This document shows, piece by piece, positions 1 through 64,000 of a stretch of 64,000 bases of DNA. Where the stretch lies: positions 1,497,001 to 1,561,000 of the forward strand of contig NZ_CP031844.2 in assembly GCF_003606345.3 (NCBI RefSeq), read 5' to 3'. Below the pieces are notes generated by a model, which saw only the letters and a program-made list of their open reading frames with translations, ran no database searches and was not told where the DNA came from. The first letter of the stretch is position 1, and every line of letters starts with the position of its first letter. The position numbers were made by a program, and so were the translations under genes. The DNA comes from Bartonella krasnovii. GTDB lineage: Bacteria; Pseudomonadota; Alphaproteobacteria; Rhizobiales; Rhizobiaceae.

Positions 1-1947
1 TTTTAACAAAAGCCTACCCGCAACCGTCGATTTATCTTGTACAAAAACATCAGCACTAAAACCATTGCTATAAACAGCTATACCCTCAGGGACTCGAAGA
101 TGAGTATTTTGTAAAAGAACTGCATGTAACTCTTCATTTTCATCACTTGGTTCTCTCTTACTTTGCGGTTTTTCAAGCACATTGCGGTGTTGTATTCCAA
201 CTGTATTATCAAAATATATACCATAAGACCTCTTACCAGGCACCACAATAAATGAAGATTTTATAGTAGCATCTAAATTTAAAGAACCAAACAATGCTTT
301 AGAGCCCAAAAATTCCTTTTTCTGATTCATAATATTAAACAGATCGGAAGCAACTCCATTCAAAACTCGGGCAAAGTTATCATCACCTTCTTTACTACTA
401 ATTTTGGAAAGAACATCGGGATCTACGAGAGGAAGAGAGGAAGAAAGATCAGATCTCTCAGAAGGTTTAAAGTATATGAAGCCGCCATTTCCAACAATTT
501 GTTTGAAACCACCCTTTCCAATAGTTTTTTCAAATCCATCTTCGACCTTCGCAGCAACCCGTAAAAAACCAGCATCGATATTACCAAAAATACCATTGAT
601 ATTTTTAAGACGTTCCACAGCTTCAGAATCTTTAGAATCCTGAGAATTTGAGGAGAGGGTCCCGATATACTCTTCAATATTTTGATCAAAATCATTTTGG
701 AGCTTCGCGCCGATCTGCAAAAAAGCAGCATTGGGAATATTAACGTTCCCATTATTAAACGAAATATAACCTCCACGTGACATCAAAACAGTACGCCCAA
801 TATCCTGAATCAAATCTTCGTGATCATCAAGCCCATCCACAACTTCAGAACCTTGCCTCTGAGTAGAATCAACTTGCGTAGATCCTATCTGCCTTGGATT
901 CCTTGATTGGGATTTGGAAGCTTCGTTAATTTTAACTCTATCTAATAAAACAATCCCCATCTCTGAAGAGATAACCCCTACTCCATTGTCATGAAATCCA
1001 AGATTCCCTCCTTGCATCGATACTAAAGATTTAGAATCACTCCACAAACCAATTGTCTTCACGCTAACAGACGTATCACTCAAAAGAATAGCCCCCCCCT
1101 CTGAAGCCACTGCCTCCACATAATCATTTTCGAGAAAACCACCAGACATAGAAATCTTTCCAAGACGAGAAGCTCCAAGCCCAAACACAAATCCCTGAAC
1201 ACTTGAATCTGTCAAATTAATCTGAGCGCCAAGTTCATCCTTACCATCCACAAAAACAGAACCCATCCCTCCCATCTGAACTTGCCTATTTTCAATGTGG
1301 TTAACATCACTTCGCCCCCCAGCTCCATCCTCAGCCAAAATAGATACTCCAGACACTTTTAAAACTGTAGACGAAGGGCCACTTACGTAAATAGCAGAAT
1401 CATATTTTCTCGCTGTTTTAAGCTGAAGCTGACCTTCACCTTCACTTTTTGCAAGTGTGTGTGTCTCACCATCATTACAGACAATAGGAGCGCTAGCTGG
1501 AGATTCTTTACTCCAAGTACAACGCGCAGTAACACCACCAGTAACACCACCAGGAGCACCACCAGGAGCACCACCAGGAACACCACCAGGAACACCACCA
1601 GGAACACCACCAGGAACACCACCAGGAACACCACCAGGAGCACCACCAGGAACACCACCAGGAACACCACCATATGAACCTGATCCTGCTTGAGGACCAG
1701 CAACCAATGGAGAAGGAGAAGGTAGTTGCGCTACTTCATCCCCAGATGTCCCTCCATTAGTTGGCAGAAATGACTGAAAAGAAGAAGCTCCAGGAATACT
1801 AGGAAGATATGATGTCAGTCCTCCAAGTGATGAGACTGACGAAAACCAACTACTTGCCCCCACAGAAGCACCCGCCCCCTGTAAAAAAACGAAAGCACTT
1901 GTTGTCAGTGCACACAAACGTGCGCGATTTTTAACTACATTGATCAT
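1..1947 (-). CDS. Autotransporter-type surface protein with collagen-like repeats (5' part, runs off the window)
   Basis: The minus-strand frame is open from an ATG at 1947 to the left edge: 649 codons with no stop, so the 3' end lies outside. Residues 1-31 resemble an export signal (basic start, then a hydrophobic stretch ending near GASVGA). Residues about 92-139 are a GG(V/A)(P/T) tetrapeptide tract encoded by 12-bp tandem repeats. The rest is Gly/Ser/Val-rich with recurring short beta-strand motifs such as SMQGGNLGF and SGGFLEN, typical of the right-handed beta-helix passenger of type V autotransporters. The beta-barrel that would prove this is not in view. The gene is divergent from the iron importer at 2146 with about 200 bp between. 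The family is inferred from composition and from similarity in style to the complete autotransporter at 8540. Confidence 0.7.
1531..1672. repeat. 12-bp tandem repeat array, about 12 copies, in frame
   Basis: The unit reads (a/g)acaccaccagg with small variants (aac or agc at the start, agt or agg at the end). Units begin at 1531 and every 12 bp up to 1663, the last ending in cata. On the minus strand this gives GGVP, GGAP or GGVT repeats inside the autotransporter at 1-1947. Since 12 is a multiple of 3, copy-number change keeps the reading frame. Confidence 0.95.
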
Positions 1948-2145
1948 ATGTCAAACTTTCTAAATAATGTTGCAAAAACACTAGAATTAAGTGAAAATGA
2001 GGTAAGTGAACAGTTTGTAACATATGTTAGTCAACTTTACAACATAGTGTTATTTATTGTTGCATCATTTTGTACATAAAAATGTCTAAGTTAAGTTTTT
2101 AAGTGTACAAACCCTTGTAATATCAGATAAAAGGATAAAATCAGG

Positions 2146-3096
2146 ATGATAAAATATATGAAATGCGTGACCACTGTCTTACTCGTTGCAATGAGCTTTG
2201 CAACGATTTTGTGGACACAGATGAGTGTCGCAAATGCGAGTACTCAGAAAAATGTAACGATTAATCATGTTTCAGGCACAACTTCTGTTCCCGCTTCTCC
2301 GCAAAAAGTTATTGTGTTTGATCTTGCCTCGCTTGATAATATGAAACGCCTTGGCATCAAAGCGGTTGTTGGTATTCCTGAAGGGAAAAAACCATCTTAT
2401 CTGCAACAGTTTAATGATGAAAAATATGAGAAAATAGGCACTCTTTTTGAACCGGATTATGAAAAAATTGCCACTCTTCGTCCGGATTTGATTATTATTT
2501 CTTCTCGAACTCAAGCTAAGTATAACGATTTATCCAAAATTGCTCCAACCATTGATTTAACAGTAGGAAACGAAAATTCTCTTGAAGATATTAAACGAAA
2601 TGTGTCTATTCTTGGGAAAATTTTTAGCAAAGAACAGGAAGCAGAAAAGGAAATTGCAAAACTCAATGAAACTTTAGCTGAAGTCCGTAAAAATACCCAA
2701 GGAAAAGGTACAGGGCTCGTCCTCATGACCTCTGGTGGAAAAATCAGTGCTTTGGGTCCAAAATCACGCTTTGATATTTTTCATTCCGCTTTTGGAATTA
2801 CCCCTGCAACCGATAAGCTCACCGTACAAAAACATGGGCAACTCATTTCCCCAGAATTTATTCTTGAGACAAATCCTGATTGGTTGTTGGTAATTGATCG
2901 GGATGTGGCAATTGGACGCGAAGGACTATCCGCAGCACAACTGCTCAACAATGAGCTTGTGCACCGCACAACAGCCAGTAAACAAAACCAAATTATTTAT
3001 TTGGATTCTTGGAGTTGGTATCGTGCAAGTGGTGGTTTAACAGGACTCCTTGAAACCGCTAAGCAGATCAATGAAGCATTTACAAAGAGCAAATAA
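2146..3096 (+). CDS. Iron/siderophore ABC transporter substrate-binding protein (FatB/YclQ/CeuE type)
   Basis: A 316-aa protein. Residues 1-31 are a signal peptide ending in SVANA. The mature part begins with the family hallmark in which a substrate-binding strand (VTINHVSGTTSVP) is followed by QKVIVFDLASLDNMKRLGI, as in class III binding proteins for iron-siderophore uptake. Later features are KIATLRPDLIIISS and a C-terminal SWSWYRASGG segment. It should bind a ferric chelate in the periplasm and deliver it to the permease pair encoded just downstream. It is the first gene of a four-gene set with two FecCD permeases and an ATPase. The ATG at 2146 follows a weak aaggat-type site. The substrate cannot be read from the sequence; catecholate chelates are usual for the closest families. 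Confidence 0.85.
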   Translation: MIKYMKCVTTVLLVAMSFATILWTQMSVANASTQKNVTINHVSGTTSVPASPQKVIVFDLASLDNMKRLGIKAVVGIPEGKKPSYLQQFNDEKYEKIGTLFEPDYEKIATLRPDLIIISSRTQAKYNDLSKIAPTIDLTVGNENSLEDIKRNVSILGKIFSKEQEAEKEIAKLNETLAEVRKNTQGKGTGLVLMTSGGKISALGPKSRFDIFHSAFGITPATDKLTVQKHGQLISPEFILETNPDWLLVIDRDVAIGREGLSAAQLLNNELVHRTTASKQNQIIYLDSWSWYRASGGLTGLLETAKQINEAFTKSK

Positions 3097-3123
3097 AGCT
3101 TGCTTGCGATATGAATAAAATTT

Positions 3124-3162
3124 AAAAACAGAGGTTGTTTATGAAGCAACCTTTGTTTTTTT
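3124..3162 (+). terminator. Hairpin with T-tract between the binding-protein and permease genes
   Basis: The arms acagaggttg (3128-3137) and caacctttgt (3147-3156) pair over ten positions with one G-T pair and a 9-nt loop. An A run precedes and a T run follows (3156-3162), giving a rho-independent terminator shape. It lies inside the iron-uptake gene set, so it may act as a partial terminator that favours expression of the binding protein over the permeases. Confidence 0.7.
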
Positions 3163-3190
3163 ATTAAGTTTTGTAAGAAAATGGTTTAAC

Positions 3191-4147
3191 GTGAAGAATT
3201 ATTGGATAACCATAACGCTTCTAATTTTCTTGTCTATCCTCAGCATTTTTGTTGGTTATTCTGATGTTACACCTTCTGATCTCTTCGCAGCCGATCCCCA
3301 TGCATGGCTTATTTTTTGGCAAACGCGTCTTCCTCGTACTATTGCAATCCTTTTAGTAGGTGCATCGCTTGCACTTTCAGGCATGATTATGCAACTGTTG
3401 ACACGTAATCGCTTTGTCGAGCCATCAACCGCTGGAACCGTTGAATCTGCTTCCCTTGGCATTCTTTTTATTATGATTTTTCTGCCCGATATTCCTGTTT
3501 TAGGAAAAATGATCGTTGCGGCACTTTTTGCCATGATGGGCACTTTACTTTTTATGTTTTTATTGCGCCGCATTCCTCTAAAATCAGCTCTTATTATACC
3601 CCTTACAGGGATTATGCTAAGCTATATTATAGGCTCTTTAACCAATACCATTGCAGATTATGAAATGTTACTTCCTTCTCTTCAAGCTTACTTATTTGGT
3701 AGTTTTGCCATGATTCTTGAGGGGAAATATGAACTTTTATGGCTCTCCCTTCCCCTTTGTCTTCTAGCCTATTCTACTGCTGATCGCTTTACAGTTGCAA
3801 GCTTAGGAGAAGATTTTACCAATAACCTTGGATTAAATTATCGTGTTGTCATGTTTTTTGGTCTTTTTGTTGTTGCTGCAATCACTGCTGTTGTCGTCTG
3901 TACCGTCGGCCGTATTCCTTTTGTTGGATTGATTATTCCAAATATTGTTTCAAGTTTCATGGGAGACAATATGCGCTATACCGCTCCTTGGGTAGCCATC
4001 AGCGGTGCAGGATTGGTCTTGATTTGTGATCTTTTAGGACGAATTATTCATCCATCTCTTGAAATTCCCATCAGCACTATAATGGGCGTGATCGGTAGTT
4101 TTATTTTTATGATACTGCTTTTACGCTGGAGAAAGCGTCTTGGATAG
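3191..4147 (+). CDS. FecCD-family iron-chelate ABC transporter permease 1
   Basis: A 318-aa, very hydrophobic protein with about nine predicted membrane segments. Family signs are the N-terminal WQTRLPRTIAILLVGASLALSG segment, RFVEPSTAGTVESASLG, and GRIPFVGLIIPNIVSSFMG, the cytoplasmic loop that contacts the ATPase. It forms the inner-membrane channel with the next gene product. The start is GTG at 3191; the only nearby upstream ATG, at 3181, meets a stop after two codons. The 3' end overlaps the next gene by 8 bp, which suggests translational coupling. Confidence 0.85.
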   Translation: MKNYWITITLLIFLSILSIFVGYSDVTPSDLFAADPHAWLIFWQTRLPRTIAILLVGASLALSGMIMQLLTRNRFVEPSTAGTVESASLGILFIMIFLPDIPVLGKMIVAALFAMMGTLLFMFLLRRIPLKSALIIPLTGIMLSYIIGSLTNTIADYEMLLPSLQAYLFGSFAMILEGKYELLWLSLPLCLLAYSTADRFTVASLGEDFTNNLGLNYRVVMFFGLFVVAAITAVVVCTVGRIPFVGLIIPNIVSSFMGDNMRYTAPWVAISGAGLVLICDLLGRIIHPSLEIPISTIMGVIGSFIFMILLLRWRKRLG

Positions 4148-5090
4148 AAGAAAAAAAACAATATGTGTATTCACAACGCTTATCATCATAGCGTGTAGTG
4201 TCATAAGTCTTTACATGACATGGAATATTAATATTTACACGTGGAAATTCCGTCTTACAAAACTTTCTTCTCTGCTTCTTATCGCCTACGCAATAAGCGT
4301 TTCTACGGTTTTATTTCAAACAATCGTTAATAACCGTCTTCTCACCCCTTCAATCATGGGATTTGATCAGCTGTATATTTTAATAAAGACTATCCTTATG
4401 TATTTTGTAGGCTCTCTTTCTTTACCCTTTTTGAATGAAGAAGGACAGCTCATTCTCGAATCACTCATTCTCATTCTTTTTTCCATAAGTATTTTTCGCT
4501 GGCTTTTTTCAGGAAGCTTAAAAGGACTTCACTTAACGCTCTTGATAGGTGTTATTTTAGGCAGCTTTTTTTTCAGTTTACGAATGTTTATGCAATTGCA
4601 GCTCAACCCAGACCAAATGATGAATTTAACGGATATTATGTTTGCAAATTTTAATAAATTTAACACGTCTCTCATAAGCTTTGCCACAATAATTATTTTC
4701 ATTTTGAGTTTAATTGGGTGGCGTTCACGTCATCTTCTTGATATTTTAGCTTTGGGACGTGAAAATGCTCTCAATCTTGGCATTAATTACCACAAAAGTG
4801 CGACAGCTATTCTTATTTTTGTTTCCATTCTCGTCTCTATTTCCACGGCCTTAGTAGGCCCCGTCACCTTTTTTGGATTGTTAGTTGCCAACCTTTCCTA
4901 TGAACTTTCTCCTCAAGCAAAGCACAGTGTTGTTATACCGATTGCAATATTATTAGCAATTATTTGTTTGGTGGGAGGACAATTTATTTTAGAGCAAATT
5001 TTTCACATAGCAGGACGTTTAAGTTTTATCATTGAATTTTGTGGAGGAATTGTTTTCTTAACGTTACTTATGAAGGGAAAAGTAAAATGA
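4140..5090 (+). CDS. FecCD-family iron-chelate ABC transporter permease 2
   Basis: A 316-aa polytopic membrane protein and partner of the preceding permease. Conserved family segments include VNNRLLTPSIMGFDQLY, LGRENALNLGINY and the coupling-loop region VGPVTFFGLLVANLSYEL. The start is TTG at 4140, overlapping the end of the upstream gene; no in-frame ATG lies nearer. The last codons overlap the ATPase start (atga at 5087-5090). The tight overlaps indicate co-translation of permease 1, permease 2 and ATPase. Confidence 0.85.
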   Translation: MDRRKKTICVFTTLIIIACSVISLYMTWNINIYTWKFRLTKLSSLLLIAYAISVSTVLFQTIVNNRLLTPSIMGFDQLYILIKTILMYFVGSLSLPFLNEEGQLILESLILILFSISIFRWLFSGSLKGLHLTLLIGVILGSFFFSLRMFMQLQLNPDQMMNLTDIMFANFNKFNTSLISFATIIIFILSLIGWRSRHLLDILALGRENALNLGINYHKSATAILIFVSILVSISTALVGPVTFFGLLVANLSYELSPQAKHSVVIPIAILLAIICLVGGQFILEQIFHIAGRLSFIIEFCGGIVFLTLLMKGKVK

Positions 5091-5845
5091 TTGAGATCAA
5101 TCATCTTTCCAAGGCTTATGGAACACAATTGATTATCGATAATTTATGTCTTCATCTTCCAAAAGGAGGAGTTATTTCTCTTATTGGGCCTAATGGTTCA
5201 GGAAAATCAACTCTTTTGATGTTGATAAGGCGTCTTTTACCACACGACAAAGGCACAATTAATATCGACGGTTTTGATATTGATAAAATGCCCTATGATA
5301 TTTTGGCTCAAAAACTCTCAATTTTACGTCAAGATAATCCTTTATCCTTCCGTTTAACCGTGTACGATTTAGTGAGTTTTGGTCGCTATCCTTATTCAAA
5401 AGGCTGGTATACACATGAAGATAAACAATTTATCGACAGTGCATTACGCTATCTCGGCTTACAAGATTTAAAAGACCGTTTTTTAGATGAGCTTTCTGGG
5501 GGGCAGCGTCAACGAGCTTTTATCGCCATGGTCATCTGTCAAGATACCGATTATCTTCTCTTAGATGAACCATTAAACAATCTGGATATGAAACATGCCG
5601 TTTCTATGATGAAGCAGCTACGCCGCACAGCTGATGAACTCAAAAAAACCATTCTTATTGTAATGCATGATATTAATTTTGCCTCTTCTTATTCAGATAT
5701 GATTGTAGCATTAAAAAATGGGAAAGCAGCCTATTGTGGGACGCCCAAAAAAATCATGCAACCAGAAATTCTTAAAGATATTTACGATATAGATGTTCAG
5801 ATCAAAACAATCAATGACATACCTGTTGCCTTTTATTATCAATAG
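5087..5845 (+). CDS. Iron-chelate ABC transporter ATP-binding protein
   Basis: A 252-aa ABC ATPase of the FepC/YclP type that powers the importer encoded upstream. It has Walker A GPNGSGKST at residues 34-42, a Q-loop region near SILRQDNP, signature LSGGQRQR near residue 134, Walker B DYLLLDEP near 154 and an H-loop histidine in VMHD near 189. I chose the ATG at 5087, which overlaps the permease stop as atga. An upstream in-frame ATG at 5039 would add 16 unrelated residues inside the permease gene. Confidence 0.9.
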   Translation: MIEINHLSKAYGTQLIIDNLCLHLPKGGVISLIGPNGSGKSTLLMLIRRLLPHDKGTINIDGFDIDKMPYDILAQKLSILRQDNPLSFRLTVYDLVSFGRYPYSKGWYTHEDKQFIDSALRYLGLQDLKDRFLDELSGGQRQRAFIAMVICQDTDYLLLDEPLNNLDMKHAVSMMKQLRRTADELKKTILIVMHDINFASSYSDMIVALKNGKAAYCGTPKKIMQPEILKDIYDIDVQIKTINDIPVAFYYQ

Positions 5846-5912
5846 TCGGAAAGTTTCTCTTTTGTCCTTGTTTACACTCTAAAATCTGATAAAAGTAATA
5901 ATCTTGGCTTAT

Positions 5913-5986
5913 TGGGGAATAGTTTAATGGTAGAACAGCGGACTCTGACTCCGTCAATCTTGGTTCGAATCCAGGTTCCCCAGCCA
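5913..5986 (+). tRNA. tRNA-Gln (anticodon CUG)
   Basis: A 74-nt cloverleaf with acceptor arms tggggaa (5913-5919) and ttcccca (5976-5982), discriminator G, and encoded CCA at 5984-5986. The anticodon arm is gcgga-ctctgac-tccgt, placing CTG at positions 34-36, which reads CAG (Gln). The T-arm contains ggttcgaatcc. It borders the phage-tail remnant, and tRNA 3' ends are common phage attachment sites, but I found no second copy of its 3' end in this window. Confidence 0.95.
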
Positions 5987-6483
5987 ATGTATGTGTGTAT
6001 GTAGCTTGCCTGTAGCTTGCCAGCAGGTTTTGTATATTTTGACACCAGGTTTTGTACCAATTTATTTTCTTTAAAATGATTTTTCAGGGGTTCTCAAAGG
6101 GTCTTCAAAGACCTTTCAAAGATCATTTAAAGACCCTTTAATGAATCTTTTTTCTCTTCTCCTATAAATCACAATTTTTGATAATCAGTCATAAGTAGGA
6201 ATCGCATTATTTGAAAAGCAGCATGCATAAAATGGTATCTCTTCTTTTAGCATAAACTGCGTGATAGCTTTTCGGTTTTCTGAGGCATTATTAAAACAAA
6301 AGAAGCTTGGAGTAATTGGGTAAACATTACCCTATTACTCCTTTAAGGAATAGGGACAAGTTGTCCCAATTGCTCTCTCCCACCCAAAATGCAAACATTG
6401 CACGTTGATCTCAAAAAACATTACAACCGATCAAAGGAGCAGGTTGCACCTTTGATTTTCTGTTTCTAACACGTTTAAGTTTC
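5987..6483. other. Non-coding stretch between tRNA-Gln and the phage remnant, rich in inverted repeats
   Basis: No convincing gene. It contains short direct repeats just after the tRNA (gtagcttgcc twice at about 6000-6020; caggttttgta twice at about 6022-6057). It also holds inverted repeats: aaagggtctt/aagaccctt (6096-6138), the long hairpin at 6309-6341, the 15-nt palindrome gggacaagttgtccc (6353-6367) and atcaaagg/cctttgat (6430-6456). Confidence 0.6.
6309..6341. repeat. Strong inverted repeat (15-bp arms, 3-nt loop)
   Basis: The arms ggagtaattgggtaa (6309-6323) and ttaccctattactcc (6327-6341) pair with a single mismatch around the loop aca. There is no T-tract, so it is not an obvious terminator. 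It may be an operator, a recombination site or a relic of the phage end. A second, 15-nt palindrome lies 11 bp downstream. Confidence 0.7.
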
Positions 6484-6518
6484 TCATGCCTCTTTTCCCT
6501 TATCTGGTGCCTCTAAGG

Positions 6519-7472
6519 TTATTTCTGTGGTGTATCCGCTTTGCTTTTCATAGCGATGAGCACGGTTGCAGCATGCCATGGACCATTGATTTCACCGCGG
6601 AATCCTTGCAGGAGAAGCGGTTGACCCGCCATGATTTCAGGACGTCCCTCAAGGCTTAAAGACCCACTGCCCATGGCTCGACAAAGCCTGTCTGATTCGG
6701 AGGCAGCTGCTGCTTGTGCTTCTTGCTCACAAGGATAGCACGTCCGCAGACGGCGAATGGGCCCCGTATACCCTGTACGATGCGTAATGGCGTGCTGTTG
6801 TCCTTTTGCGCGATCAAAATACCGTGCTTCTATCATGCCATACTGGGTACGCGGCTCAAGACTAAATTCCCAATGGGAACATTCCTGTTGATGAATTGTC
6901 TGGAGGGGGAGATTGTCCCCACTTAAAAATAAAAACTTATTGTCTTTGATCAAAAAACGCGCCTGCATCCGATCAGCAAGGCGGGTTAAAAAATCAATCG
7001 CCGATTGATCGGTGCGCACCACATAAGGCAAGGTTTGTTTGGTGAATTTTTGGCTTACCTTTGCTTGATAACCATGACGTTTGGCAAGGGTCTCAACAAT
7101 CTCAGCAATGGTTTTGTGGTCAAAATGTTCGCTGTTCTGTTCTTTGATCTCCGCACGCATCGAGGCGCTTTTACCACAAAGGCGCAAAATCTCTCCATCA
7201 CTGCCCCCACAACTGATCACCGTCTCCACAACAAAACGCCCCATAAAGGCACGGATGCTATCCTGATAACCAAAGGTGACATGGAGTGCACTGTTCCTGG
7301 AGGGAATCTCTAAATCATTGCCGCTATCATCAAATTCCGCCTCGAATGTATCGGCTTCATTCCCCGCATTGTCTGTGATGGTTGCCGTTAAAAGACGCTG
7401 GTAAAAAACCTCATGAACAAGTTTCTCCCCTACCCTTACCTCAATAAAGGGATGTGTGCGCATTAATCCCAT
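6519..7472 (-). CDS. Phage late control gene D protein (tail hub/baseplate), 3' end frameshifted
   Basis: A 317-aa protein of the P2 gpD / phage late control D family, the baseplate hub that attaches the tail tube to the spike. Signs are the N-terminal PFIEVRVGEKLVHEVFYQRLLTATITDNAGNEADTFEAEFDD fold (shown here only as key residues: D-x-x-G-x-E-A-D) and a later FLTRLADRMQARFLIKD segment. The visible end (SKADTPQK) is not family-like. In another frame the same DNA encodes HRYEKQSGYTTEITLE and stops at 6484, which does look like the gpD C-terminus. A frameshift near 6557-6563 therefore probably replaced the last 25 or so residues. It lies downstream of X and U as in P2-like tail cassettes. Confidence 0.8.
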   Translation of the reverse strand: MGLMRTHPFIEVRVGEKLVHEVFYQRLLTATITDNAGNEADTFEAEFDDSGNDLEIPSRNSALHVTFGYQDSIRAFMGRFVVETVISCGGSDGEILRLCGKSASMRAEIKEQNSEHFDHKTIAEIVETLAKRHGYQAKVSQKFTKQTLPYVVRTDQSAIDFLTRLADRMQARFLIKDNKFLFLSGDNLPLQTIHQQECSHWEFSLEPRTQYGMIEARYFDRAKGQQHAITHRTGYTGPIRRLRTCYPCEQEAQAAAASESDRLCRAMGSGSLSLEGRPEIMAGQPLLLQGFRGEINGPWHAATVLIAMKSKADTPQK

Positions 7473-7717
7473 AGCCGTTTGACCACACTGTTCTTTTCTT
7501 GAGGGATAAATTCAGGCAGAAAAACTTTTAAACCCCGCGGTAAAAAAGTATCATACCCAGCAATCTCTGGATTAGCCTCCAGGGTGGCTTCTAAATAACC
7601 CCTCAATGACCCCGCTTGCCTCCGATCTCCTAAAACAGACAAGGCATGATGATAACAAATCAGGTCTAAACTCATATCCTCTAATTCGATCACGAGCTGC
7701 TTTGCGGGGATCTTCAT
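7463..7717 (-). CDS. Phage tail protein X (gpX family)
   Basis: An 84-aa protein matching the small gpX tail proteins, which resemble a LysM fold. It contains the spaced motif LDLICYHHALSV, then VLEANPE-like ATLEANPEIAGYDTFLPRGLKVFLPE, where the family shows a conserved NP-x-(I/L)-A and a late LP-x-G-x-x-(I/V)-x-(L/V)-P. It overlaps gene D by 10 bp and the end of the broken U gene by 4 bp, keeping the U-X-D order of P2-like tails. The frame itself is intact. Confidence 0.8.
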   Translation of the reverse strand: MKIPAKQLVIELEDMSLDLICYHHALSVLGDRRQAGSLRGYLEATLEANPEIAGYDTFLPRGLKVFLPEFIPQEKNSVVKRLWD

Positions 7718-8174
7718 GGGCTATCCTCCTCTTGATATTGACCCACTTGATATTGACCTTGTGGTTTTCCCCCATCAAAAAACGGCAACAGGCTAATGGA
7801 ATAGCGAATACGTCCCGATTGACCAGAGCGGCTAATATAATCATGATCTTTCGTGACACTGGTAATCACCACACATCCAAGCATTAAGGCACTGGAGCTA
7901 TCATCGCTCATCCAACGGATCATCTGAACGGGTTGAGCCGCACGTATGGTTCTGGTGATAGCATAATGGCAACCCGGTCACCAAACTATTCTGGAAACAA
8001 CACACCATGGATGGTTTTGGGATCATTGCCATAGCCGGTAAATTGCAAACCAGGGGCCCCACCAAAACGCTCTAGGCAAACCCATGAGGCAGAGAATTCC
8101 TCTTCAAACGATTGGTAATTAAGCCAGTCCACATAAAATTGATGCGGTCCTAGCATCAGCAAAGGATCTTGCAT
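7714..8174 (-). pseudogene. Phage tail protein U (gpU family), broken
   Basis: The 5' part starts at ATG 8174 behind a strong gggaggg site and gives MQDPLLMLGPHQFYVDWLNY, then PGLQFTGYGNDPKTIHGVLFPE, a clear gpU N-terminus. A TAG stop follows at 7986-7988. Downstream, in a frame shifted by two, come YAITRTIRAAQPVQMIRW and later SGRIRYSISLLPFFDGG, the gpU C-terminal half, ending at 7714. The gene thus has a nonsense/frameshift lesion around 7940-7988. With the damaged D gene this marks a dead tail cassette. Confidence 0.75.
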
Positions 8175-8539
8175 GCTCCCTCCCCTCATTCTGTTTATCG
8201 TATTATTCTGTCCCGCCATTCCTATCTTGCTTTAATACACCTATGAATATTGGCTCAAAGCATATTTGGCCATTAATAAAATATCATGAGGAAATTCTTG
8301 GTGTCTTATAATATTGCATTAAATACGAAAAAGTATTTTTTAACTATAATAAAAAAATACATTCTAAATTAAACTTATATGTTGCGTATTTAACGATAAA
8401 TTCAACTTTAATTTTGACAAAAAAAGAAAAATAAATTACCAAAATTATGTGTAATTAACGAAAAGCAATATCTATTTTCTGTTCTTCTTTTGAAGACTGC
8501 GGGGAAGTAAATATTGGGGGCTTTAAAAGGAGAGTATTT
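8175..8539. other. A+T-rich intergenic region upstream of the autotransporter
   Basis: I see no gene. The stretch 8300-8460 is extremely A+T-rich and probably holds the promoter of the autotransporter at 8540. No single promoter stands out clearly enough to call. Confidence 0.5.
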
Positions 8540-11500
8540 GTGTATAAAAAATCCCTTCTGTCATCTATGGCGACAGCCGCTATCGTGCTGTTTAATATCC
8601 AATTCAATGTCCATGCTGAATCTCTTGAAGTTTCTGGAGAGAAAAAAGAGGTCAAAGATGCCACTTATGAGACTCTCCATGCCTTAAAAGGCGGTCAAAT
8701 CACCGGTAAACATTTAACGGTAAAAGCACCATATTACTATGATACATACGCTGTAACGGCTGAAGGCGCTAACAGTATGATTGAGTTATTAGATAATACA
8801 ATCATAGAAAACAAAGATAATGAAATTAACTTAGGTCTTGAAGCCAAAGACGGAGCGACAATCAAAATGATTGGAGGTTCTATTATAACTTTCAACACTG
8901 GTGCTTCTTTCACTAACAGTAAGAGCAAGGAAAATACACTAGAAAATGTACTCATAACGAATGCAAAGGATGACCTAGAAACAACTTCAGGAATAGTTAC
9001 TAAGAACAGCAATCTTACCTTAAAAGACGTAACTGCTCATGCTTTCAAGGCTCTAGAGGCAGATGATCATTCTCAAATAACAATATCAGGAGGGGAATTT
9101 AATGCAACGCTTGATGGAATATCTGCTAAGCAAGGCAGCATCATTGATATAAACAACAATGCTAAGATTACCTCATCTCTTTCTAGCGGATTACATGCAA
9201 ATGGTCCAAAATCTAAAATCACAATGACAGGAGGAACTGTAAAAGGCGGAACTACTCTAGGCACATTGCGTGCAGAAAACGGCGGTCATATTGATGTTAC
9301 AGATGTTGTTATAACATCAGTAGATTATGGAACTGGTGCTTTCGTAGAAAATGAAGGAAGTGTAATTGAACTGCACGGCACAACAATTAAAGATGTTTCG
9401 ACTGGAATTGAAGCACATGAAGGTAGCACAGTCAAGATGACTGGAGGCTCCATTACAGCTTCTATCATAGGAGCTCAATACACTGAGAGTAACAGTGATA
9501 AAAATAAACTGGAAGATGTGGTGATATCAAGTCTTAAAGATGATGAAACACCATCCTCTGGAGTAGATGTCATCAAAAAAAGCAAACTCTCTTTGAAAAA
9601 TGTAACCATTACTCAAGTAAACCAAGGCATAAATGCTCTTGATCATTCTCAAGTAACAGTATCAGGAGGATCAGTTTGTGCAAGCACTACGGGAGCATCT
9701 GCTACATCTTACAGCACCATTACTTTAAAAGACAATGTAAAAATTACTCAAGCATATCACGGCATAGATTCTTCTGATCATTCTCAAGTAACAGTATCAA
9801 GAGGATCAGTTTCTGCAAGCACTACGGGAGCATTTGCTGCATCTTACAGCACCATTACTTTAAAAGACAAAGTAGCCATTACTCAAGTAGATCAAGGCAT
9901 AAATGCTCTTGATCATTCTCAAGTAACAGTATCAGGAGGATCAATTTCTGCAAGCACCGTAGGGATGTCTGCTGAATCTGGCAGCATCATTGATATAAAA
10001 GATGAAGCTCACATTACCTCATCTAATGGTGGTGGATTATATGCAAGCGATCTACAATCTAAAATCACCATGATGGGAGGAACAGTAAACGCAAAAGAAG
10101 CTGCTTTGTACACTGCAAACGGAGGGCACGTTGATGTTACAAACGTTTCTGCAACAGGGAAAATCGGTGGTTTGCAACTCGCATCTGTTCTTTCTACTGT
10201 TTTAAATGAATCATATGATCCAAAAAATTATCAAAACACTGAAATCAATTTGACCAATACAAAAATCCATGTCGACAATGGCACTGGAATTCTCATTGCA
10301 ACTTTCAGTGATAATACCATTAAAAATATTACCAATCTGTCAATTGGTACAGCCAATCTCATAAATTCAGAAATCCATGCCGATGTTTTATTAGGAAACG
10401 GTACTTGGGGAGATAAAGACTTTTTGGAATCGATAAATGCAAAAACAATACCCATCGGTAGCTTTACCTTAAATGCAGATCATTCCATTTTAGAAGGCAG
10501 AGCAAACATTGCAAAAGAGAGAAATGTACACTTTGACCTGAAAAACGGAACACAATGGTTCTTAAAAAATAGCACACAAGAAAAAGATGATAATGGAAAA
10601 CTCCTTGATATTGCTCAAAGGTCACGTTCTGATGTTTCTGTTCTCGATCTCAATGACAGCTCTCTCATTTTTCAAGAACCAACAGAAGATCATTACCACA
10701 CATTGCATATAGGCTCTGGAAAACCAGAGACCAAAGCCGTCTATAATGCAACAGGCGATGCACAGATTTCCTTCAATACTTGGTGGAGTGATGGTAAACC
10801 AATCGCTGAGCAAAAAACCGATCAGCTTTTGATCAATGGGGATGTTTCAGGAACGACAAATGTTCTTGTTAATTTAAAAGGGAACACCACTCAACAAAAA
10901 ACTTCTAATGTTGAGAAAAATATACGAGGACTTTCTCTTATCCAAGTTTCTGGAACAGCTGAAGAAAGCTCTTTTAAATTAGCCCATGGCTATACCACAA
11001 TAAATGGTTCACCAGATAAATATATGCTCCGTGCCTATGGACCAAACTCAAGCCAAGGCAAAGCGGATATAAAACAAAATCTCTTCGATGAAAAAAATGA
11101 AAACTTCTGGGATTTTCGTCTACAACCAGAGTTTCTTAATTCTAATCCAGAGTCTGGCTCTAATACCGGTGGCTCTGGTTCTCATCCTGAAGAAAATGTA
11201 CATGCGCCTGTAGCACAAATGGCAAGCTATTTGGTCATGCCCAATGCTCTCTTCTATAGTGGATTGACTGATATGGCTGAACAAAATGCATTGTTGGCAA
11301 ATATCAGAACATCGCTCATAGATAAAGGACAAGAAAAACAGAACGGCTTTTTCTTACACACCTATGGAAGCACAGGAACCTTCTCCTCTGAAAGCGCACC
11401 ACGTCAATATGGTTATAGCGGTGCTGATCTTCACTATGCCGCTCTACAAGGAGGGGTGAACTTCGCAACACTGGAAGGGCATAATACCACAACACGTTTC

Positions 11501-12166
11501 GGTCTTTTAGGAACCTATGGACAGCTTTCCTTTACGCCAAAAGATATGCAAGATGCTGGAAAAAACACCGTTGATAAATGGTCCCTCACAGCCTATGGAA
11601 CCATACAATACGACAATGGCTTTTATCTTGATACGTTGTTATCCTATGGCTTCCTAAAAGGAGAGATCACCAATGCCGTCATTGGGACAACCGCAAAGTT
11701 GAAGAATGCCAAAATGTTGAACATCTCCACCACTGTTGGCAAACAATTTGCAACAGGAATGCAGGGGGTAACATTTGAACCCCAAGCTCAAGTTGCTTAT
11801 CAACATTTGGCATTTGATACAATTTTAGATGCTGATAATCTAACCATTGACATGAATAATCCTCATCAATGGATGATCCGTGTTGGCGGACGTTTGACCA
11901 AAAGCATTACCGCTGAAAACAACCGTCCTATGTCTTTCTATGGAAAAGTCAACTTGATCAAAACCTTTGGAGATGATCAAGCACTCCATATTGATAAGGA
12001 TTATAAACTTGATGCTATGGGAGCTGCGATTGAAGGTGGGCTTGGTATCAGTGCACAATTATCCACGAATCTCTCCCTTCATGGTGATGTCAGCTATCAA
12101 CAAAAGCTGCAAAAAACCGGTATATCGGGAGCAAGCTTTTCAGGCGGAATACGCTATCAGTTTTGA
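8540..12166 (+). CDS. Autotransporter (type Va) adhesin-like outer-membrane protein
   Basis: A 1208-aa protein that appears complete. Residues 1-26 form a signal peptide ending in FNVHA. Residues about 30-880 are a beta-helix passenger with many turns of the type (I/V)TMSGG(S/T)(V/I) and (I/V)TLKDV, including three 45-aa tandem repeats. A Ser/Gly/Pro linker (residues about 870-890) is followed by MPNALFYSGLTDM and a C-terminal beta-barrel of about 270 residues that ends in the aromatic signature GGIRYQF. Such proteins export their own passenger to the cell surface; in Bartonella they are adhesin or host-interaction candidates. The start is GTG at 8540 behind aaaggagag. A strong terminator follows at 12204. 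The gene stands alone between the phage remnant and the peptide transporter. The ligand is unknown. Confidence 0.9.
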   Translation: MYKKSLLSSMATAAIVLFNIQFNVHAESLEVSGEKKEVKDATYETLHALKGGQITGKHLTVKAPYYYDTYAVTAEGANSMIELLDNTIIENKDNEINLGLEAKDGATIKMIGGSIITFNTGASFTNSKSKENTLENVLITNAKDDLETTSGIVTKNSNLTLKDVTAHAFKALEADDHSQITISGGEFNATLDGISAKQGSIIDINNNAKITSSLSSGLHANGPKSKITMTGGTVKGGTTLGTLRAENGGHIDVTDVVITSVDYGTGAFVENEGSVIELHGTTIKDVSTGIEAHEGSTVKMTGGSITASIIGAQYTESNSDKNKLEDVVISSLKDDETPSSGVDVIKKSKLSLKNVTITQVNQGINALDHSQVTVSGGSVCASTTGASATSYSTITLKDNVKITQAYHGIDSSDHSQVTVSRGSVSASTTGAFAASYSTITLKDKVAITQVDQGINALDHSQVTVSGGSISASTVGMSAESGSIIDIKDEAHITSSNGGGLYASDLQSKITMMGGTVNAKEAALYTANGGHVDVTNVSATGKIGGLQLASVLSTVLNESYDPKNYQNTEINLTNTKIHVDNGTGILIATFSDNTIKNITNLSIGTANLINSEIHADVLLGNGTWGDKDFLESINAKTIPIGSFTLNADHSILEGRANIAKERNVHFDLKNGTQWFLKNSTQEKDDNGKLLDIAQRSRSDVSVLDLNDSSLIFQEPTEDHYHTLHIGSGKPETKAVYNATGDAQISFNTWWSDGKPIAEQKTDQLLINGDVSGTTNVLVNLKGNTTQQKTSNVEKNIRGLSLIQVSGTAEESSFKLAHGYTTINGSPDKYMLRAYGPNSSQGKADIKQNLFDEKNENFWDFRLQPEFLNSNPESGSNTGGSGSHPEENVHAPVAQMASYLVMPNALFYSGLTDMAEQNALLANIRTSLIDKGQEKQNGFFLHTYGSTGTFSSESAPRQYGYSGADLHYAALQGGVNFATLEGHNTTTRFGLLGTYGQLSFTPKDMQDAGKNTVDKWSLTAYGTIQYDNGFYLDTLLSYGFLKGEITNAVIGTTAKLKNAKMLNISTTVGKQFATGMQGVTFEPQAQVAYQHLAFDTILDADNLTIDMNNPHQWMIRVGGRLTKSITAENNRPMSFYGKVNLIKTFGDDQALHIDKDYKLDAMGAAIEGGLGISAQLSTNLSLHGDVSYQQKLQKTGISGASFSGGIRYQF
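9608..10000 (+). repeat. Three tandem 135-bp repeats inside the autotransporter passenger
   Basis: The motif attactcaag recurs at 9608, 9743 and 9878, exactly 135 bp (45 codons) apart. Each copy encodes ITQ...GI(N/D)...DHSQVTVSGGS(V/I)...AST. The third copy diverges near its end. The copies are almost identical in DNA, so the duplication is recent or kept similar by recombination. Confidence 0.9.
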
Positions 12167-12203
12167 AGCAAAACTGTAAAATAGCCATTCTATTCAATGT
12201 AAC

Positions 12204-12233
12204 AAAAAAGGCAGCACGATATGCTGCCTTTTT
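12204..12233 (+). terminator. Rho-independent terminator of the autotransporter gene
   Basis: Perfect stem ggcagca/tgctgcc with a 5-nt loop (cgata), extended by an A run on the left and a T run (12229-12233) on the right. It lies 38 bp after the stop codon at 12166. Because the flanking A and T runs pair, it could also stop transcription from the opposite side. Confidence 0.9.
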
Positions 12234-12758
12234 AATTCTATGACGATTTGTTTTTTAAACGTTTTTTTAAACTGAAAGCAACAAAATATTTGAAGACTGT
12301 CATTGATCATTGGAATTTTTTTACAAAAATTCTTCTTTTATAAAAAATAAAGCTTAGCATCTTTCGATGAATAATACCCAAAGCTCTAAAAAAGAGCATA
12401 ACTAAAAAATAAGATGATATTATAAAATAATAAGAAGCTTTTTCAGAACACGCAGCCATTATTCTCTTCTGTTATTTCTCACACATTTAATGCTTAAAAT
12501 CTTAAAATAAAAAAAACTAAACATAAAATGATAAGTAAAAAATAAGATAACACTATCAAACAAAGAATTTATGTTAAATCACTTATATATTTCAAAACCT
12601 GAGTTCTAATAGGATTTTAAATATTATAGCTTAAACACTATCCAGAAAATTCATAACTAAAAAAAATCCTATTATCCTCCCTTCCCTTTTAACAAAGCCG
12701 CCAAACATCTCCAAAAACTTCAAAACAAAAAACGACATTTTTTGTTCAAAAAAATCGA
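12234..12758. other. Intergenic region without recognised features
   Basis: An A+T-rich stretch between convergent units (autotransporter plus strand, peptide transporter minus strand). I see no ORF with a plausible start and no clear terminator for the minus-strand operon apart from a weak A/T-only stem near 12725-12745. Confidence 0.5.
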
Positions 12759-13541
12759 TCATGCTCTTTGTTCTCTATGAACGATAGGCTCAATACTGGC
12801 TTCAAAAAACTCTTTTGTATAATCGTGTTGCGCATGGAGATTACGCAACTCATCATTGCTAAGTTCTTCAAGAATAATCCCTTTATGCATAATTCCAACC
12901 CGTTCACAAATATGGGCAACAACAGAAAGATCATGAGATACCATCAAATAAGTAAGCTTTTTTCTCTCGCGTAACGATTTCAACAAGTTTAAAATTTCAG
13001 CCTGCACCGACACATCCAATGCAGATGTTGGCTCATCAAGTAACAAAACCTCTGGTTCGATAATTAAAGCACGAGCAAGAGCAATACGTTGGCGCTGCCC
13101 TCCAGATAATTCATGAGGATAACGATAAAGAAATGAAGAATTTAAGCCAACGGAATCTAAAGCATCCTCCACCCTTTCTCTTTGATTATCCATACCGTGG
13201 ATTTTAAGCGATTCAGAAAGCACCGTATGAACCATTTTTCTTGGATGAAGCGACGCATAAGGATCTTGAAAAACCATCTGAATACGGCGCAGAAAACTCT
13301 TGCCCCTTTTTTTTGCGACTTCTTCTCCATCAAAAAGAAACTTTCCACTATATTCTGGAATAAGCCCCACCAATGTATTTAAAATAGTTGATTTTCCACA
13401 TCCGGATTCACCAATTAAACCATAAGCTTCACCACGCTTAATATGAAAATTAACATTTTTAACAACGGTTACGGCCTTGTGCCTGTGCCCAAACGTTACA
13501 GATAAATTAGAAACATCAATAATATTCTCACAATTTGCCAT
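12759..13541 (-). CDS. Peptide-type ABC transporter ATP-binding protein (DppF/OppF-like)
   Basis: A 260-aa ABC ATPase of the oligopeptide/dipeptide importer class and last gene of the operon that starts at 18124. It has Walker A GESGCGKST, signature LSGGQRQRIALARAL, Walker B VLLLDEPTSALD and H-loop VSHD. I chose the ATG at 13541, which has aggagg 6 bp upstream and begins MANCENIIDVSNLSVTFG as expected. The open frame extends another 31 codons upstream, but that part is a meaningless hydrophobic stretch inside the neighbouring gene. It overlaps that gene by 14 bp. It is somewhat shorter than typical DppF (about 320 aa), lacking much of the C-terminal extension. Confidence 0.88.
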   Translation of the reverse strand: MANCENIIDVSNLSVTFGHRHKAVTVVKNVNFHIKRGEAYGLIGESGCGKSTILNTLVGLIPEYSGKFLFDGEEVAKKRGKSFLRRIQMVFQDPYASLHPRKMVHTVLSESLKIHGMDNQRERVEDALDSVGLNSSFLYRYPHELSGGQRQRIALARALIIEPEVLLLDEPTSALDVSVQAEILNLLKSLRERKKLTYLMVSHDLSVVAHICERVGIMHKGIILEELSNDELRNLHAQHDYTKEFFEASIEPIVHREQRA

Positions 13542-14412
13542 GAGGAACCTCCTCAACACCATTAACAATCGTAGGATTATACAACCAATCAGGGTCGCGC
13601 TCAGGAACAGCCAAAACATCAACAGGATTATCAAGCCGTGGCAAACTTGCTAGCAAAGCCTTTGTATAAGGATGACAAGCGCGAGACAAATCAGAAGCAG
13701 GCAACTCTTCTAGCACACGTCCCGCATACATCACCAAAATACGATCACAAAAATCAGCAATCATATTCAAATCATGACTAATGAAAATAAGCCCCGTTCC
13801 AGACTTTGTCACAAGTTCATCTAATACAGATAAAACTTGTCGTCTGACCGTAATATCAAGTGCAGATGTTGGCTCATCGGCAATAATTAAATCAGGTTTT
13901 GGAATGAGCATCATTGCAATCATCACACGCTGCCCCATCCCTCCAGATATTTCATGAGGAAAGAGACGCATCACATGTTCAGGATCACGGATATGAACAG
14001 ATTCTAACATAGATATGGTCCGCTCCCGTGCTTCAGCTTTTGAAACACGGTAATGAATACGGTAAGCCTCCATAATCTGCTCCCCAATCCGTATTAAGGG
14101 ATTAAGTGAATATTTGGGATCCTGTAAAATCATTGAAATACGCTTACCACGGATTTTTCGCATCTGAGGTTCACTTGCAGTCAATAAATCAACATCCTCA
14201 AAGCGCATTTTTTTAGCTTTAACAATGGCGGATTTTGGACTCAGCTTTAGTATTGCCCGTCCAGTCATCGATTTTCCCGACCCAGATTCACCAACAATAC
14301 CAATTTTTTCTTTTCCGACAGAAAAGCTAACACCGCGCACAACTTCTGCAATGCCGCGCGTTGTAGGAAAAGAAATACGTAAATCTTCTACTTCTAATAA
14401 TTTATTACCCAT
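13528..14412 (-). CDS. Peptide-type ABC transporter ATP-binding protein (DppD/OppD-like)
   Basis: A 294-aa ATPase partner of the preceding gene. It has Walker A GESGSGKS, signature ISGGMGQRVMIAM, Walker B LIIADEPTSALD and H-loop ISHDLNMIADFCD. The C-terminal CHPYTKALLASLPRLDNP is the conserved tail of OppD/DppD proteins. The start at 14412 (MGNKLLEVEDLRISF) overlaps the permease stop by 8 bp; upstream in-frame codons add only out-of-context residues. The two ATPases form the motor of the importer. Confidence 0.88.
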   Translation of the reverse strand: MGNKLLEVEDLRISFPTTRGIAEVVRGVSFSVGKEKIGIVGESGSGKSMTGRAILKLSPKSAIVKAKKMRFEDVDLLTASEPQMRKIRGKRISMILQDPKYSLNPLIRIGEQIMEAYRIHYRVSKAEARERTISMLESVHIRDPEHVMRLFPHEISGGMGQRVMIAMMLIPKPDLIIADEPTSALDITVRRQVLSVLDELVTKSGTGLIFISHDLNMIADFCDRILVMYAGRVLEELPASDLSRACHPYTKALLASLPRLDNPVDVLAVPERDPDWLYNPTIVNGVEEVPHGKL

Positions 14413-15334
14413 TGCGTGGATCCAATACATCACGAAGACCATCACCCAACAAATTGAAAGCAAGGCTTGCAAATAATATTGCACAGCCTGGTATTGCTGC
14501 CAACCACCAATTTGTCATCATAAATTCCCGCCCCGAAGAAAGCATCGCCCCCCATTCAGGACTTGGAAGTTGTGCTCCCAACCCTAAAAATCCAAGGCCA
14601 GCAGCTGTTAAAATAATCCCAGACATATCTAAAGTTAATCGTACAATCACTGAAGGAATACACATGGGCACAACATGAAACAAAATAATTCGCCAAGCAG
14701 AAGCTCCCTGCAAGCGAACTACAGAAACATAATCAGAAGAACGTATCGTCAAAGTTTCAGCGCGCGCTAAACGCGCAATTGGTGGCCATGCTGCAATCGA
14801 AATTGCAATAGAAGCATTTTCTATCCCTGGTCCCAATGCGGCTGAAAAGGCAAGAGCTAAAATCAAACCTGGAAAAGCGAGAAAAATATCAACAATGCGC
14901 ATGAGCACAGTATCAACCCATCCTCCCATATAACCAGAGACAGTCCCAACAATAAGCCCTATTGGCCCAACAATAATTGTTGTAAGAAAGACAACATAAA
15001 GAGTAATACGAGAACCAAAAACAAGGCGACTAAAAATATCACGTCCTAACTCATCTGTCCCAAAATAATGGGCCATAGAGGGAGGCTGCAACCGATGCCC
15101 CAGATCATTGCTAAGAAAATCGTGCGTCGCAATCCAAGGAGCAAAAAGTGCACATATGATAATAATACAAATAATAAGCAGACCAAATACAGCCGAAAAG
15201 TTATGAAAAAACTTTACCAATGCGTGATAAATTCTTTGTATGTTTGCTTGAATTATGGACTGTGGAACAGGATCGTTTAACCAAAAGCTCAAAGAAGATG
15301 ATGATGGCGATTTATGATGATTACTGACTGTCAT
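14405..15334 (-). CDS. Peptide-type ABC transporter permease (DppC/OppC-like)
   Basis: A 309-aa inner-membrane permease with an N-terminal helix near residues 45-70, then HYFGTDELGRDIFSRLVFGSRITL, the diagnostic motif of DppC-type permeases. The EAA coupling loop is SSDYVSVVRLQGASAWRIILFH and the protein ends GLRDVLDPRNG. I chose the ATG at 15334, three bases after the upstream stop with aagga about 10 bp before it; a TTG at 15340 in the same frame is possible. It pairs with the permease encoded immediately upstream. Confidence 0.88.
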   Translation of the reverse strand: MTVSNHHKSPSSSSLSFWLNDPVPQSIIQANIQRIYHALVKFFHNFSAVFGLLIICIIIICALFAPWIATHDFLSNDLGHRLQPPSMAHYFGTDELGRDIFSRLVFGSRITLYVVFLTTIIVGPIGLIVGTVSGYMGGWVDTVLMRIVDIFLAFPGLILALAFSAALGPGIENASIAISIAAWPPIARLARAETLTIRSSDYVSVVRLQGASAWRIILFHVVPMCIPSVIVRLTLDMSGIILTAAGLGFLGLGAQLPSPEWGAMLSSGREFMMTNWWLAAIPGCAILFASLAFNLLGDGLRDVLDPRNG

Positions 15335-15336
15335 AT

Positions 15337-16410
15337 TCAACGTGTCCTTGGATCAAAAATGCGATAAAGCAAATCAGAAAATAAATTAATAGCGACAAAG
15401 ATAAACCCTACAAGTAAAGTACATCCTACAACTGCATTCATATCTCCAGCGAGAAGAGCATTTGTCAAGTAATGCCCAAAACCAGGCCAAGCAAAAACTG
15501 TCTCCGTCAAAACAGCCCCCTCTAATAAAAAAGCATAAGAAAGTGCAACAACGGTAATAACTTGAACAGCAGCATTCCGAAAGGCATGCCCCCAAACCGT
15601 TCGCGCCCATGATAATCCCTTTACACGTGCCGTAATGATATATTCCTGATTGAGTTGCTCAATCATAAACCCACGAGTCATACGACTAATATAAGCCATA
15701 GCCCCGAAAGCCAAAATCAAAGCAGGCGTGATAATGTGGCTAAAGACATTCCCAAAAGCCTCCCATTGTCCTTGGCTAGCAGTATCCCAAAGAAAAAATC
15801 CTGTTTTGGGTTCAAAAGAATATTCATAAAGAAAATCAAGTCGTCCTGGACCACCAACCCAGCTAAGCTTCGCGTAAAATATTAACAATGCCATGAGCCC
15901 AAGCCAAAATGTCGGTGTAGAATAACTCAAAAGTGTAAAAACACGGACAACATAATCAATAAATGAATCGCGATACATTGCCGCAAAAACACCAAAGGGG
16001 ATTCCAAGAGTTGTGCCAATAACAATAGCAACAGTTGCAAGCTCTAATGTTGCAGGAAATACACGCATAATATCTTCTAAAACAGGACGCCCAGACGTTA
16101 AAGCATCTCCAAAGTCAAATAAAAATACATTATGAAGATACTTCCAATATTGAACAATCAACGGCTTATCAAGACCCAGCTTATAATACATGGCATCATA
16201 AGCTTCCTGACTGATATTATCACCAAGAATAGAGAGAACAGGATCGAGAGGAAGAAGGTGACCAAGAAAAAAAGTAATCGTCACCAACCCAAGCAATGTG
16301 ATAAAAACTGAAATAAGAAGTTTTAATCCCTTGGACAAAAAGTCCCATAAAAATAATTTTCTCTGCTTTTCTGATACAGCTCTTTCAGTCTCTGAAAGTG
16401 GCAAAACCAT
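15337..16410 (-). CDS. Peptide-type ABC transporter permease (DppB/OppB-like)
   Basis: A 357-aa permease with about six membrane helices. It carries the N-terminal FFLGHLLPLDPVLSILGD segment, LGLDKPLIVQYWKYL, the coupling loop NQEYIITARVKGLSWARTVWGHAFRNA and the C-terminal RIFDPRTR, all standard for DppB. The ATG at 16410 has agagggga about 9 bp upstream; an ATG at 16452 would add 14 residues without such support. It is the first of four overlapping genes that follow the binding-protein gene by 112 bp. Confidence 0.88.
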   Translation of the reverse strand: MVLPLSETERAVSEKQRKLFLWDFLSKGLKLLISVFITLLGLVTITFFLGHLLPLDPVLSILGDNISQEAYDAMYYKLGLDKPLIVQYWKYLHNVFLFDFGDALTSGRPVLEDIMRVFPATLELATVAIVIGTTLGIPFGVFAAMYRDSFIDYVVRVFTLLSYSTPTFWLGLMALLIFYAKLSWVGGPGRLDFLYEYSFEPKTGFFLWDTASQGQWEAFGNVFSHIITPALILAFGAMAYISRMTRGFMIEQLNQEYIITARVKGLSWARTVWGHAFRNAAVQVITVVALSYAFLLEGAVLTETVFAWPGFGHYLTNALLAGDMNAVVGCTLLVGFIFVAINLFSDLLYRIFDPRTR

Positions 16411-16522
16411 TATTAAAATCCCCTCTGTAGCGATAAAATATAAAGCGAACACTTTTTTATAGAATGAAACAATTTATTATTAGCACGTTCTGCAATCCTT
16501 CTCGATAACATAATACTTCTTT

Positions 16523-18124
16523 TTATTTTTCTGCTTCATTGTAGTAAAGCCTAAAACTATTCCAAACCCATTTTTTGACATCTGATCCCATCCCAACAGT
16601 ATAATATGTCTGAAATAAATAAACCATAGGACCGTGTTCAAACACATAATTTTGTAAAGCACGATATTGCAAAAGCCGCTTATTTTGATCTTGCTCAAAC
16701 AAAGTATCCATCACCATTTTATTGATATTTTCATCATAATATCCAGCGCGCCAAGCTAAATACATATTATGCTTTTTTGTAAATGTTGGATCAGGATTAA
16801 AAACATGATTTAACGAAGCAGGATGCCCATCAGGATCAGCACTTCCCCATCCCATAAGTGCACTATCATAATTTCCACCACGCACACGGCTTAACAATTG
16901 ATTTTGTGCCATTTTCTCAATGGTAAAATCAACACCAATTTTGTGCGCATTGGCTTGAATAGACTGCGCGACAGAGGACATATAACTAAGACTACCCACT
17001 AAAAGATTAGCTTTAAAACCATTGGGATAACCAGCCTCACTAATCAACTGTTTGGCTTTTTCCAAATCTAACTTAAAGGGCACTCCTTCTTTTTCATCCA
17101 AAGCGCCAGGAATTCCCAACGCCATATAGCTCGCGCGTGGAATGCCAATACCCTTTAAAACGGTCTTTCCAAGCCCCTCATAATCAACCAAATAACGAAG
17201 TGCCAAACGTACCTTTTCGTTAGCAAAAATTGTATTCTTATTATTCAGCGACAGATAAATAATCTGTGGTCGTAAAACACGACTAATTTTGACTGGTCCT
17301 CCCTGCTTTTCAATATCTAAAATATCCTCTGAAGAAAGATCACGCGCTATATCTACATCACCCTTTTCCAAAAGAAGTCTTTGACTGGCTGAATCCGCAA
17401 CATGCTGTACAACAATTTGCTTAATTTTAGGTGCATTTCCCCAGTAATGTTGTGTTGCTTCTAATACAACTTTTTCTCCAGGAGACCAGCGTACCAATTT
17501 ATAAGGTCCAACACAGGCTGTATGGGTAGCCAAATATTTATTGCCCATGTCACCATTAACACTTTCTGCTTCAACTGTTTTCCGATCAAGCAAAGCAGAA
17601 GCATAGGATTGTGCAATAGCTGTCAATATAAGCTGAATAGGATAGGGTTTATCTACCTTTAACTGTAAAGTTTTATCATCAAGGGCTTGAATATGCGTTT
17701 CCATATTGTCTTTAGTAAAGCCATAATCCTTCAAAAACTGAGAGTACCCTAATCCCAGTTTAATAATCCGGCGCATCGACCATACGAGATCTTGCGCCGT
17801 TGCTTTTCTTCCATCATCAAACTTTAAATCATCACGAAGATGAAAAACTATTCTTTTCCCACCATCTAACACATCCCAAGATTGTGCCATAGCAGGACGA
17901 ATTTTTGTAGGATCATGCTCATCATATTGCACAAGCGCACTGCAAATATTCGTCAATAATTCACTTGTCACAACCTCAACGGTTTGCGCTGGATCAAAAC
18001 TACTAATTGAATCAATATTCCATGCCATCACCAATATATCTTTAGACGAAGCACTGAATGCTGGTACTACAGCCCCATTTAAAAATCCCATTGTGCTTAA
18101 TAAAATACAAATTCTTTTCAACAC
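16523..18124 (-). CDS. Peptide-type ABC transporter substrate-binding protein, operon copy (SBP family 5), paralogue A
   Basis: A 533-aa family 5 (DppA/OppA-like) periplasmic binding protein with a signal peptide ending in VPAFSAS. Landmarks are SFDPAQTVEVVTSELLTNI, VFHLRDDLKFDDGRKATAQDLVWSMRRI, and the LRYLVDYEGLGKTVLKGIGIPR region. It stands first in the transporter operon and is the most divergent of five paralogues in this window. It is the natural partner of the permease/ATPase genes downstream. Substrate is unknown: family members bind peptides, haem or other small molecules. Confidence 0.88.
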   Translation of the reverse strand: MLKRICILLSTMGFLNGAVVPAFSASSKDILVMAWNIDSISSFDPAQTVEVVTSELLTNICSALVQYDEHDPTKIRPAMAQSWDVLDGGKRIVFHLRDDLKFDDGRKATAQDLVWSMRRIIKLGLGYSQFLKDYGFTKDNMETHIQALDDKTLQLKVDKPYPIQLILTAIAQSYASALLDRKTVEAESVNGDMGNKYLATHTACVGPYKLVRWSPGEKVVLEATQHYWGNAPKIKQIVVQHVADSASQRLLLEKGDVDIARDLSSEDILDIEKQGGPVKISRVLRPQIIYLSLNNKNTIFANEKVRLALRYLVDYEGLGKTVLKGIGIPRASYMALGIPGALDEKEGVPFKLDLEKAKQLISEAGYPNGFKANLLVGSLSYMSSVAQSIQANAHKIGVDFTIEKMAQNQLLSRVRGGNYDSALMGWGSADPDGHPASLNHVFNPDPTFTKKHNMYLAWRAGYYDENINKMVMDTLFEQDQNKRLLQYRALQNYVFEHGPMVYLFQTYYTVGMGSDVKKWVWNSFRLYYNEAEK

Positions 18125-18492
18125 TCTTTTTCCCCCATTTTATCTTTTCTTTTTGTGTTCCCATACCTTTTTATAGAAAGTACTTGTAACTTCATCTTCT
18201 AAACAGCATGGTATCAAATATCAACTTCATTTAATCAAACTGAGCATCTATAAAGTAATTTTTCTCATAGAGAGATTTATTATTCAAATGAGGAAAATCT
18301 GTAATCATAAACAAAAAACCTCCCCAATATAACTTCCCCTCTTCGCTCCGCCTTATAAATGACCTCAATCATATACGCCCCCCACAATTTTATTCTCCTA
18401 AAAAAACTAAAGAACTCTTCTTTAGGAGAATATTTTTACCATGTAATGATGCCTCAAGCCTTTTTTATCTTGGACGGCACGAAAAAGCACGC
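18125..18492. other. Intergenic region with a 12-bp inverted repeat
   Basis: No gene. A perfect stem tattctcctaaa (18391-18402) / tttaggagaata (18421-18432) lies 60 bp beyond the stop of paralogue B and could end its transcript. The T run is only on the plus-strand side, so a rho-independent mechanism on the minus strand is doubtful. The rest presumably contains the promoter of the transporter operon. Confidence 0.5.
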
Positions 18493-20118
18493 TTATTTTT
18501 CAATTGCACTATAAAAAATACGCGGCGCACTATTCCAAACCCATTTTTTGACATCAGATGTCATCGCGATAACACTATATTGTTGATAGATAAACGCATA
18601 AGGGCCTTTTTGCATCAATTCACGTTGTAAATCAGCATATATTTTTGCCCGTTTTTGTGGATCTTTTTGAAATAAAGCCTCTTCAACTTTTTGATTCATC
18701 TCTGCATCAAAATACCCATGCTTCCAACTAGGATAGGCTGTATTTTTTGCCTCAAACCGATTATCCGGATTATAAACAAGACGTGAAGCCATTGTATGAG
18801 GATCCGCAGAATCATTATTCCATCCGATAAAAGCCGTATCAAAAGCCCGTGCATTTACTTTTGAAAACAACTGTGTCCCTGCCACACGTTCAATTTTAAG
18901 ATGCACACCTGCCTGTGCTGCACTATCTTGGAGTGACTGGGCAAAGAGCACAGTATAAGGAGCATTTGAAACAAGAAAATTTGCTTCAAAGCCATTCGGA
19001 TAACCAGCTTCTGCTAAAAGTTTCTTGGCTTTTTGAATATCAAGCTTAAAGGGTTGCCCTTCTTTTTCATCCAAAGCCCCAAAGTTACCAAGAGGAATAA
19101 AACTTGCCCGCGGAATACCAATCCCTTTGAGAAGCTTCTTACCAAGACCTTCATAGTCTATGAGATAGCGCATCGCCAAACGTACTTTTTCTTTAGCAAA
19201 AATGGGATTTGTCGTATTAAATCCCCAGTACATCATGGTTGGCACTAACACCTTTTCAACTTTAATATCCTTTGCTTTTTGCAGATCTGCAAGATCTTCA
19301 GGGGTCAAATTACGAGCAACGTCGATATCATGTTTTTGCAACAATAAACGTTGTGTTCCAGGTTCTGCAACATGACGAATAAGGATCTGCTTCAATTTTG
19401 GTGCATCTCCCCAATAATGAGAGCTTGCTCGCAACAAAAGAGCTTCTCCAGGGCGCCAACTTTTTAACTCATAAGGACCAACACAAGCCGCATGTGTTTT
19501 CAAATACCGATTTCCCAGATCGCCATCTTTTTCATGCTTCATAATGGTCTCACGATCAAGCAAAGCCGTCGCACGACTCGCAACAACATTATTAAGAATA
19601 AGCTCTGCTGGATAAGGCTTATCAAATTTCATCACCACTGTTTTTTCATCAGGCGCTTGCAAAGCATCATCAATATTTTTCTCTGTAATGCCATATTCAT
19701 TAAAAATTGCTGCATTCCCCATCTTCAATTTGACAATCCGCTTCATCCCCCAAACAAGATCATTAGCGTTGGCTGCTCTACCATCATTAAACTTCAAACC
19801 ATCACGCAAATGAAAGGTAATTACCGTACTGTGATCATCCCCTGAAACATCCCAGTGTGTTGCTAAAGATGGAACTATTTTCGTTGGATCATCTGTCGCA
19901 GTACTGACCAAATTATCACAAACATTGTAAATAATTTCACTTCCATAAACATCTGTGAATTGCGCGGGGTCAAATGTACTGATTGCATCCAGATTCCAAG
20001 CCATCACAAGGGTATCGGTCGGTGTTTTTGCTGAAGCTTGTTGTACTAACATCCCCATTGACATAAAAACAGAAACAAGGAAACCACCTCTTTTCAATAT
20101 TTTTCTTTTCAAGTTCAT
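18493..20118 (-). CDS. Peptide-type ABC substrate-binding protein (SBP family 5), paralogue B
   Basis: A 541-aa family 5 binding protein with signal peptide ending in QQASA. It shares the full fold with paralogue A but is far closer to the copies at 23.8-30.5 kb, and closest to paralogue E (28861-30486): from about residue 75 to the end the two are almost identical, including silent positions near the 3' end. No permease genes accompany it. It may use the transporter encoded at 12759-16410, as extra binding proteins of this family often do. The start ATG at 20118 is followed by MNLKRKILK, common to paralogues B, D and E. Confidence 0.85.
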   Translation of the reverse strand: MNLKRKILKRGGFLVSVFMSMGMLVQQASAKTPTDTLVMAWNLDAISTFDPAQFTDVYGSEIIYNVCDNLVSTATDDPTKIVPSLATHWDVSGDDHSTVITFHLRDGLKFNDGRAANANDLVWGMKRIVKLKMGNAAIFNEYGITEKNIDDALQAPDEKTVVMKFDKPYPAELILNNVVASRATALLDRETIMKHEKDGDLGNRYLKTHAACVGPYELKSWRPGEALLLRASSHYWGDAPKLKQILIRHVAEPGTQRLLLQKHDIDVARNLTPEDLADLQKAKDIKVEKVLVPTMMYWGFNTTNPIFAKEKVRLAMRYLIDYEGLGKKLLKGIGIPRASFIPLGNFGALDEKEGQPFKLDIQKAKKLLAEAGYPNGFEANFLVSNAPYTVLFAQSLQDSAAQAGVHLKIERVAGTQLFSKVNARAFDTAFIGWNNDSADPHTMASRLVYNPDNRFEAKNTAYPSWKHGYFDAEMNQKVEEALFQKDPQKRAKIYADLQRELMQKGPYAFIYQQYSVIAMTSDVKKWVWNSAPRIFYSAIEK

Positions 20119-21365
20119 AAATTCTCCCCTTTATTTTTTTATCAATGAATAACAATGAAATGATATGTAAGTTTATAATTATAAAGATTGAACAAATATA
20201 TTTTCATCCCTTACACAAAATCATCGACTTTTAAATTTCATCAACTTTATAAATTTATTGATTGACAATTTCAATCAAACCATAGTGAACATAGAATATA
20301 TGTTTTACCAACCAATATCGCACTCTTTGTCGTAATATCTCTTTGCACGCGATAATAAGCTCTATCACCTTCTAATTAATCATCAAAACAAAATTTCATG
20401 ATACAATTTTCCCCAAAGACATAACGAATATAAAACCTTCTAAACTTTAATTTGCATTATTGCTTTGCCGCTATAAAAATAGAATGGCAAACAACATGCT
20501 GTAATAAAATGCTTGGTTTCAACATTAACATACAAAGATTCAATGAAAAATGTCTTGAATACCAGCCTGTCTGAGCTTAAACATCCTCCCCAAAATGGAG
20601 CACATACGCAGTAAAACTCCTCTCTAATAGGGAAAAGTTATCAGATAATAACCCCTAACACAAGCAGCTTGAGTTATTTAATGTCAATTTTTCATCGCAG
20701 TACTTTATTGTGTATGACCTAGGAAGGTCTTGAACAATAGAGCCTCACACAAATAAACCAACGATCAACCCAAGCAAAATATAACAATACAACAACAGCC
20801 CCCACCTAAAAACCATTTTGCATTATCAATAAACATGAATAAAATATTCACTACTTATGTAACGTCCATGTCATTAACGGAAATAAAATACCTTTTCTAA
20901 ACCATTTCAAATGCCAAACGCTGTCACAATATTTTAGAGTGGGCAAAGTGTGTGTGATGGTGCCGGCTTATTTCTTCATAAGTATAAGATGGTGATGCTT
21001 AATAGCTTTACTGTTACACCATTCACCAGCACCATCGCAAAATAAGCTTTGGAGCGAAGTATTTTTTAAGAACGCACATGAATTAGAAACCCAATGGTAT
21101 CCTGCTTTATATATAAAACATCCTCCTTATCTAACTTCAGATACAGAATAGTTAAGATATTACTCTTTTTTGCATTTGTTTTTGCATTCTCAAAAGTATA
21201 CTTTTATCCTTTTGATGACCAACAATAATTAAAAAAATCACCACTATTGTATCATTTGTATGCTTCAATTATCTTATATAATGGAGTTTGTGTAATCACA
21301 CATTTATGAAACAATTCGATGCTTATCCTATCAATCACTGCTCTTATGACAGAAGTTTTACCAAT
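20119..21365. other. Long intergenic region (about 1.2 kb)
   Basis: I see no supported gene. Unlike the upstream flanks of paralogues C, D and E, it shows no xseA-like remnant. Around 20985-21110 there is a degenerate copy of a dispersed intergenic sequence also seen near 41800, 48450 and 55790. Short inverted segments (caccatc/gatggtg) occur at about 20957-21037. Confidence 0.5.
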
Positions 21366-21968
21366 TTATCGACAAAAACACCCTTCAAGGTGATCATTGA
21401 CAATCCCTACAGACTGCATAAAAGCATAACAAATCGTGGGACCAACAAACGTCCAGCCGCGCTTCTTTAAATCTTGAGAAAGGCGAAGAGAAGCTGGAGT
21501 GATGGGGTTTTCCAACAATGTTTGAAAATCTATCTTTTCATAACGCTCCGATTGTGGGGGCTGAAAAGACCAGAAATAGTGGGATAAACTCCCCCACTCG
21601 GTTATAATTTCCTGTGCTCTCAAGGCATTATTAAGCACTGATCGAATTTTTCCTTGATGACGAACAATGCCTTTATTCTGCATCAATGTTTGCACCTTTA
21701 GCGCATTATAATGACTGATTTTTTCAAAATTAAAGTGATCAAATGCCTCTCGAAAAGAAGAACGTTTTTTTAAAATCGTAAACCAAGAAAGCCCCGCTTG
21801 GAAACCTTCAAGACAAATTTTTTCAAACAAAGGGATATCCTCAAAAACAGGTTTTCCCCATTCGTTATCATGATAAGCACAATAAAGTGGATCCGTTCCT
21901 GCCCATGCGCAACGAACTTTTCCATCCCTCCCCTTAAGAAGTCCTTTATCAAGCACCACATTTACCAT
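21366..21968 (-). CDS. tag: DNA-3-methyladenine glycosylase I
   Basis: A 200-aa protein that removes 3-methyladenine from alkylated DNA in base excision repair. It shows RCAWAGTDPLYCAYHDNEWGKP, where the first Cys and the His provide zinc ligands, the FE-KICLEGFQAGLSW helix of the active site, and a C-terminal VNDHLEGCF with the remaining His and Cys ligands. Length agrees with the family (about 190 aa). I chose ATG 21968, two bases after the xseA stop, with aaggaa upstream; an ATG at 21995 would overlap xseA and add nine residues. It is probably co-transcribed with xseA. Confidence 0.9.
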   Translation of the reverse strand: MVNVVLDKGLLKGRDGKVRCAWAGTDPLYCAYHDNEWGKPVFEDIPLFEKICLEGFQAGLSWFTILKKRSSFREAFDHFNFEKISHYNALKVQTLMQNKGIVRHQGKIRSVLNNALRAQEIITEWGSLSHYFWSFQPPQSERYEKIDFQTLLENPITPASLRLSQDLKKRGWTFVGPTICYAFMQSVGIVNDHLEGCFCR

Positions 21969-21969
21969 A

Positions 21970-23400
21970 TTAAAAGAGCGTTCCTTGGTCATCACTTGGC
22001 GATTTTATCTTCTTGTGTTTTGAACGTGTCGAGGAAGCAGGCTCTTGTGTTGCAACACAGATATCTCCATCAAAAAAGCGTAAATTTATTTGTCCATTTT
22101 CAGGAAATTGTGCCAACCGTTTAATAGGCTTATGATCTTGCCCCAAAGCCAAAACAAAACCACGCTCTAAAATATTCTGATAAGAAGTACTTTTTAAAAG
22201 TCTACATGCCAACTCTAACGCCGCGTATTGTTTTTCTATACTACGCATAAAAGCACGATGAAGGCGTGCCGTATATTCCTTTGTATAGCGATGTGCTTTT
22301 TCACTCTTTAACAAACGAGGCGAAAGACGGAGATGAAGGGCATGAAAAGAAAAACGTTTTTTATCATAACTCACACAAAGAGCACGCTGTAACCGACTTG
22401 AAATTTCATCAAAACCACGCCGCGGTAGAGCGAACAGTTGGTCGACACTAGGAAGACCTCGTCTAGCTGCACGCAGCTTTTGTTGATGAAAATCAAAAGA
22501 ACGTGCAAGTCCTTTACGCAAACGTGCCCCAAGTGACGCAACACTCACTTCAAGATCAAGCTTAACAGGGACAGCCTTTTCTGCGGCTCCTGTAGGGGTT
22601 GGCGCACGCCAATCAGCGACATAATCAATCAAAGTCCAGTCTGTTTCATGCCCAACAGCAGAAATAACGGGAAGCTCAGAAGCATAAACAGCACGAACAA
22701 CAGCTTCGTCATTAAACCCCCACAAATCTTCTAAACTTCCTCCTCCCCGTGCAACAATAAGCAGATCAGGTTTTGGAACTGGTCCTCCTGAAGAAAGTGC
22801 ATTAAAACCTTCAACAGCAGCAGCCACTTCACTCCCACTTGTTTCCCCTTGAACACGGACAGGCCAAACCAAAATATGCAACGGAAAACGATCAGATATA
22901 CGATGAATAATATCACGAATAACAGCCCCCGTTGGTGATGTTACAACACCTATAACTCGAGGCATATAAGGCAAAGGCTTTTTCTTTGCTTCATCAAATA
23001 AGCCTTCTTCTGCAAATTTTTTCTTACGATTTTCAAGAAGAGTCATCAAAGCACCAACCCCTGTTGGTTCAAGAGCTTCAATGACAATTTGATATTTCGA
23101 TGACCCTGGATAAGTCGTAAGCTTGCCGACAGCAACAACTTCCATCCCTTCTTCAGGAGGGAATTTGAGCTTTTCCATAAACCCGCGCCAAATAACAGCT
23201 TCCAACCGCGCTTTATCATCTTTTAAGGAAAAATAAGCATGTCCCGAAGCATGAGCACCGCGGTAACCCGAGATCTCCCCACGTACCCGTACGTACCCAA
23301 ACTTTTCTTCCACAACACGCTTTAAAGCACCTGCTATTTCGGAAACAGTAAATTCTGCAACATTCGTTGCAGTTGTCTTTTCACCAAATAAACTTACCAT
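21970..23400 (-). CDS. xseA: Exodeoxyribonuclease VII large subunit
   Basis: A 476-aa protein, usual length for XseA. The N-terminal OB-fold covers residues about 15-110 ([26 protein letters not shown] cut short here, then [19 protein letters not shown]). The catalytic domain follows with [38 protein letters not shown] and [20 protein letters not shown]. The enzyme degrades single-stranded DNA together with XseB, not seen here. Its 5' third is the source of three decayed copies at 25.5, 28.0 and 30.5 kb, so this is the surviving parent of a tandem amplification. Confidence 0.93.
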
Positions 23401-23799
23401 TCTTCAATTCTTTACGCCTATTTTGTGGTTCTTTTCAAAACAATGCATCTTTAATTTTTTAACTTATCGCTTCACCCCATATCCGCGGTAGCAGTGAGAA
23501 AACAGCCTCTATCCTTAGTCTCAAACTGATGACTAAAATCATCAAGGTTTAAAATATGCTGATTATTTCATCCAGAATTTTATCAACGACAGTGAAAATA
23601 TTCAATCTCAACATCCATAAAAATTTAATGAGAAAAAAAATATCTTTCTAAAAGAGCTATATCTTGAGAAAGCCTTCCCTATACAACAGATCGATTTGTT
23701 AGCGATAAACTTCAACGTTTTGCAAAAATTTTAAATCCTATGCAAAACGTCGAAGATATCGTGATCGTATTTTTATAAGTTATAACATTGAAAATAGGT
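23401..23799. other. Intergenic region with hairpin downstream of paralogue C
   Basis: No gene. An inverted repeat, cttcaacgttttgca and tgcaaaacgtcgaag (about 23709-23757), lies just past the paralogue C stop. Weaker versions occur at the same place after paralogue D (about 26249-26301) and E (about 28771-28812), showing this spacer was copied with the genes. The promoter of xseA must be in the rest. Confidence 0.55.
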
Positions 23800-25431
23800 T
23801 TATTTTTCAACGGAAGCATAAAAAATACGTGGTGCACCATTCCACACCCATTTTTTCACATCAGGTGTCATAGCAACAATGTTATATGTCTGATAGATAA
23901 AAGCATAGGGACCTTTTTGCATGAAGTCACGCTGCAAATCAGCATACATTTGCGCCCGCTTCTGTGGATCTTTTTGAAAGAGGGCATCTTTCACCTTCTT
24001 ATTCATATCTTCATTCAAATAGCCATGGCACCAACTAGGATAGCCTGTGTTTTTAGCCTCAAACCGATTATCAGGGTTTAAAATAAAACGTGCAGCCATT
24101 GTATGAGGATCAGAAGAAGAATTATTCCATCCTATAAAAATTGTATCAAAGCTGCGGGCATAAAGTTTTGAAAACAACTGCGTACCGATAAAATGTTCAA
24201 TCTTAAAGCGCACACCTACCTTTTTTGCATTGTCTTGAATAGACTGAGCAATAGGCAAAGCAAAAGGATAAGGAGATTTTCCAGCAAAAATATTAGCCTC
24301 AAAACCATTCGGATACCCTGCTTCTATTAAAAGCTGCTTAGCTTTTTTAAGATCAAGTTTAAAGGGTTGCCCTTCTTTTTCATCCAAAGCTCCAAAATTA
24401 CCAAGAGGAATAAAGCTTGCCCGTGGGATACCAACATCTTTAAGAAGAGTCTTTCCCAAAGTGTCATAATCGATAAGATAGCGCATCGCCAAACGTACCT
24501 TTTCATTGGCAAAAATAGGATTTGTCACATTGAAACCCCAGACAATCAGAGATGGAGCCAATATTTTTTCAACCTTAATATCTGTTGTTGATTGAAGATC
24601 AGCTATATCTTCTGGTGTCAAATTACGAGCCACATCAATATCGTGTTTTTCCAACAACAAACGTTGTGTTCCAGGCTCTGCAATATGACGAATTAAGATT
24701 TTCTTTAATTTGGGTGCCTCTCCCCAATAATGGGAACTTGCCCGCAATAAAATTCCTTCTCCAGGACGCCAACTTTCTAACTGATAAGGACCAACACAAG
24801 CAGCATGATTAGCCAAATAGCGATTACCCATATCACCATCTTGTTCGTGTTTCATCAGTGTCTCACGATCAAGCAAAGCAACAGTACGATTAGTGGAAAT
24901 ATTGCTCAGAATAAGCTCTGCTGGATAAGGTTTATCAAATTTCATCACCACCGTTTTCTCATCGGGTGCTTGAAAAGCCTCATCAACATTTTGTTCTGTG
25001 ATACCATATTCATTAAAAGTTGCTGCATTAGACAGCTTCAATTTGACAACTCGCCTCATCCCCCAAACAAGATCACGAGCACCAGCAGGCCGACCATCAT
25101 TAAACTTCAAATCATCGCGTAGATGAAAAGTAATCACCGTACTCTGGTCATCGCTTGCAACATCCCAACTCTTTGCCAAAGAAGGAACAATTTTACTTCC
25201 ATCATTTTTAGCAGAATCGACTAAATTATCACAAACATTGACAACAATTTCAGCACCATACCGATCATTGAGCTGCGCAGGATCAAAATTACTAATTGCA
25301 TCAAGATCCCAAGCCATCACCAGGGTATCGGCCGGTGTTTTTGCTGAAACTGGTTGCACCAACATCCCAAAAGCAATAATTACAGAAGCAAAAGGACTGC
25401 TCCCTTTTAATATTTTTCTCTTTAAGCTCAT
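23800..25431 (-). CDS. Peptide-type ABC substrate-binding protein (SBP family 5), paralogue C
   Basis: A 543-aa family 5 binding protein with signal peptide ending in QPVSA. It is most like paralogue D: both are 543 aa and share SPYPFALPIAQSIQDNAKK, where B and E have a different, shorter segment. It retains the family landmarks FNDGRPAGARDLVWGMRR and KVRLAMRYLIDYDTLG. It is not next to permease genes; the nearest are at 12759-16410. It belongs to an amplified unit of about 2.5 kb with the 5' part of xseA. Unlike the other two array copies it begins MSLKRKILK. Confidence 0.85.
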   Translation of the reverse strand: MSLKRKILKGSSPFASVIIAFGMLVQPVSAKTPADTLVMAWDLDAISNFDPAQLNDRYGAEIVVNVCDNLVDSAKNDGSKIVPSLAKSWDVASDDQSTVITFHLRDDLKFNDGRPAGARDLVWGMRRVVKLKLSNAATFNEYGITEQNVDEAFQAPDEKTVVMKFDKPYPAELILSNISTNRTVALLDRETLMKHEQDGDMGNRYLANHAACVGPYQLESWRPGEGILLRASSHYWGEAPKLKKILIRHIAEPGTQRLLLEKHDIDVARNLTPEDIADLQSTTDIKVEKILAPSLIVWGFNVTNPIFANEKVRLAMRYLIDYDTLGKTLLKDVGIPRASFIPLGNFGALDEKEGQPFKLDLKKAKQLLIEAGYPNGFEANIFAGKSPYPFALPIAQSIQDNAKKVGVRFKIEHFIGTQLFSKLYARSFDTIFIGWNNSSSDPHTMAARFILNPDNRFEAKNTGYPSWCHGYLNEDMNKKVKDALFQKDPQKRAQMYADLQRDFMQKGPYAFIYQTYNIVAMTPDVKKWVWNGAPRIFYASVEK

Positions 25432-25485
25432 AGGTTTTTCCCTTTAAAGTTTATTATATAAATTCCTCACGCAATAAAAACGTGC

Positions 25486-26116
25486 AAAAATAAAAAGACC
25501 AGGCTTTTAAAACACAGCTCCTCAAGACAAAATATCAAACCCTTTAAACAGCAAGAACCACCGCTTGAGAGCGATATTGGTAGGCTAAAACAAAAGAGAC
25601 AACGGAAAATGATCTGATAAACGATGAGTGATACCACAAATGACAGCATCTATGGGCGATGTCACAACACCTGTAACTTTGAAGATACAAGCCAAAGATC
25701 TTCTTTATCGCATCAAACAAAACTTCTGCTTTAAAAATCTTTTTGTGATTTTCCCAAAAGAACCTTCGGAGCACTGACTTCAGTTGCTTTCAAACCTCAA
25801 TCACCCTTTGATACCTTGATAATCCCCACAAGCATAGTTTACCCCAACAATGGCCACTCCTCTCCTTCCCCACAAGGAAATTTGAGCTTCCATGCCCCCA
25901 TACACAAAGGAGAATCTCTGGGCGATCTTCAGCATTTCATCATTTTTAAGGAAAGATGGTAAATTTGAAGCATTCGCTCCACAATAACCTCATATTCCCC
26001 CAATGCACCTGCACATAACCCAATTTCTTCTCAACAGCACATTTTAAGGTCCCCGCTTTTTCTAAAAAATACTAAATTCTGCTTATATTCGGTATGCCCG
26101 CTTCTTGAACAAATAA
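25486..26116 (-). pseudogene. Decayed 5' fragment of xseA (remnant 1)
   Basis: Not translatable, but it aligns along its length with the 5' part of intact xseA. Matches include caacggaaaa(t/c)gatc(t/a)gata beside 25598 versus 22878, cttctgct/cttctgc blocks, and aaattctgc..cattcg near 26076 versus 23361. It corresponds to roughly the first 215 codons, ending about where the xseA start would be (near 26116). Base substitutions and small gaps are plentiful, so it is an old copy. Confidence 0.75.
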
Positions 26117-26343
26117 ATTTATTATTTTTTACTTCACTTAAGATTGAAATCTCCAATCCTAATACCTATATATAGGATTTTTCATAAAATGCATAGCCCT
26201 TCTTTTAAAAAGAGTATGTTAAAATATTCTGTAATGCATTTTACCGATAAACTTCGATATTTTGTAAAGCTTTTAAGCCCTGCACAAAACATCGAAGATA
26301 TCGTCTTTACATTCATTGTTATGTTACAACATTGAAAACATGC

Positions 26344-27975
26344 TTATTTTTCAATGGCATTATAAAAAATACGTGGTGCACTATTCCACACCCATTTTTT
26401 GACATCAGGTGTCATAGCGATAATGCTATATGTCTGATAGACAAAGGCAAAAGGTCCTTTTTGCATAAATTCACGCTGCAAATCAGCATACATTTGCGCC
26501 CGCTTCTGTGAATCTTTTTCAAACAAGGCTTCCATTACCTTTTTGTTCATATCTTCATCAAAATACCCAAGGCACCAACTAAGGTAACCCGTATTTTTAG
26601 CTTCAAACCGATTATCGGGATTAAAAATAAGACGTGAAGCCATTGTATGAGGATCCGCAGAATCGTTATTCCATCCAACAAAAATTGTATCAAAACTGCG
26701 TGCATAAAGTTTTGAAAACAACTGTGTCCCCACAAAATGTTCAATCTTAAAGTTCACACCTATCTTTTTTGCATTATCTTGAATAGACTGTGCAATAGGC
26801 AAAGCAAAAGGATAGGGAGAAGTCCCTGCATAAATATTAGCCTCAAAACCATTCGGATAACCTGCTTCCGTTAAAAGCTGCTTAGCTTTTTGAAGATCAA
26901 GTTTAAAGGGTTGTCCTTCTTTTTCATCCAATGCCCCAAGATTCCCAATGGGAATAAAGCTTGCCCGTGGAATACCAACACCTTTAAGAAGAGTCTTTCC
27001 TAAAGTGTCATAATCGATAAGATAGCGCATCGCTAAACGTACTTTTTCATTGGCAAAAATGGGGTTTGTTGCATTGAAGCCCCATATTATCATGGACGGT
27101 GCCAACACTTTTTCGACTTTAATATCTGTTGTTGCTTGAAGATCGGCTATATCCTCTGGCGTTACATTACGAGCCACATCAATATCGTGTTTTTCCAACA
27201 ACAAACGTTGTGTACCCGGCTCTGCAATATGACGAATGAGAATTTGCTTCAACTTGGGTTCCTCTCCCCAATAATGAGAGCTTGCCCGCAACAAAATCGC
27301 ATCTCCAGAACGCCAGTTCACTAACTGATAAGGACCAACACAAGCCGCATGACTTGCCAAATAGCGATTGCCCATATCACCATCTTGTTCGTGTTTCATA
27401 ATTGTCTCACGATCAAGCAAAGCAGCAAGACGAAGTGTAACCATATGGCTAAGGATGAGCTGTGCTGGATAAAGCTTATCAAATTTCATCACCACGGTCT
27501 TATCATCTGGGGCTTGGAGAGTAGAATCAACATTTTGTTCCGTAATTCCATACTCGTTGAACATTGCCGCTGCAGACAATTTTAACTTAACAATCCGCTT
27601 CATACTCCAAACAAGATCATGGGCACCAGCAGGACGACCATCATTAAATTTCAGACCATCACGCAGATGAAAAGTAAGCACTGTCCCTTTGCCATCATCC
27701 GAAACATCCCAACTTTTTGCCAAAGAAGGAACAACTTTAGCAGCATCGTCTGTTGCAGAATCGATCAAATTATCACAAATATTGCTAATAATTTCATTGC
27801 CATAACGTTCATTGATCTGCGCAGGATCAAAAGTCTCAATTGAATCAAGATTCAAAGCCATTACAAGGGTATCGGTCGGTGTTTTTGCTGAAACTGGTTG
27901 TACAACCATCCCCAAAGCTATAAGAGCAGAAACAAAAGGACTACTCCCTTTTAATATTTTTCTTTTTAAATTCAT
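26344..27975 (-). CDS. Peptide-type ABC substrate-binding protein (SBP family 5), paralogue D
   Basis: A 543-aa family 5 binding protein with signal peptide ending in QPVSA, closest to paralogue C. It differs from the others near the N-terminus (VMALNLDSIETFDPAQ where they have VMAWNLDA or VMAWDLDA), which could touch the ligand-binding cleft. The open frame is intact. Its flanks are xseA remnant 1 on the downstream side and remnant 2 upstream, which defines it as the second unit of the array. Confidence 0.85.
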   Translation of the reverse strand: MNLKRKILKGSSPFVSALIALGMVVQPVSAKTPTDTLVMALNLDSIETFDPAQINERYGNEIISNICDNLIDSATDDAAKVVPSLAKSWDVSDDGKGTVLTFHLRDGLKFNDGRPAGAHDLVWSMKRIVKLKLSAAAMFNEYGITEQNVDSTLQAPDDKTVVMKFDKLYPAQLILSHMVTLRLAALLDRETIMKHEQDGDMGNRYLASHAACVGPYQLVNWRSGDAILLRASSHYWGEEPKLKQILIRHIAEPGTQRLLLEKHDIDVARNVTPEDIADLQATTDIKVEKVLAPSMIIWGFNATNPIFANEKVRLAMRYLIDYDTLGKTLLKGVGIPRASFIPIGNLGALDEKEGQPFKLDLQKAKQLLTEAGYPNGFEANIYAGTSPYPFALPIAQSIQDNAKKIGVNFKIEHFVGTQLFSKLYARSFDTIFVGWNNDSADPHTMASRLIFNPDNRFEAKNTGYLSWCLGYFDEDMNKKVMEALFEKDSQKRAQMYADLQREFMQKGPFAFVYQTYSIIAMTPDVKKWVWNSAPRIFYNAIEK

Positions 27976-28014
27976 AGATTTCTTCCTTTAAAGTTTATTA
28001 TATAAATTTCCCAC

Positions 28015-28636
28015 ATCGCAAAAACACGCAAAGTAATAAAATGGAACGAACCATAAGCACCGAAAGATAAAGCTTTAAAACCTTTCCCCAAAACCTTCTT
28101 GTTCATCATTCCTCTTGTCCATACTTGTAAACCAAACCATACAAAAGAAAACACACTGATATACGATGCCCCCACCAATAACAGAGCCATTCATGATCTC
28201 TTAATGTCTACGATTGAAATCTATAAGATTAAGATTCCTTTTCTCTCTTACTGAGAAAGGTTGTCTCTTCTAACATTTTTGAATGTCATCAAAGTATCCC
28301 CTGTTAGCTCAAGTCCCTTAATAAAAAGAGCCTTCATAAGAATTTGAAACTCTGGTAAAACAGAAAATTTCGTTAATTTGCTAAGCACAACGACTTTTAT
28401 TCCTTCTTCAAGTTTTTGCCTCACTCACTGTAAAACAATACCTTCCAATTGTCATCTCATCATCTTTCAAAGCAAAGAAAAGATGGACAACATAAAGAAC
28501 TAATATTCCACCCCCTCCCAATATACTTTCATAAAGAATTTTTTCTTCAACATGTAAATCCTCTTATCCTTTAGTAATATTAAACCATACAACATTGGCT
28601 GCACTGACTTTTTCAGGAAATAATCAGCAAATAAAT
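28015..28636 (-). pseudogene. Decayed 5' fragment of xseA (remnant 2)
   Basis: It aligns with intact xseA, for example gtcatcaaagtatcccctgt near 28286 against gtcatcaaagcaccaacccc near 23042, attccttcttcaag near 28400 against atcccttcttcagg near 23146, and a 3' block near 28590-28636 matching the xseA start region. Several indels and stops destroy the frame. It lies between paralogues D and E. Confidence 0.75.
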
Positions 28637-28860
28637 TGCCCCTTTTCAATCCAGAGAAGTTAAAATCTTCAGTCTTAATATCCCCACAAACACACCCTCA
28701 ATGAGAAAAAACTCTTCATAGAAGGCCTTGAAAAGAGATTCAACAATATACTCACCCCTCATCCATAAATTCGACGTATTGTAAAACTCGAAAACTTATA
28801 CAAAACGCCGAATATATTATGATAATACTCTTTATTTATTTGAGAGCATTGAAGACACAC

Positions 28861-30486
28861 CTATTTTTCAATTGCACTATAAAAAATACGCGGCGCACTA
28901 TTCCAAACCCATTTTTTGACATCAGATGTCATCGCGATAACACTATATTTCTGATAGATAAACGCATAAGGGCCTTTTTGCATCAATTCACGTTGTAAAT
29001 CAGCATAGAGTTGTGCCCGTTTTTGTGGATCTTTTTGAAATAAAGCCTCTTCAACTTTTTGATTCATTTCTGCGTCAAAATACCCATGCGTCCAACTAGG
29101 ATAGGCTGTATTTTTTGCCTCAAACCGATTATCCGGATTATAAACAAGACGTAAAGCCATTGTATGCGGATCCGTAGAATCATTATTCCATCCGATAAAA
29201 GTCGTATCAAAAGCTCGGGCATCTACCTTTGAAAACAACTGTGTCCCTGCCACACGTTCAATTTTAAGATGCACACCCGCCTGTGCTGCACTATCTTGGA
29301 GTGACTGAGCAAGAGCTAAAGTATAAGGAGTATTTGAGACGAGAAAATTTGCTTCAAAGCCATTCGGATAACCAGCTTCTGCTAAAAGTTTCTTGGCTTT
29401 TTGAATATCAAGTTTAAAGGGTTGCCCTTCTTTTTCATCCAAAGCCCCAAAGTTACCAAGAGGAATAAAACTTGCCCGTGGAATACCAACACCTTTGAGA
29501 AGCTTCTTACCAAAACCTTCATAGTCTATGAGATAGCGCATCGCCAAACGTACTTTTTCTTTAGCAAAAATGGGATTTGTCATGTTGAATCCCCAGTACA
29601 TCATGGTTGGCACTAACACCTTTTCCACTTTAACATCTGTTGTTTTTTGTAGATCTGCAAGATCTTCAGGGGTCAAATTACGAGCAACGTCGATATCATG
29701 TTTTTGCAACAATAAACGTTGTGTTCCAGGTTCTGCAACATGACGAATGAGTATCTGCTTCAATTTTGGTGCATCTCCCCAATAATGAGAGCTTGCTCGC
29801 AACAAAAGAGCTTCTCCAGGGCGCCAACTTTTTAACTCATAAGGACCAACACAAGCCGCATGTGTTTTCAAATATTGATTGCCCAGATCGCCATCTTTTT
29901 CATGCTTCATAATGGTCTCACGATCAAGCAAAGCCGTTACATGGTTTGCAACAACATTATTAAGAATAAGCTCTGCTGGATAAGGCTTATCAAATTTCAT
30001 CACCACTGTTTTTTCATCAGGCGCTTGCAAAGCATCATCAATATTTTTCTCTGTAATGCCATATTCATTAAAAGTTGCCGCATCAGCCATTTTTAATTTG
30101 ACAATCCGCTTCATCCCCCAAACAAGATCATTAGCGTTGGCTGCTCTACCATCATTAAACTTCAAACCATCACGCAAATGAAAAGTAATTACCGTACTGT
30201 GATCACCCCCTGAAATATCCCAGTGTGTTGCTAAAGCTGGAACTATTTTCGTTGGATCATCTGTCGCAGTACTGACCAAATTATCACAAACATTTCCAAT
30301 AATTTCACTCCCATAAACATCATTAATTTGAGCCGGATCAAACGTACTAACCGCATCGAGATTCCAAGCCATCACAAGGGTATCGGTCGGTGTTTTTGCT
30401 GCAACTTGCTGTACAACCATCCCCAGTGCTATAAGAACAGAAACAAGAGAACCGCTATTTTTCAATATTTTTCTTTTCAAGTTCAT
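28861..30486 (-). CDS. Peptide-type ABC substrate-binding protein (SBP family 5), paralogue E
   Basis: A 541-aa family 5 binding protein with signal peptide ending in QQVAA. From about residue 75 onwards it is nearly identical to paralogue B 10 kb away, while its signal-peptide region (SVLIALGMVVQQ) looks like D. Upstream flanks differ completely from those of B, so similarity confined to the gene suggests gene conversion or a copied coding segment. Frame and landmarks are intact. It is the third unit of the array. Confidence 0.85.
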   Translation of the reverse strand: MNLKRKILKNSGSLVSVLIALGMVVQQVAAKTPTDTLVMAWNLDAVSTFDPAQINDVYGSEIIGNVCDNLVSTATDDPTKIVPALATHWDISGGDHSTVITFHLRDGLKFNDGRAANANDLVWGMKRIVKLKMADAATFNEYGITEKNIDDALQAPDEKTVVMKFDKPYPAELILNNVVANHVTALLDRETIMKHEKDGDLGNQYLKTHAACVGPYELKSWRPGEALLLRASSHYWGDAPKLKQILIRHVAEPGTQRLLLQKHDIDVARNLTPEDLADLQKTTDVKVEKVLVPTMMYWGFNMTNPIFAKEKVRLAMRYLIDYEGFGKKLLKGVGIPRASFIPLGNFGALDEKEGQPFKLDIQKAKKLLAEAGYPNGFEANFLVSNTPYTLALAQSLQDSAAQAGVHLKIERVAGTQLFSKVDARAFDTTFIGWNNDSTDPHTMALRLVYNPDNRFEAKNTAYPSWTHGYFDAEMNQKVEEALFQKDPQKRAQLYADLQRELMQKGPYAFIYQKYSVIAMTSDVKKWVWNSAPRIFYSAIEK

Positions 30487-30529
30487 AGACTTTTCCTTTT
30501 AATGTTTATTATATAATTCCCACGCAATA

Positions 30530-31130
30530 AGAACGTGTAAAATAAGGTGAACTATAGGTTCTGAGAAACAAAGGTTTAAAAAATTCAAATAGCACTCCTT
30601 GACTAACTGCTCTTCCTGCCACACTCATAAGCCACCCCTCGCACCGATATGCGCCGAAAAACAATTTAATATAAATAAATGGCATAACCGATAACAAAAT
30701 CTACTGATGATATAACAACGTCTACCATTTAAAATATTAAGACAGAAACTCTTTCTCTCTTGTCAAGTAAGCTCATCTCTTCTTTTTTCTTCTAGCGTTT
30801 TTTCCGTCATCAAAGCACTCCTCCTGTTAGCTCAAGCACCTTAATAATAAAGAGCCTTAATAACAGCTTGCTCTTTCAACAAAACAGAAAAATTCACCCA
30901 TTTTTAATATTGAGCACCTCTCCGCCTTCTACAAAATGAACTTTTAATTCTCCACTCAATAACAAGCTCCTCATTATATCTTATTTCAAAGTAAAAAGAG
31001 CACGCGCACCATAAAACCCTGATATTTACTCACGTTCTCGTACAGAAAAAACTTTTTTCAACATCCTGTTTTAATCCCACTGCTCCTTTAACAACACCCA
31101 ATTCATTGCTTGTATTTTTCAGCAAAAAAT
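30530..31130 (-). pseudogene. Decayed 5' fragment of xseA (remnant 3)
   Basis: The most eroded of the three. Recognisable blocks include gtcatcaaagcactcctcct near 30808, matching gtcatcaaagcaccaacccc of xseA, and cattgcttgtatttttcagc near 31105, matching the xseA start region. It continues into about 60 bp (31140-31200) that resemble the spacer after remnant 1 near 26130, so the array ends with a fragment lacking a binding-protein gene. Confidence 0.65.
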
Positions 31131-31558
31131 ATCTTTTCAATTCACTAAGGTTGAAATATCTAAATATAATACCTATATAAGCACAGCATTACTAGAATAG
31201 ATAGTCTTTTTTTAAGTAAATTTCCTTGAAATATTATTTTTATACAGGGGATAATAATAAACCCGTTATAAAATCTTCAACGGACGAAAACTTTCACTCT
31301 AATGCAAAATACCAGAATGTTCTAAAAATTCCCTTACAACTTATTAGAAGAAAAGGATTTTTTCATTTAATAAAAAAAAGTGCCATGAAAATACCGCCAA
31401 AAATACAATAGAACACGTGTGTATTTCAACGATAAGCATCGACATTACACCAGTACAAAAGTGGTGAAAAAAGTGAGAAAATGTTTTTTCTTTATGCTAA
31501 CAATATTACTGTCCAATGATAATACAAAAAAACTCTAAAGATTCGAAAGTATATTTAA
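31131..31558. other. Intergenic region at the outer edge of the amplified array
   Basis: It begins with a spacer copy (ttgaaat..c(t/a)aat..taatacctatata) shared with 26135-26180. After about 31200 I see no relation to the array. A 61-codon open frame at 31226-31411 has no family features and I do not call it. The promoter of the gene at 31559 should lie here. Confidence 0.45.
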
Positions 31559-31840
31559 ATGAGCCGAAAGAAAAAAATGTCAAATTCTTTTCATGTATTT
31601 CTTAAAGAAACATTCAGCCGTGTTAGTCTCAAGTTACTTATTCTTTCATTCTCCATGGGTGTTATAATGAAATTTTTTGGATGGACACCTCACAACCTCA
31701 TACAGAAAATAATAGATTTTCTTCAGTCTTTATGGAAAACAGGATTTATAACGCTTACAAATTTCTTCCACATAACCATGATGGGAGCTATTATTGTTGT
31801 GCCTATTTTTCTTGTCTTACGCATTTTTCATAAAAAATAA
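31559..31840 (+). CDS. Small membrane protein, DUF6460-like
   Basis: A 93-aa protein with a basic N-terminus and two hydrophobic segments (about residues 24-40 and 70-88). The pattern MGVIMKFFGWTPHNLI, then a central helix, then MMGAIIVVPIFLVLRIF resembles the short alphaproteobacterial DUF6460 proteins, which share a GA-x-IVVP-x-x-L-x-x-R ending. Function is unknown. It is single, convergent with the gene at 31864 and 23 bp away. The family name is from memory of the motif and needs a profile search. Confidence 0.6.
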   Translation: MSRKKKMSNSFHVFLKETFSRVSLKLLILSFSMGVIMKFFGWTPHNLIQKIIDFLQSLWKTGFITLTNFFHITMMGAIIVVPIFLVLRIFHKK

Positions 31841-31863
31841 ACGCCTTAAATATTCTTCTTGCA

Positions 31864-32676
31864 CTAGTCTTTGCGAAAAATAAAACGACATAAAAATCCT
31901 GTGCTTACAGCGATAATCACCGCAACAATACCATAGAGAAAACGATAGTTGTGCGCCGCATAGAAAATTGTATAAGCAATATGCGCCTTAACAATTTCAA
32001 GAGTCGTTGTTGCACTATCAATAAACTGTCCATCACGAAAAAGATAAGCACGAGCCTTATAATGTCCAACAGGAATATTGGCGGGTAAGCGAAAATGTGC
32101 TGTAAAAAGTTTATCAGAACCAAAACGAACACCGCCTACTTCTTCATAATAAAGGCTTTTAGCTTTTTGCAGTTTTGTAAGTTCATCACGAAAGATTTGT
32201 ACTTTTTTCTGATCTTGTTCATCTGTCTGCAATGGCAAATAGGGTATCCCTAACCCCAAACGTTTATAATCTTCAATGCTGGTAATATCATCAATCTCAC
32301 GCGTTGTGACCATAGAGTAAAAAAGAGGAACATTCTTAAAAATAAGGGAATCCGTATTAACCCATACGCCAGCATTGCGTTTTTTTTCCCGCATGACCAT
32401 TGGGCGGTTTTGTCCTTCCAAGCTTACAATAACATCATAACGGTTCTGTTGAGAATATAATGGATCAATATTTTCTAAAACACCAGCAATATAGAGATCA
32501 CGACCAGCAAAATTTGTATCCACCGTAATTGTATTTGTTGTTACAATAATTTGGACAGTTTCGTGATCAATTTGATCAATAAATGTTTTTTCTGTCGTCC
32601 CAACATGTGACCATGTAGAAAAAGAAATAAAACAAAAGCAACTTGCAATGATGCATAAAGAAAACAATTTACCCAT
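31864..32676 (-). CDS. TIGR02186-like membrane-anchored periplasmic protein
   Basis: A 270-aa protein with signal peptide (residues 1-23) and one C-terminal membrane helix (about 243-265) followed by RFIFRKD. The body contains VQIIVTTNTITVDTNFAGRD and VVSLEGQNRPMVMREKKR-type segments with a Trp soon after (GVWVNTDS), which match a conserved alphaproteobacterial family usually encoded beside a TauE/SafE permease, as here. The permease ends 2 bp before this gene starts, so they form an operon. Probably a partner of that transporter; biochemical role unknown. Confidence 0.7.
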   Translation of the reverse strand: MGKLFSLCIIASCFCFISFSTWSHVGTTEKTFIDQIDHETVQIIVTTNTITVDTNFAGRDLYIAGVLENIDPLYSQQNRYDVIVSLEGQNRPMVMREKKRNAGVWVNTDSLIFKNVPLFYSMVTTREIDDITSIEDYKRLGLGIPYLPLQTDEQDQKKVQIFRDELTKLQKAKSLYYEEVGGVRFGSDKLFTAHFRLPANIPVGHYKARAYLFRDGQFIDSATTTLEIVKAHIAYTIFYAAHNYRFLYGIVAVIIAVSTGFLCRFIFRKD

Positions 32677-32678
32677 TT

Positions 32679-33605
32679 TTATCTCATAAGAATATCCAGA
32701 GAGAAAAGATTATCAGGGCGTACAAATAATTGAAAAGCAAGACGCATACACACAATCAACACCAAACATGCAAGAGCCATACGCAATTGTTCAGCCTTTA
32801 ACTTCCGTCCAGCCCGAGTTCCATATTGTGCACCAATACTTCCTCCAAGCATTAACAAAAAAGCCAAGACAATATCAACGGATTGATGAGTTATACTTTG
32901 CAAAATTGTCGTGAAAGAAGACACAAATGTAATCTGAAAAAGTGAAGTCCCTATCACAACACTGGTTGGAACACGCAGCAAATAAATCAATGCAGGGATC
33001 ATAAAAAAACCCCCACCAATTCCCATAATAGAAGACAACAACCCTACAATGAGACCAATCCCTAACACTGGAATAATGCTAACATAGATCATAGATGCTC
33101 GAAAACGCATTTTTAACGGTAAGCGATGAATCCAGTTATGTCGATGGCGACCTACAAGACGAACACTGGCCTTATCCACCTTACGCTTGCGCATCATATC
33201 ATACCAACTTTCAACAATCATCAAGCTTCCTATACTTCCAAGAAGAATCACATAAAGAAGCGAAATCATGAGGTCTAATTGACCTAACTTTTTCAAAACA
33301 GAAAAAATCGCAATCCCGATTAACGAACCAACCCCTCCTCCAATCGCCAAAAGAATACCAAGCTTGATATCAAGAGTCCGTCGTCTAAAATGTGTAATCG
33401 CCCCCGTTACAGATGATGCAATCATCTGGTTAGCTCCTGTTCCAACCGCAATAGCAGGGGGAATATTATAAAAAATCAATAAAGGCGTGATGAGAAACCC
33501 CCCACCAATACCAAAAAGACCTGAAAAAAAACCAGCAATGACTCCCATACCAATCAAGATCAGCATATTGAGTGACATTTCAGCAATTGGCAAATAAATA
33601 CTCAC
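32679..33605 (-). CDS. TSUP-family (TauE/SafE) permease, putative sulfite/sulfonate or anion exporter
   Basis: A 308-aa protein with about eight membrane segments. Two copies of the family motif are visible: GFFSGLFGIGGGFLITPLLIF near the N-terminus and LLSSIMGIGGGFFMIPALIY in the second half. Basic residues between the halves (RKRKVDKASVRLVGRHRH) form a cytoplasmic loop. TSUP proteins move sulfur-containing or other organic anions, direction often unknown. It is the first gene of the pair with the TIGR02186-like protein. Confidence 0.82.
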   Translation of the reverse strand: MSIYLPIAEMSLNMLILIGMGVIAGFFSGLFGIGGGFLITPLLIFYNIPPAIAVGTGANQMIASSVTGAITHFRRRTLDIKLGILLAIGGGVGSLIGIAIFSVLKKLGQLDLMISLLYVILLGSIGSLMIVESWYDMMRKRKVDKASVRLVGRHRHNWIHRLPLKMRFRASMIYVSIIPVLGIGLIVGLLSSIMGIGGGFFMIPALIYLLRVPTSVVIGTSLFQITFVSSFTTILQSITHQSVDIVLAFLLMLGGSIGAQYGTRAGRKLKAEQLRMALACLVLIVCMRLAFQLFVRPDNLFSLDILMR

Positions 33606-33784
33606 AGACAGAACCTTTAAGATAATCTGAGGCTTTTAACAATTGGAGAATCTTTCTCCAACTTATCCCCTTTGTCCAATAATCTCTATTGCGTGTTTAA
33701 AAGGATAATTTCAATCGTTATCGCTTTCGTACAATTACGAATGCGCAATACATTTCACATCTATTAACATCAACAGCGTACAAG

Positions 33785-34639
33785 CTAAAAAAAACGCGCT
33801 CCTTTTAAAAAGCTATAAAAACATAACGTTATCACACCTATAAATGCAACGGTTAAAAAACAAAGGACACTGTTTTTTACAAAATAAGATAAAAAAGAGA
33901 GATATCTGCGAGACTGTGCTTTTAAGGTAGGAGAAAAATCATTCTCAAGACAATGATGAGATACTGAGCAATGGTTAGATGTTGGAACCTCCATACCCTT
34001 CTCTTCTATCACAATATGCTCCGCTGCTTCTTCAGTCTTTTTAAAAGAAGACTTCAAAGCATCTCTGGGCAAAGGTGCATCACTGGGCAGAGAACTTTTA
34101 TTTTCTTGCTGTAACACATTTTCAGCATTTGTTTGGAGGGAACTTATACTGTTTTGTCCTGAAAAATTTTGCACCTTTTGCAGGAATAAGCGTTCTTGAT
34201 TTTCTTCACATTCCATCTGAGCAAGTTTCTGTACAACAGAATCAGATAATTTTGAATGAGGCATCTGTCGTGTTATCGCAGCTTCTTTTAAGCTTTTTTT
34301 TTCACTCTGTAAACTTTGAACAAGTGTCTTAATCTGCTCTAAAGACTCAAAAATTCTCTTTTCCCTTTGGCGACGAATATAATATTCAGCCAAAATGGCC
34401 CGACTAATATCATCTAAGTAAGATTTAAAATGTTCTTCGACAACTCCCTGCGGATTCAAAGGACGGGATGAATGTTTCATTTGCATTTGTGCATAAACAG
34501 TACGTAATTTTTGAGCAATATCCGACATTGTTACTTCCACAGGCGTATCCACTCTCCCCTTCTGCTTAATAAAAGAAGAAGGTTGATCTCTCCGAACCTG
34601 ATTGGCAACCTGGTCGTTCGTATGCCCCTTCGTATTCAC
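33785..34639 (-). CDS. Hypothetical protein with coiled coil and C-terminal membrane anchor
   Basis: A 284-aa protein I do not recognise. Residues about 35-150 are charged and helical (SDIAQKLRTVYAQMQMKH, then EYYIRRQREKRIFESLEQI), suggesting a coiled coil. A low-complexity acidic middle follows, and a single hydrophobic helix near the C-terminus (SVLCFLTVAFIGVITLCFYS). With no signal peptide it would be a tail-anchored inner-membrane protein facing the cytoplasm. The start is GTG at 34639, with a gaggggtagg site upstream. It stands alone. Confidence 0.7.
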   Translation of the reverse strand: MNTKGHTNDQVANQVRRDQPSSFIKQKGRVDTPVEVTMSDIAQKLRTVYAQMQMKHSSRPLNPQGVVEEHFKSYLDDISRAILAEYYIRRQREKRIFESLEQIKTLVQSLQSEKKSLKEAAITRQMPHSKLSDSVVQKLAQMECEENQERLFLQKVQNFSGQNSISSLQTNAENVLQQENKSSLPSDAPLPRDALKSSFKKTEEAAEHIVIEEKGMEVPTSNHCSVSHHCLENDFSPTLKAQSRRYLSFLSYFVKNSVLCFLTVAFIGVITLCFYSFLKGARFF

Positions 34640-35175
34640 AAATGCCTACCCCTCATTAACCTTTTTGAAAAGAATCACAAGAAATGATGAGAAAGTATGC
34701 TCTATTTTAGTAAATAGAGCTTTAAGAATTCCCTCAAAATTTTTGTTAGAAATATTTTTCCCACTCTTTATCTAAAATATTTGTCTAATATTCATCCCAA
34801 CTATTTGAAAGAAAGATCTTAATTTTTCTGCCCTTAAGGTTTAAAGCGTCAGATCATTCCTCATTTTTATTTTTTTGCTTCATTTTTCATCGTATAAAGT
34901 CCCTATTGCACCATCATAAACAAAGCCTATAAAACAAAAAAAAGAATATTCTTCCAAGACAGATTAATTTTTTTACTTTTTATTCAAGCAAATAAGGCAA
35001 TTATAAAAATGCAAAAGAGATGACGATTGAAAATGACGACAAGAAAGTACACGTAAACATAAAAAGACTTATATGAAAGAGAACACAAGTTATAAATGAA
35101 GACTTCATTCTAAACAATTTGGTTTCTTATGAATATTGCTATAAACTTTTGATTAGACCAACAAAGAGGATCATC
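34640..35175. other. Intergenic region upstream of etfB
   Basis: A divergent spacer between the membrane-anchored protein and the ETF operon. Highly A+T-rich; no gene and no distinct promoter can be singled out. Confidence 0.45.
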
Positions 35176-35922
35176 ATGAAGATAATTGTCGCTGTCAAAC
35201 GTGTTGTTGATTATAACATCAAGATACGCGTCAAACCCGATAATACAGGCGTTGATCTGTCTCACGTGAAAATGTCTATGAATCCCTTTGACGAGATAGC
35301 CGTTGAGGAAGCAATTCGCCAAAAAGAATCTGGTAAAATTTCAGAAGTTGTTCTTGTTTCAATTGGACCAGAAGCAGCCCAAGAAACTTTACGAACAGGG
35401 CTTGCCATGGGGGCTGATCGGGCACTTCTTGTCACAACAGATGAGACACTTGAACCTTTAAGCATCGCTAAGGTTCTCAAAGCCATTGTTAATGAAGAAA
35501 AACCCGATATGGTCTTTTTAGGAAAACAAGCAATTGATGATGATAGCAACCAAACTGGACAAATGCTCGCCGCTCTTCTTGGTTGGGGACAGGCAACCTT
35601 TGCCTCACATCTTAACATAGAAAATGGGCATGCTACCGTTACACGTGAGGTTGATAATGGAACACAAACCCTTTGCCTTCCCCTTCCCATAGTTATGACG
35701 ACCGATCTACGGCTCAATGAACCGCGTTACACCTCTCTCCCCAATATCATGAAAGCAAAAAAGAAAAACATTGAACAAAAAGCTCTTGCTGATCTTGGCA
35801 TCGACACGAAAGCACGGCTCACAATTTTAAGTGTTGAAGAGCCCAAACCTCGTCAATCTGGAATTAAAGTTGCTAATGTAACAGAACTTGTCAACGCACT
35901 AAAACAAAAAAACTGCATTTAA
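35176..35922 (+). CDS. etfB: Electron transfer flavoprotein subunit beta
   Basis: A 248-aa protein, the AMP-binding subunit of the ETF heterodimer that takes electrons from acyl-CoA and other dehydrogenases. It starts [21 protein letters not shown] and carries the ETF-beta signature region [22 protein letters not shown] and the late [13 protein letters not shown] segment. The start at 35176 follows agagga; a longer frame from 35119 is not family-like. etfA follows after 45 bp and the quinone oxidoreductase after that. Confidence 0.95.
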
Positions 35923-35967
35923 TATTCTCTAGAGTAAAAGCAATACGCACATAAAAAGGTAAAAATT

Positions 35968-36888
35968 ATGGCAATTCTTTTATTAGCCGATCACCATACA
36001 GAAGAAACCGCAAAAGTACTCACCGCTGCGCACGCACTGGGAGGCGATATCGATATTTTAGTTTGTGGAGAAAACATTCAAACGATAGCAGAAAAGAGTG
36101 CTAAACTTAATGGTGTGCGGCAAGTTCTTACTGCTGAAGCTGACTATTTAGCCCATCAACTGGCCGAGCCTATGGCCAATACAATTGTCACACTCGCCAA
36201 TGATTATGATGTGATCATGGCGCCATCCAGCAGTACTGGAAAAAATGTGATGCCGCGCGTAGCAGCCCTTCTTGATCTTATGCAAATTTCAGATATTACC
36301 GCCGTTCTTTCACCCGATACCTTCAAACGGCCCATTTATGCAGGCAATGCAATTGAAACTGTCCGCAGCCATGATCATAAAAAGATTATTACCGTTCGCA
36401 CAGCCTCTTTTACACCAACGCCTTCCCAAAATAATTCTGCACCCATTAAAACAATAACACCAGCGCCCAATCCCAATCTTTCGTCTTTCGTAAAAGCAGA
36501 AACCAACAAAAGTGATCGTCCTGATCTTACCTCTGCACGTATTATTATATCAGGTGGACGAGGTCTTGGTTCACAAGAACAATTTATGGCCCTTCTTCTT
36601 CCTCTTGCAAATAAATTAAATGCTGCTTTAGGCGCCAGTCGCGCAGCAGTTGACGCAGGCTATGCTCCCAATGATTGGCAAATTGGACAAACAGGAAAAG
36701 TTGTTGCCCCTAAGCTCTATATCGCTGTTGGCATTTCCGGTGCAATCCAGCATTTAGCCGGTATAATGGATGCACAAACTATTGTTGCCATTAATAAAGA
36801 TGAAGAAGCACCCATTATGCAAATTGCCGATTACGCCCTTGTCGGAGATCTCCACCAAATTATTCCAGAATTGGAGAAAGCTTTATAA
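35968..36888 (+). CDS. etfA: Electron transfer flavoprotein subunit alpha
   Basis: A 306-aa FAD-binding subunit of ETF. The C-terminal FAD domain shows [48 protein letters not shown] and the ending [20 protein letters not shown], all highly conserved. It works with EtfB and passes electrons to ETF-QO, encoded next. The last about 45 codons appear in a degenerate second copy immediately downstream (about 36938-37080). Confidence 0.95.
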
Positions 36889-36937
36889 GCTATGAATGCC
36901 TCTCAGCATCTTCAATAGGAAGAGATGAATTTTCACA

Positions 36938-37080
36938 AAAGTCATTGTTCAAACAGAGCTAACACCAATAGAACTTTTCGCCATGCAAATCGTTGTTTTA
37001 CCTCTTGTGGGCAATCCACGCCAAACTATTCCAGAATGGGAGAAAACTTTATAAGCCATGAAAGCACCTCTGCATGACCA
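36938..37080 (+). repeat. Degenerate duplicate of the etfA 3' end
   Basis: The segment attattccagaattggagaa (36855-36874) with the following aagctttataagctatgaat recurs at 37021-37062 as actattccagaatgggagaa then aactttataagccatgaaag. Similarity extends back over cttgt(c/g)gg..atc(t)cca(c)(c/g)c. The copy is out of frame and non-coding, except that its right end supplies the ETF-QO start codon and first codons. Confidence 0.75.
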
Positions 37081-38719
37081 ACGTGAAAGTATGGAGTTTG
37101 ACATTGTCATTGTCGGGGCAGGTCCTGCAGGGCTTTCTGCTGCAATTCGTCTGAAACAAATTAATCCTGAGCTTTCTGTCACAATTGTTGAAAAAGGGGC
37201 TGAAGTTGGAGCCCATATTCTCTCTGGCGCCGTTGTTGACCCCATCGGTATTGATACACTCTTACCAAAATGGAGAAGTGATCACGACCATCCTTTCACA
37301 ACCCCTGTTACCCGTGACCAGTTTTTTTTTCTAAAGCCTCAAAAAGCGACACGATTACCCAATATCTTGTACCCAAAAATCTTATCCAATGACGGGTGTT
37401 ATATCGTTTCACTTGGGAATGTTTGCCGCTGGCTAAGCAAAAAAGCCGAAGCACTGGGTGTCGAAATTTATCCAGGTTTTTCTGCAACAGAGACCATCCA
37501 GAATGAGAGCGGAGCCATCATTGGTGTCCTCACCAGTGATATGGGACTTAATAAAGATGAAACCCCGGGAAAAAATTATATGCCTGGTATGGCATTATTG
37601 GCAAAATATACACTAATTGCGGAAGGCGCACGCGGCTCCATTACAAAACAACTGATACAAACATTCAACCTTAGCAAAAATCGAGAACCCCAAAAGTTTG
37701 GTCTTGGTCTCAAAGAGCTCTGGGAAATTGAACCGCAAAAACACCAGCGCGGTTTAGTTCAACATTTCACCGGTTGGCCCTTAGACAATAATACCGGCGG
37801 GGGTGGTTTTCTTTATCACCAAGAAAACAATATCATTTCCATCGGTTTTGTTGTGCACTTAGATTATAAAAATCCTTATCTTTCTCCCTTTGAAGAGTTT
37901 CAACGTTTTAAAACCCATCCAAAACTCTATGAAATTTTCAAAGGGGCAAAACGTCTTTCCTATGGGGCGCGTGTAATCAGTGAAGGTGGGTGGCAATCTG
38001 TACCAAAACTCACCTTTCCTGGTGGGGTTCTTATTGGCTGCTCTGCTGGCTTTGTCAATGTTCCTCGTATCAAAGGATCACACAATGCCATCTTATCGGG
38101 CATATTAGCCGCCGATAAAATTGCGACCGCTCTTGCGCAAGGTCGTGCCCATGATGAAGTCAAAGAAATCGAAGAACAATGGCGAAAAGGGCCCATTGGC
38201 AAAGATCTTTATAAAGTGCGAAATGCCAAACCGCTTTGGGCAAAATATGGCACAAAATATGGGATTAAACTTGCCGGTTTTGATATGTGGTGGCAACAAT
38301 TGTTCGGATTTTCCTTATTTAAAACGCTCTCCCATGGCAAGGAAGATTATGCCTGTCTTGAACCAGCAGAAAAATTTCACCCCATTGCTTACCCAAAACC
38401 CGATGGTATTATAACTTTTGACCGCCTTACAAGTGTTGCCCTTTCCAATACGCACCATGAAGAAAATCAACCTTGTCATTTAAAAATAGCCTCATTAGAA
38501 AAACAAAAAGACTCCGAATATGCAATCTATGGAGGACCTTCCATACGCTATTGCCCCGCCGCTGTCTACGAATGGCTAGAGTCTCATGATCATCTAACAT
38601 ATAGGATCAATGCTTCAAATTGCATACATTGTAAAACGTGCGACCTCAAAGATCCAAACCAAAATATCACCTGGACCTGTCCGCAAGGGGGCGAAGGTCC
38701 CTTCTATCCTAATATGTAA
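37058..38719 (+). CDS. Electron transfer flavoprotein-ubiquinone oxidoreductase
   Basis: A 553-aa ETF-QO that transfers electrons from reduced ETF to ubiquinone at the inner membrane. It has an N-terminal FAD Rossmann motif GAGPAG (residues 20-25), the EKGAEVGAHILSGAVVDP segment, and a C-terminal [4Fe-4S] ferredoxin-like domain with NCIHCKTCDLKDP and TWTCPQGGEGP providing four Cys ligands. Length is typical. The ATG at 37058 gives the usual short leader before MEFDIVIVG; an ATG at 37091 is an alternative. The start lies within a duplicated etfA tail, so it may have moved during that event. Confidence 0.93.
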   Translation: MKAPLHDQRESMEFDIVIVGAGPAGLSAAIRLKQINPELSVTIVEKGAEVGAHILSGAVVDPIGIDTLLPKWRSDHDHPFTTPVTRDQFFFLKPQKATRLPNILYPKILSNDGCYIVSLGNVCRWLSKKAEALGVEIYPGFSATETIQNESGAIIGVLTSDMGLNKDETPGKNYMPGMALLAKYTLIAEGARGSITKQLIQTFNLSKNREPQKFGLGLKELWEIEPQKHQRGLVQHFTGWPLDNNTGGGGFLYHQENNIISIGFVVHLDYKNPYLSPFEEFQRFKTHPKLYEIFKGAKRLSYGARVISEGGWQSVPKLTFPGGVLIGCSAGFVNVPRIKGSHNAILSGILAADKIATALAQGRAHDEVKEIEEQWRKGPIGKDLYKVRNAKPLWAKYGTKYGIKLAGFDMWWQQLFGFSLFKTLSHGKEDYACLEPAEKFHPIAYPKPDGIITFDRLTSVALSNTHHEENQPCHLKIASLEKQKDSEYAIYGGPSIRYCPAAVYEWLESHDHLTYRINASNCIHCKTCDLKDPNQNITWTCPQGGEGPFYPNM

Positions 38720-39014
38720 CCCCTCCCCCAATATCATCATTGTTCATTTTCCTAAAATTGAAAGAGACAAAACACAATGGATCAAAATATTTTCCTTAAG
38801 ATCAAAAATCTATCGATGACCTTCATACATTAAGCTCTTTTACAATACAAAAAGTTATTCTATTGTGAAGTGACCAACTATTTAAGTAAGGAGGCACGAG
38901 CAAATAAGCCGTTGTAATGATAAAAATGTGCTGGTAAAAAGTGAGCAAAAATAGCCTATGAGTATAGATAAAAATCTTATTGCGGTAAGGGGAATTTGAT
39001 GAAGAGAAAAGAGC

Positions 39015-39905
39015 ATGTGTGAAAAAGCATATTTTATAGGTGCGCATGCTTATTCAGCTCCCATCATAGAGCCAGGGCTTTATCTTGTAGCAACGCCTAT
39101 TGGAAATCTTGCAGATATTACGCTTCGTGCTCTGCAAGTTCTAGCAGGCGTTGATATTTTAGCGTGTGAGGATACGCGGGTAACACGTGTTTTGTTGGAA
39201 CGTTACGGTATTCAAAAAAAAGCTTTTCTCTATCATGAATATAATGCGCAAAAAGCAGGTCCAAAGCTCTTAGCAGCTTTAGCAGAAAACAAAACGATAG
39301 CGCTCATTTCAGATGCGGGAACACCGCTTATTTCTGATCCTGGATTTCGATTAGTCGAAGAAGCCCGTAAGGAGGGTCATAAAATTATTCCGATTCCTGG
39401 CGCCTCCGCTCTTTTAGCTGCTCTGATACCGACAGGACTTCCAACTGACAGTTTTTTCTTTGCAGGTTTTTTGAGTGCCCGCAAAGCACAGCGCCAAAAA
39501 CGATTGGAACAATTAAAAGAGATTCCAGCGACTTTGATTTTTTATGAATCACCGCATCGTCTTATTGAAACTTTACAAGATATGGTCTCACTTTTTTCGG
39601 CGGATCGACCTGCCGCCATTTGTCGTGAATTAACAAAAAAGTTTGAAACTATAGATGTTTCTAATTTGGGAAGTTTGTTGGAAAATTACAAAAAACAGAC
39701 ACAGATTCGTGGAGAAATTGTCGTGCTTGTTGGAGAGTCATCATTTTCTTCTGTAAATGTAATAAGTGATCAAGAAGTTGATGAAATGTTATTGGAACAC
39801 GCACAAACACATTCCACGGCTCAAGCCGCAGCTTTGGTTGCAAAAAAGACTGGACTTAAAAAGCAGGAACTTTTTCAGCGGTTAATTTTTCTAAAAAATA
39901 TGTAA
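39015..39905 (+). CDS. rsmI: 16S rRNA (cytidine(1402)-2'-O)-methyltransferase
   Basis: A 296-aa SAM-dependent methyltransferase of the tetrapyrrole-methylase fold that modifies the ribosome decoding centre. Motifs are [53 protein letters not shown] and [17 protein letters not shown], all diagnostic of RsmI. The usual length is about 290. It is followed 4 bp later by yraN, a common arrangement in proteobacteria. Confidence 0.95.
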
Positions 39906-39909
39906 AATA

Positions 39910-40287
39910 ATGCGTAAAACCATACAAAAAAAACAGAGACAAAAATCTTTTTATCGGGGAGTTCGTGCAGAAAAGTTAGCCGCTTGGTGGTTGCGTTTCA
40001 AAGGATTTCACATAGCTGCAATGCGTTTTAAAACAAAGTGTGGGGAAATTGATTTAATTGCACGGCGTGGAAATCTTGTGTTAATTGTTGAAGTTAAAGC
40101 ACGTTCAACGTTGGCAGAAGCAATGGAAGCGGTTTCCCATATGAATGAAAGGCGAATTGAGGCAGCAGCCGATATTTGGCTCGCACGACAAAAAGATTAT
40201 GCCCTTTTATCTGTACGCTTTGATTTGATAGCAATTTTACCTTGGCGCTTACCACAACATATCCCCGCATTTTTTACCTCTGATTAA
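39910..40287 (+). CDS. YraN family protein (UPF0102), putative endonuclease
   Basis: A 125-aa protein with the RecB-like nuclease core of the UPF0102 family: [20 protein letters not shown], then [23 protein letters not shown], with the catalytic-type E, D and E-x-K residues. It lies directly after rsmI with a 4-bp gap, so it is translated from the same mRNA. The physiological substrate is not known. Confidence 0.9.
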
Positions 40288-40395
40288 TAAGAGGCGAGCC
40301 ACGTTTTAACCATACTCAATAAAAAACATTTCGTTTTCATGTGTATATGCGTTAAAAAAAATCTATAACCGTTTGAGCGCTATAAGGAGTGAAAT

Positions 40396-40641
40396 ATGGA
40401 TGATTATGAAAAGTTTGCAACAGGTTTGCTCATTATTTTTGGAGCGCTGATTATTGGTGGTTTAATGGCAATGCATATTGTCCTGATGAATAAACCAGGT
40501 TTTTTATTTGCATTAGCTGCAGCTGTTATGGGTTGGTTTTCTGCTTTTGCCGTTCTGTTTGACAAACCAAAAATCTATTTGGGGTTGATTATTCTTGCAA
40601 TGCTCTGCGTTGCTTCTTCAATTAGCATTTATGTTAGTTAA
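40396..40641 (+). CDS. Small hypothetical inner-membrane protein
   Basis: An 81-aa protein with three hydrophobic helices (residues about 8-28, 34-53 and 58-79) and little else. A clear ribosome binding site (aaggag, 7 bp before ATG) supports expression. It is preceded by rsmI-yraN and followed 55 bp later by the proC-like gene. I recognise no family. Confidence 0.65.
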   Translation: MDDYEKFATGLLIIFGALIIGGLMAMHIVLMNKPGFLFALAAAVMGWFSAFAVLFDKPKIYLGLIILAMLCVASSISIYVS

Positions 40642-40696
40642 AATGTCTCAGCTATTGATTGAGATTCCTTTTAAAAGGTAAAACTGAGGAATAAAA

Positions 40697-41488
40697 ATGA
40701 AACTTGGCTTTTTGGGAACAGGTACAATCAGCGCTTGCATAATTAATGGCCTCATGACAAGCGCCTTTAATGTTTCTTCCATTATTGTTTCACCGCGCAA
40801 TGCACAAATAGCAGAGCGTCTTTCACACACTTATGATAAGGTTATGATTGCTGAAAATAACCAAGCGTTGCTCGATGTGAGTGAGTGTGTTTTTCTCTGT
40901 TTACCAAACCAAATTGCAGAAAGCGTTTTGCGTTCTCTTCGTTTTCGTCCAGAGCAACTGGTTATTTCCGTTCTCGCTATGGCAAAAGCAGCAGAAGTGG
41001 AAACGTGGATCAACCATAAAGTTTATCGCGCTGTTCCGTTACCTTTTGTCGCAGAGTGCAAAAATTTGACACCCATTTATCCCGATCACCCCTTTTTACG
41101 CACCTTATTTGATACATTGGGGGGCACATTGGTACTAGAAGAAGAAGAACAGTTTAATCTTTTTATGACAGCGGGCTCTCTGATGGGCGTATATTTTAAT
41201 TTTATAGAAACAGCCCATCAATGGTTTATAACACAAGGGTTGAAAAAACAGCAATCAGCAGAGTTTCTCACCATGATGTTTGGAAATCTTACGGATGAAA
41301 TGCGTAAAATTATAGCAACGGATCGCTCTGCCTCTCTTAATTTTGCACTGCTTGAAAAAGAGTTTTCAACAAAGGGGGGAACAAATGAATTTTTGTCAAA
41401 TTATTTTTCTCGTCAAGGGGGAGGCAGAGCTTTAACAACAGCTCTTGAGGCAACTTTACAAAAAATGAACGCTTCTAAAAAGACTTGA
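40697..41488 (+). CDS. Pyrroline-5-carboxylate reductase-like protein (ProC family, divergent)
   Basis: A 263-aa protein. The N-terminus MKLGFLGTGTISACIINGL is a Rossmann NAD(P)-binding motif, followed by VSPRNAQIAERLSHTY, which fits the phosphate-recognition loop of ProC. The C-terminal helical domain contains FSTKGGTNEFLSNYFSRQGG, which replaces the classical (S/T)PGGTT segment of P5C reductase. It may therefore not be a genuine proline biosynthesis enzyme. A good site (gagga) precedes the ATG. Confidence 0.7.
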   Translation: MKLGFLGTGTISACIINGLMTSAFNVSSIIVSPRNAQIAERLSHTYDKVMIAENNQALLDVSECVFLCLPNQIAESVLRSLRFRPEQLVISVLAMAKAAEVETWINHKVYRAVPLPFVAECKNLTPIYPDHPFLRTLFDTLGGTLVLEEEEQFNLFMTAGSLMGVYFNFIETAHQWFITQGLKKQQSAEFLTMMFGNLTDEMRKIIATDRSASLNFALLEKEFSTKGGTNEFLSNYFSRQGGGRALTTALEATLQKMNASKKT

Positions 41489-42175
41489 GCAACATTTTTT
41501 TCATCTCAATTAAGAGAGAACTATGGATCAATTGATTTAGCTTTTTGTGAACATGAATTGATAAAATTATCTGCTATAGATCTTTCAAGAGCAGGACACA
41601 CGGGCTTTTTAAATGTCTACCCCTTCTTTCATTTCCCCCTCCATTTAATTAACATGGATAGAAATAAATCTTTTGTCTCATTTTACTTTTTCTTATCATA
41701 AAATAAAAAATGTTTGTTTGTCTATTGTAAAGGAGAAACAACATTGAGAGAGCAAAAAATATAATGGATATTATTTATTGAAGTAAAAATGGTATGAAAT
41801 CTATACACTTCACAAGAGTTTTTACGTTATAGCATTCACAAGCCTTCTCGTGAGACGGTTGAGCCGCTTTGAGGATATTCTCTTTAAAACAAACCTTGTA
41901 TAAGAAACATCAATATATTCTTGAGAATTTTGTTGTTACGTAAAAAACATATCCAATAAAAACCAAGAAAAATGAAAAAACGTGAAAAAATGCGTCGTCT
42001 TCACTTTTTAAAAGATCTTTCTTTCGATGCTTTTGAACGTAGAAAAAACGAATAAAAAGGTGATGATAGAAAATCATTTTTTCCGGATTAGAATTCATAT
42101 TTTCCTTACAAAGGAGAAACTATTTTGATGTCTTTCATCGTTGTGTTTTAGCAAATTCTCTTAAACAAACTACAT
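41489..42175. other. Intergenic region (about 690 bp)
   Basis: No convincing gene. Two similar leaders, aaaggagaaacaaca (41729) and aaaggagaaactatt (42110), look like ribosome sites but lead only to very short frames. Around 41815-41890 is a weak copy of the dispersed intergenic sequence also found near 20990, 48450 and 55790. Confidence 0.45.
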
Positions 42176-43237
42176 TCAAAAGAGTTTATTTTTTATTTGA
42201 TCAACAATTGTACGATATAGTTGAGCATGCTCGCCATCAGGCTGAGCAACAAAAATAGGCACCCCCTCATCTGAAGAAAATCGTAAAGCTGCATCAAGCG
42301 GTATTTCTGCTAAGAACGGGACCTCTCGACGTTCCGCCTCTCCCCGTGCTCCACCATGACCAAAAATATCGTAGCGTTTTCCTGTATCAGGAGCGATAAA
42401 ATAACTCATATTTTCAATCAGTCCTAAAATAGGAACATTGACTTTCATGAACATTTCTATCGCTTTACGTGCATCAACTAAAGCAAGATCCTGCGGCGTA
42501 GAAACAACCAGTGCCCCCGTTAATTGTACCTGCTGTGCAAGTGTTAATTGTGCATCCCCTGTACCCGGCGGCATATCAACGACTAAAACGTCTAAAGGCC
42601 CCCATACAACATCTCGTAACAATTGCGTTACAGCAGCCATAACCATAGGACCACGCCATACCACCGGTTTTTCTTCCTCAACCAAAAATCCCATCGACAT
42701 TAATTTAAGACCAAATTTTTCAAGAGGTTGAATCTTTTTTTCTCCCATGAGCAGTGGTTTTTGATTAACAAGTCCTGTCAAACGTGGCAAAGATGGACCA
42801 TAGATATCTGCATCCATAATCCCTATTTTGAAACCTGAATCTTGTAAAGCTAAGGCGATATTGATCGCCATCGTCGATTTTCCTACCCCCCCTTTTCCAG
42901 AAGCAATAGCAATGACATGACGTACACCTTCTATAGGCATTTTCACAGGCAAGAGATTCGCTCTGCGTCGAGGTGCTCCCTTTGTTGTTTTTTCTGCTGT
43001 AAGCGTAACAACAACAGATTGGACCCCCTCCAAAGCACACACTAACTCTTCTGCAGAACGGCGCAATGATTCCCATTCTTGCACACGTCCATCAGGAACT
43101 GTAATGGAAAAGAAAACCTTGCCATCAGCAATTAATATTTCTGAAAGCAGCCCCAACGATACAATATCTCTTTCAAGATCTGGTCCTTTGATTTTACGTA
43201 GCACGTTACGGACAACCTCACTTGTGATAAGATCCAC
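42176..43237 (-). CDS. Mrp/NBP35-family iron-sulfur carrier ATPase
   Basis: A 353-aa protein of the Mrp/ApbC family, which helps assemble or transfer Fe-S clusters. Residues about 1-95 form a MIP18/DUF59 domain (VRNVLRKIKGPDLERDIVSLGL). A deviant P-loop GKGGVGKST follows, then DADIYGPSLPRL, VVDMPPGTGDAQLTLAQ and a late DIFGHGGA. The Cys-x-x-Cys that many Mrp proteins carry before DIFGHGG is replaced by IAPDTGKRY, so a bridging cluster held by these cysteines is not possible here. The gene is single. Confidence 0.9.
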   Translation of the reverse strand: MDLITSEVVRNVLRKIKGPDLERDIVSLGLLSEILIADGKVFFSITVPDGRVQEWESLRRSAEELVCALEGVQSVVVTLTAEKTTKGAPRRRANLLPVKMPIEGVRHVIAIASGKGGVGKSTMAINIALALQDSGFKIGIMDADIYGPSLPRLTGLVNQKPLLMGEKKIQPLEKFGLKLMSMGFLVEEEKPVVWRGPMVMAAVTQLLRDVVWGPLDVLVVDMPPGTGDAQLTLAQQVQLTGALVVSTPQDLALVDARKAIEMFMKVNVPILGLIENMSYFIAPDTGKRYDIFGHGGARGEAERREVPFLAEIPLDAALRFSSDEGVPIFVAQPDGEHAQLYRTIVDQIKNKLF

Positions 43238-43712
43238 GCTCTTTCCTCTCTATAAAACACCAACAAATACAAGCATAAGAACGAAAAATACTGACAGGTT
43301 CATCCCTTAACATTTTCGACTTTAGTTAAGAGTTATAAAGTATAAATGACTTATATTTTATCTCTTTAAAAACACAAAAATTGAGAAAAACTCTCATATC
43401 AAAGTATTTTTAAATTAAGCATACAACAATCTATCATGCTTTCTTGTAAGCCTTTAACGCCTTCGTCATTTATTTTTTTTAGACTCAATCGCTATTTTCT
43501 TACATTTTCAAAGTATCATAAACAAAGTGTTACAAACAGTTATAAGGTGTCTTATATTTTTTCAAGTGAGAGAAAAACAATCTAAGATTGACTTTTTTCA
43601 TATTTTTTCTTATGGATTAACGGCTGTCTGATAGGATAAAATTGTTCATCACGCGCAAAACTGCTCATAAAACGAAGATTAAGAAGGGCCGCACTCCGCG
43701 GTATTTAAATAA
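43238..43712. other. Intergenic region upstream of rpmH
   Basis: A divergent spacer between mrp and the rpmH operon without a gene. The promoter proposed at 43588-43616 lies in it. The remaining sequence is A+T-rich without clear signals. Confidence 0.5.
43588..43616 (+). promoter_or_regulatory. Candidate promoter of the rpmH-rnpA-yidC-yihA operon
   Basis: A -35 box ttgact (43588-43593), a 17-bp spacer and tatgga (43611-43616) fit the sigma-70 pattern, about 95 bp before rpmH. This is inferred from sequence only; the -10 box matches the consensus at just four of six positions. Confidence 0.35.
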
Positions 43713-43847
43713 ATGAAACGTACGTACCAACCATCTAAACTTGTCCGTAAACGCCGCCATGGATTTCGTGCACGCATGGCAACAGCTGGAGGACGTAAAG
43801 TTATTGCTGCAAGACGTGCTCGTGGACGTAAGCGGCTCTCTGCTTAA
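43713..43847 (+). CDS. rpmH: 50S ribosomal protein L34
   Basis: A 44-aa, strongly basic protein that starts [18 protein letters not shown] and ends GRKRLSA, the full universal L34 pattern and exact length. It is short, so easily missed. It is the first gene of the conserved rpmH-rnpA-yidC-yihA cluster. Confidence 0.97.
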
Positions 43848-43966
43848 CCATTTAAATTTTCACAACCGTTAAGGACTGCTCATTATTTCTTCGTTGTGAA
43901 ACTTTTGTTATGAACCTCTACTGCTTGGTCAGCCAAGCATTTAGTGAAATTGCGAAATGTTCTTTT

Positions 43967-44359
43967 ATGAAGAAAAAACATCCCTGCCGTATTCGCAAAA
44001 GAGCAGATTTTTTGGCTGTCCGTACAGGAGAGAAACGACGTGGTCCTTTATTTTTACTCGAAGTTAAATCTCGTGAACAAACAACAGAAAGAAAATCTTC
44101 TCTTGTTGCGCGTGTAGGCTTCACTGTTACCCGTAAAAACGGTAATGCTGTAAAGCGTAATCGTATCAAAAGGCGCTTGCGTGAAGCCGTGAGAGTTGGT
44201 GTAACAAATCACATGGAAGCAGGGACTGATTATGTCATTGTAGCGTATCGTGATGCATTATATGCGCCTTTCACATCTTTGATTAGTGAATTAAATCGGC
44301 GAATAAAACCAAAAACAAAATATCAGCAACGACAACAAGGGAATACGAATGGAATATAA
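43967..44359 (+). CDS. rnpA: Ribonuclease P protein component
   Basis: A 130-aa basic protein that assists the RNase P RNA in tRNA 5' maturation. It shows [20 protein letters not shown], then [25 protein letters not shown], including the RNR motif. I use the ATG at 43967, where family similarity begins. The frame also has an ATG at 43910 that would add 19 residues; neither has a strong ribosome site. It overlaps yidC by 11 bp. Confidence 0.92.
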
Positions 44360-46193
44360 CCGCAATTTCTTTATCGCTATTGGCTTATCTTTCGTAGTGC
44401 TCATCGCATGGCAATTTCTTCATGTTGCTCCCAAACAAGCAAAGTTACAAAAACAACAAGTCATCGCACAACAACAGCAATTGTCAAAACAACAGTCAAC
44501 CCTTTCTACTCCCACGACGAATTCTTCTGACAATCCCTCAACGCATCAAGCAACATCGCTCATCGAGCACCCAATGACTCCTGAAGTCCGGAAAGCTGTA
44601 TTAGCTAAAACAGAGCGTGTCGAGATCAAAACCAATGAATTGGAAGGCTCTATTAATCTTGTTGGTGCACAGTTTGATGATCTTCTCCTCAAGAGATATC
44701 GTGTAACCGTCGATAAAAAATCACCGGAAATCGATTTACTAAATCCTCAAGGGTTCAAAACGACCTACTTGGCCGAATTTGGTTTTACAAGTGCATCTTT
44801 GCCAGCAAAAGCCTTACCACAATCCGATACACAGTGGCAAATAGAGGGGAACAATACAACCCTGACCCCTTCAACACCCATCACTTTAATTTATAATAAC
44901 GGACAGGGACAAATCTTCCGCCGTACCCTTTCTGTTGATGATCATTACATGTTTACCATTGAGGATTCTATCAGCAATGAAAGTGATCAACCGATTTATC
45001 TCTCATCCTATGCTCGCGTTGCACGTGCAGCACCACCAGAACATACAAATGCCACTTATTTGCTTCACGAGGGGATGATCGGTATAGCTGGGGATTCGCT
45101 CAAAACTGAAAAATATAAAACCTTAGCAGAGCTTGATCCAAATCCTGATAATGGACAAAAGAGCATGACTTTTTCCAAAGTAACAGGAGGCTGGATTGGT
45201 ATTACCGATAAATATTGGGCTGTAGCGGTTATTCCCCCGCAAGATAAAGAATATACAAGCCGTTTTATTTATTTTGATCGTTTGCAAACGCATTATCAAT
45301 CTGACTTGCTAGGATCGCCTTTAACGATTGCCCCCAATGAAACAAAAACTGTTACAAATCGCCTTTTTGCTGGTGCAAAACAAGTTGAAATCATTAATCA
45401 CTATCAAAATGACCTAAAAATCAATAAGTTTGCTCTCTTAATTGATTGGGGTTGGTTTGATTTCATCACAAAACCCATGTTTGCCCTCATTGATATTCTT
45501 TATAAGCAAACAGGAAATTTTGGTATTGCCATCCTTCTGGTCACAGTCCTTTTAAAAACACTTCTTTTCCCTCTCGCCAATAAATCTTATAAATCCATGG
45601 CGCGTATGAAACTTCTACAACCGCGATTACTAGAAATAAAAGAAAAATATCCCGATGACCGAAACAAACAACAGCAAGCAATCATAGAACTGTATAAAAC
45701 CGAAAAAATAAATCCCCTTGCCGGTTGTTGGCCGATGTTGGTTCAATTTCCAATATTTTTTGCTCTTTATAAAGTTCTCTATATCACCATTGAAATGCGC
45801 CATGCTCCTTTCTTTGGCTGGATTCAAGATTTAGCGGCCCCAGATCCAACGTCTCTTTTCAACTTGTTTGGTCTCCTGCCATATACAACGCCAGCATTTC
45901 TTATGATTGGTGCATGGCCTTTGATTATGGGAATAACGATGTTTCTACAAATGCGTATGAATCCCGCTCCTCAAGACCAGACTCAAGCGATAATCTTCAC
46001 ATGGATGCCTGTTGTCTTTACTTTTATGCTCGCCTCTTTCCCTGTTGGTCTTGTCATCTATTGGGCATGGAACAATATATTGTCAATCATTCAGCAAGGT
46101 ATCATGATGAAGCGCCAAGGAGTTAAAATTGAGCTTTTTGATAACTTGAAAGTCATGTGGAAAAAAACACCCAAAAAAGAAGCGCAAGAATGA
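44349..46193 (+). CDS. yidC: Membrane protein insertase YidC
   Basis: A 614-aa Gram-negative type YidC. One N-terminal helix (residues 7-25) is followed by a Gln-rich linker, a large periplasmic domain (about 60-360) and five C-terminal helices. The core shows [20 protein letters not shown], with the functional Arg/Lys nearby, [18 protein letters not shown] and [21 protein letters not shown]. It inserts inner-membrane proteins with or without SecYEG. It overlaps rnpA upstream and yihA downstream, so all are made from one transcript. Confidence 0.96.
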
Positions 46194-46834
46194 CAAGAGA
46201 TTCTTCCCTTTCTGGAATTTTTTCTCGCAATTGGGTTTTTATTCGCGGTGTCCCCGCAATACGCTTTCTTCCCCCTGAAGGACCACCAGAAATCGCATTT
46301 GCGGGACGTTCCAATGTTGGAAAATCATCTTTAATCAACGCACTCGTCCAGCAAAAAGGCTTAGCACGAACCTCAAATACACCAGGACGCACTCAAGAGC
46401 TTAATTATTTTGTCCCCGATGGCTTCAGTGGACAACAAGGAGACCTTCCCCCTTTCGCATTGGTAGATATGCCAGGTTATGGTTTTGCTGCTGCGCCTAA
46501 AAATCTGGTTGATGCTTGGACAAATTTGATTTTTAGCTATTTACGGGGACGCACAACACTAAAGCGTGTGTACCTCTTGATTGATTCACGACACGGAATC
46601 AAAAATAATGATGAAGACGTTCTTGCACTCCTTGATAAGGCAGCCGTTTCTTACCAAATTGTTTTAACAAAAAGCGATAAAATCAAATCAAATGCTTTGG
46701 AAAAATTAATGGTGACCACACAAACAAAACTTCTCAAACGTCCAGCAGCCTATCCTGAAATCCTTGCGACCTCTTCAGAAAAATCATACGGTTTGGAAGA
46801 ATTACGTGCTGCTATTTTACAAACCATTGCATAA
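46190..46834 (+). CDS. Ribosome biogenesis GTP-binding protein YihA/YsxC/EngB
   Basis: A 214-aa TRAFAC GTPase required for assembly of the large ribosomal subunit. G1 is [15 protein letters not shown]3 VDMPGYG, G4 TKSDK and a G5-like SEKS. The start at 46190 overlaps the yidC stop (atga); an upstream in-frame ATG at 46157 lies within yidC and lacks family similarity. Confidence 0.95.
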
Positions 46835-46974
46835 GAGAAGGCATTCATATTATTAACAATTTATTAAGCATAATTGCCAGCGGCTGCTAATGATCTTGTA
46901 CTTCTCATCAAGCATCTTTATAAAAAAAGATGACTTGAAAGAATTCTTATCCACTCTACTTAATTGTGTAAATT

Positions 46975-47667
46975 ATGCTGACACTTTTTCACTCTCCTCT
47001 CTCCACTGCTTCGCGCTTCATACGCCTCATTCTTGGGGAATATGGTGTAACCACTCAACTGATTGAAGAATATGAATGGGCGAGAAGACACGAATTTCTT
47101 GCTCTCAATCCCGCCGGTCATGTTCCTGTTTTTCTCGATGAACACGAAGTTCCATTATCAGGTCCCTTTGTTATCTGTGAATATTTAGATGAAACCCATG
47201 GAAGTTTACGACAAGAAAATAAACTCTTTCCAGAAAATCCTTTAGATCGTGCGGAAGTACGCCGTCTTAATGACTGGTTTTTAAATAAATTTGAAAATGA
47301 AGCAACGCGCCATATTGTACGAGAAAGAATCCATAAACGTGAAATGCCCCTCTCCATTGGCGGAGGCGCTCCTAATTCGCAGATTTTACGCAATGCACGG
47401 GCCAATATTCCACCCCATATGAACTATCTCAATTGGCTGTGTGCCTCTCGCGATAGCTTAGTGGGTTCTTCCTTGTCCTATGCTGATCTAGCAGCAGCCG
47501 CTTCTGTTTCTGTCCTTGACTTTTTAGGAGAAATTGACTGGGAACAATCCCCTGCTGCCAAAGATTGGTATATGCGAATTAAATCACGACCCTCTTTTCG
47601 TTCTCTTTTAACAGATCGTGTTCGCGGAATTGTTGCAAGTACTCACTATGCTGATCTTGATTTCTAG
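46975..47667 (+). CDS. Glutathione S-transferase-like protein, probable FzlA (FtsZ-associated)
   Basis: A 230-aa protein with a thioredoxin-fold N-terminal half (MLTLFHSPLSTASRFIRLIL, later NPAGHVPVFLDE and CEYLDET) and an all-helical C-terminal half. The ending DRVRGIVASTHYADLDF is the conserved tail that separates FzlA, the alphaproteobacterial FtsZ-binding GST relative, from catalytic GSTs. In Caulobacter that tail is important for division. The assignment rests on remembered motifs. It stands alone 140 bp after yihA. Confidence 0.75.
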   Translation: MLTLFHSPLSTASRFIRLILGEYGVTTQLIEEYEWARRHEFLALNPAGHVPVFLDEHEVPLSGPFVICEYLDETHGSLRQENKLFPENPLDRAEVRRLNDWFLNKFENEATRHIVRERIHKREMPLSIGGGAPNSQILRNARANIPPHMNYLNWLCASRDSLVGSSLSYADLAAAASVSVLDFLGEIDWEQSPAAKDWYMRIKSRPSFRSLLTDRVRGIVASTHYADLDF

Positions 47668-48731
47668 TCTCCTCTCACAAATACAAGTAAAAATAAATTT
47701 TATCTAAAGAAAGCTTCTCGGTTTATAAATTTTATGCCTGCCTATAAAAATATAAGAATAGATTGCTTCATGATCTTATTGAAGAGAAAATAAGAATCCA
47801 TCATACTCTCTTATTTCAACCCCTCTTATCATACTCTCCCCCAAAATCATTTTTATAAAAAGATCCATATAGAGATAAAATATTTCACAAAGGAGTTTAA
47901 AGTCTCTCTTTAAAGACAAGAGCTGCAGCACCATTAGAAAGTGAGGACAATAAAATAACAATAGTTAATGCTTAAGTTTCCCTCCTCTCTTTCCAATCTA
48001 TGAAAAAACGCCCCCCCATACATAACGACTTACTCTTAATACAAAAAGCGTTATCACGTGTTTTTACAAAATAACAATTTTTGCCAACTCGCTTTCCTAA
48101 AAGATAAAGAATCCAACCAACGCCCATGTGTCGACGATTCAACTTCTCAGACATCTTCCTGTTTCTTCCTCTTTTTATGTGTTTTTATTGATAGATAGCA
48201 TTTTGATTTAAAATGATAATTTTTAAAATTGAATCATAAACTTCAAATATTTTTCTTATGCGTTATAAGCGGGATTGGTGTGTGAAAAAATTATCTTATA
48301 AAAAAAATAAAAGTATCTATGAACATTTCCAGGGTCCAAGAGCTAGCAAAGCGTATGATGATGCCAATTTTCGCTTTTATGAAACGTAGCGGTATAGAAT
48401 AGATTTTATATTATTCATGGAGATTTTTTCGTTATACCCTTCAAGCGCACCATCATAAAACGAGCTTTAAGAGCATTAAGACCAATATTTCTTTAAGACG
48501 AGCGCATAAGTTAAGTATATTTTGTTTGAAATATTCTTCTTTACATGAAGAACGTGCCCCACTATTAGGCTTTTCATGCAAGCTTTACTCTATCCATCAC
48601 ATGATCTAACAAAAAATATCTCTCTGTAAATTTGTAAATCTTATACCACTTTCCCTAGACGATAGAATTTTACAGTACAAAAGGATAAATTAAAGCAGAA
48701 AAAAATTTTTCCCTATAAAGAAAAAGAACGG
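47668..48731. other. Long intergenic region (about 1.1 kb)
   Basis: No gene that I can support. At 48420-48560 lies one of the clearer copies of a dispersed intergenic sequence, with blocks gcgcaccatcataaaacgag and gacgagcgcataagtta; relatives are near 20990, 41850 and 55790. Confidence 0.5.
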
Positions 48732-48761
48732 TTGGAAAGAAGTCAAGAATTTGCCTATACT
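48732..48761 (+). promoter_or_regulatory. Candidate promoter of dapB
   Basis: ttggaa (48732-48737), an 18-bp spacer and tatact (48756-48761), about 33 bp before the dapB start. A reasonable sigma-70 pattern, from sequence alone. Confidence 0.45.
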
Positions 48762-48793
48762 ACGGGGCATTAAAGTACTATAAGGAGATGAAA

Positions 48794-49606
48794 ATGCGCC
48801 TTACAGTTGTTGGTGCAAATGGAAGAATGGGACGTGAACTCATTACAGCAACCGGACTTAGAAAAGATGTAGAGCTTTGTGCTGTTCTTGTGCGCAAAGG
48901 CTCACCTTTTGTAGGAAAAGATGCCTCTACCTTAATTGGTTCAGATTCTCTTGGGGTTTGTATCACAGATGATCCCGAAAAAGCTTTTTCAAACACAGAA
49001 GGGATTGTAGATTTTTCACAACCCCAAGCGAGTATTCTTTATGCTCATTATGCGGCTCAAAGAAAACTTGTCCATATTATAGGCACCACAGGATTTAGCA
49101 AAACAGAAGAAGAAAAAATTGCAGAGTTTGCGAAACATACAACAATTGTCAAATCCGGAAATATGAGCCTTGGAATAAATCTTTTAGCCAACCTTGTAAA
49201 GAAAGCAGCCAAAGCATTAGAAGCCAATGATTTTGATATTGAAATTTACGAAATGCATCATGCAAACAAAGTTGATGCCCCTTCTGGAACAGCCCTTCTT
49301 CTTGGACAAGCAGCAGCTGAAGGTCGAAATGTTATGCTGCAAGATGTACGTGTCAACGAACGCAATGGCCATACAGGGAAACGCGAAAAAGGCTCCATTG
49401 GCTTTTCTTGTTCACGGGGTGGAACAGTTGTTGGCGAACACAATGTCATTTTTGCCGGTTCCCATGAGCGCATTATTCTTTCCCATACAGCACAAGAACG
49501 CTCCATCTTTGCCAATGGCGCATTAAAAGCAGCTTTATGGGCAAAAAACCATGGAAATGGTCTTTATTCAATGCTCGATGTCTTGGGATTAAACGATGAA
49601 TTTTAA
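48794..49606 (+). CDS. dapB: 4-hydroxy-tetrahydrodipicolinate reductase
   Basis: A 270-aa enzyme of lysine and diaminopimelate synthesis. It starts [16 protein letters not shown] with the NAD(P)-binding glycine pattern. The active-site region is [20 protein letters not shown], where the His pair, the Lys and the SGT loop bind substrate. The ATG at 48794 has aaggag at proper distance; the ATG at 48788 touches that site and is unlikely to be used. gpmA follows after 28 bp. Confidence 0.95.
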
Positions 49607-49634
49607 ACAATCAATAAAATAGAGGCAATTCATA

Positions 49635-50255
49635 ATGGGACGCACACTTGTACTCATCCGTCACGGACAAAGCGAATGGAATCTCAAAAATCTTTTTACG
49701 GGTTGGAAAGACCCTGATTTAACAGAAAAAGGTCATGCTGAAGCGATAGCAGCAGGAAAAAAACTGAAAGAATCTGGTTTAAAGTTTGATATCGCATATA
49801 CATCTGCTTTACAGCGTGCCCAAAAAACAGCTCAGCACATTTTAGAGCAAATGGGACAATCAAATTTAGAAGTGATCAAAAACTCTGCATTAAATGAACG
49901 TAATTATGGAGATCTCGCTGGTTTAAATAAAGATGAAGTGCGCCAACAATGGGGGCAAGAGCAAGTGCAAATGTGGCGCCGCTCCTATACGATTGCCCCC
50001 CCGAATGGAGAAAGTCTACGCGATACCGGTGCACGCATTTGGCCTTATTATCTTTATCATATCCAGCCTCATATTTTGCGTTCTCAAACTGTTTTGATCG
50101 CAGCACATGGAAATTCTCTTCGTGCCCTTATTATGGCGCTTGAAGGTCTTACCAGTGAGCAAATTATATCTCAAGAATTAGCAACCGGTATTCCTATTCT
50201 TTACACCTTTAATCCCGATTCAACCATTGCATCAAAGACAATCATCACACCTTAA
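49635..50255 (+). CDS. gpmA: 2,3-bisphosphoglycerate-dependent phosphoglycerate mutase
   Basis: A 206-aa glycolytic/gluconeogenic mutase of the histidine phosphatase superfamily. The catalytic RHGQSEWN lies at residues 9-16, [15 protein letters not shown] follows, and [13 protein letters not shown] carries the second His. It is shorter than the E. coli enzyme (about 250 aa), as is usual in Rhizobiales. It is probably in an operon with dapB. Confidence 0.93.
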
Positions 50256-50369
50256 ACTTTCAAAACCATGATGCCCTCCAAAAGTTTAATTCAATCATTT
50301 TAAACAAAGAAAATAAATTCTATAATTTTATTGACAGAATTGCTTCATGCGCTTAGATGATTTTTATAA

Positions 50370-50454
50370 GCCCAGATGGCGGAATTGGTAGACGCGCAGG
50401 TTTCAGGTACCTGTGCCGCAAGGCGTGGAGGTTCGAGTCCTCTTCCGGGCACCA
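50370..50454 (+). tRNA. tRNA-Leu (anticodon CAG)
   Basis: An 85-nt class II tRNA with encoded CCA (50452-50454). The anticodon arm caggt-ttcaggt-acctg places CAG in the loop, reading CUG. A long variable arm (tgccgcaaggcg) and T-arm ggttcgagtcc are present. The acceptor stem gcccaga/tccgggc has one A-C mismatch at the fifth pair. Confidence 0.95.
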
Positions 50455-51157
50455 TTAACTTTATATCAACAGTAACTTTTTTATTTTATATACATTCTTT
50501 TATGTGAGAGCCATATAGATAAACATAAGAGCATAGGATTTTTTTAACACGTCCCACAATTATTTAAAATCAAGACTTCTTTTGAAGGTATTTTTTCTAT
50601 CCTTAAAGCCCAAAGGATCTACGCTGCTAAAAAATCAAAATCTTTAAAGATCTCTCTAGAGCAGCATGTTCTTTTCATTGCGTATAATTTGTTATTTTTA
50701 AACGTAAAGGATACCCAAATAAAATTGAAGAAATAATTTTTTTAACATACCTCAAAGTCTGTTCTAGACAGATTCTAGTAATTTTTTTAAGTATTGGAAA
50801 GCCCTCTTGCGTCAAACCATTTAAAACTCTCATACACATGATAACAGTTTCATGTTGCAACAGAGTAAAAAGTTTGATTATGAAATTCTTTTGAGAAAAG
50901 CAGCCCCCTTTTCTAAAAAGAAATGCCCTTTTCTTGATCTAAGAACTCTATGATTTTGGCTTCCATACCAATGTAGGTACAGACTTTTGCCAATCTGCAA
51001 CAGAAGATAAAAATTCTAAAGACACATCTGAGTTCTATTTTTGAACCCTCTTTTTTTATTCTATCGAAAACATGAAAAAATCTATTCAATCATCAGTATG
51101 AAACATCTTCATGCTTTAAAACGGGTACTATAAAAAAATTGAAACTCTGTGCCGTTT
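50455..51157. other. Intergenic region (about 700 bp)
   Basis: I see nothing convincing. A 61-codon minus-strand frame at 50675-50860 has no ribosome site or family signs. Confidence 0.45.
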
Positions 51158-51349
51158 TTATTGTTCTTTCTTGAATAATCCCTCGATTGCTGCATCTCGT
51201 TCTTTAATCACTTTTTCTAACTCTGCAGCAACCTTTTTATACAATTTCGAACGCTTAAGAAAAGAATAATAAAGCGTGATAATTGCTATGTTTAAAACAC
51301 AACTAATAATTATTATCGCGAAAACAAACAGTATCATAAGAACCGTCAT
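51158..51349 (-). CDS. Small membrane protein with charged coiled tail
   Basis: A 63-aa protein with one N-terminal helix (residues 4-30, ILFVFAIIIISCVLNIAII) and a charged tail (AAELEKVIKERDAAIEGL). The ATG is preceded by aaggag 7 bp away. The tail resembles QVVKERDDAVQRL near the N-terminus of the 196-aa protein encoded at 52605, so the two may be related by duplication. Function unknown. It is the last gene of a four-gene minus-strand set. Confidence 0.65.
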   Translation of the reverse strand: MTVLMILFVFAIIIISCVLNIAIITLYYSFLKRSKLYKKVAAELEKVIKERDAAIEGLFKKEQ

Positions 51350-51379
51350 TTTTTTCTCCTTTTTTGTACTATAAGAGCT

Positions 51380-51730
51380 TTATCTCGCTGCTGAAGAGTA
51401 TCTTCTAATTGTTGAAGTGTTTTTTTCAATTTCTTTGTCAATCGTATGTGTAAAATTAAAATAATCGGAGAAGCTATAGAAAAACATAAAAAAAATGAAT
51501 GCGATAAAAATACATATAAAAGTCAAAATATCGAACTCTCTATCGGCCTCACCCAACATCCGGACAACAGAACCTAAAGCCATACTGATAACAAATATGC
51601 AGAAGATTATTTTATAATCCTTCGATGAAAGCGCTATAGCTTCTTTAAACGCTAAAACTCTAGATTCTGTATCAAATGCTGAAGAAGCTTCCGAAACCTT
51701 TTCATCCAGATTTTGAAATGTCTCATTCAA
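51380..51730 (-). CDS. Hypothetical membrane protein
   Basis: A 116-aa protein with two hydrophobic helices (about residues 40-58 and 68-88) flanked by charged, helical ends. I do not recognise it. The frame has no ATG; TTG at 51730 is the only usable start, with a weak ribosome site, so the true start is uncertain. It is 30 bp upstream of the 63-aa gene. Confidence 0.5.
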   Translation of the reverse strand: MNETFQNLDEKVSEASSAFDTESRVLAFKEAIALSSKDYKIIFCIFVISMALGSVVRMLGEADREFDILTFICIFIAFIFFMFFYSFSDYFNFTHTIDKEIEKNTSTIRRYSSAAR

Positions 51731-51780
51731 TGGTTGTGTTTCTTTGGTCGTGTTTCTTGCCTTTTCATGCTGGTCTCATT

Positions 51781-51930
51781 TTATTTTTCATTTTCGGAGT
51801 GTGTTTCTCGCGCGTTTTTATCTCTTTTCCATCTTTCTTTTTCCGCTCTTTCACAGTTCCTGTTACACAAAAAACAAAGAGTCCCTATAATAACCGTAAC
51901 GGATATGATGAGTACTATTGCAAATCCCAC
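51781..51930 (-). CDS. Very small membrane protein (49 aa)
   Basis: A 49-codon frame starting at GTG 51930 behind aaaggaa with 7-bp spacing. It predicts one N-terminal helix (GFAIVLIISVTVIIGTLCFL) and a charged tail (RAEKERWKRDKNA), the same architecture as the 63-aa protein at 51158. It sits between the 196-aa and 116-aa genes on the same strand. Its length and non-ATG start make it tentative. Confidence 0.45.
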   Translation of the reverse strand: MGFAIVLIISVTVIIGTLCFLCNRNCERAEKERWKRDKNARETHSENEK

Positions 51931-52014
51931 CGTTTATTCCTTTTTCAATGACATCGTTGTTGGATCATCTCATGCATTCTTCCCCATCGCATCAATGAAC
52001 AACCTTCTGTTTCT

Positions 52015-52605
52015 TTATCGCGATATTTTTTTCAGACTTTGAAGTTTATTGTTTAAACGATCAACTTCGTGATCAAGCCTTTCAAGTTCTTTATTGAGTC
52101 CATCAATATGCCCATGATGTTTAGAAATCACTTCTAAAGTATGTAATGACTGAGACTGATCCTTAAGCTGATCGACTTTGTTTAAAACGCGAAAGGCTTC
52201 TGTTCTTTTCTCAACATGCTCAAATAGCGTAAAAACCTTCTCAAGCCGCTCAAAAATTGCAGCATTTCGTTTTTGCGTTATCTCATATTTATAAGTAAGT
52301 TGTTTGTTGTTTGGCATCGTTTTCAGCAATGCCAAATAGAGTTCCTGCTGTTCAAGAGCTATTCTCTTCAAATCCTCTACCGCTACCCCTAATACCTTCA
52401 TTGTATCATTCCATCCCCGTTGCGCATTTTCCTTTTCAAACTCAACGGAATCCAGCCTCTGAACAGCATCATCCCGCTCCTTAACGACTTGGGAACAAAA
52501 TAATTTATCCACGCCCGTATAACCATGCGATGCGGAAACAAGGTATGTCAGCAAAAATATGATAAGCAATAAGCCTTTTCTCAACAGAATTTTTTTTGTA
52601 AACAT
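52015..52605 (-). CDS. Secreted or periplasmic coiled-coil protein of unknown function
   Basis: A 196-aa protein with an N-terminal signal or anchor (residues 8-27, GLLLIIFLLTYLVSASHG) and then almost entirely helical, charged sequence. The C-terminus LNKELERLDHEVDRLNNKL is a heptad-type coiled coil. I know no family. It leads a minus-strand cluster with the small genes at 51781, 51380 and 51158, all short and membrane-linked. The cluster lies between tRNA-Leu and the mcc-like locus, in accessory-looking DNA. Confidence 0.65.
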   Translation of the reverse strand: MFTKKILLRKGLLLIIFLLTYLVSASHGYTGVDKLFCSQVVKERDDAVQRLDSVEFEKENAQRGWNDTMKVLGVAVEDLKRIALEQQELYLALLKTMPNNKQLTYKYEITQKRNAAIFERLEKVFTLFEHVEKRTEAFRVLNKVDQLKDQSQSLHTLEVISKHHGHIDGLNKELERLDHEVDRLNNKLQSLKKISR

Positions 52606-53100
52606 TTTTCTATTTTCTCGTATAAAATACCTTAAAATAAATACCTAAATTCTCATCAAAAGATTCGAAATTAAATTTATTCAATCTCTTTAGAATAATC
52701 TACGATAAAAATAAAAGGGGTAAATTATACAAAAAATAAACCTATAAAAACGAATTTATTCAACAGAGTAGTTACGAACTTTTTCTGTTGAGTGAGATAT
52801 CTCTATCAGAACAAGTTAATCATTTTAATATATAAATAATTCAAAAGTGTTATTTTGATTAATAAATACGCTGACAATTATGAAAATACTATATATACAA
52901 AAACAGACAAAACGGCTAACTGATAGGATACATCATTTTCTCAAAACTCATCTATAAATACTTTTATAAATACTTTTTGTAAAAATATTCACTTTACATC
53001 ATAAAACTCATTGACAATAATCACTTTTTTACATCCTTATTCTCTCACTTAAATGATGAATATGAGTTATGAAAGCATAATTTTTAAAGGGAGGAGGATC
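52606..53100. other. A+T-rich divergent region upstream of the mcc-like locus
   Basis: No gene. It is divergent between the coiled-coil cluster and the mcc-like genes and must contain both promoters. In-frame ATGs at 53053, 53056 and 53062 could extend the mccA-like peptide to 20-23 residues. Confidence 0.5.
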
Positions 53101-53124
53101 ATGGATCATACAGAATGTAACTAA
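53101..53124 (+). CDS. mccA: MccA-like precursor heptapeptide of a microcin C-type antibiotic
   Basis: ATG to TAA encodes seven residues, MDHTECN. E. coli MccA (MRTGNAN) is also seven residues and ends in Asn, the residue that MccB joins to adenylate. A very strong site, gggaggagg, ends 3 bp before the ATG. The stop overlaps the next start as taatg, coupling it to an mccB-like gene. These direct observations make the call convincing despite the size. An alternative is a longer precursor from ATGs up to 48 bp upstream in the same frame with the same Asn end. Whether any product is made is doubtful because mccB is broken. Confidence 0.7.
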   Translation: MDHTECN

Positions 53125-54258
53125 TGACTAGAAAAAATTCTTTTCCCTGGAATTATTTTCTAGAAAGAAGTTGGTTTGATCTACAAGTGGGGAGGAAAAA
53201 TGAAATAACAGTATCTTTTGGAAAAATACACACGTATTGTTGTTCGTGAAAAGGATGCCATTTTCGGTGCTGGTTCAAAACATTCATTATCAATGATAAG
53301 AGATTTGGGATAACTTACTCCTTATTGCAGCACAATGGATCAAAAAAAAAGACTGTCGATGAGGTTTATAATTCACTATCGTCTGTTATGCTAAAAGAAA
53401 ATTTTAATCGTGCGTTTAATTTTCTTGTTTCTAATCATTTTCTTGTCCAAGCTGAAACATCAAACAATATTCTCAATAGTCGCTATTCTAGAAGTCATCT
53501 CCATTACCAAAGTTATGGTATGCATCCAGTCTCTATCCAGCATACTCTTTTGCAAAAAAGTGTCGTCATTTTAGGCTGTGGTGGGATTGGTAATCATGTA
53601 TCAGCAATGCTTGCAGCCTCTGGTGTTGGGAAATTGACTCTTGTTGACAATGATGTGATCGAGTTGGCCAATCTTACGAGGCAAATTCTTTTTACTGAAG
53701 ATACTAGGTCTTCCGAAAACAAAAGTTCTTAAGCCTAAACTGCTACGAAGAAACAGCCAAAGTGAAATTCATGAATTACAAATGTTGATGACTGAAAAAG
53801 AGGACATTAAAAAGCTCCCCAAAGCTGATGTATGGATTATTTCTGCTGATTTTTCTGATCAGCTAGGAGTATGGATCAATGAATGGTGTGTAAAAAATAA
53901 ACAAGCCTATATAAATTCTGGTTATGTTAATGATATAGCTGTCGTTGGTCCATTTTACATACCTGGGCAAACTGGTTGTTACGCATGCAGCGCATCTATA
54001 GGCAATCTTCCAGCAAAAAGTGATCATCTTATTTATGAGGCTTGTGTTATGATTAATAATAACTTCAAAGTTGCTACATTTCCTCCTGTGAATACTCTTT
54101 CAGCCGCCATGTGTGCCAACGATGCTCTTAAATTTTGGGGTGGTTATGGAAGCCTTCTTTCCACTGATCAAAGCGTGGGAATATGGAGCAGCCAGCTCTT
54201 CATAGAAGAACGCTCTCTCAAGAAAAATCCTCACTGTAAGGTTTGTGGAACAACATAA
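53124..54258 (+). pseudogene. mccB: MccB-like ThiF/E1-type adenylyltransferase, multiply frameshifted
   Basis: Read through four shifts this gives about 377 residues with strong MccB character: an N-terminal peptide clamp starting MTRKNSFPWNYF, then SRYSRSHLHYQSYGMHPV, the nucleotide site VVILGCGGIGNHVSAML, LVDNDVIELANLTRQILF, SGYVNDIAVVGPFYIPGQTGCYAC and a final CKVCG (two Cys pairs for zinc). MccB adenylates the C-terminal Asn of MccA and makes the N-P bond. Shifts lie near 53235, 53305, 53345 (in a run of nine A) and 53700, all in the same direction. The longest intact pieces are 53325-53732 and 53782-54258. It is inactive as read, unless the sequence has errors. Confidence 0.85.
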
Positions 54259-54277
54259 ATGAACAGACCACGCACCC

Positions 54278-55477
54278 TTGCTCTCACCTATGGCTCTTAT
54301 AATGCCGTACGCATGCTCATTGGTGTCTACCATACGATTTTTTTTAATGTCGATGGGGGTGAGTCTCGCACAATTAGCACTACTTCAAGTTGTCTTTTCC
54401 ACAACTATTCTCCTGCTTGATTTTCCTTGTTCTGTTTTAACGGACAGATATCGACGTAAATATTCCGTGATAGCTGGTGTCTTTATGACAGGAGTATTTT
54501 ATCTTCTCTGCCTTCAAGCTCCTCATATGACAGCGCTTATTATTGCGCAAATTCTCTATGCAGCAGGCATTTGCATCATTGTCAGCGCCATTGACGGATG
54601 GATTTACCATTCTCTTGGTGATAAACACGATCACTTTTCGCATTATGCGCACCTTTATCACCAAGTGAATTCTTTCGGGAGTATTTTCAGTGGAATTGTA
54701 GGCATTGGAACGATTTATTACTCTGGACAATATTTTATGGGATATATTATCTCATGCCTCATGATGGGGATTATTTTTTGGGTCTTCCTTATTATTCCTG
54801 AAGAAAAGAAATCAACGATTGAAACACACAAAACAAAAACAATCTTGCACAATGCCAAGGAAACGCTCTGGATCTTTCAAAACACCGTGGGTGGAGCATG
54901 GTTTATTTTCCTCATGTGTCTTTTTAGCGCTGGAATTCAGATTATTTATCATTTTTGGCAACCAATTATCCTTGTAGGAGAAAAAATTGATCACCTCAAT
55001 GGCTCGCAAATGTTGGTCCTTATGTGCTGTCATATTGGAGCCTTTTCAGCACAGTATTTTTCAAATTTACTGATGTCGAAATATCATGTCCTTGATAAAA
55101 AATATAAGAATTCTATCAAATATTTTTCCTTCTTTTCTTCTCTGATGTGCACCGCACTTTATTTTTTCGTTCATAACAATCAAACAGTTGCATCCGTCAT
55201 TGCCTTCTCTTTAATCCATGGATTTATTTGCACTGTCCCGATAGGAGCAAAAAGCTTATTTTTCTCAGAGCTAAGTCAAACACAAACGCAGCATATTTCT
55301 GGTGTTGTTGGTGCTGTATCTTTTAGCGGCAGACTATTTTCAATTACCGTATTAAGTATTATTTCTTTTCTTCCTGCAAAAGTTTCTCCCTCTTATTATC
55401 TCATCTTACCGACCCTTACTTTTTTCACGTGTGGTTTGGTCATCATGAGATGGATAAAACATTCTCAAAAGTCTTGA
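54278..55477 (+). CDS. mccC: MFS transporter, MccC-like microcin exporter; N-terminus frameshifted
   Basis: A 399-aa open frame with about eleven membrane helices. It contains SLAQLALLQVVFS and LLLDFPCSVLTDRYRRKYSVI, the motif A loop of MFS exporters. In the preceding frame an ATG at 54259, right after the mccB stop (taaatg), encodes MNRPRTLALTYGSYNAVRML, then GVYHTIFF, a good first helix. The frame is lost at a run of eight T (54338-54345). The first helix is thus cut off; translation could start at 54278 or at ATG 54347. In the mcc context it would export the microcin and give self-protection. The MccC assignment rests on position and fold. Confidence 0.7.
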   Translation: MLSPMALIMPYACSLVSTIRFFLMSMGVSLAQLALLQVVFSTTILLLDFPCSVLTDRYRRKYSVIAGVFMTGVFYLLCLQAPHMTALIIAQILYAAGICIIVSAIDGWIYHSLGDKHDHFSHYAHLYHQVNSFGSIFSGIVGIGTIYYSGQYFMGYIISCLMMGIIFWVFLIIPEEKKSTIETHKTKTILHNAKETLWIFQNTVGGAWFIFLMCLFSAGIQIIYHFWQPIILVGEKIDHLNGSQMLVLMCCHIGAFSAQYFSNLLMSKYHVLDKKYKNSIKYFSFFSSLMCTALYFFVHNNQTVASVIAFSLIHGFICTVPIGAKSLFFSELSQTQTQHISGVVGAVSFSGRLFSITVLSIISFLPAKVSPSYYLILPTLTFFTCGLVIMRWIKHSQKS

Positions 55478-56782
55478 TGAGCGGAAAACCATAAAATTAT
55501 CACCCACAAAGTTTTTTTCTAAAAAAAATTCTTCTAAAAGAGATCGAGGCTTCCTTAGCCCCTTAATACATCGAGCTTTCAACAGACAACATCTCCATAA
55601 CGCAATAATTTATAAAGATCATCGACCAAACTCAAATATCGTAAGATTTTTTCATCAAATCTATTTTATCTTGAATCAATCAAAATCATTTTCCTACACG
55701 TCATAAGCGGAAAGAGCCTTATGGGTAAAAACGATTTAGAAAGGAAAGAAGCCTTTTTATTCTATCCCATTCACAGGTTTCATTGCGAAATGAGCTTAAG
55801 AGAGATATCTTTAAAACCAGCGCATAAATTGGTAATATTCGTATTATATTAAGGGTGTAATCCCAAACAGAATAGACAAAACGTGCCCCCCATGATTTTC
55901 ATTATTTCACGGACAAAACTGTTACAGATTGGTGAAAGTTGTAAAAGTTGAATTCATAAGATAATGAGTGATGATAAAATGGGTATCTTTTTCGCTTTGA
56001 TATTTTTTAAAATGAAATGATCTTCCCATTTTTTAAAAATCATTCTCTCATAAGTTACAATATTTTTTCCCCTATTTGGCCTATAAAAGCTGATACAATG
56101 GTTAAAAAAATTAAACGGTTAAAACAATAAACTGTCTTAAATATTATCTTAACATATCCCGCTGTGTTAGAAGTCGATATTGATTGACATGCCATAGAAA
56201 AAGCAAAAACATCATAAAACAACAAATATGCCATCAATAGATTGGAGAAATATAGGGATATAAAACACTTTGTGAAACCATACCCGTAATCCATCTAGCT
56301 TTACGCCCACTTAATTCTTATAAGCGTTTGTGCTGCTTCCTATATTTATAAAAATCCGCAGACAATCTTTCACTAAAAAATTGGCATAGCGATTTGCATG
56401 AAATCGATTAAGTTTGAAACATCTCTTATTGGTTTTGCTTTAATTTCCACTCTTAGAAAGCATTTTTTGTCATTTGTTTCATGAAATATAGAAAGCCCAG
56501 GTATAAAAAAACAACACAAAAATTAAGAAAAAGGGTTAAGAAAACAAGTAGTAATACGCGCGGATCATGTAACCGCTAATAAGGTTTTGCGCATAAAAAC
56601 ATTGTTTGGCTGAACTGAAAATAAAAGAGCATCGCCCTCTATCAAAACAGTTGATAAAAAGTATCTAACAATAGAAGCAATTAAAAAAACAACAAAAATT
56701 GGGGAGGATAAAGAAAAGATTAAGTTAAAAGAACAAAAGGAAGCAAAATTTTCCAATTAATATACTGATTATTACTGAATAA
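55478..56782. other. Long intergenic region (about 1.3 kb)
   Basis: No supported gene. At 55755-55900 there is a copy of the dispersed intergenic sequence (cattcacagg, then ccagcgcataaattgg and aacgtgcccccc). Minus-strand frames at 56055 and 56565 lack ribosome sites and family features. Confidence 0.5.
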
Positions 56783-56873
56783 TGGCGGAGAGGAAGAGAT
56801 TCGAACTCTCGAGAGCCTTTTGAGCCCTACTCCCTTAGCAGGGGAGCGCCTTCGACCACTCGGCCACCTCTCC
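56783..56873 (-). tRNA. tRNA-Ser (anticodon GCU)
   Basis: A 91-nt class II tRNA on the minus strand. Acceptor ggagagg pairs with cctctcc, G discriminator, CCA encoded at 56785-56783. The anticodon arm ctccc-ctgctaa-gggag reads AGC/AGU. A long variable arm and T-arm with gttcgaatc complete the fold. Confidence 0.96.
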
Positions 56874-57184
56874 AAGGAGTTGCATAAATGGTATCAATAA
56901 AAAGTTCAAGACATTTTCTATTTTTTTCCCAAATATCTGAAATTTTTCTTGATTGATTCCATAGGGATCAAAAGTTAATGAAACAAAAATTGTGTCTTTT
57001 TTACAACATCTTCTTGAATAGTACGTGGATACATTACAAAAAGTTCATTTCATATTTGAAACTCTCGAAATATTCGTATAGCTAGAATGATAAGTACCGC
57101 GTATTTTACTTATGCCTTTATCTTTAATGTATTAGGCAAGTGATATTCTTTAAAAGAAGATTAAACGGACCTCGGAGATCCCAT
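56874..57184. other. Leader region of the porin gene
   Basis: No gene. It probably holds the strong promoter and a long 5' untranslated leader of the porin. No individual box is clear enough to call. Confidence 0.4.
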
Positions 57185-58396
57185 ATGAATATAAAATCCC
57201 TCTTTTTAAGCTCTACAGCAGCTTTTTTAGCAATTTCTGGAGCACATGCTGCTTCAAAAGTTGTTGCCGAACCTGAACCCGTAGAATATGTTCGCGTTTG
57301 TGATGCCTACGGAAAAGGATATTTCTATATCCCTGGAACAGAAACCTGCATGCGTTTATCAGGGAGTGTTCGTGCTGATTTTGTCGGCGGTGGTAATATT
57401 GATGCAACCACCGAAGCTGAGCTAAACAACAAAAGAAAAACCTATGGCTCATCATCACGGCTCACCCTTGTTTTTCAAGCTGCTTCTGAAACAGAAATGG
57501 GAACCCTTCGTTCATATGCGAGAATTTTCTCAAGCTGGGGAGATGGTAAAGAGAAAGCTGGAGCAAGGCTTTCAGCCGCTTACATTGAGCTTGGTGGATT
57601 TCGTGTAGGTCTTGATGATACCATTTTCAACAGCTGGACTGGTGGTTATGGAAATGTTCTCAATGATGATAGCATAGCACCTGCTGGTACAACACGCACC
57701 AATTTTATTTCCTATACCTTTAACGGTGATGCCGGATTTTCTGCTATTATCGGATTTGAAGTAGGCAATAATTCAGATTCTCTTCCTGAAGTACACGTAG
57801 CAACAATAGGAAGCGGCTATATTGAGAAAGATGGGAAAGTTATTCCTATCACAGAAGATACTCGTCCAAGTAAAGCAATTAAAAATTACACCCCTAATGT
57901 GGTTTTGGGTATAAAGTTTATGCAGAAATGGGGTGGTTTTTCAGCCGTTGCTGCATATGATGCTTACTACAAAAAGTGGGCTGGCAAAATACGTGCAGAT
58001 TTCAATGTTAACGACCGTTTCAACCTATGGGTAATGGCTGGTTATAAAAATGGTGTTGATTACTACACCGAAAATGCAGATGGTGAGTTATCACGACGCA
58101 GCACAACGATCTATGCAAACTGGGGCGGTAAATGGGCGGCTTGGGCCGGTGCCACTTACAAACTCACGCCAAAAGCAGATTTGAATGCTCAAATTTCTTA
58201 TAGTGCTGTAAAAACCTTTGCAACGTCTGTCAATATTGCATACACGCTGGTTCCAGGTCTTGTGATTACACCTGAATTGACCTACGTTTCTTGGAACGAT
58301 GATCGCGTTATAAAGGATGCAAATAATAATGATAAACCTTTCTTTCATGGAAAAAATGCATTCCAAGGTATGATCCGTTTACAGCGTTCATTCTAA
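57185..58396 (+). CDS. omp43: Outer-membrane porin, Omp2b/Omp43 type
   Basis: A 403-aa porin of the Rhizobiales alpha-porin family (Porin_2). The signal peptide is residues 1-22 ending in GAHA. The mature part starts with PEPVEYVRVCDAYGKGYFYIPGTETCMRLSG (shown as key: two Cys, FYIPG, RLSG), the family hallmark with a probable disulfide. Many amphipathic strands follow and the last residue is Phe, needed for barrel assembly. In Bartonella the equivalent abundant protein is Omp43. The ATG at 57185 has cggaga upstream; an upstream ATG at 57140 is not needed. A perfect terminator follows. Confidence 0.88.
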   Translation: MNIKSLFLSSTAAFLAISGAHAASKVVAEPEPVEYVRVCDAYGKGYFYIPGTETCMRLSGSVRADFVGGGNIDATTEAELNNKRKTYGSSSRLTLVFQAASETEMGTLRSYARIFSSWGDGKEKAGARLSAAYIELGGFRVGLDDTIFNSWTGGYGNVLNDDSIAPAGTTRTNFISYTFNGDAGFSAIIGFEVGNNSDSLPEVHVATIGSGYIEKDGKVIPITEDTRPSKAIKNYTPNVVLGIKFMQKWGGFSAVAAYDAYYKKWAGKIRADFNVNDRFNLWVMAGYKNGVDYYTENADGELSRRSTTIYANWGGKWAAWAGATYKLTPKADLNAQISYSAVKTFATSVNIAYTLVPGLVITPELTYVSWNDDRVIKDANNNDKPFFHGKNAFQGMIRLQRSF

Positions 58397-58417
58397 TTTT
58401 ATTAAGCTAGAGCTTTG

Positions 58418-58447
58418 AAAAACTGGCGACATAAGTCGCCAGTTTTT
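58418..58447 (+). terminator. Rho-independent terminator of the porin gene
   Basis: Perfect 8-bp G+C-rich stem actggcgac/gtcgccagt with a 4-nt loop (ataa), extended by A and T runs. It begins 21 bp after the porin stop. Confidence 0.95.
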
Positions 58448-59377
58448 ATTTTTAAAATCAAATATCATAAGCAACCTTTCCGGATACTTATTTTCTTAAT
58501 CCTTCTGACAAAAATGACTTAATTTTACAAAAATATTATCAAGAAGTTAACCTTATAAGCTTGATAAAAATAACTTCATACGGTTTACCCGTCCATCAAT
58601 TCAAACAATCTCTTCCTTGCTCTTTAAAGCATACCCTCCATTGCTTTATTATCTAATTGATCTTTCTTTTGGTAAATTATAATCTAACCTTTATAATTTA
58701 AGGCATGATCTTCTCAGATAAGTCCTACCCTGAATACTCAGTTTAACTGCACTGAACAAGAAACCTCACTCCTCTCAAAGCACAAAAATACCTACCGGCA
58801 TCAGTTTGTAAGTAATTCAATTGCTCTGGGGAGAAACTTGAGGGGGATATTTATGATTCATTTGTATAAAGGGCTGACAGACAAGTCTCATCCTGAATAT
58901 TTTTCCACCTTTATTTTTAAAATACTTCAATTAAATTTCGTATTCTTTATGTCTCTTGTATCATGGCCTTCAATGATGTTATTTTACAGCATGATAGACG
59001 ATACACTTCACAGAGAATTCTATACTCTTTACGAATACTGTTGCAAAATATGTGTGTGATACACACCCCCAAAATATTCTAAAACAAACAGGTAAACACG
59101 CAATAGAAGTCCTTTTTGTTTGAGGCATTCTATCTTGCATGATCCCATTATACACAGCCTCTTAACTGTAGATGCTTTTAAAGGAATAAGAATAAGAAAC
59201 AGTAAAACTTCATCTCTATAAACCATAAAGTCTTCCATAGAGTTATGTTTCCATAAAATGCCTTATGCCACGCATACAATTTTAAAAACGATAAACGCTC
59301 TTTTATATGAAACCAATCAGCAAAAATAAGCGCTCACACGTCATCATAAAATATCTTTTAATTCAAACGAACTGAAT
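58448..59377. other. Intergenic region with one doubtful small ORF
   Basis: A frame at 58853-59059 (68 codons) follows a gaggggga site and predicts one hydrophobic segment, IFKILQLNFVFFMSLVSW. It resembles nothing I know, so I leave it as a possibility. The rest shows no features. Confidence 0.35.
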
Positions 59378-60178
59378 TCACGAAAAATATTTATCAACCA
59401 ATGCATAAAGAATTGCCGCTGTTTCAATATCGAGAATCCCGTCATAGTTTTCTTGACGAAAATGAAGTTGAAAAGCTCGAATTAAATTTTTATATCCTAT
59501 TTCAGTAGATGCCACGGAAACATCATACCCATAACATTGCAGCTTTGCCAAAGCCTCCTCCTTAGAGGGAAAACTCTTAGAAAATTGTTCTTGATAGTGA
59601 TTTTTGGGCTCATCATCATACCATGCCCCTATCCCAACTTTATAAAGTTCTTTCCACGGAAAAGCTGCTCCCGGATCACTTTTTCTTCCAATGGCAATAT
59701 CGCTATGCCCCACAACATCCGTTGGCATAATATCAGGATACCGTTGAAGAATATTCAATGCAAGCTCTTTAACGGCATCAATTTGTATTGGATTATAGGG
59801 AGGAAAGCTCTCGCCATTATGCTTCATTAAATCAACGGTCTCTTCTAAAGACTCAGAATGACCCGTTGCTAAATTAACGATTTCAATGCCAATAGATGTA
59901 TCATTGAGATGACTATGCCCAGCCCATGAGCTAACACCCGCATGCCACGCACGCTCGTTCTCATCAACCAGATTAAAAATACGCATATCCTTAAACCCAG
60001 CCTCACGATATGTCTGCTCTGAAGGGTCAGGAATAAGATAGTGTGCACTAACCTTTTCCCCTGTAAGAGCCATGACCGAGGCTTTAAAATCAATAGACGT
60101 ATAATGCATGACAAGAAAACGAACCCGACGATTAAAACTCTTAATAGAACGATAACTGTTGTAATCAATCGGATACAT
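59378..60178 (-). CDS. N-acetylmuramoyl-L-alanine amidase (AmiD-like, Amidase_2 plus peptidoglycan-binding domain)
   Basis: A 266-aa protein. Residues about 15-185 form an amidase_2 domain with FLVMHYTS (zinc His), SAHYLIP, AWHAGVSSWAG, SIGIEIVN and a second zinc His in VVGHSDIAIGRKSDPG, which also carries the third ligand Asp. Residues about 205-260 are helical, like a PG_binding_1 domain (NLIRAFQLHFRQENYDGILD). It would cleave the amide bond between MurNAc and L-Ala in cell-wall recycling. E. coli AmiD is a lipoprotein, but here I see no lipobox or signal peptide, so location is unclear. Confidence 0.9.
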   Translation of the reverse strand: MYPIDYNSYRSIKSFNRRVRFLVMHYTSIDFKASVMALTGEKVSAHYLIPDPSEQTYREAGFKDMRIFNLVDENERAWHAGVSSWAGHSHLNDTSIGIEIVNLATGHSESLEETVDLMKHNGESFPPYNPIQIDAVKELALNILQRYPDIMPTDVVGHSDIAIGRKSDPGAAFPWKELYKVGIGAWYDDEPKNHYQEQFSKSFPSKEEALAKLQCYGYDVSVASTEIGYKNLIRAFQLHFRQENYDGILDIETAAILYALVDKYFS

Positions 60179-61029
60179 AAAGGCCCTTTCTTTTTTTCAC
60201 TAAAAAACACCGTGTATCACAACAAAGAGGACACAACCCATTGAAAAAATTGCAATGAACCTTTTATCAAGATGAATTACGTCAAAAATTTGTTCACCGA
60301 CAACATTAACAAACGCACTGTATCAAATATTTTTCACACAAATTCTCTCACAATGATCAATTGAAAAGAAAATAAAAGTATTAAACAATCATTCCTTAAA
60401 TCTTCACGTCTTACAGAAAAAAGAGCTGTTCCTGCTATCCAATTGAGAAACATTTCCTCAAAGCGAGCATTCAACGATCACGCAATCTAAATAAAAGCAT
60501 AAAGGAAATACTTTATGAAATTTTTACAGCAAATTAAGAGCAGATAACTGAACAGAACATATTTGCAATCAACGTTTCACGGATATATTTTTCAATAAAA
60601 TTTGTAAAGCTTTTCTATCAATGATACTGTTTCCTGTCTTCTCACACTATCTCTTTCTGATTTATAAAAAATAACGATTATTTAAAACGTTTGAGAAACA
60701 CAAAGTCTCTGAATTTTCTTCATATGCTCCTAATGAAAAATAACATATTAATTGACAATGACTATTAATCTTTTTTTGCATTTTAGATGGAATAACCAGA
60801 TAAATCCTCTTCTATTGAATTAATCAAAACTATTTATTTTCACATCAAAAGCAGAGTTTAATAGTTAGATAAAAACAACACCGTATGATGCATGTATCTC
60901 ATCCTCTTAATCTAAAGAGAAAAATTTATTGCAACATTGTGTGCTAGAAAAGTGACACTACGAAAATCCAATTCAGCACATAGACCTTCAATATTTTTGC
61001 TGATAACATAAAAATGAAAAGGCCACTGG
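60179..61029. other. Intergenic region (about 850 bp)
   Basis: A+T-rich, without a gene or strong structure that I can see. Confidence 0.45.
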
Positions 61030-61039
61030 AAACCAATGA

Positions 61040-61372
61040 TGTATCTTACGAAATATCTATCAGCAAACGGGCCTAACTTTTAGCACGAGAGAAGAACGGG
61101 AAAAAGATATAGAAATCGATGTTCTCTTAAATGAGGGACAAACTCTTTTGCGACGTTTCCTTAACTGACAACAACAGCAAACAAAAGAATATCGCATTCA
61201 GTAATTTTTACCAAAATTTTTCACCAGATCGCTTAAGAAAGACAACCTCCTTCATGTTTTTCAACATTCCCACCTTATATCACCATAAGTGAATTCAATG
61301 AACAACTTTTATGGGCTTTAAAACCTTCAATGCCCCTTGCAGATTTCTGGTCCCAGCCCATTACCTAAGAGC
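61040..61372 (+). pseudogene. Fragments of a decayed coding sequence, family unknown
   Basis: Two protein-like pieces remain on the plus strand. One (61052-61168) ends REEREKDIEIDVLLNEGQTL then LRRFLN and a stop. The other (about 61270-61368) reads PYITISEFNEQLLWALKPSM then PLADFWSQPIT. Stops and frame changes separate them. Amino-acid composition looks coding, unlike the surroundings, but I cannot name the parent gene. Confidence 0.35.
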
Positions 61373-61388
61373 ACAAGAAATTTCTTTT

Positions 61389-62120
61389 TCATAATCCCTC
61401 CATCCATTCGCTAACGATTGCATTCGTCATAACAGGATTATCATCCCACAAACGCGTACCAGCCCTAGAAATTATTCGATATTCATGATTGACACATTGG
61501 CTTTTTGTTTGATTATCAACCGTTGCAAGTTGCGATTTTTCACCCACCAACGCTAAAAACTTACCCGTATATTTAACAATCTCATCTCTAGCATCCAATG
61601 CCAATAAGAGTTTAAATCCTCTTGTCATCCGTTCAATAGCTATGCTTTTTTGATCTTTCGGAATTTCCAAGGCAACTCTTTTTTTAGTGACACCATGAGA
61701 ATGCATAAAAACATTGAGTGTTTCCAAAGCGCCCGTCAAATCATTATTTTCTAAGTGAATTAAAATATCTCCAAGACGCCGTTGCAAAAGCTTATCTGGA
61801 TAGCCAGGTGCATTGATAGCAAGTACAGCCCGCACATTAGGAAGCCGTGATGCCAATATTTGTACCAACATTCCAGCCATAGAAAATCCCACAAACACCG
61901 CAGGCTCTTTAAAATACTTTTCGAGTTCTTCTATCATAAAAGATAAAGTATCGACAGCAGAATGATTGAGAAAATGAGAACTCTTAGGAAAAAGAGAGAG
62001 TGTATCCAGCAGCGTTACTTGGAATCCTTTTGTCGCGCAGAGCTTTGTCAAAGAAGCACAAAAAGCTCCCTCATCCCAAATGGGCATCACAGGAGAAAGA
62101 ATAACAACATGACAGCTCAT
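61389..62120 (-). CDS. Alpha/beta hydrolase family protein
   Basis: A 243-aa protein. The nucleophile elbow is VGFSMAGMLVQ (Ser of G-F-S-M-A-G), preceded by strand and loop segments LSPVMPIWDEGAF and followed by AVLAINAPGYPD. A C-terminal His candidate occurs in QCVNHEYRII. Substrate unknown. I prefer the ATG at 62120, which has gaggagc about 10 bp upstream, over the ATG at 62150. It is monocistronic, 250 bp downstream of the MFS gene. Confidence 0.75.
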   Translation of the reverse strand: MSCHVVILSPVMPIWDEGAFCASLTKLCATKGFQVTLLDTLSLFPKSSHFLNHSAVDTLSFMIEELEKYFKEPAVFVGFSMAGMLVQILASRLPNVRAVLAINAPGYPDKLLQRRLGDILIHLENNDLTGALETLNVFMHSHGVTKKRVALEIPKDQKSIAIERMTRGFKLLLALDARDEIVKYTGKFLALVGEKSQLATVDNQTKSQCVNHEYRIISRAGTRLWDDNPVMTNAIVSEWMEGL

Positions 62121-62374
62121 TGATCGATTGCTCCTCTTGCTCCAACACACACATCAGAGCCCAAACTCTTTCTCCTAAATGTCATGAAAATACAAAAGTA
62201 TGTTGAAACTTTACGTCCCCCATAACAACCAATTTTTTTAAATTCAACCGAAGTTTATGATCAATTTTAACCCCGCTCGATTAAACAACTGAATAAAAAA
62301 ATCACTCAATAACAGAGTCCAGAAGCGTGTAAAACATCAGAAATATTTCTGCATAATACGCTCTATCATTTTAC

Positions 62375-63583
62375 TCAACTTATTTCTGAGGTCATAAAAT
62401 GACGCGCTTTTTGAATATAAATAATAAAACCAATCATGCAACACACGGCTAACAAAGTTGCCATAGCCCGCGGGCTATGACCAGAGATTTTTCCGATAAG
62501 CGCCGCACTGAGTGCTGCACTTCCCAATTGCAAAGAGCCCATAACACCAGAAGCCGCCCCCGCCGCTTGCGGATGCGATGAAATAGCCAACGCTGTGCCT
62601 AAGGGTAATAAAAAACCATTGCCAAAAGTAAGAACAGCAATCGCCATAAAACTTGTCACAAGAGGCCATGGACTTAGATACATTTGCAAAGCAAAAAGCA
62701 CTCCGCCTATCACAAAAATAACGTACCCTCTCCCCACAGTCTTTTCCATAGACTCGCGTTCGAAAAACCACCGCGCCAAAAAATTTCCCAAAATATAGGG
62801 CAATGAGACACCAATATAGCTATAACTGATATAGATCGGCGATAAACCCAAAGTCGTGAGTAAAAAAGGCGATTCCACAATATAAGCAAAATAGGCCGCG
62901 TAAGAAAAACACGGAATAAGTGCATAAAAAATAAATTGTTTATTTCTGAGAACGCCTAGATATCCCTTCATAAACCCTATCGGAGAAAAAGGTTGTCGCT
63001 TTTGGAGGGGGAGGGTTTCAGTTAGCACAAAACAACACAATAAAATGGTCAAAAATATAAAAACACTTAAAAAGATAAAAGTGGCTTGCCAATGAAAAGC
63101 TTGTATTAAAAGTCCACCAATGAAAGGTGCAAGTGCTGGTGACATTCCAATAAAGGGGAAAACAATCAAATAAAGTTTTCCTGCTGCTTTTTTATCCAAC
63201 AAATCATTGATAATCGCGCGACTTAAAACAAGTCCCGCACAAGCTCCAAGACCTTGCAAGAAACGTAAGACAAGAAAAGCATGAATATGAACCGTATAAA
63301 TCACACCAATTGTTGTGAATAACCATAAGAATAAGCCTAATAGAAGTGTTTTTTTACGCCCAAAATTATCACTCAGAGGTCCATAAATAAGCTGTCCAAG
63401 TGCCAATGCAAACAAAAAAACAGCCACTGCACTTTGAATTTGAGATTGAGTCACTTGATAATACTGACGCATATCCCCCAGTGCTGGTAAAAAAATATCT
63501 GTAGAGATTAATCCCCCTGTCGATAAACATACAATAAATATAATAAATGACAAAGTATATTTACGATTCATAAATAAAATCAC
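62375..63583 (-). CDS. Bcr/CflA-type multidrug MFS exporter
   Basis: A 402-aa protein with twelve predicted helices. The N-terminal part STDIFLPALGDMRQYYQVTQ is typical of the Bcr/CflA group, and motif A is YGPLSDNFGRKKTLLLG. Further conserved parts are RFLQGLGACAGLVLSRAI and GMSPALAPFIGG. It is a drug:H+ antiporter of the inner membrane. The ATG is 63583 or, four codons later, 63571; no strong ribosome site separates them. Confidence 0.88.
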   Translation of the reverse strand: MILFMNRKYTLSFIIFIVCLSTGGLISTDIFLPALGDMRQYYQVTQSQIQSAVAVFLFALALGQLIYGPLSDNFGRKKTLLLGLFLWLFTTIGVIYTVHIHAFLVLRFLQGLGACAGLVLSRAIINDLLDKKAAGKLYLIVFPFIGMSPALAPFIGGLLIQAFHWQATFIFLSVFIFLTILLCCFVLTETLPLQKRQPFSPIGFMKGYLGVLRNKQFIFYALIPCFSYAAYFAYIVESPFLLTTLGLSPIYISYSYIGVSLPYILGNFLARWFFERESMEKTVGRGYVIFVIGGVLFALQMYLSPWPLVTSFMAIAVLTFGNGFLLPLGTALAISSHPQAAGAASGVMGSLQLGSAALSAALIGKISGHSPRAMATLLAVCCMIGFIIYIQKARHFMTSEIS

Positions 63584-63731
63584 ATTTTTAAAGTTAGAGA
63601 TTAATTAATATTTAATTGAAAATGAAAAATATAATGATATTTTTATCTTATATAGATAAATAATAATGATTAAAAGCGTTATTATTTTACCTTATGAAAT
63701 AAATTGCTATTATTTTTTAATAAATAAAATT

Positions 63732-63914
63732 CTATTCTCCATGCTTCACATGCAAAAATTCAATCCATGAAGAATCTTCCTTTACACACACTTTGCCCAA
63801 TCTTCCGTTACTTTTTCCATTGATAGCATAAGAAAAAGCACACCCCCTCTTCACAGTAAAAATCCCACTTTCTATACACGATCCATCAAAGTTAATTGAT
63901 AAAATGCAAAGCAT
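63732..63914 (-). CDS. Small hypothetical protein with four cysteines
   Basis: A 60-aa protein if started at ATG 63914 (gaggt 9 bp upstream); the frame extends to a TTG at 63971. It starts MLCILSINFDGSCIESGIF and contains spaced Cys residues (SCIES, RGCAF, KVCVK) and a final SSWIEFLHVKHGE. The regular pattern suggests a real small protein, maybe exported. I recognise no family. Confidence 0.4.
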   Translation of the reverse strand: MLCILSINFDGSCIESGIFTVKRGCAFSYAINGKSNGRLGKVCVKEDSSWIEFLHVKHGE

Positions 63915-64000
63915 AAAAACAACCTCAGACACCTCTCCCCCAAAATCGCTATGGTATAAACAGAGCAACAAACTTAATCAGCGCAATTTTTCAAATATCA

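Follow-up and report, generated by a model that had tools for sequence, protein, structure and literature searches.

Relic of a microcin C operon in Bartonella krasnovii and the probable retention of its exporter gene in relatives after loss of production

Background

The microcin C genes of Escherichia coli, mccABCDE together with mccF, begin with a seven-codon mccA that ends in an Asn codon and has a strong ribosome site in front of it; a hairpin separates mccA from mccB, and the genes for the adenylyltransferase MccB and the MFS exporter MccC come next. The Bartonella operon resembles this arrangement in every one of these respects, including the A-B-C order, and its MccB, where intact, is 47% identical to that of E. 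coli. It differs in its heptapeptide (MDHxxxN rather than MRTGNAN), in being chromosomal, in having no mccD, mccE or mccF beside it (in the single intact neighbourhood whose genes were read one by one, L036) and, in the DNA analysed here, in that both mccB and mccC are broken. If the analogy with E. coli holds, a short mccA transcript that stops at the mccA-mccB hairpin would give intact Bartonella operons an excess of the MDHxxxN heptapeptide. The C-terminal Asn of this peptide would be adenylated by MccB, and MccC would export the resulting peptide-nucleotide, which would act as an inhibitor of aspartyl-tRNA synthetase in cells able to take it up and process it.

The mcc operon is already known in Bartonella, and the present locus adds another case. 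Its novelty had been overstated in the first-pass annotation, as PMC10949449 describes mcc operons in this genus and cites Severinov et al. (2007) for inactivated ones in B. henselae and B. quintana. Loci of the B. washoeensis, B. alsatica and B. taylorii type, with the same genes in the same genus, are intact, whereas the locus described here has lesions of its own, mccB being dead, mccA intact and mccC frameshifted only at a run of T. An in vitro pair from B. washoensis was reportedly described by Bantysh et al. in 2014.

Outside the genus, Brenneria salicis, Pantoea brenneri and Pectobacterium odoriferum carry MccB and MccC proteins that are each 64-72% identical to those of Bartonella; these being gammaproteobacteria, horizontal transfer is likely. 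Brenneria and Pantoea also have the hairpin and a heptapeptide, MDHSMNN, and their loci (two were read) are intact, unlike ours. The mcc cluster of Yersinia pseudotuberculosis, of the cytidylate type, encodes an MccC 67% identical to that of Bartonella, but the B. krasnovii operon is of the simple E. coli-like adenylyltransferase type, without a fused methyltransferase domain.

Results and discussion

A degraded mcc operon in B. krasnovii

The window, the whole 64 kb stretch of B. krasnovii DNA that was analysed, contains mccA followed by a broken mccB and a broken mccC, in the order A-B-C and all on the forward (+) strand, as are the other features given below. Profile searches recovered two ThiF-family pieces over the mccB region (PF00899, 3.2e-20 and 3.9e-08), as the first-pass annotation had anticipated, and then an MFS gene (PF07690, 1e-19), which bears out its description of an Asn-ended short ORF, an MccB-like gene and an MFS exporter in this order. 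Because mccB has a stop at codon 3 as well as frameshifts, the stretch is, judged by its sequence, a relic of a microcin C operon and not a working one, and this core reading passed the checks that had been proposed along with it.

The mccA frame is intact (53101-53124; ATG GAT CAT ACA GAA TGT AAC TAA) and would encode the precursor MDHTECN, a reading backed by the peptides of relatives. The Shine-Dalgarno site gggaggagg lies just upstream, as claimed earlier (53089-53097), and many relatives have G-rich sites there. Among five seven-codon Asn-ended ATG ORFs on both strands of the window, mccA is the only one with a Shine-Dalgarno site that is strong by our own definition, and a genome-wide search for ATGGAYCAT-N9-AAYTRA gives a single match. 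When the regions upstream of mccA are aligned for 20 Bartonella and two enterobacterial loci, a promoter -35-like hexamer, TTGACA, falls at 53011-53016; relatives show the same hexamer there, or variants of it such as TTTACA. The -10 element of this putative mccA promoter is uncertain.

Conserved Asn-terminated short ORFs, expected in relatives if the reading was right, are indeed found: an intact Asn-ended heptapeptide lies upstream in 11 of 21 Bartonella loci with a recognised site (the window's counted) and in six of the seven loci that have an intact mccB. Heptapeptides of relatives include MDHLECN, MDHSECN, MDHMGCN, MDHIGFN, MDHRGFN, MDRIGFN and MDHIFCN, and MDHTECN itself recurs in B. 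grahamii (G021), where its stop has been lost; the mccA relic of G026 was counted as altered and left out of the hairpin alignment described below. The Cys had been put forward as a difference from E. coli, which it is, but as a peculiarity of the window's genome it is ruled out by the relatives, Cys preceding Asn in 5 of the 11 intact Bartonella heptapeptides.

The mccB relic (53200-54258) opens with ATG AAA TAA and has several frameshifts further on, so that no intact mccB reading frame exists in the window's genome; its C-terminal piece (53782-54255) is nevertheless 46% identical to E. coli MccB over 149 residues, and a search for intact orthologues found seven Bartonella loci that have one. 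The window and its nearest relative, G049, share two frameshift insertions in mccB, and their relics differ at 18/8/14 sites by codon position (of 1053; evenness p 0.15), a weak test since there are only 40 differences. It appears that mccB died before the window lineage split from G049, and production was therefore lost in this lineage.

The dedicated exporter gene of the operon is present, frameshifted in the window. This mccC relic (54259-55477) is 80% identical to the intact MccC of a relative over residues 28-405 and is open to 55477 from a frameshift near codon 28, where a run of eight T (54338-54345; seven in the nearest relatives within the clade that keep the frame) cuts the first 28 codons from the remaining frame. 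The run is the only lesion seen in this gene, and the first-pass annotation did not mention the break. Eight T are also found in mccC of three other genomes (G030, G033 and G038), each of which has an additional nonsense codon; a functional mccC in all genomes with the 8-T run is ruled out by these nonsense codons in three of four.

The mccA-mccB junction

A direct 'taatg' overlap of mccA with the next gene had been described, and had been offered as a difference from E. coli. The ATG at 53124 is not the start of mccB, which comparison with intact relatives places 76 bases later, at 53200 (99 nt after the start of mccA), and neither Pfam nor NCBIfam gave a match at E 0.1 for the 41-codon ORF opened by this ATG. 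Furthermore, the E. coli template given in PMC6495379 has the same mccA-mccB layout and reads AACTAATGG after the Asn codon; neither 'taatg' nor an A-B overlap therefore distinguishes the window from E. coli. Between the two genes (53140-53170) lies a hairpin, terminator-like as in E. coli, in which 9 of 13 pairs show compensatory changes over 22 loci and whose score was equalled by 0 of 500 shuffles. The window's copy is degraded, with two mismatched pairs.

State of the mcc genes across Bartonella

We surveyed 38 Bartonella genomes with an mccC orthologue or relic, including that of the window. All three genes are intact in five, and mccB and mccC are intact with an altered mccA in one (B. 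henselae). A dead mccB accompanies an intact mccC in 15 genomes, the reverse is the case in one, and both genes are dead in 16, the window's included (G005 and G016 being called dead from short mccC matches only). The asymmetry of 15 to 1 has a binomial p of 5e-4, with species that are not independent. No earlier description of exporter retention after mccB loss was found in a search of open-access papers. Nine genomes form a group with old mccB lesions in common; G021 and G039 have one frameshifting deletion each in this gene, and in G035 the lesion consists of a stop at codon 3 only.

A second mcc-type locus is also present in the window's genome, and its MccE-like gene is intact. The first 12 kb of the second contig of this genome resemble plasmids from B. 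kosoyi and other Bartonella. At this second Bartonella locus one genome (G035) carries a ThiF-methyltransferase fusion and others carry MccE-like proteins; near full-length MccE matches were obtained in 14 genomes, of which the filter for the omega count kept 5. At a third locus, made up of ThiF and MFS genes, no convincing precursor peptide was seen.

Selection on mccC after the loss of mccB

In a trio of genomes with a dead mccB (G066, G067 and G054), variable sites are distributed 50/64/50 by codon position in the mccB relic (of 998) and 11/3/44 in mccC (of 1215), with an omega for mccC of 0.06-0.11 (all omega values are from pairwise NG86 counts). Divergence of the relic (K 0.095, 0.131 and 0.144) is similar to dS of mccC (0.100, 0.098 and 0.156), so relic and mccC have probably descended side by side from before the split, and the mccB of these genomes evidently died before the three separated. 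Between the window and G049, mccC after the T run shows 13 non-synonymous differences of 878 and 33 synonymous of 247 (p 2e-13). Eight synonymous and six non-synonymous changes could be polarised to the window's own tip, as against six and one to that of G049; the window-tip changes may reflect relaxed selection on mccC since the frameshift.

Mean omega in sets with a dead mccB is 0.092 (21 pairs), 0.111 (G049/G021/G027, 3 pairs) and 0.151 (G026/G022/G048, 3 pairs), and the mean of the live set, 0.124 (15 pairs), lies inside this range. At the 204 columns that do not vary among five producers and two enterobacterial MccC, the 15 orphan MccC show 0-6 changes, several of them being close relatives of producer G031, a kinship that alone lowers their count. 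Left-out producers show 4-8 changes of 208-212 columns in the same comparison, and the B. henselae MccC differs at 9 of 204.

The mccC tree groups G051 with G021 and G039 (B. grahamii type), G068 with G031, whose operon is intact, and G017 beside the window and G049 (support 78), and the relics of G025 and G017 diverge by 0.033 where mccC dS is 0.325. The gene evidently recombines between lineages; given this and the G025-G017 mismatch, part of the low omega could come from producer donors. The codon patterns nonetheless indicate that mccC was under purifying selection after the death of mccB, in the window until some point before the T8 frameshift. An mccC kept under selection without its production gene is thus what the relatives have, with recombination as a caveat, while that of the window is frameshifted.

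Immunity without production and its alternatives

Our preferred reading, to which we give a probability of about 0.7, is that the window holds the remnant of a chromosomal mccABC operon in which production was lost while mccC stayed under selection and was kept as immunity without production. MccC would have been retained to pump out intact microcin C coming from other bacteria, an immunity outliving production. Against this stand the 16 of 38 genomes in which mccC is broken too, that of the window among them. In addition, the E. coli MccC is stated in PMC7157772 to export intact and not processed McC, so that pumping alone may protect only in part, and PMC9790009 lists B. henselae with YepA only and no YejA, which makes import of microcin C by Bartonella uncertain.

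A reading of the ThiF-like gene as a standard thiamine or molybdopterin gene, with a chance heptapeptide upstream, has a negligible probability. The pieces do match ThiF and MoeB family models, but all the matches listed (the best 25 of 41 for the N-terminal piece, 2 of 2 for the C-terminal one) fall below the family cut-off. As intact relatives show, the gene groups with MccB, the point on which the first-pass reading could have failed: by far the nearest solved structure to an intact Bartonella MccB (L007) is E. coli MccB (PDB 3h5n, E 3e-108), followed by ThiF (2.2e-21) and MoeB (7e-15), and we consider the thiamine or molybdopterin reading ruled out by these values together with the heptapeptides found at the corresponding position in relatives. 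Moreover, a separate moeB-like gene is present in the relative whose genes were read one by one. It is also very improbable that the window's locus still functions, its frameshifts being sequencing errors or bypassed by homopolymer slippage. The intact mccA and the position of the sole mccC lesion in a T run would suit such a reading; the codon-3 stop and several indels of mccB, two of them common to G049, and differences from G049 that do not depart from evenness over codon positions argue against it.

More serious is the possibility that MccC was repurposed after production was lost and kept as a pump for another substrate, which we regard as a minority option. MFS pumps are versatile, and purifying selection alone does not tell the substrate. 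The few changes of orphan MccC at conserved columns relative to left-out producers speak against repurposing, a point weakened by orphan-producer kinship, as do the omega means of the mccB-dead sets, which bracket that of the live set. Somewhat less probable still, and in our view unlikely, is an absence of selection after the loss, with mccB deaths so recent, or mccC so repeatedly re-imported from producers, that there was no time for decay. Recombination of mccC and the recent look of some mccB losses (G021, G039 and G035) favour it, but in the trio a relic as diverged as mccC dS accompanies an mccC that varies mostly at third codon positions, and the window and G049 behave like the trio.

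Conclusions

In bacteriocin ecology, producer, immune non-producer and sensitive strains are expected to succeed one another in a cycle, and such cycles are often inferred from which genes are present or absent. Here a dead production gene adjoins a living pump gene, so that many species offer a single locus at which to date the loss and to gauge selection on the pump. Whether Bartonella producers repeatedly became immune non-producers, with mccC held through several species splits and the MccE-like gene of the second mcc-type locus kept without a maker in some genomes, the window's included, seems to us evenly balanced. If they did, microcin C-type compounds would still be in circulation among bacteria that have hosts and vectors in common, and orphan MccC is predicted to protect against the MDHxxxN compounds of relatives. 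The locus suggests that bacteria living in the same mammalian blood and arthropods antagonise one another.

The relic operon and its layout

In the window's genome (G000; 2.19 Mb, 2 contigs, the window being contig 1, 1,497,001-1,561,000), mccA lies on the forward strand at 53101-53124, with an ATG, seven codons (MDHTECN), a stop and gggaggagg upstream, and is followed 3' by pieces of the ThiF family and then an MFS gene; the Asn-ended heptapeptide, excellent ribosome site and A-B-C order of the first-pass annotation thus all stand. Of five seven-codon, Asn-ended ATG ORFs counted across both strands of the 64 kb window, only mccA satisfies the counting script's definition of a strong ribosome site, and ATGGAYCAT-N9-AAYTRA occurs once genome-wide. 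Delimited against the intact MccB and MccC of G001 (locus L036), the mccB relic (53200-54258, forward) comprises three matching pieces with two frame changes and a stop at codon 3, and the mccC relic (54259-55477, forward) two pieces. The taatg ATG overlapping the mccA stop had been taken for the mccB start, which is actually at 53200; no family matches were found for the overlapping ORF. Nor does an mccA-mccB overlap set the locus apart from E. coli, as had been proposed: in the printed E. coli template mccA is likewise followed by AACTAATGG, and a hairpin precedes mccB (PMC6495379), so that the window layout is that of E. coli.

The one lesion seen in the window mccC is a run of eight T (54338-54345), in-frame relatives of the same clade having seven; 3' of it 375 codons are open. 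Eight T are present in four genomes and six or nine T in three other copies, the run being a slippage-prone site at which repeated loss of frame may occur. Between promoter and ribosome site (53045-53058), an inverted repeat close to TCAC-N4-GTGA was seen by eye, imperfect in the window copy and present in many Bartonella loci and Brenneria; it may act as an operator or form a hairpin in the 5' part of the mRNA.

Peptides, leader hairpin and family assignment

Asn-ended short ORFs, proposed in the first pass as something to look for upstream in relatives, were found: the mccA site was recognised at 21 Bartonella loci, and the heptapeptide is intact at 11, the window's included (MDHTECN, MDHLECN, MDHSECN, MDHMGCN, MDHIGFN at four loci, MDHRGFN, MDRIGFN and MDHIFCN), and at six of the seven loci with intact mccB, B. 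henselae being the exception. The other ten show a lost start or stop, a replaced Asn, an added residue or a frameshift. Brenneria and Pantoea carry MDHSMNN. In mccA-mccB spacers aligned from 22 loci (20 Bartonella, Brenneria and Pantoea), a 13-pair hairpin has 89.4% of cells paired and nine pairs changed on both sides, a score reached by 0 of 500 shuffles, which ignore kinship; slid versions attain at most 70.7% and six pairs, the structure being favoured over them since it was drawn from one aligned sequence. Two pairs are mismatched in the window copy. In E. coli the mccA-mccB terminator is described as giving a short mccA mRNA in excess (PMC6495379).

Whether the ThiF-like gene groups with MccB or with ThiF and MoeB is decided for MccB: the best solved relative of intact Bartonella MccB is E. 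coli MccB (3h5n, E 3e-108, versus 2e-21 for ThiF and 7e-15 for MoeB), all four Cys of its two C-x-x-C pairs align with 3h5n, and over 149 residues the C-terminal piece in the window shares 46% identity with E. coli MccB. Outside the genus, the named sequences closest to MccB come from Brenneria salicis (72%), Pantoea brenneri (69%) and Pectobacterium odoriferum (64%), and those closest to MccC from Brenneria (72%), Yersinia pseudotuberculosis (67%), Pectobacterium (65%) and Pantoea (64%). Intact mccABC operons of B. salicis and P. brenneri (loci L076 and L078) are about 64-72% identical to those of Bartonella. This similarity suggests that the operon passed horizontally between the enterobacteria and Bartonella.

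State of mccB and mccC across the genus

The window's C-terminal MccB piece has matches in 35 of 71 Bartonella genomes (E 1e-3), the weak ones (24% in G005, for example) probably being other ThiF genes, and MccC in 39 of 71 (E 1e-10); excluding G053, with only a distant MFS paralogue, leaves 38 genomes with an mccC orthologue or relic. All three genes are intact in five (G031, G064, G001, G070, G050). One more, G023 (B. henselae type), has intact mccB and mccC and an mccA altered to MDYRNYNA; its MccB is identical to a B. henselae protein, and the alteration is in line with the reported inactivation of microcin C production in that species (PMC10949449). Intact mccC beside a dead mccB, here called orphan mccC, occurs in 15 genomes (G049, G021, G039, G035, G048, G022, G027, G026, G051, G066, G054, G068, G067, G025, G017), G035 being scored on one stop at codon 3, and the reverse state in one (G009). 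Both genes are dead in 16, including the window's genome and two with short mccC relics only (G005, G016). In G017 and G025 the MccB piece is unmatched, 401 of 1059 relic positions being left. The operon occupies two chromosomal sites in Bartonella, dapB-gpmA...porin (the window's) and cytochrome c...moeB-gshB, and B. florencae (G018; loci L053, L054) has a decayed copy at each.

Selection on mccC after the death of mccB

Nine genomes share mccB lesions (G051, G066, G054, G068, G067, G055, G020, G025, G017): 13 alignment columns are missing from all of the first seven, and several insertions occur in at least six of the nine, G025 and G017 showing the same pattern where sequence is kept. Differences in their mccB relics fall about evenly on the three codon positions (130/153/119 of 3172 sites, four disjoint pairs), and those in mccC show a third-position excess (33/19/164 of 3645, three disjoint pairs), with mccC frameshifted in two of the nine (G055, G020). 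Mean NG86 omega for mccC is 0.092 in the seven members with intact mccC (21 pairs), 0.124 in the six genomes with both genes intact (15 pairs), and 0.151 and 0.111 in two further mccB-dead sets of three. mccC recombines, as seen in its tree and in the disagreement of relic and mccC divergence for G025-G017; the trio G066/G067/G054, whose relic divergence approximates mccC dS, is for this reason the cleanest test. Its variable sites number 50/64/50 of 998 in the mccB relic and 11/3/44 of 1215 in mccC. The window and its nearest relative, G049, have two mccB frameshift insertions in common, one of them at an alignment column that carries an insert in G027 too; they differ at 18/8/14 of 1053 relic sites and, in mccC behind the T run, by 13 non-synonymous (of 878) and 33 synonymous (of 247) differences. 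By these counts mccC remained under constraint once mccB had died. Polarised changes on the window's own mccC tip are 8 synonymous and 6 non-synonymous, so that constraint on this copy may have ended with the frameshift.

Further mcc-type loci

The window's genome has a second mcc-type locus at about 267,244-271,704 of contig 1 (L120:5245-9708), with an MccC-like MFS gene (31% to MccC), a decayed middle, an ORF resembling a methyltransferase and, intact, an MccE-like protein of 589 aa; no MccB of this type was detectable. The protein joins a PLP decarboxylase to a GNAT acetyltransferase, its best solved match being the MccE acetyltransferase domain (3r95, E 2e-48). MccE also has a decarboxylase half. 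Its acetyltransferase is placed at the C-terminal end (PMC7157772). In G035 (L067:5800-8582) the MFS gene is followed by a ThiF-methyltransferase fusion, its N-terminal part split off by a frame break, which resembles the bifunctional MccB described for Y. pseudotuberculosis, with a fused methyltransferase domain (PMC9239234). A ThiF gene of this type turned up only in G035, with a fragment in G031, the remaining matches being weak ones to other ThiF genes. MccE-like matches occur in 15 of 71 genomes, one over the acetyltransferase domain only; of 14 genomes with near full-length matches, five passed the filter for the omega count, which gives 0.24-0.38 for MccE, the acetyltransferase domain having the lower value of the two domains in 10 of 10 pairs. 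Among 20 regions compared, exporter and MccE are both intact only in G000 and G018; MccE stands beside a broken exporter in G049, G020, G050 and G055 (whose match has one stop), and the exporter without MccE in G064, G039, G054 and G035. This patchy pattern is compatible with, and no proof of, protection genes outlasting the maker gene.

In loci L066 (4884-7219) and L070 a third type of ThiF gene, about 371 aa long, adjoins an MFS gene; its closest solved relative is MccB (E 2e-25 for L066), and its start also occurs in L068 and L069. Upstream, an ORF resembles by eye an AAA-type ATPase, and no convincing precursor peptide was seen at this locus.

A proposed immunity without production

Taking as invariant the columns unchanged across the five producers and Brenneria and Pantoea MccC, the 15 orphan MccC changed 0-6 of 204 and left-out producers 4-8 of 208-212, with 9 of 204 changed in B. 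henselae MccC; this favours retention of the old function, tempered by the close kinship of several orphans to producer G031. Bantysh et al. 2014 reportedly worked in vitro on B. washoensis. Among open-access papers, we found none on MccC retention or an MccE-like locus in Bartonella. Bartonella mcc operons, some inactivated, are already described (PMC10949449), and the window's locus itself therefore adds one more case. The interest lies rather in the genus-wide pattern. Self-immunity of microcin C producers needs an efflux pump, according to a review (PMC6795089), and MccC is reported to export McC when intact and not when processed (PMC7157772); taken with the conserved columns, orphan mccC would thus represent immunity without production, the pump presumably supplying the protective step.
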